A stretch of 47,151 nt of DNA from Rhodospirillales bacterium (GTDB lineage Bacteria; Pseudomonadota; Alphaproteobacteria; Acetobacterales; Acetobacteraceae): the NCBI GenBank assembly GCA_028869595.1, contig JAGWRU010000209.1:1-47151 (forward strand), written 5' to 3'. Position numbers and translations under genes: made by a program. Position 1 is the stretch's first letter. Each line of letters begins with the position of its first letter. The notes below the pieces were generated by a model. The model ran no database searches, was not told where the DNA came from, and saw nothing but the letters and a program-made list of their open reading frames with translations. This document shows positions 1 through 47,151 of the stretch, piece after piece.

Positions 1-1
1 C

Positions 2-1018
2 CGCATGATGGGCGACAAGATCGCCGCCAAGACCGCGATGGCGAGCCTCGGCGTGCCGCTGGTGCCCGGTTCCGACGGGGCGGTGAGCGATATCGCGGCA
101 GCGCGCCCGGTTGCCGATCGCATCGGCTATCCGGTGCTGATCAAGGCGGCCGCCGGCGGCGGCGGGCGCGGCATGAAAGTGGCGCAGACCGCCGACGGGC
201 TGGAGGAGGCATTCGATCTCGCCCGCGCCGAGGCGCGCGCCGCGTTCGGCAACGATGCCGTCTATATCGAGAAATATCTCGACAAGCCGCGCCACATCGA
301 ATTGCAGATCATGGCCGACGCGCATGGCAACGTGGTGCATTTCGGCGAGCGCGATTGCAGCCTGCAACGCCGGCATCAGAAATTGCTGGAGGAAGCGGGG
401 TCGCCCGCGCTGACGGCGGAAGCGCGCGATGCGCTGGGGGCGACGGCCACGGCGGCGCTGGCCAGGCTCGGCTACCGCAATGCCGGCACGCTGGAGTTCC
501 TGTATCAGGACGGGCAATTCGCCTTCATCGAGATGAATACCCGCCTGCAGGTGGAGCATCCGATCACCGAGATGGTCTGCGGCGTCGATCTGGTGCGCGA
601 GCAGATCCGCATCGCCGCCGGTCAGACGCTGGGCTATGCGCAGAAGGATATCCGCTTCGCCGGCCATGCCATCGAATGCCGCATCAATGCCGAGGATCCG
701 GACACGTTCATGCCGACGCCGGGGCGCGTCTCGGTCTATCATGCCCCGGGCGGGTTGGGGGTGCGGGTCGATTCCGCGCTGTACGCCGGCTACATGGTGC
801 CGCCCTTCTACGACAGCATGGTGGCCAAGCTGATCGTCCACGCGCCCAGCCGGGCGGAGGCGATCGCGCGCATGCGTCGGGCGCTGGACGAGCTGGCGAT
901 CCTCGGCATCCAGACCACCACCGCGCTGCATCGGCGGATCATGGACGATCCGGTGTTCCAGTCGGGTGAATACACCATCCACTGGTTGGAACGCTTCGTC
1001 GCGCAGAACCAGGGCTGA
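2..1018 (+). CDS. accC: Biotin carboxylase subunit of acetyl-CoA carboxylase, 5' end cut by window
   Basis: This is the ATP-grasp enzyme that carboxylates the biotin on AccB, the first half-reaction of malonyl-CoA synthesis in the cytosol. The frame is open from base 2, so the gene continues to the left. By comparison with E. coli AccC (449 residues), about the first 110 residues (the N-terminal domain) are missing. Visible motifs are the glycine-rich ATP loop GGGGRGMKV, EKYLDKPRHIE, RDCSLQRRHQK, the metal-binding FIEMNTRLQVEHP and the ECRINAEDP / YDSMVAKL C-terminal blocks. The stop is about 100 bp before znuA, and a Zur site separates the two, so znuA has its own promoter. accB would be expected just left of the window. 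A pyruvate or propionyl-CoA carboxylase subunit is less likely because the protein ends right after the biotin carboxylase domain. Confidence 0.96.
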   Translation, partial: RMMGDKIAAKTAMASLGVPLVPGSDGAVSDIAAARPVADRIGYPVLIKAAAGGGGRGMKVAQTADGLEEAFDLARAEARAAFGNDAVYIEKYLDKPRHIELQIMADAHGNVVHFGERDCSLQRRHQKLLEEAGSPALTAEARDALGATATAALARLGYRNAGTLEFLYQDGQFAFIEMNTRLQVEHPITEMVCGVDLVREQIRIAAGQTLGYAQKDIRFAGHAIECRINAEDPDTFMPTPGRVSVYHAPGGLGVRVDSALYAGYMVPPFYDSMVAKLIVHAPSRAEAIARMRRALDELAILGIQTTTALHRRIMDDPVFQSGEYTIHWLERFVAQNQG

Positions 1019-1055
1019 TACGCGGCGCGGGCGTGTGAGCCGGGACCCACGCGAC

Positions 1056-1083
1056 TTGACGAAAAAACGTTATGTTATATCAT
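1056..1083 (+). promoter_or_regulatory. Likely sigma70-type promoter of znuACB
   Basis: TTGACG at 1056-1061 and TATCAT at 1078-1083 are separated by 16 bp. This would start transcription near 1090, about 28 bases before the znuA ATG. The -10 element lies inside the Zur box, so repressor binding would block polymerase. Confidence 0.55.
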
Positions 1084-1086
1084 TCC
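1069..1086 (+). promoter_or_regulatory. Zur box (zinc uptake regulator operator)
   Basis: The core ATGTTATATCAT at 1072-1083 matches 10 of 12 bases of its own reverse complement. It differs at one base from ATGTTATAACAT, the AT-rich centre I recall for proteobacterial Zur operators. It is an AT-rich island in a GC-rich gap between accC and znuA and overlaps the proposed -10 element. The function of the downstream genes (zinc ABC importer) supports the call: zinc-loaded Zur would repress znuACB. A Mur or Fur site is less likely because of the gene context. Confidence 0.75.
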
Positions 1087-1117
1087 GCGCTCCTGCCATG
1101 AGTGCCGGACCGAAGCC

Positions 1118-1993
1118 ATGCGCCGTTTCCTTGCCGCGTTTCTGCTCCCTGTTTTCCTATTGCCAAGTTTCCCGCTGCCCGCCCGGGCCGCCGCGCCGGT
1201 GCGGATCGTCGCCGCCGAGCGGGTCTATGGCGATGTCGCCGCCCAGATCGCAGGGCCGGGCGTCGCCGTGCGGTCGATCCTGACCAACCCCGATCAGGAC
1301 CCGCATCTGTTCGAAGCCAGCCCCGGCGTGGCGCGGGCTTTGGCCGGGGCGCGCATCGTCGTGCTGAACGGCCTCGATTACGACCCGTGGATGGCGAACC
1401 TGCTGGCCGCCAACCCGGTGCCCGGGCGCATCGTGCTGGATGCCGGCGCGCTGGCCGGGCAGAAGCCCGGCGCCAATCCGCATGTCTGGTACCTCCCCGC
1501 CACCATGCCGGCCTTGTCGCGCGCGCTGGAGGCGGCGCTGGTGCAGGCCGATCCGGCGGGGGCGGCCGGCTACCACGCCCGCGCGGCGGCGTTTCGCGCC
1601 TCGCTCGCCCCGATCGCTGCGCGTATCGCAGCACTGCATGCCCGTTTCGCCGGCGTCCCCGTGACCGCGACGGAGCCGGTCTTCGGCGATCTGCTGGATG
1701 CCGTCGGGTTGGCCGATCGCAACTGGGATTTCCAGATCGCGGTGATGAACGACACCGAACCCTCTGCCGCCGCCGTGGCACAGTTCGAGACGGATTTGCG
1801 CCGGCATCGCGTGCGCCTGCTGGTCTATAACAGCCAGGCCAGCGACCCGGTGGCCGATCATATGCGCGCTTTGGCCGATGCCGCCCATGTCCCGGTGCTG
1901 GGGGTGACGGAAACCGAACCGGCCGGCACCGATTATCAGCATTGGGTGCTGGGCGAACTGAACGCGCTGGCCGCCCTGCTCGCCCGGCCATGA
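1118..1993 (+). CDS. znuA: Zinc ABC transporter, periplasmic substrate-binding protein
   Basis: This 291-residue exported protein is of the cluster A-I metal-binding family and should capture zinc in the periplasm and pass it to ZnuB. A signal peptide with a hydrophobic core spans about residues 1-24 and ends at an ARA-type cleavage site. Likely metal ligands are His in DPHLFE and His in NPHVWY, with further acidic residues in the TEPVFGDLLDAVGL and TETEPAG blocks. The His/Asp-rich loop of classical ZnuA proteins is absent, so manganese is possible. The Zur box just upstream favours zinc. The stop overlaps the znuC start in an ATGA, so the genes are translationally coupled. Confidence 0.9.
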   Translation: MRRFLAAFLLPVFLLPSFPLPARAAAPVRIVAAERVYGDVAAQIAGPGVAVRSILTNPDQDPHLFEASPGVARALAGARIVVLNGLDYDPWMANLLAANPVPGRIVLDAGALAGQKPGANPHVWYLPATMPALSRALEAALVQADPAGAAGYHARAAAFRASLAPIAARIAALHARFAGVPVTATEPVFGDLLDAVGLADRNWDFQIAVMNDTEPSAAAVAQFETDLRRHRVRLLVYNSQASDPVADHMRALADAAHVPVLGVTETEPAGTDYQHWVLGELNALAALLARP

Positions 1994-2805
1994 ACAGCCC
2001 GCCCGCCACGGCCGTCGCGTTCGACGATGTTCGCCTTGCCCCGGGCGGATTTGCGGTGCTGGAAAACGCCCGCTTCGCCATTCCCGAAGGCGCCCTGGTC
2101 GGCCTGATCGGCCCCAACGGCACCGGCAAGACGACGCTGCTGCGCGCCATTCTGGGGCTGGAGGCACCGCGTGCCGGGCGCATCGCGGTATTGGGCGGCC
2201 CGGCCCGGCGCGGCAATCCGGCCATCGGCTATCTGCCGCAGCGCGCCGTCACCGCCGGGCCGCGCCTGTCCGGACGGGCGATGGTCGGCGCGGCGCTGGC
2301 CGGGCATCGCTTCGGCCTGGCTTGCGCCTTCCCCGGTCGGGGCGGCGCGGCGCAGGCGGAAATCGACCGCGTTCTGGATCTTGCCGGCGCGACGGATTTC
2401 GCCGACCGCCCGATGGGCGCGCTGTCCGGCGGGCAGCGCCAGAGCCTGATGCTGGCCGCCGCCCTGCTGGGCCGCCCGCGCCTGCTGCTGCTGGACGAGC
2501 CGCTGGCCGGCCTCGACCCGCTGCGCCAGGCGGAGGTGGTGGCCGCCATCGCCCGGCTGCATGCGCGCCTGGGCATCGGCGTGATCCTGTCCTCCCACGA
2601 CCTCAACCCGCTGCTGGGGACGATCGGGCAGGTGCTTTATCTCGGCCGCGGGCATGCGGTGCTGGGCACGGTCGATCAGGTGGTGACCGGGCCGGTCCTG
2701 TCCGACCTGTTCGGCGCGAAGATCGAGGTGCTGCGGATCGCCGGGCGAATCCTGGTGCTGGCGCCGGATGGAACCATGCTGGATGGCGCCGATGCTCGGC
2801 TTTGA
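1990..2805 (+). CDS. znuC: Zinc ABC transporter, ATP-binding protein
   Basis: This 271-residue ATPase drives zinc import on the cytoplasmic face of ZnuB. It shows Walker A (GPNGTGKTT), a Q-loop in GYLPQRA, the LSGGQRQ signature, Walker B (LLLLDEP) and the SSHD switch histidine in the right order. The start chosen is the ATG at 1990 that overlaps the znuA stop by 4 bp. An upstream TTG in the same frame (1942) would lie inside znuA and add unconserved residues. The 3' end overlaps the znuB start region. Confidence 0.93.
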   Translation: MNSPPATAVAFDDVRLAPGGFAVLENARFAIPEGALVGLIGPNGTGKTTLLRAILGLEAPRAGRIAVLGGPARRGNPAIGYLPQRAVTAGPRLSGRAMVGAALAGHRFGLACAFPGRGGAAQAEIDRVLDLAGATDFADRPMGALSGGQRQSLMLAAALLGRPRLLLLDEPLAGLDPLRQAEVVAAIARLHARLGIGVILSSHDLNPLLGTIGQVLYLGRGHAVLGTVDQVVTGPVLSDLFGAKIEVLRIAGRILVLAPDGTMLDGADARL

Positions 2806-3583
2806 CTTCATGCGCCATGCCTTCCTGGCATCCGGCATCGTCGCGGTGCTGGCCGGCGCCATCGGCTACGTGCTGGTGCTGCGCGGCCAGGCCTTTGCCG
2901 CGCATGCCCTGGCCCATGTCGGCTTTGCCGGCGCGGCGGGGGCGGTGCTGCTGGGCGTGTCCCCTTTTGCCGGCATGCTGATCGCGGCCTTTGCCGGCGC
3001 CGGGCTGATGGGCGCGCTGGGCGAACGTATGGCCGAACGCGACATCGCCATCGGCGTGGTGTTGGCCTTCGCGCTGGGGCTGGGGCTGTTATTCCTGCAT
3101 TTCTTCACCGGCAGCGCGGCGCAGGCCACCGCGCTGCTGTTCGGCAATGTGCTGGCGGTGGGCGGGGCGACGCTGCGTCTGCTGGCCGTGGTTTCGGCTT
3201 TGACGCTTGCAATTCTGGCGGCGATCGCACGGCCTTTGCTGTTCGCCACCTTGCAGCCCGATCTGGCGGAGGCGCGCGGCGTCGGGCTGCGCGGCCTGGG
3301 CGTGGTGTTCCTGCTGCTGCTGGCCATGGCGAGCGCGGCGGCGGCGGAAATCGTCGGCGTGCTGCTGGTCTTCGCCCTGATGGTTGGTCCGGCGGCGGCG
3401 GCGGAGCGGCTGTGCCGCAGCATTTCGGCCGGGATCGCGCTGTCCGTCGGGCTGGCCCTGGCGGCGGCGTGGGCGGGGCTGACGCTTGCTTTCTACACTG
3501 ACTGGCCGGCGAGTTTCTGGATCAGCGCGCTGGCGAGCGGGTTCTATCTGGCGGCGCTGGGCATCGCGCGGCTGAAGCGCTGA
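2792..3583 (+). CDS. znuB: Zinc ABC transporter, membrane permease
   Basis: This permease of the ABC-3 metal family (ZnuB/TroC/MntB) is about 263 residues long with 7-9 hydrophobic helices. It forms the membrane pore of the zinc importer. Conserved blocks include the N-terminal FMRHAFLASG, the GQAFAAHALAHVGFAG loop and VVGVLLVFALMVGPAAAA-like helices near the C-terminus. The start is uncertain: in-frame ATGs lie at 2768, 2783 and 2792. I prefer 2792 because a GGATGG sequence sits 5 bases before it. All choices overlap the end of znuC, so the three genes form one operon. Confidence 0.88.
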   Translation: MLGFDFMRHAFLASGIVAVLAGAIGYVLVLRGQAFAAHALAHVGFAGAAGAVLLGVSPFAGMLIAAFAGAGLMGALGERMAERDIAIGVVLAFALGLGLLFLHFFTGSAAQATALLFGNVLAVGGATLRLLAVVSALTLAILAAIARPLLFATLQPDLAEARGVGLRGLGVVFLLLLAMASAAAAEIVGVLLVFALMVGPAAAAERLCRSISAGIALSVGLALAAAWAGLTLAFYTDWPASFWISALASGFYLAALGIARLKR

Positions 3584-3685
3584 TCGGCGCCGAAGGTCAC
3601 GCCGGCCGTTCCCGGCAGCGCCTCCGCTTGGCCTCGCCGCCAAGCCCTGGCATGCTTCGCGATGAAACCGATCCAGGGGATACCG

Positions 3686-4009
3686 ATGGCGGAAGCAGGC
3701 TGGGTGCGCGTCGCGGCGGCAGCCGATATTCCCGAGGGAGAGGTGCGCGCGATGCGCCTGGGCGAGCGGGAAATCGCCCTCTACCACCTGCCCGGCGGCG
3801 AATTCTGCGCCAGCGACAATATCTGCACCCATGAATACGCCCAGCTTTCCGATGGCTGGCTGGAAGATGGCTGCATCGAATGCCCGCTGCATGCCGGGCG
3901 CTTCGACGTGCGCACCGGCAAGGGCCAGGGCGCGCCGATCGACAAGGACCTGGAGGTCTTCGAGACCCGGCTGGAGGGCGGCGACATCCATATCCGCCTG
4001 CCCGGCTGA
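3686..4009 (+). CDS. Rieske-type [2Fe-2S] ferredoxin
   Basis: This 107-residue soluble protein has the Rieske cluster motif C-T-H at about residues 46-48 and C-P-L-H about 18 residues later, ligating a 2Fe-2S cluster by two Cys and two His. Its size and lack of a membrane anchor match the stand-alone ferredoxins that feed electrons to ring-hydroxylating dioxygenases. An in-frame ATG lies at 3662, but AGGGGA 5 bases before 3686 decides for the later start. The next gene, an amidohydrolase, begins 3 bp after the stop. No oxygenase alpha subunit or reductase is present in the window, so its electron partner is unknown. Confidence 0.85.
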   Translation: MAEAGWVRVAAAADIPEGEVRAMRLGEREIALYHLPGGEFCASDNICTHEYAQLSDGWLEDGCIECPLHAGRFDVRTGKGQGAPIDKDLEVFETRLEGGDIHIRLPG

Positions 4010-4012
4010 GCC

Positions 4013-5077
4013 ATGCCACAGGACACGCCGGTCGATTGCGACCTTCACCCGAGCGTGCCCGGGCTTGCCGCGCTGCTGCCCTATCTCGACCCGTTGTGGC
4101 GCGAGGCGGTGGAACGGCGCGGCCTGGATGAGCCGGTGTCCATCGGCTACCCCTCGCGCGCGCCGCTGACCGTGCGCCCCGACTGGCGCGACGAAAAGGG
4201 CCGCCCGGCCAGCGATGTCGCGCGTTTCACCCGCGAAGCGCTGGACCCGTTCGGCACCGGCATTGCCATCTGCAACTGCCTGTACGGCGTGCAATTGCTG
4301 TTCGGCGAGGATATGGCCGCCGCCATGGCGCGCGCGGTCAATACCTGGATGGCGCGGGAATGGCTGGATCGCGATCCGCGCCTGCGCGCCTCCATCGTCG
4401 TGCCGGTGCAGAATGCCGAGATGGCGGCAGCCGAGATCGAGCATTGGGCGGCGGATAAGCGCTTCGTGCAGGTGCTGCTGCTGGTCTCCGGCGATGCGCC
4501 GCTGGGCAAGCGCCAGCACTGGCCGATCTATGCCGCCGCCGAGCGGCACGGCCTGCCGCTGGGCATTCATGCCGGCAGTTCCTATCGCCATCCCTCCACC
4601 CCGGTCGGCTGGGGCACCACGCTGACCGAGGACTACGTCAATCAGGCGCAGGCCTTCCAATCGGCGCTGACCAGCCTGGTGGCGGAAGGGGTGTTTTCCC
4701 GCTTTCCCGCGCTGGGCGTGGTGCTGATGGAATCGGGCGTGTCCTGGCTGCCCGCCTTTCTGTGGCGCCTGACCAAATTCTGGAAAGGCCTGCGCAGCGA
4801 AGTGCCCTGGGTGTCGGAGCCGCCGACCGAGCTGGTGCGCAGCCGCGTCCGCCTGACCTTGCAGCCTTTCGACGGCCCGCCCGATACGGCCGGGGTGATG
4901 CGCCTGATGGACCATATCGGGTCGGACGAGATGCTGCTATTCTCCACCGACTATCCGCATTGGCAGTTCGACGGCAGCGACGCCGTGCCGGCCGGGCTGG
5001 ATGCGGGGCTGCTGCGCAAGATGCAGATCGAGAATCCCCGCCGCACCTACCCGCGCCTGGAGGAAACCGTCCCATGA
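4013..5077 (+). CDS. Amidohydrolase-2 family metal-dependent hydrolase/decarboxylase (paralog A)
   Basis: This 354-residue TIM-barrel protein belongs to the amidohydrolase-2 superfamily branch, which includes ACMSD and related decarboxylases and hydrolases. The N-terminal metal motif reads VDCDLHP (D-x-H rather than the usual H-x-H). Other family blocks are GIHAG (metal His), the VLMESGVSWLP strand and FSTDYPHWQFD near the C-terminus, which carries the catalytic Asp. It is followed by a paralog with the same motif order, overlapping in an ATGA. A Rieske ferredoxin precedes it by 3 bp. This suggests ring or side-chain cleavage of an organic substrate, but the substrate cannot be named from sequence. 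Confidence 0.82.
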   Translation: MPQDTPVDCDLHPSVPGLAALLPYLDPLWREAVERRGLDEPVSIGYPSRAPLTVRPDWRDEKGRPASDVARFTREALDPFGTGIAICNCLYGVQLLFGEDMAAAMARAVNTWMAREWLDRDPRLRASIVVPVQNAEMAAAEIEHWAADKRFVQVLLLVSGDAPLGKRQHWPIYAAAERHGLPLGIHAGSSYRHPSTPVGWGTTLTEDYVNQAQAFQSALTSLVAEGVFSRFPALGVVLMESGVSWLPAFLWRLTKFWKGLRSEVPWVSEPPTELVRSRVRLTLQPFDGPPDTAGVMRLMDHIGSDEMLLFSTDYPHWQFDGSDAVPAGLDAGLLRKMQIENPRRTYPRLEETVP

Positions 5078-6186
5078 ACATCGCCCTGCGCCCCGATGCC
5101 CCGGAACAGCCGCTTCCGCTCAGCCGGCTGGCCATCGCCGATTGCGACATCCATCCCCGCCTGCCGGGGTTCAAGACGCTGTATCCCTGGCTGTCCAAGC
5201 GCTGGCAGGAGCATCTGGAAGTCTTCGGCATGGCCCATCGCCAGCCATTCGAGAAAGGCCCGGCCTATCCCAAGGCGCAGCCGCTGGCCTGCCGGCGCGA
5301 TGCCTGGCCGCCGGGCGGCACGCCGGGCAGCGATCTGGGCTTCATGGCGACGCAGCATCTCGATGCCAACAATGTCGCGCTGGGTATTCTCAACCCGCTG
5401 ACGCCGAGCGGCGAGGGCGCGCAGAACCCCGCTTTGTCGGCGGCGGTGACGCATGCCACCAATGAATGGCAGGTCGAACACTGGACGGCGAAGGATAGCC
5501 GGCTGCGCGCCTCCATCGTGGTGCCGTACGAGGATGGGCCGGCGGCGGCGGCGGAAATCCGGGCCCGCGCCGGCGATCCGAATTTCGCGCAAGTATTGCT
5601 GCTGACCCGTACGGCGGAACCGTTGGGCCAGCGCCGCTACTGGCCGATCTACGAGGCGGCGCAGGAAGCGGGACTGCCGGTCGGCATCCATGCCTTCGGC
5701 TATGGCGGCGCGCCGATCACCGTCGGCGGCTGGCCGTCCTATTATATCGAGGAGATGGTCGGTCACGCCCAGTGCTGTCAGGCCGTGCTGACCAGCCTGG
5801 TGCTGGAAGGCGTGTTCGAGCGGTTTCCGAAGCTGAAAGTGGTGCTGATCGAGGCCGGCATCGCCTGGGCGCCGGCGTTGTCCTGGCGGCTGGATAAGCA
5901 TTTCCTGCGCCTGCGCCAGGAGCTTCCCGATTTGAAGCGCCTGCCGTCGGAATATATCCGCGATCACGTCTGGTGGACCACCCAGCCGATCGAGGAGCCG
6001 GAGCCGCGCCGCCATCTGGGCGAGGTATTCGACTGGATGGGCTGGGACCGCGTGCTGTTCGCCACCGATTATCCGCACTGGGATTTCGACGATCCCGCCC
6101 ATGCTTTGCCGATGCGCATGAGCGAGGCGCAGAAGCGCGCCATCTTCCTGGAGAATGCGCGCGCCGTGTATGGCATCGCCGGATAG
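5074..6186 (+). CDS. Amidohydrolase-2 family metal-dependent hydrolase/decarboxylase (paralog B)
   Basis: This 370-residue paralog of the preceding gene shares its motif order: ADCDIHPRLPG at the N-terminus, GIHAFG, VLIEAGIAWAP and FATDYPHWDFDDP near the C-terminus. It should act in the same cytosolic pathway, possibly as the other subunit of a heteromer. The start at 5074 overlaps the paralog A stop (ATGA). The frame is open further upstream, but those codons lie inside paralog A. Paralog B lacks the SSYRHPS segment after the central His of A (it has YGGAPIT), so the two may differ in specificity. Confidence 0.82.
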   Translation: MNIALRPDAPEQPLPLSRLAIADCDIHPRLPGFKTLYPWLSKRWQEHLEVFGMAHRQPFEKGPAYPKAQPLACRRDAWPPGGTPGSDLGFMATQHLDANNVALGILNPLTPSGEGAQNPALSAAVTHATNEWQVEHWTAKDSRLRASIVVPYEDGPAAAAEIRARAGDPNFAQVLLLTRTAEPLGQRRYWPIYEAAQEAGLPVGIHAFGYGGAPITVGGWPSYYIEEMVGHAQCCQAVLTSLVLEGVFERFPKLKVVLIEAGIAWAPALSWRLDKHFLRLRQELPDLKRLPSEYIRDHVWWTTQPIEEPEPRRHLGEVFDWMGWDRVLFATDYPHWDFDDPAHALPMRMSEAQKRAIFLENARAVYGIAG

Positions 6187-6247
6187 CAAGCCGGGTTGAC
6201 GAAAACGCGCTGGCCCGGCGCAGGGCGCGGCGCTACACCGCTTGGCC

Positions 6248-7390
6248 ATGGACATTGTCAGCATCGCGCCTTCCCGCATCGTCGAAATCGGCCTGCTGGC
6301 ATTCGCCACGCCCGATGTCGATTATCTGTGCTTCGGCGAATCCGATCAGCCCAGCCCGGCCAGCGCGCGAGAGGCGGCGAAGGCGGCGATCGATGCCGGC
6401 ATCACCCGCTATGCCGATGTCCGCGGCCTGCCCGAATTGCGCGAGGCTATCGCCACCTATCTAAGCGGCATTCATCGCCAACCGGTGGCCGAGGAGCGTA
6501 TCCAGCTTGCCGCATCGGGCATGGCGGCAATCGGCATCGCCATGTCGGCGATCCTTCGCGCCGGCGACCGGGTGGTGCTGCACAGCCCGGCCTGGCCGAA
6601 TGTCGCCAACGCGGTGCGGCTGCGCGGCGCGGTGGTCGAAGAACTCGGTCTGGATGCGCTGCCCGATGGGCGGTTTCGCCTCGACCTCGACCGGCTGGCG
6701 GCGATGCTGCCCGGCGCGCGCGCCTTCGTGCTGAATTCGCCGAACAACCCGACCGGCTGGACCGCGACGGCGGCGGAGCTGGCGGCAATCCTCGATCTGT
6801 GCCGCCGGCACGGGGTGTGGCTGATCTCCGATGAGGTCTATTCGCGGCTGGTCTATGACGGCAGCGAGGCGGCCCCCTCCATCCTGGATATCGCCACGCC
6901 CGAGGATCGGGTGATGGTGGCCAACAGTTTTTCCAAGACCTGGGTGATGACCGGCTGGCGGCTGGGCTGGCTGGTGGTGCCGGCGGGGCTGCGTCCGGCG
7001 ATCAGCGCGATCGTCGAAGTGACCCATTCGTCCGTCGCGCCGTTCATCCAGAAGGCCGGCGTGGCGGCGATTGCCGATACCGAGGTGGTGGCGCGCTTCC
7101 GTGCCCATTGCGCCGCCGGACGCGCGCTGGTGAGCGAGGCTTTGGCCGGGCTGAACGGTGTGCGCTACACTGCCCCGGTGGGCGCGTTCTATGCCTTCGT
7201 GGGCATTGACGGGCTCACCGACAGTTTCGCGCTGGCCAGCCGGCTGGTGACCGAGCATCGCGTGGCGGTGGCCCCGGGCATCGCCTTCGGCGCGGCGGGC
7301 GAGGGGCATCTGCGCATCTGCTTCGCGCAGGAAGCGCCGCGCATGGCGCGCGCGGTGGACCGGCTGCGCGCGGCGCTGGCGGAGGGGTAG
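6248..7390 (+). CDS. Class I/II PLP-dependent aminotransferase
   Basis: This 380-residue aspartate-aminotransferase-fold enzyme transfers an amino group from an amino acid to a 2-oxo acid in the cytosol. It shows the NSPNNPTGW block, SDEVYSRLVYDG (Asp and Tyr contacting PLP), NSFSKTWVMTGWRLGW with the Schiff-base Lys, and the C-terminal LRICFAQE with the substrate carboxylate-binding Arg. The ATG at 6248 is preferred over a TTG two codons earlier. It lies 61 bp after the amidohydrolase pair on the same strand, so it may be co-transcribed. The neighbouring LacI-type regulator is convergent. Exact specificity is not deducible. Confidence 0.85.
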   Translation: MDIVSIAPSRIVEIGLLAFATPDVDYLCFGESDQPSPASAREAAKAAIDAGITRYADVRGLPELREAIATYLSGIHRQPVAEERIQLAASGMAAIGIAMSAILRAGDRVVLHSPAWPNVANAVRLRGAVVEELGLDALPDGRFRLDLDRLAAMLPGARAFVLNSPNNPTGWTATAAELAAILDLCRRHGVWLISDEVYSRLVYDGSEAAPSILDIATPEDRVMVANSFSKTWVMTGWRLGWLVVPAGLRPAISAIVEVTHSSVAPFIQKAGVAAIADTEVVARFRAHCAAGRALVSEALAGLNGVRYTAPVGAFYAFVGIDGLTDSFALASRLVTEHRVAVAPGIAFGAAGEGHLRICFAQEAPRMARAVDRLRAALAEG

Positions 7391-7400
7391 GCGAGGCGGA

Positions 7401-8426
7401 TCAGCGCACCGGCACGCTCGATCCGCGCAGGATGAGCGGGCCGCGCAAGGCGACGGTTTCATCCGGCAGCGCGGTGTCGCGCATGCGCGCCTGCAACAGA
7501 TCCAGAGCGCGTTCGATCATGGTTGGCAGCGGCTGGCGGATCGTGGTGAGGTCGTAGGCCGGGCGCGCGGCCTCGGCGATGTCATCGAACCCGACCACGG
7601 ACATATCCTGCCCGACGCGCACGCCGCCGAGACGCAGGGCGTCCAGCACCCCGAGCGCCATGATGTCGCTGACAGCGAAAACCGCGTCGGGGCGGTGCTG
7701 CGGTGCCATTTCCATCATCTGCCGCCCGGCCGCAAATCCGCCGTCATAGGTGGACTGCCCATCAAGGCGCAGCACCGGGCTCCATCCAAACTGATCGAGA
7801 TGGCGGATGAAGCCCTGCTCGCGTTCCTGGCCGGTCGAGGAGGAGGTGGAAGTGCGCACGAGCGCGATGCGCCGATGCCCGGCGCGCAGCAGTAAATCCG
7901 CAAGCTGTGTGGCGCCGTGGACATTATCGCACGTAACAGCGCTGGAATTCAGGCGTGCGACACGATTGACCATGACTACGGGAACGTTGTTAGCGGCACA
8001 TACCACGCCGACACGCGACGGCAACTCGACCGACGTGATCAAGCAGCCATCCACTTGGTATTGCAGCAGGGCATCTGCGGTTTTGTCTTCCACAGGTCCG
8101 GCGCCGGCATGGATGATCAGCATACGCATCCCGCGCTCGCCGATCTGGCGCACGGCTTCATAGAGCAGCGCGGTGTAGAAAGGGTTTTGTGAAGGGCCGA
8201 GGACGACGCCGATCAGCCCGCTGCGTCCGGAGGAAAGCGTCCTGGCGGATGCGTGCGGGGTATAGTTCATCTCTTTAGCGAGCAGGGCGATACGCGCGCG
8301 CATTTCCGGTGAAATCCGCGTATCGCCTTTCAACGCCCGGCTGACGGTCGAGGGGGCGACATTGGCGGCGCGGGACAGTGTGACGATGGTGGCACGTCGG
8401 TCGGCGGGCGGATCGGACTGGCGCAT
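7401..8426 (-). CDS. LacI-family transcriptional regulator
   Basis: This 341-residue regulator has an N-terminal helix-turn-helix (VTLSRAANVAPSTVSRALKG, about residues 13-32), the hinge region NYTPHASARTLSSGRS, and a periplasmic-binding-protein-like effector domain ending in VALRGPLILRGSSVPVR. It is divergent from the flavin monooxygenase operon. Two LacI-type palindromes lie in the shared gap, so it most likely controls that operon in response to its substrate. The start at 8426 fits the family. Upstream codons are open in frame but would extend the protein past the promoter with unconserved residues. The proposed -10 ends 6 bases before this ATG, suggesting a leaderless message. Confidence 0.88.
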   Translation of the reverse strand: MRQSDPPADRRATIVTLSRAANVAPSTVSRALKGDTRISPEMRARIALLAKEMNYTPHASARTLSSGRSGLIGVVLGPSQNPFYTALLYEAVRQIGERGMRMLIIHAGAGPVEDKTADALLQYQVDGCLITSVELPSRVGVVCAANNVPVVMVNRVARLNSSAVTCDNVHGATQLADLLLRAGHRRIALVRTSTSSSTGQEREQGFIRHLDQFGWSPVLRLDGQSTYDGGFAAGRQMMEMAPQHRPDAVFAVSDIMALGVLDALRLGGVRVGQDMSVVGFDDIAEAARPAYDLTTIRQPLPTMIERALDLLQARMRDTALPDETVALRGPLILRGSSVPVR

Positions 8427-8432
8427 CGGTTT

Positions 8433-8460
8433 AGTATAGCAGCCTGTAGGATCATGTAAG
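8433..8460 (-). promoter_or_regulatory. Possible promoter of the lacI-type gene
   Basis: Read on the minus strand, CTTACA (8460-8455) and TATACT (8438-8433) are separated by 16 bp. TATACT is a strong -10 match. Transcription would begin at or within two bases of the ATG at 8426. Operator 1 lies just upstream of the -35. Confidence 0.45.
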
Positions 8461-8465
8461 CGGGA

Positions 8466-8483
8466 TGCGCAAACATTTGCGCA
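8466..8483. promoter_or_regulatory. LacI-type operator 1
   Basis: TGCGCAAACATTTGCGCA has perfect 8-bp inverted arms (TGCGCAAA / TTTGCGCA) around a CA centre, the usual size and composition for a LacI/GalR-family site. It lies between the regulator and the monooxygenase operon, just upstream of the regulator's -35. Its centre is about 119 bp from operator 2. Confidence 0.7.
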
Positions 8484-8541
8484 AATTATTGCGGCGCAGC
8501 GTAAAATAAGACGCTGACATTTCCGCATTCGTAAAAATTCC

Positions 8542-8571
8542 TTGACTCTGGGCTTTTATTTTTCGCATACA
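8542..8571 (+). promoter_or_regulatory. Promoter of the flavin monooxygenase operon
   Basis: TTGACT at 8542-8547 and CATACA at 8566-8571 have an 18-bp spacer inside an AT-rich stretch. The predicted start of transcription falls near 8578, a few bases before operator 2, which would let a bound LacI-type protein block initiation. Confidence 0.5.
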
Positions 8572-8584
8572 TCGCGCAAGGAAA

Positions 8585-8600
8585 TGCGCAAACGTTTGTC
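8585..8600. promoter_or_regulatory. LacI-type operator 2
   Basis: TGCGCAAACGTTTGTC contains the perfect palindrome CAAACGTTTG (8589-8598) with the central CG typical of LacI/GalR operators. It shares the TGCGCAAAC half with operator 1. It sits just downstream of the proposed -10, as expected for a repressor site. Confidence 0.7.
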
Positions 8601-8641
8601 TTAACGGCATGCGGCGCGGCAAAAATCGAGGAGGAGCGCCG

Positions 8642-10021
8642 ATGGCCGGCACGACGCGCGACATGAAAATGGTGGGGTTTCTGCAGGCGCAGAACTGCTC
8701 CATCGCGCCGGGTTCCTGGCGTCATCCCGCCGGTGCCGTCGACTTCACGACACCGGAATATTTCCAGCGCCTGGGCCGGGTGATGGAAGAAGCGAAATTC
8801 CACCTCGCCTTCTTCGACGACCGCCTTGCGCTGCCCGACATCTTCAACAGCGATTATCGCGATGCGGTGGCGAACGGCGTGCGTGTGGTAAAAATGGATC
8901 CGGTCTCCATCATCACGATGATCGGTGCCGTGACGACGCGCCTCGGCCTCGGCATCACCTATTCGACGACGTATTACGAGCCGTTTCACGTCGCTCGCCT
9001 CTTCGCCACGCTCGATCTGATGACCAAGGGACGGGCTGCCTGGAACGTCGTGACGTCGCTGAATAATTCCGAGGCGGAGAATTTTGGTCGAACCGAACAC
9101 CTGGCGCATGACCTGCGCTACGACCGTGCCGACGAATTCATGGAAGTGGTGCTCGGTCTTTGGGGCAGTTGGGAAGACGATGCACTGATCGTCGATAAGA
9201 CGACCGGAAGATTTGCCGATCCCGATAAAGTGCATGCCCTGAACCATCGGGGAAAATACTTCGCGTCCAAGGGGCCGTTGCCCGTACCGCGCTCTCCACA
9301 AGGCCATCCGGTGCTGATCCAGGCGGGTCAGAGCGGGCGAGGCCGCAGCTTTGCCGGACGCTGGGGAGAAGTGATCTTTGTCGTCTACCCCAATCTCGCC
9401 GCTGGAAAAAAGCAATATTCCGACGTGAAGGCAGCAGTCGCGGCGGCAGGACGAAATCCTGACGATGTGGCGATCTGCCCAGCCTGTTACGTGTGCGTGG
9501 CCGACAGCCAGGCCGCGGCGGAAGAGAAACGGGAATATATTCGCAACCTGGCAAAGCCCATCGACGCGGTCGTCCTACTTTCCGAAGCGCTGAATTTCGA
9601 CTTCGGCAGCAAGGACATGGACAGCGAATTCACCGATGACGAATTGCGCCGCCTATCCTGGAGCGGCTTTCGCGAGCGCGTCGTTTCCTTAAGTGGCAAG
9701 CCCAATCCAACCGTGCGCGATTTCGTGCACTACTCAGGACGCGGCACGATCGGCGAATTTCCCATCTTCTGCGGCACGCCCCATGCAGTTGCTGATCAGA
9801 TGGAAGAATGGTTCACCGCCCGAGCCTGCGACGGGTTCGTGCTTGCCGCGACGCACACCCCCGGTGCGTTCGAGGATTTTGCCCGGTATGTGGTACCAGA
9901 ACTACAAAGGCGTGGCCTATATCATCGCGATTACGCAGGCACGACGCTGCGCGAAAATCTGGGCTTGAAACGCCCTTCAGCCAGTGATTGGCGCGTGCCG
10001 CATCTGCGCGAAGTATCCTGA
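8642..10021 (+). CDS. NtaA/SnaA/DszA-family FMN-dependent monooxygenase
   Basis: This 459-residue luciferase-like monooxygenase uses FMNH2 supplied by a separate reductase and oxygen to oxidise a small organic substrate. The N-terminal MVGFLQAQNCS block, TTRLGLGITYSTTYYEPFHVARLFATLD-like barrel strands, GRAAWNVVTS, the RYDRADEF motif and QAGQSGRGRSFAGRWGE are characteristic of the nitrilotriacetate/dibenzothiophene-sulfone monooxygenase group. GAGGAGGAG at 8628-8636, 5 bases before the ATG at 8642, fixes the start. An ATG at 8609 in the same frame lacks such a site. The next gene, 1 bp away, encodes the flavin reductase. Substrate unknown. Confidence 0.88.
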   Translation: MAGTTRDMKMVGFLQAQNCSIAPGSWRHPAGAVDFTTPEYFQRLGRVMEEAKFHLAFFDDRLALPDIFNSDYRDAVANGVRVVKMDPVSIITMIGAVTTRLGLGITYSTTYYEPFHVARLFATLDLMTKGRAAWNVVTSLNNSEAENFGRTEHLAHDLRYDRADEFMEVVLGLWGSWEDDALIVDKTTGRFADPDKVHALNHRGKYFASKGPLPVPRSPQGHPVLIQAGQSGRGRSFAGRWGEVIFVVYPNLAAGKKQYSDVKAAVAAAGRNPDDVAICPACYVCVADSQAAAEEKREYIRNLAKPIDAVVLLSEALNFDFGSKDMDSEFTDDELRRLSWSGFRERVVSLSGKPNPTVRDFVHYSGRGTIGEFPIFCGTPHAVADQMEEWFTARACDGFVLAATHTPGAFEDFARYVVPELQRRGLYHRDYAGTTLRENLGLKRPSASDWRVPHLREVS

Positions 10022-10022
10022 G

Positions 10023-10526
10023 ATGGCGCCGTTGGAAGGCATCGATCCAACGGAATTCCGTGCCTGTATGGCCTTGGTTCCGAACGCTGTCGCCATCATT
10101 ACCTGCGGAACCCCCGGTGCGCGAACCGGGCTCACGGCAACCGCACTTTGCTCGCTGACCGATATGCCGCCCATGCTGCTTGCATGTGTGAATGCCAACG
10201 CCAGCGCACACGCGGTCATTCGCAGCACGGGCTGCTTTGCGGCGAATATCGTTGCCGACCGGCACACTGAACTGGCGCAGCGCTTTGCAGGCCGCACCGG
10301 CATCGATGGAGAGCAGCGCTTTACGTACTCTGGGTGGGCAGCCCTGAAAACCGGTGCACCAGTTCTAGATGGTGCAATCGCTAGCTTCGATTGTGTTCTG
10401 GAAGCCGAGCATCGGCACGCGAGCCATTCCATCTTCATCGGCCGCGTCGTGGCGGCGGTGCAATGCTCCGAGGCAGAACCGCTGCTGTATCGCAACGGGC
10501 AATTCGGATGCTTCGCAGCTTCGTGA
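10023..10526 (+). CDS. Flavin reductase-like (FMN-binding split barrel) protein
   Basis: This 167-residue protein of the flavin-reductase-like domain family (HpaC/NtaB/RutF type) reduces FMN with NAD(P)H for the adjacent monooxygenase. Family features visible are VAIITCGTPGARTGLTAT, SLTDMPPMLLACVN, the GCFAANIV block and a final DCVLEAEH / FIGRVVA strand pair. The start at 10023 is one base after the monooxygenase stop. An earlier in-frame start (9984) would overlap that gene by about 38 bases. Together with the preceding gene it forms a classical two-component monooxygenase. Confidence 0.85.
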   Translation: MAPLEGIDPTEFRACMALVPNAVAIITCGTPGARTGLTATALCSLTDMPPMLLACVNANASAHAVIRSTGCFAANIVADRHTELAQRFAGRTGIDGEQRFTYSGWAALKTGAPVLDGAIASFDCVLEAEHRHASHSIFIGRVVAAVQCSEAEPLLYRNGQFGCFAAS

Positions 10527-10542
10527 CAGGAGAAAAAAGACC

Positions 10543-11904
10543 TTGAACGAATATCGCATGCTCTCGACCAGCGGCATTCTCGGGTACGGATATGCCGAGG
10601 AATCGTTACGTATCGGCATGAGCTGGAACCCGCACGTCATCGGCTGCGATGGCGGCAGTACCGATCCAGGACCGTACTATCTGGGATCAGGAAAGTCCTT
10701 CACATCCCGCCTTTCGGTGAAGCGCGATCTACGCCTGATGCTGCAAGCCGCAGTTGCAGCGAAGATCCCCTGCATCATCGGCACGTCGGGCGGTTCCGGA
10801 GGAGAGCCGCATTTGCAGGATACCGCAGCCCTGGTGCGCGAAATCGCCCGCGAAGACGGACTGAGTTTCCCGATGGCTTTGATCCATTCGGAGCAAGATA
10901 AGGCCTCGTTGATCGCGCGCGTCGAACGCGGTGCCACCCGTCCGCTGGCGAAGCTTCCGCCTCTCGATCGCGCGACGATCGAACGGGCGGAGCGTATCGT
11001 CGGTATGATGGGGCCAGAGCCGATTGCACGCGCACTCGATCAGGGCGCGCAGGTTATTCTGGCAGGTCGGAGCAGCGATCCCGCGCAATGGGCGGCGCCG
11101 GCGATGCGTGCGGGCATGCCGGCGGCACCCTCGTGGTACGCTGGAAAAATGTTGGAATGCGGGGCAGAGCCGTCGGTTCCCAAGGAGCCAGACAATATTT
11201 TCGTCTGGGTGCGCGATGATCATATCGTCTGCGAGCCCCCCAATCCGATCCGTCGCTCGACGCCGCTGGCCGTGGCAAATTTCGCGCTGCATGAAAACAG
11301 TAGCCCAATCCATCATACGGAGCCGGGCGGTTTGCTGGATACCAGTGAATGCAGGTTCGAGGCGATCAGCGATCGCTCGGTCAAAATCAGCGGCATGACG
11401 TGGCTGGATGCCGCCGAATACACCATCAAGCTGGAGGGCGTGGAGCGTGCGGGCTATCGCACGATCACCATCTGCGGCACGCGCGATCCGGTTCTGATTG
11501 GCCAGATCGACGATTATCTGTCTGTCCACCGAGAGAAAGTAGCTGCCAAGGCGGCGTCTTTCGGCGTACCGCCGTCGGATTATACGATGGTAGTGCGCAC
11601 CTACGGCAAAGACGGCGTGATGGCGGGATGGGAACCGGAAAGGACGATCCGCGCGCACGAGCTGGGCTTTATCATCGAGGTCGTCGGTAAAACACAGGAC
11701 ATCGCCAACGCGGTGCTGGCGATGGCCCGCACGTCGATGCTGCATGCCGATTTTCCCGGGCGTCTATGCCGGGAAGGAAACATGGCGTTCCCCTTCAGCC
11801 CCTCGGATATCGAGATGGGACCACTGTTTCGCTTCAGTATTTTCCATGTCGTGACACCGAATGATCCCTTTGAAATGTTTCCAATCGAACACGAGGCGGT
11901 GTGA
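10543..11904 (+). CDS. AtuA-like (acyclic terpene utilization, DUF1446) protein
   Basis: This 453-residue protein belongs to the DUF1446/AtuA family, named for a gene needed for citronellol/geraniol degradation in Pseudomonas; its biochemical role is still unclear. Conserved blocks are LSTSGILGYGYAEES at the N-terminus, DGGSTDPGPYYLGSG, GTSGGSGGEPHL, LAGRSSDPAQWA and the C-terminal VRTYGKDGVMAGWEP. The start is read as TTG at 10543: it gives the family's N-terminus, and ACAGGAG lies 10 bases upstream. The first ATG at 10558 would drop five residues. The DUF4387 protein that follows 4 bp later is often the C-terminal part or partner of this family. Confidence 0.82.
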   Translation: MNEYRMLSTSGILGYGYAEESLRIGMSWNPHVIGCDGGSTDPGPYYLGSGKSFTSRLSVKRDLRLMLQAAVAAKIPCIIGTSGGSGGEPHLQDTAALVREIAREDGLSFPMALIHSEQDKASLIARVERGATRPLAKLPPLDRATIERAERIVGMMGPEPIARALDQGAQVILAGRSSDPAQWAAPAMRAGMPAAPSWYAGKMLECGAEPSVPKEPDNIFVWVRDDHIVCEPPNPIRRSTPLAVANFALHENSSPIHHTEPGGLLDTSECRFEAISDRSVKISGMTWLDAAEYTIKLEGVERAGYRTITICGTRDPVLIGQIDDYLSVHREKVAAKAASFGVPPSDYTMVVRTYGKDGVMAGWEPERTIRAHELGFIIEVVGKTQDIANAVLAMARTSMLHADFPGRLCREGNMAFPFSPSDIEMGPLFRFSIFHVVTPNDPFEMFPIEHEAV

Positions 11905-11908
11905 TCCG

Positions 11909-12235
11909 ATGGCCCGTATCCGCGATATCGCACAAGTCTGCAAAAGCAAGAATGCCGGCCCATTCATGGTGACGATCGACGTCCTTTTTGAAGATCACGA
12001 CCTTTATCGGCAGGTGAAGGCAACCGGCGTTCTGAACGCTGGATTGTTCGCCCGCCTTTATGGCGTGAATGAAGCGGATGTTTTGTTCACTCCATACGAC
12101 ACCGCCGCAGCATTCAAAGCCACGCTGCCGCGGCTGGTACCGGCTGGCGATATCGGTGACACCGATGTGTATGGCGCACAGCAGCATGCGCCGCTCCTGG
12201 ATGTCGAAGTGCCGGTAAATCTCCAGCCGCGCTGA
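11909..12235 (+). CDS. DUF4387 domain protein, partner of the AtuA-like protein
   Basis: This 108-residue protein matches DUF4387 by its start (ARIRDIAQVCKSKNAGPFMVT), IDVLFEDHDLYRQV, and the DTDVYGAQQHAPLLDVEVP end. The family has no assigned function and usually accompanies AtuA-like proteins, either fused or adjacent, so it is probably a small subunit of the same enzyme. It starts 4 bp after the AtuA-like gene and is followed by a 70-bp gap to the transporter gene. Confidence 0.8.
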   Translation: MARIRDIAQVCKSKNAGPFMVTIDVLFEDHDLYRQVKATGVLNAGLFARLYGVNEADVLFTPYDTAAAFKATLPRLVPAGDIGDTDVYGAQQHAPLLDVEVPVNLQPR

Positions 12236-12305
12236 AGCGTTCGTCTGCTCTGCGTCAACAAACAAATACGAACAGGCCGGAAAGGCCAAAACCGGAGGAA
12301 AATTC

Positions 12306-13655
12306 ATGGATGCGATGACGACATCGATCGGCCGCAGGTTGGATAGCCTGCCGCAGAGCGGATTTCATCGACGCATGCTGTTCCTGATCGGTGCAGGAAT
12401 GTTCTTCGATGGCTTCGACATTTATCTGGCAGCAACAGTGCTGGGTGCGCTTGTCCGAAACGGCATGTCGTCGGTTGCAACCAATGCCTGGTTTATTTCT
12501 GCAACCTTCGCCGGCATGACTGTCGGGGCATGGATGTCGGGCATTCTGGGCGATCGCCTGGGCCGGCGGTTTTCCTATCAGTTCAATCTCGCGATTTTCG
12601 GCGCCGCATCGCTGTGCGCGGCATTTGCCCCGAGCATCCAGTGGCTGACTGGTCTGCGCTTTGTCATGGGGCTTGGGCTGGGCGCAGAGATCGTGGTCGG
12701 ATATGGCACATTGGCCGAATTCATGCCGCCTGCGTTGCGTGGACGGTATGCAGCGCTGTTGAATTTCTTTACCAACTCGGCGCTGATGGTGGCGACTTTC
12801 GGTGGATTTCTGATCATTCCCTATCTCGGTTGGCGCTGGATGTTCGTCATTGCGGGAATCGGTGCCGGCATCGTCTGGCTGTTGCGTAAAAATATGCCCG
12901 AATCACCGCGTTGGCTGGAATCGAAAGGGCGTATCGCGGAAGCCGATGCCGTCACGCGCGATATCGAGCAGGAAGTATATGGCGGCCAGACCGTATCGCC
13001 TGCCGTGCCCTTCGCCAATTCGGTGCCTTTGTCGCAACCGCAGCGCGGCTCGCTTGGGGAGCTGTTCAAGGGGCGCATGCTGGCGCGCACATTTACTGGA
13101 ATCGTCATCAACGTGATCAATAACCTGATCACGCACGGATTCATCATCTGGATGCCGAGCTTCTTCATCGCGCAAGGCCTGACCGTTACGCGATCGCTGG
13201 GATTCACGGCGGTGATGACGCTGGGTGCGCCGGTTGGCTCCTTGCTTGGTTATGTGTTTGCCGAGAGTCTGGGGCGTAAACGCGGCACAGTGGTATTTTC
13301 CTTCGTCGCCTTTGCCTTGGGATTGCTGTATCCGCATGCTCATACGCCAGTTGCCATCATGTCGCTCGGCTTCTGTATGGTGGCGGTGATCTTCCTGCTT
13401 GGGGCGTTGAGCATCTCGGCCTATGTGCCGGAGCTTTTTCCGACCGAGATTCGTCTACGTGGCGTTGGGCTGTGCAGTACGGCGGGGCGGCTTGCGAATA
13501 TCGGAATTCCCTTTCTGGTTGCGGCACTTTACGGGTTCGGCGGCATTTCCGCCGTTCTGTCGCTGATTTCCGCAGGGTTGCTGGTGCAGGGTCTGGTCGT
13601 TGGCTTCGTCGGGATCGAGACGCGGGGTCTCGCGCTGGAAGATGTGAACGCATAG
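12306..13655 (+). CDS. MFS transporter, sugar-porter/aromatic acid symporter type
   Basis: This 449-residue inner-membrane carrier has about 12 transmembrane helices. It shows the TM1 motif FFDGFDIYLAA with the charged DGFD typical of organic-acid symporters, the TM2-3 loop GDRLGRRFS, the ESPRWLESKGR block after TM6 and PELFPTEIRLRGVG before TM11. It probably imports the substrate of the flavin monooxygenase operon. The start is supported by GGAGGAAAA about 6 bases before the ATG. It is the last gene of the run, and a weak hairpin follows its stop. Which organic acid or sugar it carries is not visible. Confidence 0.88.
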   Translation: MDAMTTSIGRRLDSLPQSGFHRRMLFLIGAGMFFDGFDIYLAATVLGALVRNGMSSVATNAWFISATFAGMTVGAWMSGILGDRLGRRFSYQFNLAIFGAASLCAAFAPSIQWLTGLRFVMGLGLGAEIVVGYGTLAEFMPPALRGRYAALLNFFTNSALMVATFGGFLIIPYLGWRWMFVIAGIGAGIVWLLRKNMPESPRWLESKGRIAEADAVTRDIEQEVYGGQTVSPAVPFANSVPLSQPQRGSLGELFKGRMLARTFTGIVINVINNLITHGFIIWMPSFFIAQGLTVTRSLGFTAVMTLGAPVGSLLGYVFAESLGRKRGTVVFSFVAFALGLLYPHAHTPVAIMSLGFCMVAVIFLLGALSISAYVPELFPTEIRLRGVGLCSTAGRLANIGIPFLVAALYGFGGISAVLSLISAGLLVQGLVVGFVGIETRGLALEDVNA

Positions 13656-13660
13656 AATAT

Positions 13661-13694
13661 GATGGGGGCTTGGCACGATGGCCGGGTCCCCATC
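13661..13694 (+). terminator. Possible weak transcription terminator after the MFS gene
   Basis: GATGGGG (13661-13667) can pair with CCCCATC (13688-13694) across a 20-base loop, 5 bases after the stop codon. It lacks a proper T tract, with only scattered Ts after it, so termination is doubtful. Confidence 0.3.
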
Positions 13695-13761
13695 CACCAT
13701 TCCTTAATCTTCGTCTCGCATCCTGGGCTACGCCGCACGGGACAAGACGGAGTACAGGCGC

Positions 13762-14133
13762 ATGAGCAGCGAGCAGGCCGACGATCTGCGCCTCCCCCTT
13801 CCCACGACAGCCGCTCTGCCCACCATCCTGCGCGAGGCTGCCACGCGTCTTCCTTTCGCGGCTGTTTCTCCCGCTCCTCGATCCGGGGATACGGTCGATC
13901 TCGTCGCGCTGCTGGCTGCCGGGCGGGACGCGCCCGATCTCGCGCGGCTCGGCCCCGCCTTGGCCGCGGCCCTCGTGCCGCTGCGCGGGGCGGGCGGGAA
14001 TGCCGCGGATCAGGCCGCGGCAGGCGCGGCGCTGGCGGAGGCGCGGCTCGGCCCCCCCGATCTGGTCCGGCCCGATCCGGCGCGATCCCAAACGATCGCG
14101 GAAGCGTGTTCCCGCCGGCCGTCAGGCTCTTGA
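13762..14133 (+). CDS. Hypothetical 123-residue Ala/Leu-rich protein, doubtful
   Basis: I do not recognise this protein. It is rich in Ala, Leu, Pro and Arg with no membrane segment or motif. Codon third positions are mostly G or C, as in real genes of this genome, and it fills an otherwise empty gap on the same strand as its neighbours. No clear ribosome-binding site precedes the ATG, and other long frames overlap it on both strands. It may be a chance frame in GC-rich DNA. If it is not real, 13656-14203 is empty apart from the weak hairpin at 13661-13694 and the promoter upstream of 14204. Confidence 0.35.
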   Translation: MSSEQADDLRLPLPTTAALPTILREAATRLPFAAVSPAPRSGDTVDLVALLAAGRDAPDLARLGPALAAALVPLRGAGGNAADQAAAGAALAEARLGPPDLVRPDPARSQTIAEACSRRPSGS

Positions 14134-14162
14134 TCCTTGTCAAACCCCCGGGGGATGCTTGC

Positions 14163-14171
14163 TGCTACACT
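14163..14171 (+). promoter_or_regulatory. Extended -10 promoter element before the DoxX-like gene
   Basis: TGCTACACT is a TGn-extended -10 hexamer (TACACT). No -35 lies at normal distance: TTGTCA at 14137-14142 is 23 bp away, which fits an extended -10 promoter that needs no good -35. The start of transcription would be near 14178. Confidence 0.35.
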
Positions 14172-14203
14172 ACCCTGCACAACCGCATTGCGGGAGTGCC
14201 TCG

Positions 14204-15130
14204 ATGCCAATGCAAACCCTGCTCGCCCCCTTCAACCTGACCGGAGAGGATGTCGCCGTCGCCCGATCGCCTCGGGCGGGTGCGTTCGACTGGTTGCGCA
14301 TCGCCTTCGGGCTGATCCTGGTCTACGATTCCTGGACGTCGCTATCGGTCGCCGACAAGACCGAGTTCGCCCATCTGATGGGCCTGCCGATGTCTTCGGG
14401 CCTGCTCCATCTGACGGTGATTGCGCTGACCTTCCTCAAGATCGCGCTCGCCGCCGCGCTGCTGACCGGGCGCGGATTGAAAGTGATGGGCTGGGTCGGT
14501 GTCGGCATGAGTCTGGCGATCTGGATCGTGGTGCAGCATGGCGGCGATTTCGGTCCCGACGGCACCGACCCCGGTGCCGGGGCTGCCTATCTGGTCGCCT
14601 TCCTGTTCGTACTGGCTGCCGAGCGCGCCAAGGATGTGGACATCGCGCATAACGAAACCTTCAGCCTCGCCCGCGTCGCCTTCGGCATGCTCTGGGCGTA
14701 CGATGCGCTGTATAAATTCCAGCCTTATTTCCTCACCCATTACCTCGATTTCCTGACTGCAGCGAAAGCCGATGCCGGGGGCGGGCTGCAAGCCGGGTAC
14801 GATCAGCTCTGGATCGCGATCAGCCTGCTGGTCGGTCCGGGGGTGATGGCCTGGATCGTCGCGATGTTCGAAGCGGTCACCGCGATCGGCCTGCTGGCCG
14901 GCCATCGCAGCCTGCGCGCCCTGGCGCCGATCGGCTTCGCGCTGGCCTTCGTGATCTGGAGCGTGCCGGAGGAGTTCGGCGGCCCCTTCCATCTCGGCGT
15001 GGGCGGCGGGCCGACGCATATGTTCGGCACGGCGATCATCTACATGCTGTGCATGGGCTATGTGATGATGGTCTACAGCCCGCGCGACCTGTTCGGCTTC
15101 GCGCCACGACGCCATCCCCTGGCAAGCTGA
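14204..15130 (+). CDS. DoxX/DoxD-like polytopic membrane protein with internal duplication
   Basis: This 308-residue membrane protein has about eight hydrophobic helices. It falls into two similar halves. Each begins with an F-x-(W/A)-(L/A)-R-(I/V)-AFG segment followed by a Y-D motif (LVYDSW / WAYDAL), and each ends with a Gly-rich loop before the last helices (HGGDFGPDGTDPG / FGGPFHLGVGGGP). The second half resembles DoxX/DoxD-type proteins, some of which are thiosulfate:quinone oxidoreductase subunits. The start at 14204 is supported by GGGAG at 14192-14196. The frame is open further upstream, but without a site. It appears to be a single-gene unit, convergent with the broken aldose epimerase. 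Function uncertain. Confidence 0.7.
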   Translation: MPMQTLLAPFNLTGEDVAVARSPRAGAFDWLRIAFGLILVYDSWTSLSVADKTEFAHLMGLPMSSGLLHLTVIALTFLKIALAAALLTGRGLKVMGWVGVGMSLAIWIVVQHGGDFGPDGTDPGAGAAYLVAFLFVLAAERAKDVDIAHNETFSLARVAFGMLWAYDALYKFQPYFLTHYLDFLTAAKADAGGGLQAGYDQLWIAISLLVGPGVMAWIVAMFEAVTAIGLLAGHRSLRALAPIGFALAFVIWSVPEEFGGPFHLGVGGGPTHMFGTAIIYMLCMGYVMMVYSPRDLFGFAPRRHPLAS

Positions 15131-16276
15131 TCAGCGCCGCACGCCGAAGCGATCGATCGTCGTGCTTTGGAAGATTTGGCCCGGCTTCAACGCGGTGGAG
15201 GGGAAGCCGGGTTCGTTCGGGCTGTCGGGGAAATGCTGGGTCTCCAGCGTGACCGCATCGGTCTGCCGGTACAGCCCGCCATAGCCGGCGAACTGCCCGG
15301 CCAGAGCATTGCCGGTATAGACCTGCACGCCGGGCTGGGTGGTCAGGCATTGCAGCGTGCGCCCGCTTTGCGGGTCGTAGATCGTCGCCGCAAGCTGCGG
15401 CTACGACGCATCGCCGCGCTTGTTCAGCACCCAGTTCTCGTCATAGCCATGCGCCCATAGAAGTTGCTGGTTGTCGTCGCGGATGCGCGCGCCGATCCTG
15501 TGCGGCGTACGGAAATCGAAGGGCGTGCCGGCAACCGGGGCGATCTGTCCGGTCGGAATGCCGGTCGCATCGGTCGGCGTGTAGTGATCGGCGTCGATCG
15601 TCAGCATCTCGTTCGCAACCCCGTCCGGCGCACCGACCCCGGCCATGTTGAAATAGGAATGGTTGGTCAGGTTCAGTACCGTGTCCTTGTTGGTGGTGGC
15701 ACGGTAGTCGATGCGGAAGGTGCCGTTGTCTTCCAGCGTGTAGGTGACCGCCAGCTTGACCTCACCGGGAAATCCCGCCTCGCCGTCGGGGCTGGTCAGG
15801 CGCAGCACGGCGCTGACGCTGGGTCCGGAAGTCTTCTGCGGCGCGACCTGCCAGACCTGCTTATCGAAACCGTTCGGCCCGCCATGCAACGTGTTCGGCG
15901 CATTATTGATCGGCAGGGTGTAGGGGTGACCGTCCAGGGTGAAGCGCCCCTTGGCGATACGGTTGGCGTAACGCCCGATCAGCGCCCCGAAGAACGGCCC
16001 GCCGGTGGGCAGCGCCTGTTCGTACTGCGCGAGCGTCGGGTAGCCGAGCACGATATCCGCGCTGTGCCCGTGCCGGTCCGGTGCCAGGATCTGGGTGATC
16101 CGCCCGCCATAGCTGATGAAGCGCACGACCAGCCCGTCGCGCGCGGTCATCGTCGTGATGCTGACCCGCTTGCCATCCTTCGTGGTGCCGAAAGGCGCGG
16201 TGACAAGCGTCGCGGCGACGGCCGGGGCGGATAAGGCCGACAGGGCGACGCATGTCGCTGCAACGACGGATTTCAT
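15131..16276 (-). pseudogene. galM: Aldose 1-epimerase, interrupted by an in-frame TAG
   Basis: This is an exported mutarotase that would interconvert alpha and beta anomers of aldohexoses. A signal peptide (about residues 1-21, ending APAVAA) implies a periplasmic location. Family motifs include GRYANRIAKGRF, LHGGPNGFDK and TNHSYFNMAG with a catalytic His, then YDENWVLN. The frame is then broken by TAG at 15403-15401 (codon 292). The same frame continues for 89 more residues to 15131 and carries the catalytic Glu block (LETQHFPDSPNEPGF). The product stopping at codon 292 would therefore lack the catalytic Glu and should be inactive. A single-base sequencing error would also explain it. The gene follows ccmB by 83 bp. 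Confidence 0.85.
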
Positions 16277-16359
16277 GGCGCGCTCCCTTTGCCGTGGCCG
16301 GGTTTGCCCGGTCTGCGTGCAGCAAAGCGTGACGCCGCGATCCTGGCAAGCGTGGCGGG

Positions 16360-17055
16360 CTAGCCTGCCGCCTGGCGCAGCGCGGCGGAGGCGGCCACCG
16401 GACACAGCGGCAGCGCCGCCGCCAGCAGGGCGGAAAGCAGCAGAAGATGCGGCCGCGCGCTGCCGCCGGTGGTGACGGCATCCGCCGCTGCCGCGCCGAA
16501 GATCAGCACCGGGGTAGCCAGCGGCAGCACGATCAGCGGCAGCAGCGCCGCCGCCCGCCTTGCGCCCAGCACGATCGCCGCCCCGGTGGTGCCCAGCAGC
16601 GACAGCAGCACCGTGCCCGGCAGCAGCCCCCCCAGCAGCGCCGGCAAGGCGGCATCGGGCAGGCGCAGCATCACCGCCAGCGGCACTGCGGCCAGACAAA
16701 GCGGCAGCCCCGTCACCAGCCAATGCGCCAGGGCTTTCGCCGCCACCAGCAGCGACACGGGCAATCCGCTCAGCAGCAAGTGATCGAGCGACCCGTCCTC
16801 GAAATCAGCGCCGAACAGTCGGTCAAGCGGCAGCAATGCCGCAAGCAGCGCCGCCACCCAGATGATGCCCGGGGCGATGCGCGCCAGCATTTTCGGCTCC
16901 GGCCCGATGGCCAGCGGGAACAGCGCGATCACCAGCACGAAGAACAGCAGGGCGGCCAGCGTGTCGCCGCCATGGCGCACCGACAGGCGCAGCTCACGCA
17001 TCAGAAGGGCCAGGAATCCGCGGCGGAGTCCTGGCCCTTCCGGATCGTCTTGCAT
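16360..17055 (-). CDS. ccmB: Heme exporter subunit of cytochrome c maturation system I
   Basis: This 231-residue inner-membrane protein with six helices forms, with CcmA and CcmC, the ABC-type complex that releases holo-CcmE during cytochrome c maturation. The match is strong along the whole length, including LFPLAIGPEPK, IAPGIIWVAALLA, LDRLFGADFEDGSLD and the KALAHWLVTGLPL block. The start at 17055 gives a short cytoplasmic N-terminus. It lies 4 bp after the stop of an ornithine/lysine decarboxylase gene and appears co-transcribed with it. The usual partners ccmA and ccmC are not adjacent, which is unusual. Confidence 0.92.
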   Translation of the reverse strand: MQDDPEGPGLRRGFLALLMRELRLSVRHGGDTLAALLFFVLVIALFPLAIGPEPKMLARIAPGIIWVAALLAALLPLDRLFGADFEDGSLDHLLLSGLPVSLLVAAKALAHWLVTGLPLCLAAVPLAVMLRLPDAALPALLGGLLPGTVLLSLLGTTGAAIVLGARRAAALLPLIVLPLATPVLIFGAAAADAVTTGGSARPHLLLLSALLAAALPLCPVAASAALRQAAG

Positions 17056-17059
17056 GCGC

Positions 17060-18187
17060 TCAGACGTAGTGCTCGGCCAGCGGCGCGAAGCCGTTGAAGC
17101 GCTGGCTGGCATAGGTGGTGACATAGGCGCCGGTCGCATGCAGTTCGACCCGGTCGCCGGAAGTCAGCGCCAGCGGCATGCGGTAGGGCGTCTTTTCGTA
17201 CAGGATATCCGCCCCGTCGCAGGTCGGCCCGGCAATCGCCACCGGCCCGGTCGGCCCGCCATCATGCGGCGTGGTGAAGCGATACTTGATCGCCTCGCCC
17301 TCGGTCTCGGCCAGGCCGCCGAAACGGCCGATATCCAGATAGACCCAGCGCAGCGGATCGCCGGCATCGCGACGGCTGACCAGCACCACTTCGGCGGCGA
17401 TCACGCCGGCATCGCCGACGATGAAGCGGCCCGGCTCGATCAGCATTTCCGGCAAGGCGTTGCCGAAATGCGCGGTCATCGCGTCCATGATGGCATCGCC
17501 GAACCGGTCGATCTCCGGCACTTCGTCGCGATAGCGCACGGGGAAGCCGCCGCCGAGATTCATCATGCGGATATTCACCCCCGCATCGCGCAGATCGGTG
17601 AACAGCATCGCCACACGCGCCACCGCCAGCTCGTACGCCGCCGTGGTGGTCTGCTGGCTGCCGACATGGAAGGACAGCCCATACGGGTCGAGCCCCATTT
17701 CCCCCGCCCGCAGCATCAGCGCGCGCGCGCTTTCCACGGTGGTGCCGAATTTGCGCGACAGCGGCCAGTCCGCCCCCTCGTTCTCGACGCGGATGCGGCA
17801 ATAGACGCGCGCGCCCGGGGCGTGGCGGGCCAGCTTCTCCAGCTCCTCGATCGAATCGAAGGCGAACAGCGACACGCCGGCCTGATGCGCGGCGGCGATG
17901 GCCGAGACCTTCTTAATCGTGTTGCCGAAGCTGATCGCCTCCGGCGCGGCGCCGGCGGCCAGGCAGGCCGACACTTCCTCGAAGCTGGCCGCATCGAACT
18001 GGCTGCCCAGCCCGACCAGCCGCTCCAGCACCGGCGCGGCCGGATTGGCCTTCACGGCATAATAGATTCGCGCCTGAGGCAGAGCATGCATCAGGGCGCG
18101 GAAATTCGCTTCCACGCGGTCGATGTCGAGCACCAGGCAGGGGGTTGCCGGATGCTGCGCAAGGAAGCGGGCGATCTTCGGGGTCAT
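17060..18187 (-). CDS. Type III PLP-dependent ornithine/lysine decarboxylase
   Basis: This 375-residue cytosolic enzyme of the eukaryotic-like (alanine-racemase fold) family makes putrescine or cadaverine. It has YYAVKANP with the PLP Lys at residue 46, SFGNTIKK, the HVGSQ block, LGGGFPVRY, the EPGRF phosphate-binding motif, GPTCDGAD with the active-site Cys-Asp pair, and a C-terminal ATGAY. The start at 18187 gives the usual N-terminus. The frame is open to 18271 but would read through a predicted leader hairpin. ccmB follows 4 bp downstream. Ornithine versus lysine specificity cannot be decided by eye. Confidence 0.88.
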   Translation of the reverse strand: MTPKIARFLAQHPATPCLVLDIDRVEANFRALMHALPQARIYYAVKANPAAPVLERLVGLGSQFDAASFEEVSACLAAGAAPEAISFGNTIKKVSAIAAAHQAGVSLFAFDSIEELEKLARHAPGARVYCRIRVENEGADWPLSRKFGTTVESARALMLRAGEMGLDPYGLSFHVGSQQTTTAAYELAVARVAMLFTDLRDAGVNIRMMNLGGGFPVRYRDEVPEIDRFGDAIMDAMTAHFGNALPEMLIEPGRFIVGDAGVIAAEVVLVSRRDAGDPLRWVYLDIGRFGGLAETEGEAIKYRFTTPHDGGPTGPVAIAGPTCDGADILYEKTPYRMPLALTSGDRVELHATGAYVTTYASQRFNGFAPLAEHYV

Positions 18188-18204
18188 CGCGCCGGGCCTC
18201 TCTC

Positions 18205-18275
18205 GGTAAACGTCCGCCTGAGTGAGGCGACGGACGGAGTTGACGAAACGGTCGAACGAACCAGCGACCAAACGA
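18205..18275 (-). ncRNA. Candidate structured leader (speF-like) of the decarboxylase mRNA
   Basis: Two hairpins lie in the leader. One pairs CGTCCG (18211-18216) with CGGACG (18231-18236), extended by CCT/AGG inside, and ends about 25 bases before the start codon, followed on the minus strand by TTTA. The other pairs GGTCG (18250-18254) with CGACC (18265-18269). Alphaproteobacterial ornithine decarboxylase genes are known to carry a conserved leader RNA (speF motif). I infer this may be one but could not align it to a model. Confidence 0.4.
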
Positions 18276-18452
18276 TTGCCAGAACGCTTGACGTCGTTGC
18301 GTAACCGCGAGGGCCAGAGGCACGTGCGTTGCTGCGTGGGGGGTCACTTAGGACCCATCCCCCCCCGTTGCAAGCGGAATTTACCCCCCGCCGAGAATTG
18401 CCTTCCGCCCGGCCCGCGCGCGGTGGTTATACCGGGGACAGGAGGGTGTGCG

Positions 18453-19355
18453 ATGGACCGTTCCGGAACCTTGCGGCGTTGGCGGCGCGTCGGCCTGGCA
18501 ACCCTGGCCGAGGCGCGGTCGGACCGCATCTCGCTGGCCGCCGCCGGCTGTGCCTTCTATGCGACGCTGGCCCTGTTCCCGGCGATGAGCACGCTGATCT
18601 TTCTATACGGCCTGGTTTTCGACCCGATTTCGATCGAGGCGCAGCTCCAGCTTCTGGCCCGCCTGCTGCCGCCGCCGACCTATGCGCTGATCGATCAGGA
18701 GCTGCATCAGCTTGTCGCGCATCGCAACGGCACGCTGGGAATCGGGCTGGCGGTCAGCGTGACGGTGGCGTTCTGGTCGGCGGCGACCGGCACCAAATCC
18801 GTCCTGTCGGCGCTGAACATGGCCTATGACCAGACGGAAACGCGCGGCTTTCTGCGCTTTCAGGCGGTGGCGCTGGCGATGACCTTCTGCGCCATGCTGG
18901 GCGCGGTGCTGGCCATCGCGCTGCTGGTGTTTCTGCCGGCCGCTCTTTCCTACCTGCATTTATCCTCGGCCCGGGTCGGGGTGCTGATCCATTGGGGCGG
19001 GATCGCGGTGATGCTGGGCTTCGTCGGCCAGGCGCTGGCGCTGCTCTATCGCTTCGGGCCGGGACGGCGCCCGCATCAGGACCGGCGTATCGCCCCGGGC
19101 GCGCTGCTGGCGCTGGTGCTGTGGCTGATCGCCTCCGCCCTGCTCAGTTTCTATGTCGGCCACATCGCCCGCTTCGACGTGACCTATGGCCCGATCGGCG
19201 CGGTGGTCGGGGTGATGCTGTGGTTCTACGTCACCGTCTATGCGGTGCTGCTGGGGGCGGAGCTGAACGCCCAGCTGGAGCGGTTGATCCCGCGCGGCGC
19301 GGCGTCATTCCTCGCCGCGCAGGCTGCGGAACCGCGCGATCAAGGCGGTGGTTGA
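18453..19355 (+). CDS. YihY/BrkB family inner-membrane protein
   Basis: This 300-residue membrane protein has about six transmembrane helices. The BrkB/YihY signature is clear: ISLAAAGCAFYATLALFPA near the N-terminus, WSAATGTKSVLSALNMAYD in the middle, and the C-terminal TYGPIGAVVGVMLWFYVTVYAVLLGAELNA-like region. These proteins were once called ribonuclease BN, and their molecular role is unsettled. CAGGAGGG about 7 bases before the ATG supports this start. The last 51 bases overlap the 3' end of pgi on the opposite strand. Confidence 0.85.
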   Translation: MDRSGTLRRWRRVGLATLAEARSDRISLAAAGCAFYATLALFPAMSTLIFLYGLVFDPISIEAQLQLLARLLPPPTYALIDQELHQLVAHRNGTLGIGLAVSVTVAFWSAATGTKSVLSALNMAYDQTETRGFLRFQAVALAMTFCAMLGAVLAIALLVFLPAALSYLHLSSARVGVLIHWGGIAVMLGFVGQALALLYRFGPGRRPHQDRRIAPGALLALVLWLIASALLSFYVGHIARFDVTYGPIGAVVGVMLWFYVTVYAVLLGAELNAQLERLIPRGAASFLAAQAAEPRDQGGG

Positions 19356-20966
19356 GCCATCATGCGTCCCGCCTGGGCGCGGCAGGGACAGGTCGGGCAG
19401 CAGCCCCTTGGCCAGCATCTTGCCCAGTTCCACCCCCCATTGGTCGAAACTGTCGATGCCCCACAGGCAGCCCTGCACCGCCACCTTGTGTTCGTACAGC
19501 GCGATCAGCCGGCCCAGCGCATAGGGGGTCAGCCGCTCGAACAGGATGGTGGCGCTGGGGCGTTCGCCGGGGCAGACCCGATGCGGGGCGAGCCGCGCAA
19601 TCTCTGCCTCCGCCATGCCGGAGGCGGCCATTTCCCGGCGCAGATCGGCCTCACTCCGCCCGTGCAGCAATGCTTCCGCCTGGGCGAAGGCATTGGCGGC
19701 CAGGATGCGGTGCGCCTCGGCGCGGTCGTGATCGGGGCGGGCGGCGAGGATGAAATCGACCGGAATGGTCGCCGGGCCCTGATGCAGCAACTGCATGAAG
19801 CTGTGCTGCGCATTGGTGCCTGGCTCGCCGAAGATCACCGGGCAGGTGGCGCCGGCAACCGGGCTGCCGTCCAGATGCACCGATTTGCCGTTGCTCTCCA
19901 TCTCCAACTGCTGGAGGAAGGCGGGCAGATGCGCCAGGCGCTGATCGTAGGCGAGCACGGCGTGATTGGCCGTGCCCAGAATATTGATATGCCAGAGCCC
20001 GGCCAGGGCCAGGCGGACCGGCAGGTTCTGTGCGAATTCCGTATCGCGGAAATGGCAATCCATTGCCCAGGCGCCGTCCAGCATCGCCTGGAAGGCATCC
20101 CAGCCGGCGGCCAGCGCGATCGACAGCCCGACCGGCGACCACAGCGAATAGCGCCCCCCCACCCAGTCGCGGAAGCCGAACACGAATTCGCGACGGATGC
20201 CGAATGTCGCGACCGCATCCAGATTGGTGGAAAGTGCCGCGAAATGCTGGCCGACCGCGGCCTCGCCCAGGGCTCCGGCCAGCCAGGCGCGCACCGCCGC
20301 CGCATTCACCGCGGTTTCCTGGGTGGTAAAGGATTTGGAGGCGACCAGCACCAGCGTGCGCGCCGGGTCCAACCCGTCCAGCGCGGCCAGCGTCGCATGC
20401 CCGTCGACATTGGACAGGAAGCGCGCCGCCATCGGCCCCGGCGCGGCCGAGGTCAGCGCCTCCACCGCCATGCGCGGGCCGAGATCGGAACCGCCGATGC
20501 CGATATTCAGCACCGTGTCGAAGCGCTGGCCGGTGGCGCCGCGCAGCCGGCCGGCATGCACGGCGGCGACGAAATCGCGCATCTTCGCCCGTTCGGCGGC
20601 GACCAGGGCGCTGGCATCGTCCACACCGCCGGGAAGGGCGGCACGCAGCCCGGCCTGATCGGGCGCGCGTAGCGCCATATGCATCGCCGCCCGCCTTTCG
20701 GAGGTGTTCACCGCCTCGCCCGCGAACAGCCGGGCGCGGAACGTGCCAAGCCCGGCGGCATCGGCCAGGTCGAGCAGGGCGGCCAGTACCGCATCGTCGA
20801 TCGCGGTCTTCGACAAATCGAGCGTCAGGTCATCGAGCGTCAGCGTATGGCGCGCGGCACGGGCCGGATCGGCGGCGAAAAGCGGGGTGATGTCGCGCCC
20901 GCCCGGCCGCGCGGCCAGGGCATGCAAACGCTTCCATGCGGCAGCCATGGGGGTTTCGCCTGCCAT
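19305..20966 (-). CDS. pgi: Glucose-6-phosphate isomerase
   Basis: This 553-residue enzyme interconverts glucose 6-phosphate and fructose 6-phosphate and has the usual bacterial PGI length. It shows GIGGSDLGPRM, SKSFTTQETAVNA, GGRYSLWSPVGLS, the catalytic Glu in GEPGTNAQHSFMQLLHQG, and WGVELGKMLA with the active-site Lys. A purine-rich AAGGGGGAAG just upstream supports the start at 20966; an ATG at 20948 is also possible. It lies 46 bp downstream of the BamF-like gene on the same strand, and its 3' end overlaps the convergent BrkB gene. Confidence 0.95.
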   Translation of the reverse strand: MAGETPMAAAWKRLHALAARPGGRDITPLFAADPARAARHTLTLDDLTLDLSKTAIDDAVLAALLDLADAAGLGTFRARLFAGEAVNTSERRAAMHMALRAPDQAGLRAALPGGVDDASALVAAERAKMRDFVAAVHAGRLRGATGQRFDTVLNIGIGGSDLGPRMAVEALTSAAPGPMAARFLSNVDGHATLAALDGLDPARTLVLVASKSFTTQETAVNAAAVRAWLAGALGEAAVGQHFAALSTNLDAVATFGIRREFVFGFRDWVGGRYSLWSPVGLSIALAAGWDAFQAMLDGAWAMDCHFRDTEFAQNLPVRLALAGLWHINILGTANHAVLAYDQRLAHLPAFLQQLEMESNGKSVHLDGSPVAGATCPVIFGEPGTNAQHSFMQLLHQGPATIPVDFILAARPDHDRAEAHRILAANAFAQAEALLHGRSEADLRREMAASGMAEAEIARLAPHRVCPGERPSATILFERLTPYALGRLIALYEHKVAVQGCLWGIDSFDQWGVELGKMLAKGLLPDLSLPRPGGTHDGSTTALIARFRSLRGEE

Positions 20967-21012
20967 GTCTTCCCCCTTCGGAATGGAATGGCCGCTCGCC
21001 CGGATCAGGCGA

Positions 21013-21609
21013 TCAGAACAGATTGTCGAACCAGCTTCCGCGCTTGGGCTGGATGATCGGCGTGACCCCGCTATCCGGGCTCTTGCCCAGCGCCGCATTC
21101 TCCCGCAGGCGCTGCGCTTCCTTCTGCGGATCGACGACGATCCCCGGCTGCGGCGGGGTGCGCCAGAACATCAGCTTATCGACGAAATTCTCTTTCGGCT
21201 GATCGAGTGCCGAGGCCCGATCCACCAGCGCGCGGATATCCTTGGGCGCGGGCGGGCCGGCGGCGGCGACCAGCGCTTCCTGACCCGGGCTGTTCTGGCC
21301 TGCGGTGCCGTTCAGCGCGGTCTGCGGCACCAGCACTTCCTGGGCCTGCAACGCGGTGGACTGCTCCTGCGGGCGAGAGGCGCCGGGGCGCGGCGGGCGC
21401 AACGTGAAATCGGGCGGCATCGACAGCGGCGCCCGCGTGGTCACGGCGAATTCATTGGGCGCGTCGCGGGTCAGGCCGAACGTGCGGCTGAGATCGGCGC
21501 TGCAGCCGGCCAGCGCCACACAGGCGGCGGCCAGCACCAGACCGCGCGGCGGCGGGACCAGCCGGGGCAGACGACGCGCGCGCGGCGCGGGGGGATACGG
21601 ACGCTCCAT
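21013..21609 (-). CDS. DUF3035 lipoprotein, BamF-like outer-membrane assembly factor
   Basis: This 198-residue lipoprotein has a signal peptide ending in the lipobox LAGC at about residue 36, preceded by an unusually long Arg/Pro-rich N-terminal stretch. The segment APNEFAVTTRAPLSMPPDF followed by LRPPRPG is the hallmark of DUF3035 proteins. These include the alphaproteobacterial BamF, which resembles the N-terminal part of BamC and joins the outer-membrane beta-barrel assembly complex. The C-terminus (PKRGSWFDNLF) is also family-typical. It follows lspA, whose product processes it, which fits a lipoprotein cluster. Confidence 0.78.
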   Translation of the reverse strand: MERPYPPAPRARRLPRLVPPPRGLVLAAACVALAGCSADLSRTFGLTRDAPNEFAVTTRAPLSMPPDFTLRPPRPGASRPQEQSTALQAQEVLVPQTALNGTAGQNSPGQEALVAAAGPPAPKDIRALVDRASALDQPKENFVDKLMFWRTPPQPGIVVDPQKEAQRLRENAALGKSPDSGVTPIIQPKRGSWFDNLF

Positions 21610-21720
21610 GAGCGGATTTCCTAGGCCAGGGAGGCGGTTGCTTGCAAGAGCGTGTAGCGGGGAGGCCGGGTCCGATCCGGCCCGGCCCTTCTCGATCGGC
21701 GCGCGGGTATCGGCGTGCGG

Positions 21721-22194
21721 CTATCGGCGCGCGGCGAACTGGCTTTCGATCACCAGCGCGATCACGCCGCAGACAATCGCCGCATCGCCGACATTGAACA
21801 CATACCATGACCACGCGCCGGCATGGGCCTGGATGAAATCGACCACATAGCCGTGCCGGAACCGGTCGAGAATATTGCCGCCCGCCCCGCCCGCAACCGC
21901 GCCCAGCGCGATCGCGGCCAGGCGGGAGCGGGTGCGGTGCATCCATACCAGTAGCCCCGCCACCACCGCCAATGCCACCCCGGCCAGCAGCCAGGCGCCG
22001 ACGCCCGCCCCGCCCAGCAGCCCGAACGTCACCCCGCGATTCTGCACGAAGGTCAGATTAAGCACGGGCAGCAGCACGATCTGCCGGCGCACCGGCAGGT
22101 CGATACCGTGCAGCACCCAGTATTTGCTGGCCTGATCGGCCAGGAACACGACCAGTGCGGCGATCCACCCCGCCAGCGCAGCGCGGTTTTTCAT
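21721..22194 (-). CDS. lspA: Lipoprotein signal peptidase (signal peptidase II)
   Basis: This 157-residue inner-membrane aspartyl protease cleaves signal peptides of prolipoproteins after diacylglyceryl transfer. It has four hydrophobic helices. Conserved blocks are DQASKYW, LNLTFVQNRGVTFG, GGNILDRFRHGYVVDF with catalytic Asp 119, and FNVGDAAI with catalytic Asp 137; the family usually has NxAD in the latter, here NVGD. The start at 22194 overlaps the ileS stop in an ATGA. The next gene down encodes a lipoprotein. Confidence 0.95.
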   Translation of the reverse strand: MKNRAALAGWIAALVVFLADQASKYWVLHGIDLPVRRQIVLLPVLNLTFVQNRGVTFGLLGGAGVGAWLLAGVALAVVAGLLVWMHRTRSRLAAIALGAVAGGAGGNILDRFRHGYVVDFIQAHAGAWSWYVFNVGDAAIVCGVIALVIESQFAARR

Positions 22195-25034
22195 CGGCAG
22201 ACCAGCCCGCTTTCCACCGCATCGACGCAGCGTGCGCAAAGCAGCGGATGGCGGGGATGCGCGCCGACTTCGGGCAGCACCTTCCAGCAGCGGGCGCATT
22301 TGGCGCCCGGTGCCGCGCTGACCACCGCCGCGACATCGGCCAGATCGGCCAGCGTGAACGCCCCGTCCGGCGCGGCGGCCTCGCTATAGGCAAAGGCCGA
22401 GACAATGGCGAGATCGGCAAAGCCCGGCGCATCGATCAAAGCGCGATCCTCGGCCCCGGCATGCAGCGTGACGGCGGCTTCCAGCGAGGCGCGGATGCGC
22501 CCTTCCGCCCGTGCCCGCTCCAGCGCCCCGGTCACCACCCGGCGCAGACCGCGCAGCCGTTCCCAGCGGGCGATCAGCGCGGCATCGCCTTTCCAGGCGG
22601 CGGGAATATCGGGGAACAGCTCCAGATGCACCGAGCGCTCCTCACCGAAGCGGGCGCAGAAGGCTTCTTCCGCGGTGAAGCACAGCACCGGGGCAAGCCA
22701 GGCGGTCAGGCAGCGATGCAGATGATCGAGCATGCTGCGCACCGCCCGGCGCGTCGGATCGTCGGGGCGATCGCAATAGAGCGCGTCCTTGCGGATATCG
22801 AAATAGAAGGCGGACAGGTCGGTGGCGCAGAACGCATGCAGCGCCGGGTAGACGCCGGTCCAGTCATGGCTGACGACGGCGGTGCGGATCAGCTGGTCGA
22901 TTTCCCAAAGACGATGCAGCAGCCAGCGCTCCAGCTCCGGCATGTCCTCGGCCTCGACCCGTTCGGCTTCGGTGAAGCCGTCCAGCCCGCCCAGCACCCA
23001 GCGCAGCGTGTTGCGCAGCCGGCGATACAGCTCCGCCTGCTGCTTGAGGATCTCGTTGCCGATGCGCAGATCCTCGCTGGTATCGGACGACATCACCCAC
23101 AGGCGCAGGATGTCGGCGCCGTATTTGTCCGAAACCTCCTGCGGGGCGACGACATTGCCCAGCGACTTGGACATTTTGCGGCCCTGCTCGTCCATCACGA
23201 AGCCATGCGTCAGCACCGCGCGGAACGGCGCCGCGCCGCGCGTGCCGACCGCTTCCAGCAGCGAGGAGTGGAACCAGCCGCGATGCTGGTCGGAGCCTTC
23301 CAAATAGAGGTCGGCCGGCCAGGGCAGGTTGCGCCCCTCCAGCACGAAGGCATGGGTGGAGCCGCTTTCGAACCAGACATCGACGATGTCCATCACCTGC
23401 TCATAGGCATCCGGATCGCGGTCGGGGCCGAGGAAGCGGACGGCGGGGGAGGAATACCAGGCATCCGCGCCTTCCTGGCGGAAGGCTTCGACGATGCGCG
23501 CCATCACTGTCGGGTCGCGCAGCGCCTCGCCGGTTTTCTTCTCCACAAAGATCGGGATCGGCACGCCCCAGGCGCGCTGGCGGCTGATGCACCAGTCGGG
23601 CCGGGCGGCAACCATCGAGCCGATCCGGTTGCGCCCCTGATCGGGCACGAACACGGTGGCGGCGATCGCATCCAGCGCCTTGCGCCGGATATGCTCCGGC
23701 CCGTCCATGCGGATGAACCATTGCGGCGTGGCGCGGAAGATCAGCGGCGCCTTGGACCGCCAGGAATGCGGGTAGGAATGGGTGATCTGCCCGCGCCCGA
23801 GCAGCCCGCCCGCCGCCTCGATCGCGGCACAGACCGGATCGGCGGCCTTGTAGACATGGATGCCGGCGAAATGCGGCACCCAGGCGCTGTAGCTGCCGTC
23901 GCCCTGCACCGTCTCCGGCACCTCGATCCCATGCGCGCGGCCGAGGATGAAATCCTCCTCGCCATGGCCGGGGGCGATATGGACGAAGCCGGTGCCGGCT
24001 TCGGTGGTGACGAAATCGCCCAGCAGCAGCGGCGCGTCGTGATCATAGCCCTGCCCGCGCAGCGGATGCGCGGCGATGGTGCCGGCGAGTGCGGTGCCGG
24101 TGTAGCTGGCCAGCACGCGATGGCCGGTGATGCCGACTTCCTGGCAGACCGCATCGAGCAGGGCGGCGGCGATCAGCAGCCTCTCGCCGATGCGCGCGCG
24201 GCTGCCGGCGGCGGTTTCCGTGACCTCGATCAGCGCGTAGTCGATCTCCGCCCCGGCGGCCAAGGCGCGGTTGCCCGGCATGGTCCAGGGCGTGGTGGTC
24301 CAGATCACGATGGCCGCGCCAGCCAGTTCGGCGACCGGGGCTTTCAGCACCGGGAAGCGCACGAAGATCGTGTCGGAGCGGTGGTCGTGATACTCGATCT
24401 CCGCTTCCGCCAGGGCCGTCTTTTCCACCGGCGACCACATCACCGGGCGCAGTCCGCGATAAAGCGCCCCGTTCAGCAGGAACTTGCCGATCTCGTTCGC
24501 GATCGCGGCTTCCGAGGCGAAATCCATCGTCGCATAGCGATGGGCGAAATCGCCCTCCACCCCCAGGCGGCGGAATTCGGCGGCCTGCACGCCCATCCAG
24601 TACTGCGCGTAGGCGCGGCATTCGGCGCGGAAATCCAGCACCGGCACGGCGTCCTTGTCCTTGCCGGCCTTGCGATACTCCTCCTCGATCTTCCATTCGA
24701 TCGGCAGGCCGTGGCAGTCCCAGCCGGGGATGTAATTGGCGTCGAACCCGGCCATCTGGTGGGCGCGGTTGATCACGTCCTTGAGGATCTTGTTCAGCGC
24801 CGTGCCGATATGCAGGTTGCCGTTCGCATAGGGCGGGCCGTCATGCAGGATGAACGGCGCGCGATGGGCGGAGGCGGCGCGCAGCCGCTCGATCAGCCCC
24901 ATCGCGTCCCAGCGCGCCAGAATGGCGGGTTCCTTTTTCGGCAGATCGCCGCGCATCGGAAAATCGGTGCGTGGCAGGAATACCGTGTCGCGGTACTCCT
25001 GCCCGGGGGCTTTATCCTTGGCGGCGTCGTTCAT
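22191..25034 (-). CDS. ileS: Isoleucyl-tRNA synthetase
   Basis: This 947-residue class Ia synthetase charges tRNA-Ile and edits valine. It has the HIGH-type motif in GPPYANGNLHIGTALNK near residue 65, the CP1 editing domain (WTTTPWTMPGN), GSDQHRGWFHSSLLEA, KMSKSLGN, the anticodon-binding domain and a C-terminal Cys4 zinc finger (CARC about 17 residues before CARC). The start at 25034 gives MNDAAKDKAPGQ. The frame is open another 170 bases upstream without family similarity. It is coupled to lspA by a 4-bp overlap and lies 70 bp after ribF. Confidence 0.96.
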   Translation of the reverse strand: MNDAAKDKAPGQEYRDTVFLPRTDFPMRGDLPKKEPAILARWDAMGLIERLRAASAHRAPFILHDGPPYANGNLHIGTALNKILKDVINRAHQMAGFDANYIPGWDCHGLPIEWKIEEEYRKAGKDKDAVPVLDFRAECRAYAQYWMGVQAAEFRRLGVEGDFAHRYATMDFASEAAIANEIGKFLLNGALYRGLRPVMWSPVEKTALAEAEIEYHDHRSDTIFVRFPVLKAPVAELAGAAIVIWTTTPWTMPGNRALAAGAEIDYALIEVTETAAGSRARIGERLLIAAALLDAVCQEVGITGHRVLASYTGTALAGTIAAHPLRGQGYDHDAPLLLGDFVTTEAGTGFVHIAPGHGEEDFILGRAHGIEVPETVQGDGSYSAWVPHFAGIHVYKAADPVCAAIEAAGGLLGRGQITHSYPHSWRSKAPLIFRATPQWFIRMDGPEHIRRKALDAIAATVFVPDQGRNRIGSMVAARPDWCISRQRAWGVPIPIFVEKKTGEALRDPTVMARIVEAFRQEGADAWYSSPAVRFLGPDRDPDAYEQVMDIVDVWFESGSTHAFVLEGRNLPWPADLYLEGSDQHRGWFHSSLLEAVGTRGAAPFRAVLTHGFVMDEQGRKMSKSLGNVVAPQEVSDKYGADILRLWVMSSDTSEDLRIGNEILKQQAELYRRLRNTLRWVLGGLDGFTEAERVEAEDMPELERWLLHRLWEIDQLIRTAVVSHDWTGVYPALHAFCATDLSAFYFDIRKDALYCDRPDDPTRRAVRSMLDHLHRCLTAWLAPVLCFTAEEAFCARFGEERSVHLELFPDIPAAWKGDAALIARWERLRGLRRVVTGALERARAEGRIRASLEAAVTLHAGAEDRALIDAPGFADLAIVSAFAYSEAAAPDGAFTLADLADVAAVVSAAPGAKCARCWKVLPEVGAHPRHPLLCARCVDAVESGLVCR

Positions 25035-25104
25035 GGCATCGGTCCCGGCCGCGTGGGCGGCAACAAGGGGAAGGGGCGGGCGGCAGTCGCGGCGATCCCG
25101 GCGG

Positions 25105-26097
25105 TCAGCGACCGGCCGGGTCGGTAATTCGCGCGTCCTTATAGGGGATCGCCGCATCCGTAAGCGAGGGGGGGAGGGTGGCGAGCCGGGCGCGCGCCTC
25201 CGCCGCATCGCTGGCGATCTGGGCTTTCAGCGCATCGAGGCCGGCGAATTTCCGCTCCTCCCGCAGGAAGGCGTGCAGGGAGACGGCGATTTCCTGGCCG
25301 TAGAGATCGGCCTGGAAGTCGAACAGATGCGCTTCCAGCCGCGATTCCGGGCCGGCATGCACGGTCGGGCGACGGCCGATATTGGCGACCCCCGGCACGA
25401 TCCGCCCATCGGCCAGCCGCACCGTGACGGCATAGACCCCGCGCGCCGGTTCCAGGTGTCGCCCCAGCGCGACATTGGCGGTGGGAAAGCCGATGGTCCG
25501 CCCGCGCGCATCGCCATGCGCCACGATGCCGCGAATGGCCCAGGGCCGGCCGAGGGACGCGGTGGCGCGTTCCGGATAGCCGTCCTGAAGGTCGCGGCGG
25601 ATGCGGCTGGAGGAAAGCGGGCCTTCGGCATCGGCCAGCGCCGGCACCAGGCTGATGCCCATGCCCAGCGCCTCCGCCCGGCTGGCCAGCAGCGCGGTAT
25701 CGCCGCCCTTGCGCCGGCCGAAGGCGAAATCCTGCCCGCAGGCGAGATGGCGCGCGCCCAGGCCCTGGTGCAGCACGGTTTCGATGAAATCCTCGGCCGA
25801 CATCTGGCTGAAGGCGTGATCGAAAGGCAGTTCGTACAGGATGGCAACGCCCAGGGCGGCCAGCGCCTCGGCCCGCTCCGGGGCGAGCATCAGGCGGAAG
25901 GGCGGATCATCGGGGCGGAAAAATTCGCGGGGATGCGGCTCGAACGTCAGCACCGCCAGGGGCGCGCCCGGCAGGGCGGCATGGGCGGCGGCGATGACGC
26001 GGGCATGGCCGCGATGCAGCCCGTCGAAATTGCCCAGCGCCACGGTGGCGCCGCGCGCGGTGGCGGGCAGGTTCTGCCAGGAGGGGAAGATGCGCAT
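25105..26097 (-). CDS. ribF: Bifunctional riboflavin kinase / FAD synthetase
   Basis: This 330-residue enzyme phosphorylates riboflavin to FMN and adenylates FMN to FAD. The N-terminal nucleotidyltransferase domain has ALGNFDGLHRGH (HxGH-like), FEPHPREFF and SSSRIRRDL. The C-terminal kinase domain has GRTIGFPTANV, GVYAVTVR and the EAHLFDF strand. The ATG at 26097 is chosen over a TTG one codon upstream. It heads the minus-strand run ribF-ileS-lspA-bamF-pgi, an order common in alphaproteobacteria. Confidence 0.95.
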   Translation of the reverse strand: MRIFPSWQNLPATARGATVALGNFDGLHRGHARVIAAAHAALPGAPLAVLTFEPHPREFFRPDDPPFRLMLAPERAEALAALGVAILYELPFDHAFSQMSAEDFIETVLHQGLGARHLACGQDFAFGRRKGGDTALLASRAEALGMGISLVPALADAEGPLSSSRIRRDLQDGYPERATASLGRPWAIRGIVAHGDARGRTIGFPTANVALGRHLEPARGVYAVTVRLADGRIVPGVANIGRRPTVHAGPESRLEAHLFDFQADLYGQEIAVSLHAFLREERKFAGLDALKAQIASDAAEARARLATLPPSLTDAAIPYKDARITDPAGR

Positions 26098-26253
26098 CAA
26101 CGGGGCGGGTGGCGAAGCGTTAGGCCTGGGGGCATGGGGAAGCCTGCTCTTTCTCGCGTCATGTGCGGGAAGATGGGGGTTAGATCAACTGGTGGGGAGA
26201 TCAGGGGGGCGCAACAATCGGCGGCATAGCGCGCGTTCGAGGCTTCCATAAAG

Positions 26254-26562
26254 ATGATTCCTACCATCGCCGCCCATCGTGGTGAAGTTCGCGATCTGTG
26301 CCGCCGCTTTCACGTCCGGCGGCTGGACCCGTTCGGTTCGGCGGCCCGGGGCGAGGATTTCACCGAAGCCTCCGATATCGGTTTCCTGGTGGAATACGAG
26401 CCGGCGCATGCGCCGCCGGCGTTGGGCGATTTCCTGGCCTTTCGTGCGGCTTTGGCGGCGGTGCTGGGGCGAAAGGTCGATGTGACGGTGGCGAAGGCGG
26501 TTCGCAACCCGTTTCTGCGGGATGCCATCGCGCGGTCGCGCGTGACGCTGCATGGAGCGTGA
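26254..26562 (+). CDS. MNT-type nucleotidyltransferase domain protein with a missing catalytic Asp
   Basis: This 102-residue protein has the minimal nucleotidyltransferase fold seen in HEPN/MNT pairs, in which MNT antitoxins AMPylate HEPN toxins. GSAARGEDFTEASDIGF at residues 28-44 matches the GSxARG(x5)SDxD consensus, but the second metal-binding Asp is Gly 43. This should weaken or abolish catalysis. No HEPN gene lies beside it; downstream is a GC-poor gap. It may be a decayed remnant or a regulatory pseudoenzyme. Confidence 0.7.
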   Translation: MIPTIAAHRGEVRDLCRRFHVRRLDPFGSAARGEDFTEASDIGFLVEYEPAHAPPALGDFLAFRAALAAVLGRKVDVTVAKAVRNPFLRDAIARSRVTLHGA

Positions 26563-26689
26563 TCCTCGGGGTCCTGATACTTTCCCGGATCTTTATTTGA
26601 CACTTCGGAGCGGATCTCGGAACCGAACGATATTTCAATGTCACGTGACTACCGCTCAGGATTACCCGGAAGATGAATTAAGATTATTG

Positions 26690-26719
26690 TTGAAGTATTT
26701 TTGAAGACGGGGTTATGAA
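26690..26719 (+). promoter_or_regulatory. Possible promoter for the 73-residue orphan gene
   Basis: TTGAAG (26690-26695) and TATGAA (26714-26719) are 18 bp apart in an AT-rich gap; each matches 4 of 6 consensus bases. Transcription would start near 26726, shortly before the GGAGAG site of the gene at 26747. A perfect TTGACA at 26597-26602 has no partner at a normal distance. Confidence 0.35.
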
Positions 26720-26746
26720 ATAGTCCGCAGCAACGGAGAGATTTTC

Positions 26747-26968
26747 ATGCCTATGACCAACGAATGGCGATTTGCGCCGAAAGACGGCACTGTAATTTGT
26801 GTTCAGTTTAGCGGCGGAACACAAAATAAAGCACGGTGGAACCTTAGTAAATCCGGATGGGATGTGTCATTTAAAGGGGGTTGGACATCCATGGCTTATG
26901 CCCATGGTAGGGCCGCCCCGACCGTATTCTGGATTGATGATTCGGACGACAGAAAAGCCAACTCCTGA
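26747..26968 (+). CDS. Hypothetical 73-residue protein in an AT-richer patch
   Basis: I cannot assign a family. The protein begins NEWRFAPKDGTVICV and is rich in Trp and Gly. The W-x-x-APKDGT pattern followed by spaced Trp residues recalls small phage- and plasmid-borne proteins, but this is only a resemblance. GGAGAG about 6 bases before the ATG supports translation. Its base composition is markedly lower in GC than its neighbours, which points to recent transfer. It stands alone between the nucleotidyltransferase-like gene and the M20 peptidase. Confidence 0.5.
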   Translation: MPMTNEWRFAPKDGTVICVQFSGGTQNKARWNLSKSGWDVSFKGGWTSMAYAHGRAAPTVFWIDDSDDRKANS

Positions 26969-27044
26969 AATCGTACCACCCAGCCTTGCCTCCCTCGTCC
27001 CATCGGGTGCAAACCGAACCCGCAATCCACGGGACACTCCTTCG

Positions 27045-28175
27045 ATGCCGCAGACCGCCACCGCCAGTTCCGAAGACCTTCTCGCCGGCCTGGCCGAATG
27101 GGTCCGCACCGAAACTCCCACCACCGACCCGGCGGCGGTGAACGGGCTGATGGACATGGCGGAGCAGACGCTGCGCGACGCCGGCGCCGCCATCACCCGC
27201 ATCCCCGGCATCGACGGCTATGGCGACAATCTGATCGCCCGCACCCCCAACCCGTCCAACATGAAGCCCATCGTCATCGCCTGCCATCTGGACACGGTCT
27301 GGAACAACGGCACGCTGGAAACGATGCCTTTCAAGGTCGACGGCGATAAGGCGCACGGCCCCGGCATTTACGACATGAAGGCGGGCAGCTTTCTCGCCTG
27401 CCACGTGCTGTCCTCCATCCTGCGCCAGAAGGTGAAGACCCGCCGCCCGATCACCCTGCTGCTCACCCCGGACGAGGAAGTCGGCAGCCCGACCAGCCGC
27501 GCCATCATCGAGCGCGAGGCCCAGGGTGCCGCCACCGTCCTGATCATGGAACCCGCCGCCGCCGACGGTTCCTGCGTGATCGCGCGCAAAGGCGTCGGGC
27601 GCTTCGTGCTGGAAGTGGCCGGCAAAGCCTCCCATGCCGGCAGCGCCTATACCGACGGTGCCTCCGCCGTGGTCGAACTCGCGCATCAGATCCTGGCGAT
27701 CGAGGCGCTGGTCGATGTCGCCGCCGGCATCACCCTGAATGTCGGCCCGATCAGCGGCGGCACGCGCCCCAACGTGATCGCCGAGGCGGCGTGCTGCGAG
27801 ATCGATCTGCGCGTCCCCGATGCGGATGCCGCCACGCGGATGGAAAAAGCGGTGCTGGGTCTGCGCGCCCGCAACAAGGCCTGCACCGTTACCGTGACCG
27901 GCGGCATGAACCGCCCGCCTTTCGCGGCGGATGCGGCGATCCTCGGCCTCTACGAAAAAGCCCGTGCTTTGGCCAAGGAGGTCGGCATCGACCTGCCGAA
28001 GCAAAGCCGGGGCGGCGGCTCGGACGGGAATTTCACGGCCGCCCTCGGCATTCCCACGCTGGACGGGCTGGGCTGCCCCGGCACCGGCGCGCATGCCGCG
28101 CATGAGCATATCCAGTGGCGCCAGCTCGGCCCGCGCGCGGCGCTGCTGGCGAGCCTGCTGGAGACGCTGGAATAG
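27045..28175 (+). CDS. M20 family metallopeptidase, glutamate carboxypeptidase-like
   Basis: This 376-residue zinc hydrolase of the M20 family (CPG2/ArgE/DapE type) should cleave a terminal amino acid or N-acyl group. Metal ligands and catalytic residues are visible: His 81 and Asp 83 in CHLDTVW, Asp 110 in GPGIYDMKAG, the Glu pair 144-145 in TPDEEVGS and Glu 169 in LIMEP. The GGGSDGNFT block near the C-terminus is also family-typical. The frame is open upstream to 26799, but those codons lie in the GC-poor patch. The ATG at 27045 gives a normal N-terminus. There is no signal peptide, so it is cytosolic. Its substrate is unknown. Confidence 0.85.
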   Translation: MPQTATASSEDLLAGLAEWVRTETPTTDPAAVNGLMDMAEQTLRDAGAAITRIPGIDGYGDNLIARTPNPSNMKPIVIACHLDTVWNNGTLETMPFKVDGDKAHGPGIYDMKAGSFLACHVLSSILRQKVKTRRPITLLLTPDEEVGSPTSRAIIEREAQGAATVLIMEPAAADGSCVIARKGVGRFVLEVAGKASHAGSAYTDGASAVVELAHQILAIEALVDVAAGITLNVGPISGGTRPNVIAEAACCEIDLRVPDADAATRMEKAVLGLRARNKACTVTVTGGMNRPPFAADAAILGLYEKARALAKEVGIDLPKQSRGGGSDGNFTAALGIPTLDGLGCPGTGAHAAHEHIQWRQLGPRAALLASLLETLE

Positions 28176-28193
28176 GCGACACGCTGCCGCGCC

Positions 28194-29573
28194 ATGCTGT
28201 TCAACTCCCAGGTCTTCATCGTCTGCTTTCTGCCGGTGGTGCTCGCGCTCTATTACGCGCTGGCCGGATCGCGCCCGGCGCGGCAATGGCTGATCATCCT
28301 CGCCTCGCTGATCTTCTATGGCTGGTGGGATGTGCGCTTCGTGCCGCTGCTGGTCGGGCTGACGCTCGCCAACTGGCTGGCAGTGCGCTGGTTCGCGGCC
28401 AATGGCAGGCGGGCCATTCCGGTGGCCGGCGTGGTGCTGAACCTCGCCGTGCTGGCGCTGTTCAAATATGCCGATTTTCTGCGCGGCACCTTCTATGGCC
28501 TCGCCGGCGAAGCGTGGCAGCCCTGGCATCTGATCCTGCCGCTCGGCATCAGCTTCTTCGTTTTTCAGAAAATCTCCTATCTGGAGGATCTGCGGCGCGG
28601 TGAACGCCATATTTACGGGCTGCGCGATTTCGCGATGTTCGTGATGTTCTTCCCGCAACTGATCGCCGGCCCCCTGGTGCGGCATAACGAGATCATTCCG
28701 CAATTCGACCGCGACCCTCGCCGCGCGGAGATGTGGGAAAATCTCGGGCGCGGCTTCATGCTGTTCGTGATCGGCGTGGCGAAGAAGGTGCTGTTCGCCG
28801 ATACGCTGGCGATGCTGGCCGATCCGCTCTTCGCCCAGGCGGCGCACGCGCCGCTGGCCGCGCTGCCGGCCTGGATCGCGACCTTGGCCTACACCCTGCA
28901 AATCTATTTCGATTTCTCCGGCTATTCCGACATGGCGATCGGGCTTGCCCGCATGTTCGGGCTGGAATTGCCGTTCAATTTCGATGCGCCCTATCGCGCG
29001 GTATCGGTGCGCGATTTCTGGCGGCGCTGGCACATCACCCTGTCGCGGTTTCTACGCGACTATCTGTATATCCCGCTGGGCGGCAACCGGGTGGGCGCGG
29101 CGCGGCAGGTTGCCAATCTGATCGCCACCATGCTGCTGGGCGGGCTGTGGCATGGCGCGGCCTGGACCTTCGTGGTCTGGGGCGGCTGGCACGGGTTGGG
29201 GTTGGCGGTGAACCATGTCTGGGACAAGCGCTTTCCGCGCCTGCCGCGACCGCTCGCGTGGCTGCTGACGCTGCTGTTCGTGATGGCCGGCTGGGTGCTG
29301 TTCCGCGCCGACAGTTTCGCCGTGGCGGGCCATGTCTTCGCCTCGCTGCTGGGCGCGCATGGCTGGGGGCATCTGCATATCGACCGCGAATATGTCGCCG
29401 CCCTGATCGGCGGTTTCGCGGTGGCGACCCTCGGTCCCACCAGCCAGCGCGCGGCGCTGGAGCGTCTGCGCCCCGATCCGCGTCTGGCCGTGCCGGCCGG
29501 GGTCGGGCTGGTCTATCTGTTGCTGCTGATCGGCGGACGTCTGCCCAATGTCTTCATCTACTTCCAGTTCTGA
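28194..29573 (+). CDS. MBOAT family O-acyltransferase (AlgI/PatA-like)
   Basis: This 459-residue polytopic membrane protein transfers acyl groups, usually acetyl, across the inner membrane for O-acylation of a polysaccharide. It shows the AlgI-family start MLFNSQVFIVCFLPVV, LPLGISFFVFQKISYL, DFSGYSDMAIGLARMFG, RDFWRRWHITLS with His 280 and the MBOAT catalytic His 320 in GGLWHGAAW. The 3' end overlaps the next gene by 26 bp, so both are co-translated. By analogy with alginate AlgI-AlgJ/AlgX or peptidoglycan PatA-PatB, the partner should carry the periplasmic transfer step. The acceptor glycan is not known. Confidence 0.9.
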   Translation: MLFNSQVFIVCFLPVVLALYYALAGSRPARQWLIILASLIFYGWWDVRFVPLLVGLTLANWLAVRWFAANGRRAIPVAGVVLNLAVLALFKYADFLRGTFYGLAGEAWQPWHLILPLGISFFVFQKISYLEDLRRGERHIYGLRDFAMFVMFFPQLIAGPLVRHNEIIPQFDRDPRRAEMWENLGRGFMLFVIGVAKKVLFADTLAMLADPLFAQAAHAPLAALPAWIATLAYTLQIYFDFSGYSDMAIGLARMFGLELPFNFDAPYRAVSVRDFWRRWHITLSRFLRDYLYIPLGGNRVGAARQVANLIATMLLGGLWHGAAWTFVVWGGWHGLGLAVNHVWDKRFPRLPRPLAWLLTLLFVMAGWVLFRADSFAVAGHVFASLLGAHGWGHLHIDREYVAALIGGFAVATLGPTSQRAALERLRPDPRLAVPAGVGLVYLLLLIGGRLPNVFIYFQF

Positions 29574-30600
29574 GCGCGCGGCCTGGCGCCGCTTCTTCCG
29601 CGCCTTCGTCGGCGCGGCGGTGATCGCGGGCGCCCTGGTCTATGGGTTTCTGGTGCTGGTCGATCCGTTCGACACGCTGCCGCTTTCGCCGCCCGCCACG
29701 CGCTGGCCGGTGGCGACGGATGCGCGGTTTTCCTTCCCCGCCTTGGCCCGCTCGGCGCGATTCGATTCCGCGATCTTCGGCACCTCCACCAGCCGGCTGC
29801 TGCGCCCGCACGCGCTCGACCCGATCCTGCATGCGCGCTTCGCCAATCTGGCGATGAACGATTCCACCGCGTGGGAGCAGGCGCAGCTGATGCGCGTCTT
29901 TCTGCGCGCCCATCCCGCGCCCAACGTGCTGATGGTCGGCATCGATGTGCGCTGGTGCGGCACGGGCGGCGAATGGCACCGCCAGGTCGCGCGCCCGTTT
30001 CCCGACTGGATGTACGGGCGCAATCGCTGGGCCGGCTATGCGCATCTGTTCAACCTGTATGCGATCCAGGAGGCCGGGCAGCAATTCGGTATCCTGCTGG
30101 GCATCAAGAAACCGGTCTACGGGCGCAACGGCTATACCAGCTTCGTGCCGCCCGACAGCGAATACGATCCGGCGCGGGTGGCGATGCATCTGCGCGCGGC
30201 GGGGCCGGAATATCTGCCCGGCACGCGGACCGGCCCGCCGGCAAGCTGGCGCTACCCGGCGCTGGAGGCACTGGCCCGCCGCCTCGCCCATCTGCCCGCG
30301 ACGAGCAGGGTGGTGCTGTTCTTCGTGCCGTACAACCACGTCATCCAGGTCAATCCCCCGATGCCGGGCGCGGATGCGTGGACCGAGTGTAAGCGCCGCG
30401 TCGCCGCGCTGGCGCGCCGGCCGGGCGGCCTGGCGGTGGATTTCATGATCCCCAGCCCGATCACCGAGAACGACAATCATTACTGGGATGCGCTGCATTA
30501 CCGCATCGGCGTCGCCGCCCGGATCGCCGTCGATCTGGGCCGTGCGGAAAAGGGCGAAACCTCGCCCGATTACCGCATTCTGCAGCGCGGGCCGGGTTAG
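29548..30600 (+). CDS. Membrane-anchored SGNH-like partner of the MBOAT acyltransferase
   Basis: This 350-residue protein has one N-terminal membrane helix (about residues 16-38) followed by a periplasmic domain. FGTSTSRLL with Ser 80, LAMNDSTAWEQ and a C-terminal DNHYWDALHYR (Asp 309, His 317) suggest an SGNH-hydrolase-like fold with a Ser/Asp/His triad. I infer this from spacing; similarity to AlgJ/AlgX is weak. It overlaps the MBOAT gene by 26 bp, which argues for a working pair. Its stop overlaps the stop of the convergent M20 gene. Confidence 0.65.
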   Translation: MSSSTSSSERAAWRRFFRAFVGAAVIAGALVYGFLVLVDPFDTLPLSPPATRWPVATDARFSFPALARSARFDSAIFGTSTSRLLRPHALDPILHARFANLAMNDSTAWEQAQLMRVFLRAHPAPNVLMVGIDVRWCGTGGEWHRQVARPFPDWMYGRNRWAGYAHLFNLYAIQEAGQQFGILLGIKKPVYGRNGYTSFVPPDSEYDPARVAMHLRAAGPEYLPGTRTGPPASWRYPALEALARRLAHLPATSRVVLFFVPYNHVIQVNPPMPGADAWTECKRRVAALARRPGGLAVDFMIPSPITENDNHYWDALHYRIGVAARIAVDLGRAEKGETSPDYRILQRGPG

Positions 30601-31721
30601 TTTTCCGCCGCGACCGCCAGGGCGAGATCGATGAAGACCGGCACCGCCGCCTCCAGCGCCGCCACCGAAACGCTTTCGCCCGGCTTATGGGCAACACCGA
30701 TATCGCCCGGCCCCAGCACCACGCAGGGCGCGATGGCCTGCAATTCCGAGGCATCGGTGCCATAGGGCGCGGTGCGTGCCGCCGCCCCGACGCGGTTCGC
30801 GCATAGCGCGACCAGCGGGTGATCCTCGGGCAGTTCCGGCGGCCGGCCCTCGGTCGCCTCGGTCAGGCGCAGCCCGGCGCGGGCGGCGGCCTCGCGCACC
30901 GCCTGCACCACGGGTGCGGGATCGACGCGGGCGGAGCGGCGGAATTTGATCCGCGCCGTGGCCAGCGGTACGGTCACGTTCACCGCCGCGCCGTGATTAT
31001 CGATCACCAGATTGAAATCGCTGAAAGGCGGATCATAGGCCGCATCCTGCAGGGCGGGATCCTCGCGCAGCCGGGCGAACACGGTCTTCATCTCCGCCAG
31101 GAACGGGATCAGCGCCCAATTGGCATTGCGGCCCTTGCCGGTGCTGGAATGGGCCTGTTCGCCCAGTGCCTCGGCGGTGAACAGGATATGGCTGCGATGA
31201 CCACGCACCGGGGCCATGCCGGTCGGTTCCACCACCAGAATGCCGCGCGGGCGGGCTTCCTGGGCCAGGCGGGAACGCTCGGCGATGATGCGCGCGCCGG
31301 CCTTGGTGGTTTCCTCATCCGTGGTGATCAGCAGCAGCGCGGGCGCCCGACCGGCGAGCTGGCGCGCGGCGATCATCGCGGCGGCCAGCGGGCCTTTCAT
31401 GTCGGTGGACCCCAGCCCGTGCAGATGCCCGTCCGCGACACGCGCCGACCAGGGATCGGTGGTCCAGCCGGTATCGGGCACGGTGTCGAGATGGCCAGAG
31501 AAGGCAAGCCCGCCGGTCATCCGCCCGTCCGGCCCGGGGGCGGCGGCGACCAAGGCGCGCTTCGCCACCCCGGCGGCGTCGGTATAATCCAGCCTTTCGA
31601 TCGCGAAGCCGGGCAATGCGGCTTCGGCCAGTTCGGCGACCGCCAGATTGCTGATGCTGCTGCGGCTGTCGATCGCCACCATCGCGGCGGCAAGCGCGAT
31701 CACATCCTGCGGCTGGGGCAT
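30597..31721 (-). CDS. M20 family deacylase, acetylornithine-deacetylase-like
   Basis: This 374-residue zinc hydrolase resembles ArgE/DapE. The metal-site pattern is His 77 and Asp 79 in SGHLDTVPD, Asp 107 in GLGSTDMKG and Glu 136-137 in TTDEETTK, with VEPTGM and GEQAHSSTG in the lid domain. It should hydrolyse an N-acyl amino acid in the cytosol. It is divergent (102-bp gap) from a lyase/M81/D-threonine-aldolase operon and probably works with it rather than in arginine synthesis. The start at 31721 matches the family. The frame is open far upstream, but that region lies over the divergent lyase gene. Confidence 0.82.
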   Translation of the reverse strand: MPQPQDVIALAAAMVAIDSRSSISNLAVAELAEAALPGFAIERLDYTDAAGVAKRALVAAAPGPDGRMTGGLAFSGHLDTVPDTGWTTDPWSARVADGHLHGLGSTDMKGPLAAAMIAARQLAGRAPALLLITTDEETTKAGARIIAERSRLAQEARPRGILVVEPTGMAPVRGHRSHILFTAEALGEQAHSSTGKGRNANWALIPFLAEMKTVFARLREDPALQDAAYDPPFSDFNLVIDNHGAAVNVTVPLATARIKFRRSARVDPAPVVQAVREAAARAGLRLTEATEGRPPELPEDHPLVALCANRVGAAARTAPYGTDASELQAIAPCVVLGPGDIGVAHKPGESVSVAALEAAVPVFIDLALAVAAEN

Positions 31722-31823
31722 GCATGCGGTCCTTGGCTGGGGCGTGCAGTTTCCGCGTTCGGCGATGCCCTTGCAACCATCGCCGGCAAGCGCGAGTTTC
31801 GTCCTTCCAGCAGGAAGTCCGCG

Positions 31824-32957
31824 ATGGAAACCGCCTATCTCGATCCCCGCTCCGGGGCGACCTATCCGCTTGCCACCCCGCTCTGGCGGGCCCCCTCCGG
31901 CGCGCCGCTGCTGCTGACGCCGATGCCTGGCATCGGGCGTGCCGGCATCGACCGCGCCGCGCGCGGGCCATGGCGCTATGCCGCCGCGCTGCCGTTCCGC
32001 GCGCATGATCCGATCAGCCTGGGCGAAGGATCGACGCCGCTGCTGGCCCGGCGCTTCTTCGGTGCCAAGGCTTTCGTGAAATGCGAATGGATGATGCCGA
32101 CCGGCAGCTTCAAGGATCGCGGCGCGGCGGTGATGCTGTCGCTGCTGCGCCAGCAGGGCGTGACCGCAGTGCTGGAGGACAGTTCCGGCAATGGCGGTGC
32201 GGCGATCGCCGCCTATGCCGCGGCCGGCGGCATGGCGGCGACGATCATGGCGCCCGCTTCCACCAGCCCGGCCAAGACGGTGGCGATGCGCGCGGCCGGT
32301 GCGGCGGTGGAGCTGGTGCCCGGTAGCCGCCAGGATACGGCGGATGCGGCGGTGGCGCGGGCCGCGACCCTCTTCTACGCCAGCCATAACTGGCATCCGT
32401 TCTTCCTGCACGGCACCAAGACGCTGGCGTACGAGCTATGGGAGGATCTCGATTACTCCGTCCCCGATAATATCCTGATCCCCTGCGGCGCCGGATCGAA
32501 CGTGCTGGGCTGCGCCATCGGTTTTGCCGAATTGATGCGGGCCGGAATGATTTCGCGCCTGCCGCGTCTGTTCGCGGTGCAGCCGCAAAACTGCGGACCG
32601 ATTGCCGCAGCCTTCGCCGCCGGGGCGCCGGATGCGGTGCCGGTCGCCATCGCGCCCACCATCGCCGAGGGCACCGCCATCGCCCGACCCGTCCGCATGC
32701 CGGAAGTGCTGGCCGCCTTGCGCGGCTCCGGCGGCGGCGCGGTCGCGATCGCCGAGGATCGGATTGCCGCCGCCGCGCTGGCCCTGGCCGGGGCGGGGCT
32801 TTATGTGGAGCCGACCTGCGCGCAGGTGCTGGCCGGATTCGAGGATTTGCTGCATGCCGGCACCATCGCCCCGGAACAGACCAGCGTGCTGGTGCTGACC
32901 GGGGCAGGGGCCAAGGCCACGCCACGTTTCGCCGAAATTCTGGGGATCGCCTTATGA
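31824..32957 (+). CDS. Threonine synthase-like fold-type II PLP lyase
   Basis: This 377-residue PLP enzyme has a PTGSFKDRG motif with the Schiff-base Lys 97, SSGNGGAAIAAY, and a phosphate-binding GAGSNVLG in place of the usual poly-Gly. These are typical of threonine synthase, threonine dehydratase and diaminopropionate ammonia-lyase relatives. Beta-elimination or replacement on a hydroxy- or phospho-amino acid is likely. AGGAAG about 8 bases before the ATG supports the start; codons further upstream are open but overlap the divergent M20 gene. The stop overlaps the M81 gene start in an ATGA. Confidence 0.82.
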   Translation: METAYLDPRSGATYPLATPLWRAPSGAPLLLTPMPGIGRAGIDRAARGPWRYAAALPFRAHDPISLGEGSTPLLARRFFGAKAFVKCEWMMPTGSFKDRGAAVMLSLLRQQGVTAVLEDSSGNGGAAIAAYAAAGGMAATIMAPASTSPAKTVAMRAAGAAVELVPGSRQDTADAAVARAATLFYASHNWHPFFLHGTKTLAYELWEDLDYSVPDNILIPCGAGSNVLGCAIGFAELMRAGMISRLPRLFAVQPQNCGPIAAAFAAGAPDAVPVAIAPTIAEGTAIARPVRMPEVLAALRGSGGGAVAIAEDRIAAAALALAGAGLYVEPTCAQVLAGFEDLLHAGTIAPEQTSVLVLTGAGAKATPRFAEILGIAL

Positions 32958-34495
32958 CCGGCCCGCGTATCGCCCTGCTGGGCTTTTCCATCGAGTGCAA
33001 CCGCTTCGCCCCGGTGGCGACCGAGGCCGATTTCGCCGGCCGCACCTTGCTGGAAGGGGATGCCATCATCGCCGAGGCGCGCGCCGCCGCGCCGCGCATG
33101 CTGGGCGAACTGCCTGGTTTCGTCGCCAATATGGATGCGTCCGGCCCCTGGCAGCCCGTGCCGATCCTGCTCGCCATGGCCGAACCCAACGGGCCGGTCG
33201 ATCATGCCTTCTTCCGCCGCCTGATGGCGGGCTGGGAAGACGGGTTGCGCAAGGCCGGGCCGCTCGATGGCGTGTATTGCGTGCTGCACGGGGCCGGGTT
33301 GACGACGGAGGATCATGACCCCGAAGGCAGCATGTTGGCGCTGATCCGTGGCATCGTCGGACCGGCGGCGAAGCTGGTGGCGACCTATGATCTGCACGCC
33401 AATGTCTCGGCGGCGAATGTCGATCTCGTTGATGTCTATATCGGCTATCGCACCAATCCGCATCTCGACATGCGCGCGCGCGGGATGGAGGCGGCGGAGA
33501 CGATGCGCCTGCTGCTGGCCGGCACACCCAGCTATCGCGCCCGCATCCGCCTGCCCATCGTGCCGCCCACGGTCAGCATGCTGACCGGCAAGGATGCGAC
33601 GCTGCGTCCTTATGGCGAAGTGATCGATCTCGGCCAGGAATGGCTGGCCGCGCCGGAATTCGCCGGGCGTATCCTCAACGTCTCGGTGATGGGTGGCTTT
33701 GCCTTTGCCGATACGCCGTTCAACGGGTTGAGCGTGGTGGTCAGCGCCACCGACCAGGCCGCCGCCGATGCACTGGCGGCCAGGCTGGCCGGTGCCGCAT
33801 GGGAAAGGCGGGCGCAATTCCGCGCCGATCTCACCGCGCTGGCCGAGGCGACGCGACTTGCCGCCGCCACCGCCGATGCGGCCCGTCCGGCGCTGATCTT
33901 CGCCGATGTCGCCGATAATCCCGGCGGCGGCGGGCGCGGCAACACCATGCATATTCTGCAGGCGTTCCACGCCGCCGGGATCAAGGATGCGCTGGTCGGC
34001 GTGATCCATGATCCCGCCTTGGCGGAGGAAGCGCATCGCCTGGGCGCCGGCGCCTTCTTCACCGCCACGTTCAACCGCGAGGGCGGCGACGCATTTTCCC
34101 GCCCCTTCACCGCCGAGGCGCGGGTGCGCCATCTGCTGGCCGGCACCATCACCGGCCGACGCGGCATCTATGCGAATAACACGATCGATCTGGGCAAGGC
34201 GGCGGCGCTCGATCTCGGCGGCATCGTCGTGGTGGTGCTGTCCAACCGATTCCAATGCGCCGATCCGATGTTCTTCGAGGCGTTCGGTCTGGACATCGCC
34301 GCCGCGCGCGTCGTGGTGGTGAAATCGCGCGGTCATTTCCGGGGCGGCTACGACGAATTCTTCGCTGATTCCCAGGTGATCGAGGTCGATGCCCCCGGCC
34401 TGACCAGCCCGGTTCTGTCGCGCTTTGCCTGGCAGCATCTGCCGCGCCCGGTGCTGCCGATTGACCCCGATGCAGATTGGACCCCGCCCGCATGA
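32954..34495 (+). CDS. M81 (MlrC / microcystinase C-like) metallopeptidase
   Basis: This 513-residue protein matches family M81, formerly DUF1485, whose founder MlrC cleaves linearised microcystin fragments. Conserved features are LGFSIECNRFAP at the N-terminus, YCVLHGAG, TYDLHANVS with putative zinc ligands, GYRTNPHLDM, VADNPGGGGRGNT and VVVKSRGHFRGGYDEFF in the C-terminal half. Most members are in organisms without microcystin exposure and probably act on unusual small peptides or amides. It is coupled by ATGA overlaps to genes on both sides. No signal peptide is seen. Confidence 0.88.
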   Translation: MTGPRIALLGFSIECNRFAPVATEADFAGRTLLEGDAIIAEARAAAPRMLGELPGFVANMDASGPWQPVPILLAMAEPNGPVDHAFFRRLMAGWEDGLRKAGPLDGVYCVLHGAGLTTEDHDPEGSMLALIRGIVGPAAKLVATYDLHANVSAANVDLVDVYIGYRTNPHLDMRARGMEAAETMRLLLAGTPSYRARIRLPIVPPTVSMLTGKDATLRPYGEVIDLGQEWLAAPEFAGRILNVSVMGGFAFADTPFNGLSVVVSATDQAAADALAARLAGAAWERRAQFRADLTALAEATRLAAATADAARPALIFADVADNPGGGGRGNTMHILQAFHAAGIKDALVGVIHDPALAEEAHRLGAGAFFTATFNREGGDAFSRPFTAEARVRHLLAGTITGRRGIYANNTIDLGKAAALDLGGIVVVVLSNRFQCADPMFFEAFGLDIAAARVVVVKSRGHFRGGYDEFFADSQVIEVDAPGLTSPVLSRFAWQHLPRPVLPIDPDADWTPPA

Positions 34496-35589
34496 AACTT
34501 CGTGACCTGCCGACACCCTGCCTGGTGCTCGACCGCCAGATCCTGCTGCGCAACCTCGCGACGATGGCCGAAGCGGTGGCGCGGCACGGCGTGCCGCTGC
34601 GGCCGCACATGAAGACCGCGAAATCGGTGGAGGTGGCGCGCCTCGCGCTGGCCGGCCAGCCCGGCGGCATCACCGTATCGACGCTGGCCGAGGCGGAATA
34701 TTTCGCCAGCCACGGCCTGACCGATATTCTGTACGCGGTGGGCATCACGCCGGCCCGGCTCGATCAGGTGGCACGGCTGAATGCGGCGGGCGCGCAGATC
34801 ATCGTGCTGACCGACGATCCGGCGATGGCCGCGCGGATCGGCGCCATGGAAAATGCGCCGCGCACCCTGATCGAGGTCGATAGCGGCGAAGGACGCGGCG
34901 GCGTCGGGCCGGAGGATGCGGCGCTGATCCAGATCGCCACCCATCTCGGCGGCGCCTTTGCCGGGGTGATGACCCATGCCGGACATTCCTATGCCGGGCG
35001 CAGCATCGCAGAGATGCGCGCCATCGCCGAGGGCGAACGTGCCGCCATCACCCGCGCGGCCGGGCGCCTGCGCGAGGCGGGGCACGATGTCCCGATCGTT
35101 TCCATGGGCAGTTCGCCCACCGCGCGCCATGCCGCGCATCTGGATGGCATCACGGAAATCCGTGCCGGCGTCTATATGTTCGGCGATCTGTTCCAGGCCG
35201 AGATCGGCACCCATGGGCTGGCGGATATCGCGGTGACGGTGCTGACCAGCGTGATCGGCCGCCGGCCCGGACGGCTGCTGGTCGATGCCGGCGGCCTGGC
35301 TTTATCGAAGGATCGCAGCACCGAGGCGGCGCCGCGCGATTACGGTTTCGGCCTGGTGCTGGACGCGGCAGGAAGGCCGAGCCACGGCGATGCGATCATG
35401 CGCCGCGCCTATCAGGAGCACGGCGTGGTGGAATTCGATCCTGCCCATCCGATCGACCTGCCGGTGGGCGGGCTGCTGCGCATCGCGCCCAACCACACCT
35501 GCATGACGGTCGCCGCCCATGACCGCTACTACGTGGTCGAAGGCGGCGAGGAGGTGGTGGCGATGTGGACCCGCGTCAACGGCTGGTAG
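34492..35589 (+). CDS. D-threonine aldolase / D-serine dehydratase-like enzyme
   Basis: This 365-residue type III PLP enzyme has an alanine-racemase-like N-terminal barrel and a DSD1-type C-terminal domain. RPHMKTAK carries the PLP Lys 41, and the C-terminal PNHTC with His 335 and Cys 337 would bind the divalent metal used by D-threonine aldolase and D-serine dehydratase. The reaction is likely retro-aldol cleavage or dehydration of a D-beta-hydroxy amino acid. The start at 34492 overlaps the M81 stop; an upstream in-frame ATG at 34477 is less likely. The last 14 bases overlap the convergent glycosyltransferase gene. Confidence 0.85.
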   Translation: MKLRDLPTPCLVLDRQILLRNLATMAEAVARHGVPLRPHMKTAKSVEVARLALAGQPGGITVSTLAEAEYFASHGLTDILYAVGITPARLDQVARLNAAGAQIIVLTDDPAMAARIGAMENAPRTLIEVDSGEGRGGVGPEDAALIQIATHLGGAFAGVMTHAGHSYAGRSIAEMRAIAEGERAAITRAAGRLREAGHDVPIVSMGSSPTARHAAHLDGITEIRAGVYMFGDLFQAEIGTHGLADIAVTVLTSVIGRRPGRLLVDAGGLALSKDRSTEAAPRDYGFGLVLDAAGRPSHGDAIMRRAYQEHGVVEFDPAHPIDLPVGGLLRIAPNHTCMTVAAHDRYYVVEGGEEVVAMWTRVNGW

Positions 35590-38539
35590 CCTCGGCCAAT
35601 GCGGCGAGGGAGCGGTCGTTGCGTTCCTTCGCCGCCTCGTAGGCGATGTTGAAAATATCCTCCCGGGCTTCACGCTTCGCATCCTCGGCCGGGGTGCGAA
35701 ACAAGGAGGTCACTTTGGCGACATGCACGAAGCGGTTGTTCCAGGCATAGCGCAGCCAGAGATTCCAATCCTCCAGCGCATCCATATCCTCCTGGAATCC
35801 GCCGCGCTGCTCGAACAAGGCGCGCTGGAACAGCACCGCCTGGATCGGCATGTAATTATGATGGAGCAGCGTCGGGAAATCGAATTCCTGCTGGTAGATC
35901 GGCTCCAGCCGGAAATCCTCCTCCCGCACCATGCCGGTGGCGAGATCGACGCGGCTGCATACCTCGAAGGCCAAAGCATAGGCGGCAGCCGCATCCGGGG
36001 CATCGTGCAAGGCGGCGGCAAGGGTTTCCAGATGATCGGAAAACAGCAGATCGTCATCGTCGAGGAATCCAAGCAGGGCACCGCGCGCTGCGGCCAGTCC
36101 GGCATTGCCGGCGGCGGAGCGGCCGATCTTCGCCTGCGGCAGATGGCGGATCTCCCGCCCGGTGCGGGCGGCGAGCGTGGTGATCAGCGCCGCCATGCTC
36201 GCCCCGCCATCCTCGACCACGACGATTTCGAGCTTGTCCCAGCTCTGATGGGCCAGCGAGAATAGTGCCTGCGCCAGTAGCTTTTCCCGCCCCGGATAGG
36301 TGCGCACGACGATGCTGATCAGCGGCGCCTCGGCCAGCGATCGCGGCGCCGGCACCGGCACGAAGGCGCCGGGTCGGGCGAGATCGTAATCGAAGCCGTG
36401 AAACGGGAAATGGATCCCGGCGGCGCGGCGTGTGCCCAGCCTTTCGCGCAGCAGGCGCGGTGCGGCCGCAAGCGCCTGACCGATCGCCCGGCGCGCATCG
36501 GCGCGCGCCCCGGGATAGGGCGGCGCGCTGCGCAGTACCTGGGCGGATAAAGGCAGGATCGCGGCGATGTCGCGCGCCGCACCGAAGCGCAGGCGGAGAT
36601 AGAAATTGGCGAACAGCCCGCCACGATATTGCGCCGGCTTGACCTCTCCGGCGCTGGCATAGGCGTGATGCGTGCAGGTGGCGGCGGCGACATAGCGCAG
36701 CCGATGGCCGGCACGGCGCAGCCGGTAGCTGACATCGACATCCTCGCCATAGAGGAAGATATGCGGATCGAACCCGCCGATCGCGGCAAATGCCTCCCGG
36801 CGCAGCAGCACGCAGGCAAAGGCGCTCCAATTCGTGGCGCCGCTGACCGGATCATAGAGCTTGGGATGCTCGAACGGCGCCTGCCTCGCTTCCCACAGCG
36901 CGGCCTCGGGGCTGTCGGCGAGGGCGGTCGCCACCAGGCGGGTGATCGTATCGGGGCGGAATTCCAGATCGACATTGCTGATCAGCACCAGGGCTGAACC
37001 CTGCGCGCCGATCGCGGTGTTATGCCCGACGCCGAAGCCGCGATTGGCGGCATGGCTCATGCGCGCGCTGGCGAAACGCGCGCCCAGCCGGTCGATGAAA
37101 TCCTGCAACACGCGCGCCGTATCGTCGCTGCTGGCATGATCGACGGCGCGCAGATGGATACGCGCCAGCGGATAGTCCTGCGCGAGCAGGGAGGCGAAAA
37201 ATCCCTCCAGCCAGCGCCCGTTATTATAGGTGACGATGGAGAGATCGATTTCCGGCCAGGCTGCCGGCACGGGCGGGCGCAGCGGATCGGGCGCGGGGGC
37301 AAGTGCCGCGGCGCTGCGGGCATCGGCCAAAGCCTGGATCGCCCCGGCATTCGCCGCTGACATCGTCATGCGCCGCCAGGCAGCGTATTGCCGCTGCCGC
37401 CAGCGCCAGATCCAGTCGCGCTGCTGCTTGGGAATGATGCGCTGCCAGACTTCGCGCAGCGCCGGCACACGACCGTGCGTGGCAAGATCGAGACGCCCGC
37501 GCGCCACATAGATCGCGGCGCGAAACGGCATTGTCAGCCGCCAGGACCAGGTATGGCGGATGCCGCGAATGGTCGCGTTGGCCTCCTCCAATGCGGCATG
37601 CAGCGCCGCTTCGCGGGCCAGCGCCTGGGTCCGCACCGAGGAAAGTTCCGCCAGTGCGGCGCGCCAATCATCGACGCAGGCAGCGAACAGCATCGCCGCA
37701 TCTTCCAGCCGATCGGTGAAGGCGTCGAAGGCGGCGGCATCGGGGGCGCTGCCGGTGGCGGCGGCATGATGCAGGGCGGCGTACACATCCTCGATCAGCC
37801 GGGCGAGTTTCGGTGCCTCCCGCAACTCATCCGCGCCGGCGCGATGATGGCGCCGCCCGCCGGAAAGGAAGCGCCCGACTTCCTCGGTCTGGATCGACGC
37901 GCCGCCGGGCGCGCCGATCGCCAGCGCATCGCCGATCCGGCGCAGCGTGCCGATGCCGTCGGCCATCAACGCGTCATAGGTCACCACGCAGCGCGGCACG
38001 CCGCGCGATCCGGCCTCGGCCTCCAGCACGTAGCGCAGCCACAGCAGCAGCGCGCGATGGGTCGGCATGCCGTTGCGCGCGGCGAGCGAGGCGGCGACTT
38101 CCAGCGGATGGCGCACAGTCAGCACGGCGGCGATGGCGATGCCCCGCGCGGCGCACAGACCGCGCCATAGCGGCATCAGCCGGCACATGCGCGGGTCTTT
38201 CAGCAGCAGATCGGTCTTGCCGGCCAATTCCTGCTCCAGCACGGCGCCGATCCGGTGCGCATAGCCGGCAGCGGCGGGGGAGGCGAACCAGGTCGCCGGC
38301 ACGGGCGGTTCGGTGTCCCAGCCCAGGCCGAGTTCGGCCAGCAGATCCTCATGCGCCAGCACCACCGGGCGGCATTCGAAGAACCCGTCGGGATTATCCG
38401 CCGATGGCGGCAGCATATCCTCCGGCAGATTGGCCCCGGCCAGCGCGAGCGCGCGGGTCAGGGCGGAGGTGCCGGAACGATGCATGCCCAGGATCAGCAC
38501 GACCCGCTTCGATGCAACCATGGCAGGGGCGTCGGTCAT
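35576..38539 (-). CDS. Three-domain fusion: sulfotransferase-like plus two GT2 glycosyltransferases
   Basis: This 987-residue protein has three modules. Residues about 10-230 form a P-loop sulfotransferase-like domain with GMHRSGTSALTR (PAPS 5' site), LKDPRMCRL and LTVRHPLEVAASLAARNGM. About 430-700 is a GT2 domain with LSIVTYNN, ANRGFGVGHN, a metal site SNVDLEF and LYGEDVDVSYRLRRAGH. About 740-930 is a second GT2 domain with ISIVVRTYPGREK and FLDDDDLLF. The region about 230-430 is probably a helical linker. It ends an ATGA-coupled operon of glycan genes on the minus strand. It probably sulfates and extends a surface polysaccharide or glycoconjugate; acceptor unknown. Confidence 0.85.
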   Translation of the reverse strand: MTDAPAMVASKRVVLILGMHRSGTSALTRALALAGANLPEDMLPPSADNPDGFFECRPVVLAHEDLLAELGLGWDTEPPVPATWFASPAAAGYAHRIGAVLEQELAGKTDLLLKDPRMCRLMPLWRGLCAARGIAIAAVLTVRHPLEVAASLAARNGMPTHRALLLWLRYVLEAEAGSRGVPRCVVTYDALMADGIGTLRRIGDALAIGAPGGASIQTEEVGRFLSGGRRHHRAGADELREAPKLARLIEDVYAALHHAAATGSAPDAAAFDAFTDRLEDAAMLFAACVDDWRAALAELSSVRTQALAREAALHAALEEANATIRGIRHTWSWRLTMPFRAAIYVARGRLDLATHGRVPALREVWQRIIPKQQRDWIWRWRQRQYAAWRRMTMSAANAGAIQALADARSAAALAPAPDPLRPPVPAAWPEIDLSIVTYNNGRWLEGFFASLLAQDYPLARIHLRAVDHASSDDTARVLQDFIDRLGARFASARMSHAANRGFGVGHNTAIGAQGSALVLISNVDLEFRPDTITRLVATALADSPEAALWEARQAPFEHPKLYDPVSGATNWSAFACVLLRREAFAAIGGFDPHIFLYGEDVDVSYRLRRAGHRLRYVAAATCTHHAYASAGEVKPAQYRGGLFANFYLRLRFGAARDIAAILPLSAQVLRSAPPYPGARADARRAIGQALAAAPRLLRERLGTRRAAGIHFPFHGFDYDLARPGAFVPVPAPRSLAEAPLISIVVRTYPGREKLLAQALFSLAHQSWDKLEIVVVEDGGASMAALITTLAARTGREIRHLPQAKIGRSAAGNAGLAAARGALLGFLDDDDLLFSDHLETLAAALHDAPDAAAAYALAFEVCSRVDLATGMVREEDFRLEPIYQQEFDFPTLLHHNYMPIQAVLFQRALFEQRGGFQEDMDALEDWNLWLRYAWNNRFVHVAKVTSLFRTPAEDAKREAREDIFNIAYEAAKERNDRSLAALAEATSR

Positions 38540-40176
38540 TCGGGTTTCCCGTTCTGGGCAGCAGGATCGGATGCTGCATGCGCGCCCACGGCCAGGATGG
38601 CGGAGCAGGAAAGAGGCGCCGACGCGGCTTCGGTCGGCGCCAGCAGACGATACGTGCCGTTCTCATACAGCACGCGGGTGTAGCGCCGCGTCCAGGCCGC
38701 GATCAGGCCGGGAATGAATGGCGCCGGCAGGGCGGGAATGCCCAAAGCGGCATAGGCCGGCGGCTCATAGGCCGCAGGATGCACCGCCACCACCAGAAAA
38801 TCCGGCGGGTGGCGCAGCAGCGCCGCGCAATTCGCCGCCCGCCAGACCGGGCCCGCGAACATCCCCGGCTCATAGGTCGGGAACAGGCCGGGCTGGGCGC
38901 GCCGGGCGAAGAAGGGCAGCGGCATCGGCGTCGGCGACAGCATCAGGAAGACCCGCGCGCCGGGCGGCGTCAGGCGGCGGATCGCCAGCGCCAGCGCGGC
39001 CAAAGGTTCCTGCGGGCGGCTGGCGGGCAGTGCCGCGATGGCGTGCCACAGGCGCGGCTGGTTGCGCCACGGGCTGCCGAGATCCATCCCCGCGCCGGGC
39101 CGGGCGAGCGCCATGATCAGCACCATCGCCGCCAGCGCCAGCCCGTCTAGACGCGCCCGCGCCCGCCAGGCTGCGGCGATCAGCAGCGCCAGCGCGATGA
39201 CGAAAGGCGGGATCACCTGCAGCAGATGCTGGATTTCGGCGCGGTGCAGCGCCTGGGGAAATACCCCGAGCCCGGCCAGCCCGGCGGTGAACAGCGCATA
39301 GCCGCGCCGGTCCATGCCGCCGTCCCGGCGCCATTGCAGCAGCCCGGGCAGGCAGGCCGCCGCTTCGGTCAGCGGCACGCCGATCTGCGCCAGGCTGAGG
39401 AACCATGCCGCCGAGCCGCCGATCCCCTCGGCGGCGGGCAGCGGGGCGATGCGGTAATATTCCACGGTATCGACGAAGCCGGAGACGATGGAGTGGAGAA
39501 ACAGCCCTGCCTGGGCGGTGCCGCTGGCCAGCGTGATCAGCCCCACATAGCCGACCGGCAGCACGGCGGATGCCGCCACGAACAGCCCGATCCGTCTGCC
39601 CAGCAGGCGGCGATGATGCGCCCAGTCGGCCGCCGCGATGGCGATGGCGCCGAATACCACGCCCTGCACTCCCAGATCGTAGCGGAACAGGCAGGCCATC
39701 CCGACCGATGCGCCCCAGCCCAGCAGCATCGCCGGGCCGCGCGCGCCGGCCTGCCAGGCGCGGGCAAAGCCCAGCCCGAGCAGCGGCAGCAGCCAGTAAT
39801 ACCATTTGTAGTAGCGCGGGAACAAAGCCAGCAGGGCCAGCGCGCCCAGCATCGCCAATCCCCGTCCGCCATCGCGCGCGATCAGCCGCGCCGCCAGCGC
39901 GATGGCCGCGGCATAGCCGAGTGCATCCAGCACCATCTCCCCGCCGGCATTGCCCGACAGCACCAGGGCGATCCAGCTGGCGAAGGCGACGAAGGGGCCG
40001 TACTGGGTGATCGCCTGAAAGCCCGGCAGATGACCCGCCGCCACTGCCGCGCCCAACGCCATCTGATAGCCCTGGTCGTCGCTTTCCAGAATGAAACCGG
40101 GCGCGGGAACCGAGGCCAGCAGCCACAGCGCGGCCAGCACGAATACCGCGAGGGTGAATTTCGTCTCCACCTTCAT
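38536..40176 (-). CDS. Polytopic membrane protein of the glycan cluster, lipid-linked-sugar glycosyltransferase-like
   Basis: This 546-residue membrane protein has roughly ten to twelve hydrophobic segments and a C-terminal soluble part. The N-terminal loop after the first helix carries ESDDQGYQ and a QYGPF motif, recalling the acidic loop of GT-C (PMT/ArnT-like) glycosyltransferases, but no definite family can be named. Its stop and start both overlap neighbours in ATGA couplings, so it works with the two glycosyltransferase genes, perhaps using an undecaprenyl-linked sugar. The open frame extends upstream of the ATG at 40176, but that part lies within the GT2 gene. Confidence 0.7.
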   Translation of the reverse strand: MKVETKFTLAVFVLAALWLLASVPAPGFILESDDQGYQMALGAAVAAGHLPGFQAITQYGPFVAFASWIALVLSGNAGGEMVLDALGYAAAIALAARLIARDGGRGLAMLGALALLALFPRYYKWYYWLLPLLGLGFARAWQAGARGPAMLLGWGASVGMACLFRYDLGVQGVVFGAIAIAAADWAHHRRLLGRRIGLFVAASAVLPVGYVGLITLASGTAQAGLFLHSIVSGFVDTVEYYRIAPLPAAEGIGGSAAWFLSLAQIGVPLTEAAACLPGLLQWRRDGGMDRRGYALFTAGLAGLGVFPQALHRAEIQHLLQVIPPFVIALALLIAAAWRARARLDGLALAAMVLIMALARPGAGMDLGSPWRNQPRLWHAIAALPASRPQEPLAALALAIRRLTPPGARVFLMLSPTPMPLPFFARRAQPGLFPTYEPGMFAGPVWRAANCAALLRHPPDFLVVAVHPAAYEPPAYAALGIPALPAPFIPGLIAAWTRRYTRVLYENGTYRLLAPTEAASAPLSCSAILAVGAHAASDPAAQNGKPE

Positions 40177-42263
40177 GCCGGCAGGTCGGCGGCGAGGCGC
40201 GGGGGAAAAGCGAGGCGCCATTCCTGCCCGCGCCGCTGCGACAAATTGGGGTTGTGGAACGGATCGGCGGCGATCACCTCGGCGTGGCGGGCCTGCATGC
40301 GCGCCGCCTCCGCCGCTTCCTGCCCGGCCCGCGCGCCGGCGAAATGATGGCCGAGCGACAGCGATTCGTAGTGCAGCAGCTCGGCCGCCGCCGCCACCAC
40401 CACGCGATGCCCGGCCTTGCGTGCCCGCAGGCAGAGATCGACATCGTTGTGCAGCACGGGAAATCCGGGATCGAGGCCGCCGAGCGCGACAAACACGTCC
40501 CGACGGATCAGCAGGCAGGCGCCGGTCACGGCCGAGACATCCTGCGACAGCACGCCGCGATGGGCGTAACCCGGCGCGCGGCGCGGCAGAAAACGGTTCA
40601 TGTGATCGGAAATGCCGCCCACCCCCATCAGCACGCCGCCATGCTGGGTGCGCCGGTCGGGATAGAACAGCCGCGCGCCGACGATGGCGACGCCCGGATC
40701 GGCCATCTCTCCCAGCATCGCCGCCAGCCAATGCGGGCGCAGCGGCAGCACATCGTCATTCAGCAGGCATAGAAACGGCGCGTCGCAGCGCGCGGCGGCG
40801 GCATTGTTGGCGGCGGCGTAATCGAACACCGCCATCGGCACCGGCTCGACCGCCACGCGCGGATCGGCGCCGAGGCGCGCCAGCAGGCGCCGTTCCGCCG
40901 CATCGGGCGGGGCGACGGCCGAGCGGACCAGGCGGAGATCGAAGGACACGCCTTCCGTGCGTTCCAGCACGCCGGACAGGCAGCGCGCCACGTGATGGCC
41001 GCGCAGCGCCGAGGGCACGATCAGATTGACCCGCGCGGCACCGCGCGGCGCCGGCGACACGCGCAGCGGCCAGGGTCCGGCCGCGATGCGCAGCGCGCTC
41101 TCCGACCGTGCCGCCTCCTCGGCGATCACCCGCGCCAGGATGGCGGTCGGCGCCGCCTCGGCATCGGCGCGACGATGGGTCAGCACGAAGGGCACGCGCC
41201 GGCCGGCACCCAGCCCCGCCGCCTGCGCGCGCAGCCACAAATCCAGGCGGATCGCCTCCGCCCAGGGTGCGCGGGCCAGCACCGCCGGCATGGCGGCCAG
41301 CACGTCGCGGCGCACCAGCCAGACCCCGCGCGCCAGCGTGCCCGACAGCATCAGCGCGCGGCCCGGCTCCGGCTTGAACAGCGGCGCGTGGCGGCGGCCG
41401 CGGCGGCTCAGCCGATCCTCGTCGGCATAGAGAAAGGCGGGCCGCCCCAGCCTTGCGGCATGCGCGGCGAGCAGGCCGAGCGCGTGCGGCGCCAGCACCT
41501 CTCCGGCCTGGACCAGGGCGATATAGCCGATATTCGCCGGCCAGGCGCCGGGCAGCGTCTCGCCCGGCGCGATGCGGCGCGTGGCAACCGCGATGGTCTG
41601 CCCGTCCAGCGCCGCCCGGCTGGCGCGCGCCGCGGCCGAGGCCGGATCGCAGGCGAAGAACAATGCGGCGATGCCCGGCCAGTCCGCCCGATCCGGCGCG
41701 GCGGCAAGCGCCATGCGCCGACGGTTATCCCAGCGATCGAACAAGGCGATCCAGCGCCGGTAGGAGGCGGGGGCATCGGCTTCGGCCAGGGCGGCGATGC
41801 CGGCGCGTAGCCGGCGCATCATGCCCGCCGGCCCGCCGGCCACCGCCCCGGCCAGGGTGACGGCGATCCGCCAGGGATGACGCAGGCCGAGATGCAGCGC
41901 GGCGTGGCGGCGCGAGCAGGGCAGGAGTTCCAGCCCCGTCTCGCCCTCTGGCGCACCGCCCAGCCACTCCAGCGCCACTGTTTCCGTGCCCGGCGGGATC
42001 AGCACCAGGGCGGTCGCGCGCGGGCAGAAAGGCGGGCGATGGGGGAAGGTTTCCTGGTGCAGCCCGGCCGAGCCGGTAAAGCGCAGGCGCGCCAGACCGG
42101 CCCGTCCGGCATGGCGGGGCAGACGCAGGCGGACGCGGCACCATTGCCCGGCCAGCTCTGCCGGCAGGGCGGCGCGCCGGATCCCGCCCGGATCGGGGCC
42201 GGTCAGAGCGAGATGCGGCACGGGCGGGGCGGCGGCGATTGCATCCGCTTCCCATAAGGCCAA
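40173..42263 (-). CDS. Tandem-domain GT2 family glycosyltransferase
   Basis: This 696-residue protein resembles two-domain O-antigen/rhamnan transferases. Residues 1-130 form a beta-rich module of unknown role. About 190-410 is a GT2-like domain with YADEDRLSRRGRR (DxD near residue 280), FKPEPGRAL and LDLWLRAQ. About 425-650 is a second GT2 domain with DYAAANNAAA, LLNDDV (about 500), GARLFYPDRRTQHGGV, VTGACLLIRRDVF and the HNDVDLCLRARKAGH metal/base block. No ATG is available, so a TTG at 42263 is taken as the start, with low confidence. It heads the three-gene minus-strand operon and is divergent from the cytochrome gene. Confidence 0.82.
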   Translation of the reverse strand: MALWEADAIAAAPPVPHLALTGPDPGGIRRAALPAELAGQWCRVRLRLPRHAGRAGLARLRFTGSAGLHQETFPHRPPFCPRATALVLIPPGTETVALEWLGGAPEGETGLELLPCSRRHAALHLGLRHPWRIAVTLAGAVAGGPAGMMRRLRAGIAALAEADAPASYRRWIALFDRWDNRRRMALAAAPDRADWPGIAALFFACDPASAAARASRAALDGQTIAVATRRIAPGETLPGAWPANIGYIALVQAGEVLAPHALGLLAAHAARLGRPAFLYADEDRLSRRGRRHAPLFKPEPGRALMLSGTLARGVWLVRRDVLAAMPAVLARAPWAEAIRLDLWLRAQAAGLGAGRRVPFVLTHRRADAEAAPTAILARVIAEEAARSESALRIAAGPWPLRVSPAPRGAARVNLIVPSALRGHHVARCLSGVLERTEGVSFDLRLVRSAVAPPDAAERRLLARLGADPRVAVEPVPMAVFDYAAANNAAAARCDAPFLCLLNDDVLPLRPHWLAAMLGEMADPGVAIVGARLFYPDRRTQHGGVLMGVGGISDHMNRFLPRRAPGYAHRGVLSQDVSAVTGACLLIRRDVFVALGGLDPGFPVLHNDVDLCLRARKAGHRVVVAAAAELLHYESLSLGHHFAGARAGQEAAEAARMQARHAEVIAADPFHNPNLSQRRGQEWRLAFPPRLAADLPA

Positions 42264-42355
42264 TCGCCGGGCGGAGGGAAGCGGTCGGTGCGCCAGGGCG
42301 GTTCCGATTGCATCCTGCCGTGCCTGCCCGCATCGTCGGCGGCGGAGGAGCCATC

Positions 42356-43483
42356 ATGGATCGACCGCCCGCCGCGTCCGATACCGTCCGCATTCCCGTC
42401 TGGGATGGCGGGGTGCGGCTGTTTCACTGGACGCTGCTCGGCGCTGTCGGCATCGCCCTGGCGACCGGGCTGCTGTCGCATATTCTGTGGCTGCGCCTGC
42501 ATCTGATCGCCGGCGTCGCGGTCGCGCCGCTGCTGCTGTGGCGGCTGATCTGGGGCGGGCTGGGCAGCCGCCATGCCCGTTTCGCCGATTTCGCGTATTC
42601 GCCGCGCGCCGTGCTGGCCGATCTGCGCGCCCGTCTGGCCGGGCGGCATCGCCTCTATCTGGGTCATAATCCGCTGGGGGCGATGATGGTGTTCGCCTTG
42701 CTGGCGGTGCTGGCGGCGCTGCTCGCCAGCGGCACGCTCGCGCTGGGCGGCATGCTGAAACAGGGGCCGCTGGCCTTCGCCCTGTCCTATGCGACCGGGC
42801 GGGCGGTGCTGGGCTGGCACAAAATTCTCGGCTGGGCGCTGCTCGGCATGATCCTCGCCCATCTCGGCGGAGTGATCGAGGAAAGCTGGCGCGGCAGGCA
42901 GAATCTGGTCGGCGCGATGATCACCGGCAAGAAGCGCGCGGCGGCGGCGATGGCGCAGCGCAAGCTGGCCGCGCGCACCGGGCTGGCACTGGGCCTGTTC
43001 GCCGTGCTGGCCGTGCTCGGCGCGGGCGGCGTGGTGGCGCTTGCCCGCCTGCCCGGGCGGGGTGTACCGCCCGCCACCCAGGACCCGGTCTATGCCGAGC
43101 AATGCGGCGCCTGCCATATGCCCTATCCGCCGGAACTGGCGCCGGCCGCGGTCTGGCAGGCGCTGCTCGACGATCTGCAGCATCATTTCAGCGCCGATGC
43201 CTCGATGTCGTCCGCGCTGGTCGCGCATATCCGCACCTATCTGCTGGCCAATGCCGCCGAGCATTGGGACACGCTGCCGGCCTGGAGTTTTCGCGCCCGC
43301 GATCCGGCCGATCCGGTGCGCCTGACCGCGACGCCCTTCTGGAAGCGCCGGCATGCGCGCATTCCGGCCGCCGTTTTCGCCAATGCGAAAATCGGCGGCC
43401 GCTCGCAATGCGATGCCTGCCATCGCGATGCCACCACCGGACGCTTCGCGCCGCAGGCGATCCACGTGCCGGTGGCGTGGTAG
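42356..43483 (+). CDS. Cytochrome b561 fused to a diheme cytochrome c domain
   Basis: This 375-residue protein has an N-terminal b561-type domain of about four helices, with heme b His candidates in VRLFHWTL, RLHLIAG, GWHKILGW and LAHLGGV. A fifth helix (about 220-240) leads to a C-terminal diheme c domain with CGACH at 250-254 and CDACH at 352-356. The c domain should lie in the periplasm and pass electrons to or from quinones via the b domain. GGAGGAG 5 bases before the ATG at 42356 fixes the start. The gene stands alone between a divergent glycosyltransferase and a convergent DUF429 gene. ccmB elsewhere in the window shows that c-type hemes are made. Confidence 0.85.
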   Translation: MDRPPAASDTVRIPVWDGGVRLFHWTLLGAVGIALATGLLSHILWLRLHLIAGVAVAPLLLWRLIWGGLGSRHARFADFAYSPRAVLADLRARLAGRHRLYLGHNPLGAMMVFALLAVLAALLASGTLALGGMLKQGPLAFALSYATGRAVLGWHKILGWALLGMILAHLGGVIEESWRGRQNLVGAMITGKKRAAAAMAQRKLAARTGLALGLFAVLAVLGAGGVVALARLPGRGVPPATQDPVYAEQCGACHMPYPPELAPAAVWQALLDDLQHHFSADASMSSALVAHIRTYLLANAAEHWDTLPAWSFRARDPADPVRLTATPFWKRRHARIPAAVFANAKIGGRSQCDACHRDATTGRFAPQAIHVPVAW

Positions 43484-43486
43484 GCG

Positions 43487-44281
43487 TCATCCGCCAGCGT
43501 ACAGCGCCCCGGGCGGCGCGGCTTCGGCCAGCGCCGCCGCCGCCCAACCGGCCAGGAAGCGGCGCGGCGGCAGCACGATCCAGCCATCGGCGCCGCCGAC
43601 CGCAGTGAAATCCCCGGCGGCGAGGCCGAGGGCGGTCAGGGCGCAGATAAAGCCGGCCCGTTCGTCATGATCGCGGATCGCCGCCGGGTCGCCGGCGCTG
43701 CGCCGGCCGGCCAGCAGATGGGCAAGCAGCGCGGCAAGCCGGCCGGCCTCGGCCAGATGGACGAAATACCGGTCCGAGCGATCGGCGCGGCGCACCGGCA
43801 CCGCTTCCGGATCGTCCAGCATCAGGCCGAGAAAGCTGCTGGGGAAGGCTTCGGCGATGGCATGCGCGTCGATCGCGATGGCCGGCTCGGCCGGGCCGAT
43901 CCGCGCCGCCGCCAGCACCGCGCCGGCACAGAGATTGGCCGCCGCGTTCAATTGCCGCCCCAGCGGCGTGCTGGGCTGGCCGGGCTTGCCGATACGTCCG
44001 GCCAGCGCCCGCACGGTCAGGATTTTCTCCGCCAGACGATATTGCGTGGCGGCGGCCAGTCCGGGCAGCAGCGGCCCGTCCAGGGCCACCGCCGCCAGAT
44101 CGCGCCCGCCGGCCAGGGCGGCGATGGCAGCCGCACGCTCCGCCGGTCGCGCGCGAAAGCGGCGGAGCGTCCATGTCACCTGCGTCGGCGTCCAGTCCAG
44201 CCGGCACAGCGCGCTGGAGGCGCGGGTGGTGGAAAATCCGACATCGATGCCCAGCACCGAACCGGTGGGCGGGATCGCCAT
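43487..44281 (-). CDS. DUF429 family protein, predicted RNase H-like fold
   Basis: This 264-residue protein begins GSVLGIDVGFST, the Asp-Gly pattern of RNase H-fold/actin-like nucleases, and has VALDGPLLPG about 60 residues later, matching the DUF429 family. It also shows a C-terminal DERAGFICALTALGLA segment that is family-typical. Its substrate and role are unknown, and no partner is nearby. The start at 44281 is chosen because upstream in-frame codons show no conservation. Its 3' end lies 3 bp from that of the convergent cytochrome gene. Confidence 0.7.
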   Translation of the reverse strand: MAIPPTGSVLGIDVGFSTTRASSALCRLDWTPTQVTWTLRRFRARPAERAAAIAALAGGRDLAAVALDGPLLPGLAAATQYRLAEKILTVRALAGRIGKPGQPSTPLGRQLNAAANLCAGAVLAAARIGPAEPAIAIDAHAIAEAFPSSFLGLMLDDPEAVPVRRADRSDRYFVHLAEAGRLAALLAHLLAGRRSAGDPAAIRDHDERAGFICALTALGLAAGDFTAVGGADGWIVLPPRRFLAGWAAAALAEAAPPGALYAGG

Positions 44282-44405
44282 CCATTGCGTCTCCGATTTG
44301 CCGCCTTGCGCCGGTGATGCTACCCCGGGCGCGCCGCATCCATGAAAGGGTCGGTACCGTAATCCGTCCAAGACTGCCCCTTCCTTCCTTGTCCCGACGG
44401 TTTCC

Positions 44406-45107
44406 TTGCAACGCTGGATAAAACGCCTGCTGCCGGTTGTCCTGGTGCTGGCCGTGCTGGGCGGCGGCGTGGCGATGCATGCCGGCCACTGGTTCACCTG
44501 GCAGGCCCTGGCCCGCCACCAGGCCTGGCTGCAGGCCCAGGCCGATGCCCATCCGCTGGCCGCGCCGGCGCTGTTCGTGCTGAGCTACATCGTGCTGGTC
44601 GGCCTGTCGGTGCCGGAGGGCGCGCTGCTGACGATCATCGGCGGCCTGCTGTTCGGCACCAGGCTCGCGACGATCTGCGCAGTGATCGGCTCCACCCTGG
44701 GGGCGGTGCTGCTGCTGCTGATCCTGCGCGTCAGCCTGGCCCCGACGCTGCACGCGCGCGCCGGCCCGCTGCTGGCGCGCATCCGCCCGGGGCTGGAACG
44801 CGACGGGTTCAGCTATCTGCTGACCATCCGCTTGATCCCGGTGGTGCCGTTCTGGCTGGTCAATCTGGCGGCGGGGCTGATCGGCATGCGGTTGCTGCCC
44901 TACGCGGCGGCGACGCTGCTCGGCATCATTCCCTCCACTTTCGTGTTCGCCGCCGTGGGCAGCGGCCTGGGGGAAGTGCTGGCGGCGGGCGGACGGCCCG
45001 ATTTCGGGGTGATGTTTCAGCCGCATGTGCTGGCGCCGATCCTCGGGCTGGCGCTGCTGGCCTTGCTGCCGGTGCTGGTCGGCTGGTGGCGCCGACGGCG
45101 GGGATGA
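44406..45107 (+). CDS. TVP38/TMEM64 (VTT/DedA-like) membrane protein
   Basis: This 233-residue inner-membrane protein has about five to six helices. The VTT core is visible: GLSVPEGALLTIIGGLLFG, STLGAVLLLLILR, and the F-x(n)-RLIPVVPFWLVNLAAGL block ahead of IIPSTFVFAAVGSGLG. Such proteins are lipid scramblases or flippases, for example for undecaprenyl phosphate or phospholipids. No ATG precedes the conserved region, so a TTG at 44406 is taken as the start. No strong ribosome-binding site is seen, so the start is uncertain. It is followed 43 bp later by the patatin gene on the same strand. Confidence 0.8.
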   Translation: MQRWIKRLLPVVLVLAVLGGGVAMHAGHWFTWQALARHQAWLQAQADAHPLAAPALFVLSYIVLVGLSVPEGALLTIIGGLLFGTRLATICAVIGSTLGAVLLLLILRVSLAPTLHARAGPLLARIRPGLERDGFSYLLTIRLIPVVPFWLVNLAAGLIGMRLLPYAAATLLGIIPSTFVFAAVGSGLGEVLAAGGRPDFGVMFQPHVLAPILGLALLALLPVLVGWWRRRRG

Positions 45108-45150
45108 GCGTTATTGCCACGCGTCGCGCCATCGCCGATCCTGCCGCCGC

Positions 45151-46116
45151 ATGACCCGTCCCCCCCGTTCCGCCGGCCGCCCCGATCCCTCCATCGCATC
45201 GCGCCCGCGCGTCGCCCTGGCCCTGCAAGGGGGCGGCGCGCATGGCGCCTTCACTTGGGGCGCGCTCGACCGGCTGCTGGAGGCGGGGTTGCGCTTCGAT
45301 GCGGTGTGCGGCGTCTCCTCTGGCGCGGTGACCGGCACGATGATGGTCCAGGGGCTGGTGCGCGGCGGGCCGGCAGGGGCGCGGGCGGCGATGCGCACCC
45401 TGTGGCGGCGCATCGCCGAGGCCCATAGCCTCAGCCCGCTGCAGGCCGGGCCGCTGGATCGCTGGCTGTTCGGTTGGGATCTGTCGAACGGCCTGCTCTG
45501 GCAGGGGCTGGAGATGACGATGCGGATGTTCAGCCCCGCCCAGCTCAACCCGTTCGGCCATAATCCGCTGCGCGGCCTGCTGGCCGATCTGATCGACCCG
45601 GCGGCGCTGACCGATGCCGCCGCCCTGGCCCTGACGGTTGCCGCCACCGATGTCGCCACCGGCGAGGCGGTCTTGTTCGCCAATGGCGACATCGATATCG
45701 AGGTGCTGCTGGCCAGCACCTGCCTGCCCTTCGTGTTTCCGGCGGTCGCGCTGGGCGGGCGGACGCTGTGGGATGGCGGCTATGCCGGCAATCCGCCGCT
45801 GGCGCCGCTGCTGGCATCGCCGGACGGACCGCCGCAGACACTGATCCTGGTGCGCGCCCAGCCGGTGCGGCGGGCCGGCGTGCCCGATACGCCGGCGGCG
45901 ATCCTCAACCGGTTGAACGAAATCGCCTGCCATAACGTGCTGGCCGCCGAGCTGGCGGCCTTGCCGCAAGGGGTGCGGCTGATCAGCATCGATGCCGATG
46001 CGGCATTGGCCGACCTGCCGATCTCCACCAAGTTCAACGCGGAGGAGGCATTCCTGGACACGTTGTTCGAGGCCGGACGCCACGCCGCCGCCGCCGCGAT
46101 CGAGAGGATGTCATGA
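45151..46116 (+). CDS. Patatin-like phospholipase
   Basis: This 321-residue acyl hydrolase has the patatin oxyanion loop GGGAHGAFTWG, the nucleophile Ser 56 in GVSSG and the catalytic Asp 208 in DGGYAGNPP, making a Ser/Asp dyad. It likely cleaves phospholipid or other acyl esters at the membrane. The start at 45151 is preferred; an open frame upstream to 45025 would overlap the VTT gene. The stop overlaps the next gene start in an ATGA. Confidence 0.88.
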   Translation: MTRPPRSAGRPDPSIASRPRVALALQGGGAHGAFTWGALDRLLEAGLRFDAVCGVSSGAVTGTMMVQGLVRGGPAGARAAMRTLWRRIAEAHSLSPLQAGPLDRWLFGWDLSNGLLWQGLEMTMRMFSPAQLNPFGHNPLRGLLADLIDPAALTDAAALALTVAATDVATGEAVLFANGDIDIEVLLASTCLPFVFPAVALGGRTLWDGGYAGNPPLAPLLASPDGPPQTLILVRAQPVRRAGVPDTPAAILNRLNEIACHNVLAAELAALPQGVRLISIDADAALADLPISTKFNAEEAFLDTLFEAGRHAAAAAIERMS

Positions 46117-46895
46117 GCAGCGCCGCCGATCTGTGGGACCCCGCGCAATATCTGCGTTTCGCCGGAGAGCGCATGCAGCCGGCGCTCGATCTGCTGGCGC
46201 GGGTGCGGCTGGCGGCGCCGCGGCGGGTGGTCGATCTGGGCTGCGGCGCGGGCAATGTCACGGCGCTGCTGGCGGCGCGCTTCGCCGGCGCGGCGGTGGC
46301 CGGGATCGATGCCTCGGCGGCGATGCTGCAACGCGCGCGCGCCGCGGTGCCGGGTGCTGCCTTCGCCGAGGCCGATATCGCGCGCTGGACGCCCGATGCG
46401 CCGGTCGATCTGCTGTTTTCCAACGCCGCCCTGCAATGGCTGGGCGGGCACGCGGCGCTGTTTCCCCATCTGGTGGCAGGGATCGCGCCGGGCGGGGTGA
46501 TGGCGGTGCAGATGCCGGCGATGCATGCCGCGCCGCTGCGCGCGGTGCAGTTGCGCATCGCCGCGCACGGCCCGTGGGCGGCGGCGCTGGCGGAGGTGCA
46601 GGCGGCGGCGCCGATCGGCGATGCGGGGTTCTATCACGATCTGCTGTCGCCGCTTTTCGCCTCGCTGGAGATTTGGGAGACCACCTATCTGCACGTGCTG
46701 CGCGGCCCGGATGCGGTGGTGGAATGGGCCAGCGGCACCAGTCTGCGCCCCTATCTCGACCGGCTGGACGGGCCGATGCGCAATGGGTTCCGCGAGGCCT
46801 ATGCTGCGGCGCTGCGGCCGCATTATCCGGCGCGCCCGGACGGCACCACGCTGCTGCCGTTCCGGCGGATGTTTCTGCTGGGGGTGAAGGCGTAA
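46113..46895 (+). CDS. tam: Trans-aconitate 2-methyltransferase-like SAM methyltransferase
   Basis: This 260-residue cytosolic class I methyltransferase resembles Tam, which methylates trans-aconitate to detoxify it. It shows DLWDPAQYLRFAGERMQPALDLL at the N-terminus, the SAM loop VVDLGCGAGNVT, GIDASAAML (ribose-binding Asp), FSNAALQWL and the Tam-typical C-terminal WASGTSLRPYLDRL. It is coupled by a 4-bp overlap to the patatin gene. The four 16-bp repeats begin 36 bp after its stop. Residue-level specificity was not checked. Confidence 0.85.
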   Translation: MSSAADLWDPAQYLRFAGERMQPALDLLARVRLAAPRRVVDLGCGAGNVTALLAARFAGAAVAGIDASAAMLQRARAAVPGAAFAEADIARWTPDAPVDLLFSNAALQWLGGHAALFPHLVAGIAPGGVMAVQMPAMHAAPLRAVQLRIAAHGPWAAALAEVQAAAPIGDAGFYHDLLSPLFASLEIWETTYLHVLRGPDAVVEWASGTSLRPYLDRLDGPMRNGFREAYAAALRPHYPARPDGTTLLPFRRMFLLGVKA

Positions 46896-46931
46896 GGCTT
46901 ACGCAGCGCGCGGAAGAAACCGGGGGCTGCA

Positions 46932-46995
46932 ATGGAAATCACCGGTCATGGAAATCACCGGTCATGGAAATCACCGGTCATGGAAATCACCGGTC
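46932..46995. repeat. Four tandem copies of a 16-bp repeat
   Basis: The unit ATGGAAATCACCGGTC is repeated four times without change, starting at 46932, 46948, 46964 and 46980. Each unit contains the palindrome ACCGGT. The last copy runs directly into the 5' arm of the hairpin at 46990-47025. The array lies in the gap between tam and the convergent glycine-zipper gene. Confidence 0.95.
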
Positions 46996-47025
46996 CGGCG
47001 GCCTGAGATCAGACCGCCGGACCGG
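46990..47025. terminator. Perfect 12-bp GC-rich hairpin, possible bidirectional terminator
   Basis: CCGGTCCGGCGG (46990-47001) pairs exactly with CCGCCGGACCGG (47014-47025) around a 12-base loop. It sits between the convergent tam gene and the gene at the right edge. No T tract follows on either strand, so intrinsic termination is not assured. It may act as a transcript-end stabiliser. Confidence 0.5.
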
Positions 47026-47039
47026 CGATTGCGGCGAAC

Positions 47040-47151
47040 TCAGTAGGCGCTATAGCCGGGCGGTGGCGGCGGACGCCCATAGCCAGGCGGCGGGGGCGGC
47101 GGCGGACGCTGCGGTGTGGTGACGGCGCCCCCCACGGCGCCGAGCGCGCCG
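47040..47151 (-). CDS. C-terminal end of a glycine-zipper, proline-rich protein, cut by window
   Basis: Only the last 36 codons are visible. They read GALGAVGGAV (a glycine-zipper pattern), then TTPQR, seven prolines, GYGRPPPPPGYSAY and a TGA stop at 47042-47040. Such Gly-rich helices with a Pro/Tyr-rich tail occur in small exported or outer-membrane-associated proteins. The gene continues to the right, so its full function cannot be judged. Confidence 0.6.
   Translation of the reverse strand, partial: GALGAVGGAVTTPQRPPPPPPPGYGRPPPPPGYSAY

Follow-up and report, generated by a model that had tools for sequence, protein, structure and literature searches.

The window, that is, the whole 47,151-nt stretch of DNA analysed here, carries a minus-strand gene for a LacI-family repressor followed, on the plus strand, by genes for a monooxygenase, a flavin reductase, an AtuA-like protein, a DUF4387 protein and an MFS carrier, as determined by ORF and profile searches (Table 1). 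The plus-strand operon spans positions 8642–13655. A preliminary description had reported a compact, LacI-controlled run of these genes at 8427–13655, and all of them were found in the order it gave, together with conserved operators. The LacI gene is divergent, as it had stated, but lies at 7401–8426, so that only its start touches that region. Its reading frame is open as far as 8528; the start at 8426 was preferred, because with the longer version operator O1 would fall within the gene.

Table 1. Features of the operon and its control region (positions in the window).
Feature	Position	Strand	Evidence and remarks
LacI-family repressor	7401–8426	−	Peripla_BP_3 1.5e-30; LacI HTH 9.4e-10
Operator O1, palindrome GCGCAAACATTTGCGC	8467–8482		Recurs in relatives
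Operator O2, imperfect GCGCAAACGTTTGTCT	8586–8601		119 bp from O1
NtaA/DmoA-family FMN-dependent monooxygenase, DszA sister	8642–10021	+	TIGR03860 1.2e-149; PDB DszA 5tlc 1.9e-122
Flavin reductase, predicted FMNH2 supplier	10023–10526	+	PF01613 5.5e-36; RutF-like 4.9e-38, below cut-off
CmlA-type large subunit (annotated AtuA/DUF1446)	10558–11904	+	PDB 9erq_A 6.3e-110; AF2 model vs. 9evf_A TM 0.93
CmlB-type small subunit (DUF4387)	11909–12235	+	PDB 9erq_B 1.9e-21; AF2 vs. 9evf_B TM 0.81; SKNAGP and YGAQQHAP motifs
MFS carrier, organic/aromatic acid symporter-like	12306–13655	+	PF00083 1.9e-40; PF07690; TIGR00895 8e-47, below cut-off

The flavin reductase frame is open from GTG 9984, and its start is probably the ATG at 10023, right after the monooxygenase stop. 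The genes for the AtuA-like and DUF4387 proteins are 4 bp apart, the latter protein scoring 113 bits against PF14330. For the MFS carrier, the top NCBIfam subfamily was aromatic acid/H+ symport, with a score under its cut-off, and carriers 69–75% identical to it are present in three of the relatives (L076, L084, and L085). No PADLOC match pointing to an anti-phage role was obtained.

The GC content of positions 8427–13655 is 58.7%, compared with 69.2% in the window outside 7401–13655, and third-position GC falls from about 0.83–0.85 in two upstream genes to 0.62–0.70, which suggests that the operon was acquired horizontally. An 18-nt direct repeat flanks the island, probably as a coding coincidence.

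Operators and predicted repression

A LacI-type operator, GCGCAAACGTTTGCGC, was found upstream of the monooxygenase gene in 25 of 26 regions, mostly picked for a LacI gene facing them, compared with 1.9% of mononucleotide-shuffled regions, a match being the palindrome itself or at least 12 of its 16 positions. In the window, the motif gave four matches where 0.28 were expected. Thus, with a divergent LacI gene and conserved palindromic operators between the genes, the locus has the organization of a LacI-regulated operon. The 119-bp spacing of O1 and O2 is also found in Methylobacterium (L076) and in two further relatives (L040 and L087), whereas elsewhere it is 120–121, 131–134, or 142–143 bp. 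Helical phasing of these spacings (119–121, 131–134, and 142–143 bp) is suggestive only, with p of about 0.014 against uniform spacings in few and related sequences and a best period above 11 bp. The presence of two operator copies 119 bp apart suggests that LacI bound at O1 and O2 may form a repression loop.

The AtuA-like/DUF4387 pair as a probable CmlAB-type lyase

The AtuA-like protein matched chain A of PDB entry 9ERQ end to end (6.3e-110, residues 2–439), and the DUF4387 protein matched chain B of the same entry (1.9e-21). AlphaFold2 models of both (pLDDT 90.6 and 87.0, respectively) recovered chains A and B of 9EVF in a fold search, at TM 0.93 and 0.81; these were the sole hits below E = 0.001. 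The chains of 9ERQ were named by their depositors as the citramalate lyase subunits CmlA and CmlB, and 9EVF is entitled "citramalate lyase - ADP - pyruvate complex". Since our literature search found no paper describing 9ERQ or 9EVF, the name of the activity rests on these PDB titles. The idea that the AtuA-like and DUF4387 proteins form a two-subunit enzyme was thus borne out by homology to both chains, and the earlier statement that DUF4387 has no function is outdated, as it is the counterpart of CmlB in a solved enzyme named by its depositors. From sequences and models, we infer that the pair is a CmlAB-type two-subunit lyase, and that its clade would carry out a reaction of this type. By analogy with the ADP of 9EVF, the evidence suggests that a nucleotide takes part in the reaction; that it does so through formation of an acyl phosphate is speculation.

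The AtuA name had led to a proposed tie to acyclic terpene degradation. A PF07287 match does exist in the window protein (53.6 bits), but it is partial (residues 61–203; positions 65–207 of 437), whereas 9ERQ matches end to end, and bona fide PF07287 proteins are encoded by separate genes elsewhere in the genome (505.8 and 446.7 bits). No further Atu-type genes were found in the operon, and the combination of a full-length PF07287 match with an Atu gene context, characteristic of AtuA, is not present. The terpene link is therefore weak, given that CmlA resembles the protein much more closely than the AtuA Pfam model does; with a weak, partial match here and two strong PF07287 genes elsewhere, a terpene role is disfavoured and can hardly be entertained.

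Homologous pairs are also found in other contexts. In E. coli O157 Sakai, the homologues (456 and 105 residues) lie in a cluster with glutamate mutase, methylaspartate ammonia-lyase and fumarase D genes; their lengths equal those of the 9ERQ chains, and the sequences are highly similar, not identical. A 2015 study regarded what becomes of (S)-citramalate in the strain as unclear and noted the DUF1446 gene (PMC4682846). Homologous pairs in glmS-glmL-glmE-mal clusters were found in E. coli O157, Salmonella, and Vallitalea, and a distant pair is flanked by glutamate mutase genes in a genome from the same family as the window, an association that fits (S)-citramalate cleavage. In addition, plasmids of Klebsiella and Neorhizobium carry the pair together with a fumarate-hydratase gene.

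In a tree of 117 AtuA-like proteins, supported branches part the E. coli-type proteins from those linked to a monooxygenase; the window protein, which is 43% identical to its E. coli counterpart, lies outside the methylaspartate-cluster clade expected of an orthologue of the E. coli-type citramalate lyase. Both groups share 78 invariant or nearly invariant alignment columns (31 of them polar), and 15 positions, with G29, G32, Y194, K209, H245, N247 and E406 among the group-specific ones, are fixed differently between them. On these alignments, the shared columns make the same chemistry likely for the window pair, whereas the separate clade, the identity of 43% and the group-specific positions mean that its substrate need not be citramalate, so that the same substrate is not assured.

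Linkage to a flavin monooxygenase among relatives

The monooxygenase scored 498.7 bits against TIGR03860 (cut-off 279.7), and its nearest solved relative is DszA, over 444 residues. The PF01613 gene of the partner reductase directly follows it in the window, whereas many relatives lack a flavin reductase gene beside that of the monooxygenase. In a tree of monooxygenases, the AtuA-linked ones form one subfamily, sister to DszA. By our reading, nearly all monooxygenases of the family with at least 63% identity adjoin an AtuA gene, with one clear exception (G167), and further paralogues at 55–64% do not. In some genomes, unlinked paralogues have CaiB, CitE, MmgE or TctC genes as neighbours, which is consistent with acids and not specific.

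Counting only relatives whose AtuA gene has 2.2 kb or more of sequence on either side, the DUF4387 gene was adjacent to it in 103 of 104. Among them, the monooxygenase gene was found nearby in all 30 with at least 70% AtuA identity, in 22 of 30 at 60–70%, in 14 of 27 at 53–60%, and in none of the 17 below 53%. As the relatives were picked by similarity to the window protein, the figures apply to proteins akin to it and not to bacteria at large, and related genomes do not count as independent observations. On the AtuA tree, the linkage was clustered, requiring 8 changes compared with 35.8 after shuffling. The preliminary description had set co-occurrence of these genes beforehand as a test that could refute it, and they stayed together: all 30 relatives with at least 70% AtuA identity and both flanks at hand keep both DUF4387 and the monooxygenase. 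Together with the conserved operators, these counts show that the gene set is a genuine operon, beyond chance, and chance clustering was ruled out among the relatives.

The linked group ranges over Acetobacteraceae, Acidocellaceae, Rhizobiaceae, rhodobacterial genera, Methylobacterium, and Burkholderiales. Gene order varies, including monooxygenase-TctC-AtuA-DUF4387 with LacI, AtuA-DUF4387-monooxygenase with CitE and CaiB, and monooxygenase-AtuA-DUF4387 with a branched-chain-type ABC transporter and MmgE/PrpD. Transporters are swapped between clusters (MFS, TctC receptor, TRAP, branched-chain-type ABC), and the types exchanged fit organic acids. The neighbours thus give classes of substrate (organic-acid transporters, lactonase-like, CitE/CaiB, MmgE/PrpD), and no single compound emerged from the search through them.

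The linked clusters include CaiB CoA-transferase genes and CitE-like lyase genes, the best model for the latter being RipC of the itaconate pathway, below cut-off; CitE-like and CaiB proteins may represent an alternative way of cutting such acids. The RipC scores, like the homology and fold of 9ERQ/9EVF, would fit a true citramalate lyase, with the monooxygenase converting a C5 or adduct substrate to citramalate or mesaconate for the lyase, as part of the catabolism of branched C5-dicarboxylates. We consider this unlikely, given the separate clade with its group-specific positions and the lack of a mesaconase or fumarase gene in the window operon and the linked clusters, unlike in E. coli, Klebsiella, and Neorhizobium.

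It is likewise doubtful that the module serves an N- or S-substituted carboxylate, whose C-N or C-S bond would be broken by the NtaA/DszA-type enzyme and whose freed acid would pass to the lyase. TIGR03860 and the PDB neighbours do include enzymes acting on NTA, EDTA, dimethyl sulfide and dibenzothiophene sulfone, and the MmgE/PrpD proteins of the Burkholderiales clusters match iminodisuccinate epimerase best; but this is a remote match, of 125 bits over 468 residues, with a score similar to that for cis-aconitate decarboxylase, and sulfur or amine genes are not a recurrent feature of the clusters examined. Finally, a Baeyer-Villiger-type reaction would give a lactone or ester, which a hydrolase encoded at another locus would open to a hydroxy acid for cleavage by the lyase. 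MBL-fold hydrolases resembling lactonases and amidohydrolases resembling fuconolactonases are repeatedly encoded near linked clusters, but they score far under the cut-offs of named families, the window operon has no lactonase, and such activity is not established for the nearest PDB relatives listed, all of which makes this option quite improbable.

Proposed pathway and comparison with known systems

The reading that we favour, and hold to be probable, is a horizontally acquired, LacI-controlled module for import of a small organic acid, its oxygenation, and CmlAB-type C-C cleavage. Without inducer, LacI at its two operators would repress the operon. Upon induction, the MFS carrier would import the acid, the flavin reductase would give FMNH2, and the DszA-sister monooxygenase would oxygenate the acid. 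Then, the nucleotide-dependent AtuA-like/DUF4387 pair would cut a 2-hydroxy-carboxylate, either citramalate or an analogue of the 2-hydroxy-2-alkyl kind, at a C-C bond, and the products, pyruvate or another 2-oxo acid together with a fragment of acetate type, would enter central metabolism. No known route to citramalate by a monooxygenase of this class was found. In this scheme, we infer the direction of import, the order of the steps, the lyase reaction of the clade, the looping and the substrate class. More tentatively, the module may represent a widespread aerobic pathway that starts from an environmental acid: a two-component flavin monooxygenase would turn it into a tertiary 2-hydroxy acid, to be cut directly by a CoA-independent, nucleotide-dependent CmlAB-type lyase of new specificity. 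Our literature search found no characterised orthologous cluster with the monooxygenase and no description of the substrate or of the combined pathway.

Thousands of genomes, by estimate and not by count, label these genes as "AtuA" and "DUF4387". The present analysis moves this pair into the citramalate-lyase family, with a testable class of reaction, and links one of its branches, across many proteobacteria, with a flavin monooxygenase. As the AtuA/DUF4387 half already has a named function, the new part is the monooxygenase-linked branch and its substrate, for whose search the operon provides a defined setting. Acyl cleavage without coenzyme A, if true, would be of mechanistic interest.

Among known systems, CmlA/CmlB (9ERQ, 9EVF) has in common with the window pair both subunits, the adjacency of their genes, the fold, and the glycine-rich, SKNAGP and YGAQQHAP motifs; it differs in clade, at 43% identity, and the neighbours in the window are a flavin monooxygenase and a reductase instead of methylaspartate enzymes. 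The methylaspartate cluster of E. coli O157 (ECs_0757-0764) also presents a homologous AtuA/DUF4387 pair adjoining a carboxylate transporter, but its substrate route runs via methylaspartate and mesaconase, with no oxygenase. DszA, the dibenzothiophene-sulfone monooxygenase of the NtaA/DmoA family, shares TIGR03860 with the window enzyme, whereas the linked enzymes form a subfamily apart and the window enzyme has no adjoining desulfurisation genes. Finally, plasmid pMaq22A_2p of Methylobacterium aquaticum (Maq22A_RS32195-32155) carries the same LacI, monooxygenase, reductase, AtuA (84%), DUF4387 (89%), and carrier genes in the same order and with the same 119-bp operator spacing; the difference is that genes for an MBL hydrolase and a carrier of MHS type are inserted ahead of the MFS carrier that matches that of the window.

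Features around the low-GC island

The Rieske/amidohydrolase-2 genes, located directly upstream of an aminotransferase gene, form a separate cluster of their own. The direct repeat around the low-GC island (the operon stretch) is probably a coincidence, as both copies encode similar Ala-Leu-Ala-Glu stretches.

Coordinates of features in the window and in related loci
Feature	Location	Coordinates	Remark
Rieske ferredoxin, then two amidohydrolase-2 genes	window	3662-6186	normal GC
Exact 18-nt direct repeat	window	7368-7385 and 14024-14041	on either side of low-GC island
Short tandem repeat, 16 bp unit (ATGGAAATCACCGGTC)	window	46932-46990	
Reductase-PF01614 fusion	locus L151	3731-4861	Burkholderiales
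Distant AtuA/DUF4387 pair adjoining glutamate mutase genes	locus L075 (genome G122, contig C23)	about 5231-10300	

Paralogues and variant clusters

Four more NtaA/DmoA-family monooxygenase genes were found in the window's own genome (G000; contigs C177, C59, C33, and C220), and that on C220 is a paralogue (56% identical) with no AtuA gene within the stretch read. Among the relatives, Burkholderiales clusters showed the flavin reductase and an IclR-type effector-binding domain (PF01614) in one fused protein, perhaps a ligand-controlled reductase, with homologues of the L151 fusion in loci L077, L078, L146, L147, and L153-L155. Locus L182 (genome G221, contig C10) presented two AtuA/DUF4387 pairs, plus the monooxygenase, MmgE/PrpD, a TctC receptor, and an apparent PrpF-type isomerase. 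Locus L075 comes from a genome that belongs to the same family as the window, and its adjoining glutamate mutase genes are S, E, and L.

The pair of E. coli O157 Sakai

In E. coli O157 Sakai (NC_002695; locus L035), ECs_0759/ECs_0760, the database names are "acyl-CoA synthetase" for the DUF4387 gene and "3-methylaspartate ammonia-lyase" for the AtuA-like gene. Sequence homology to 9ERQ, a structure titled citramalate lyase CmlA/CmlB, suggests that both names are wrong and that the pair would be the missing citramalate-cleaving enzyme of the methylaspartate cluster in this strain.
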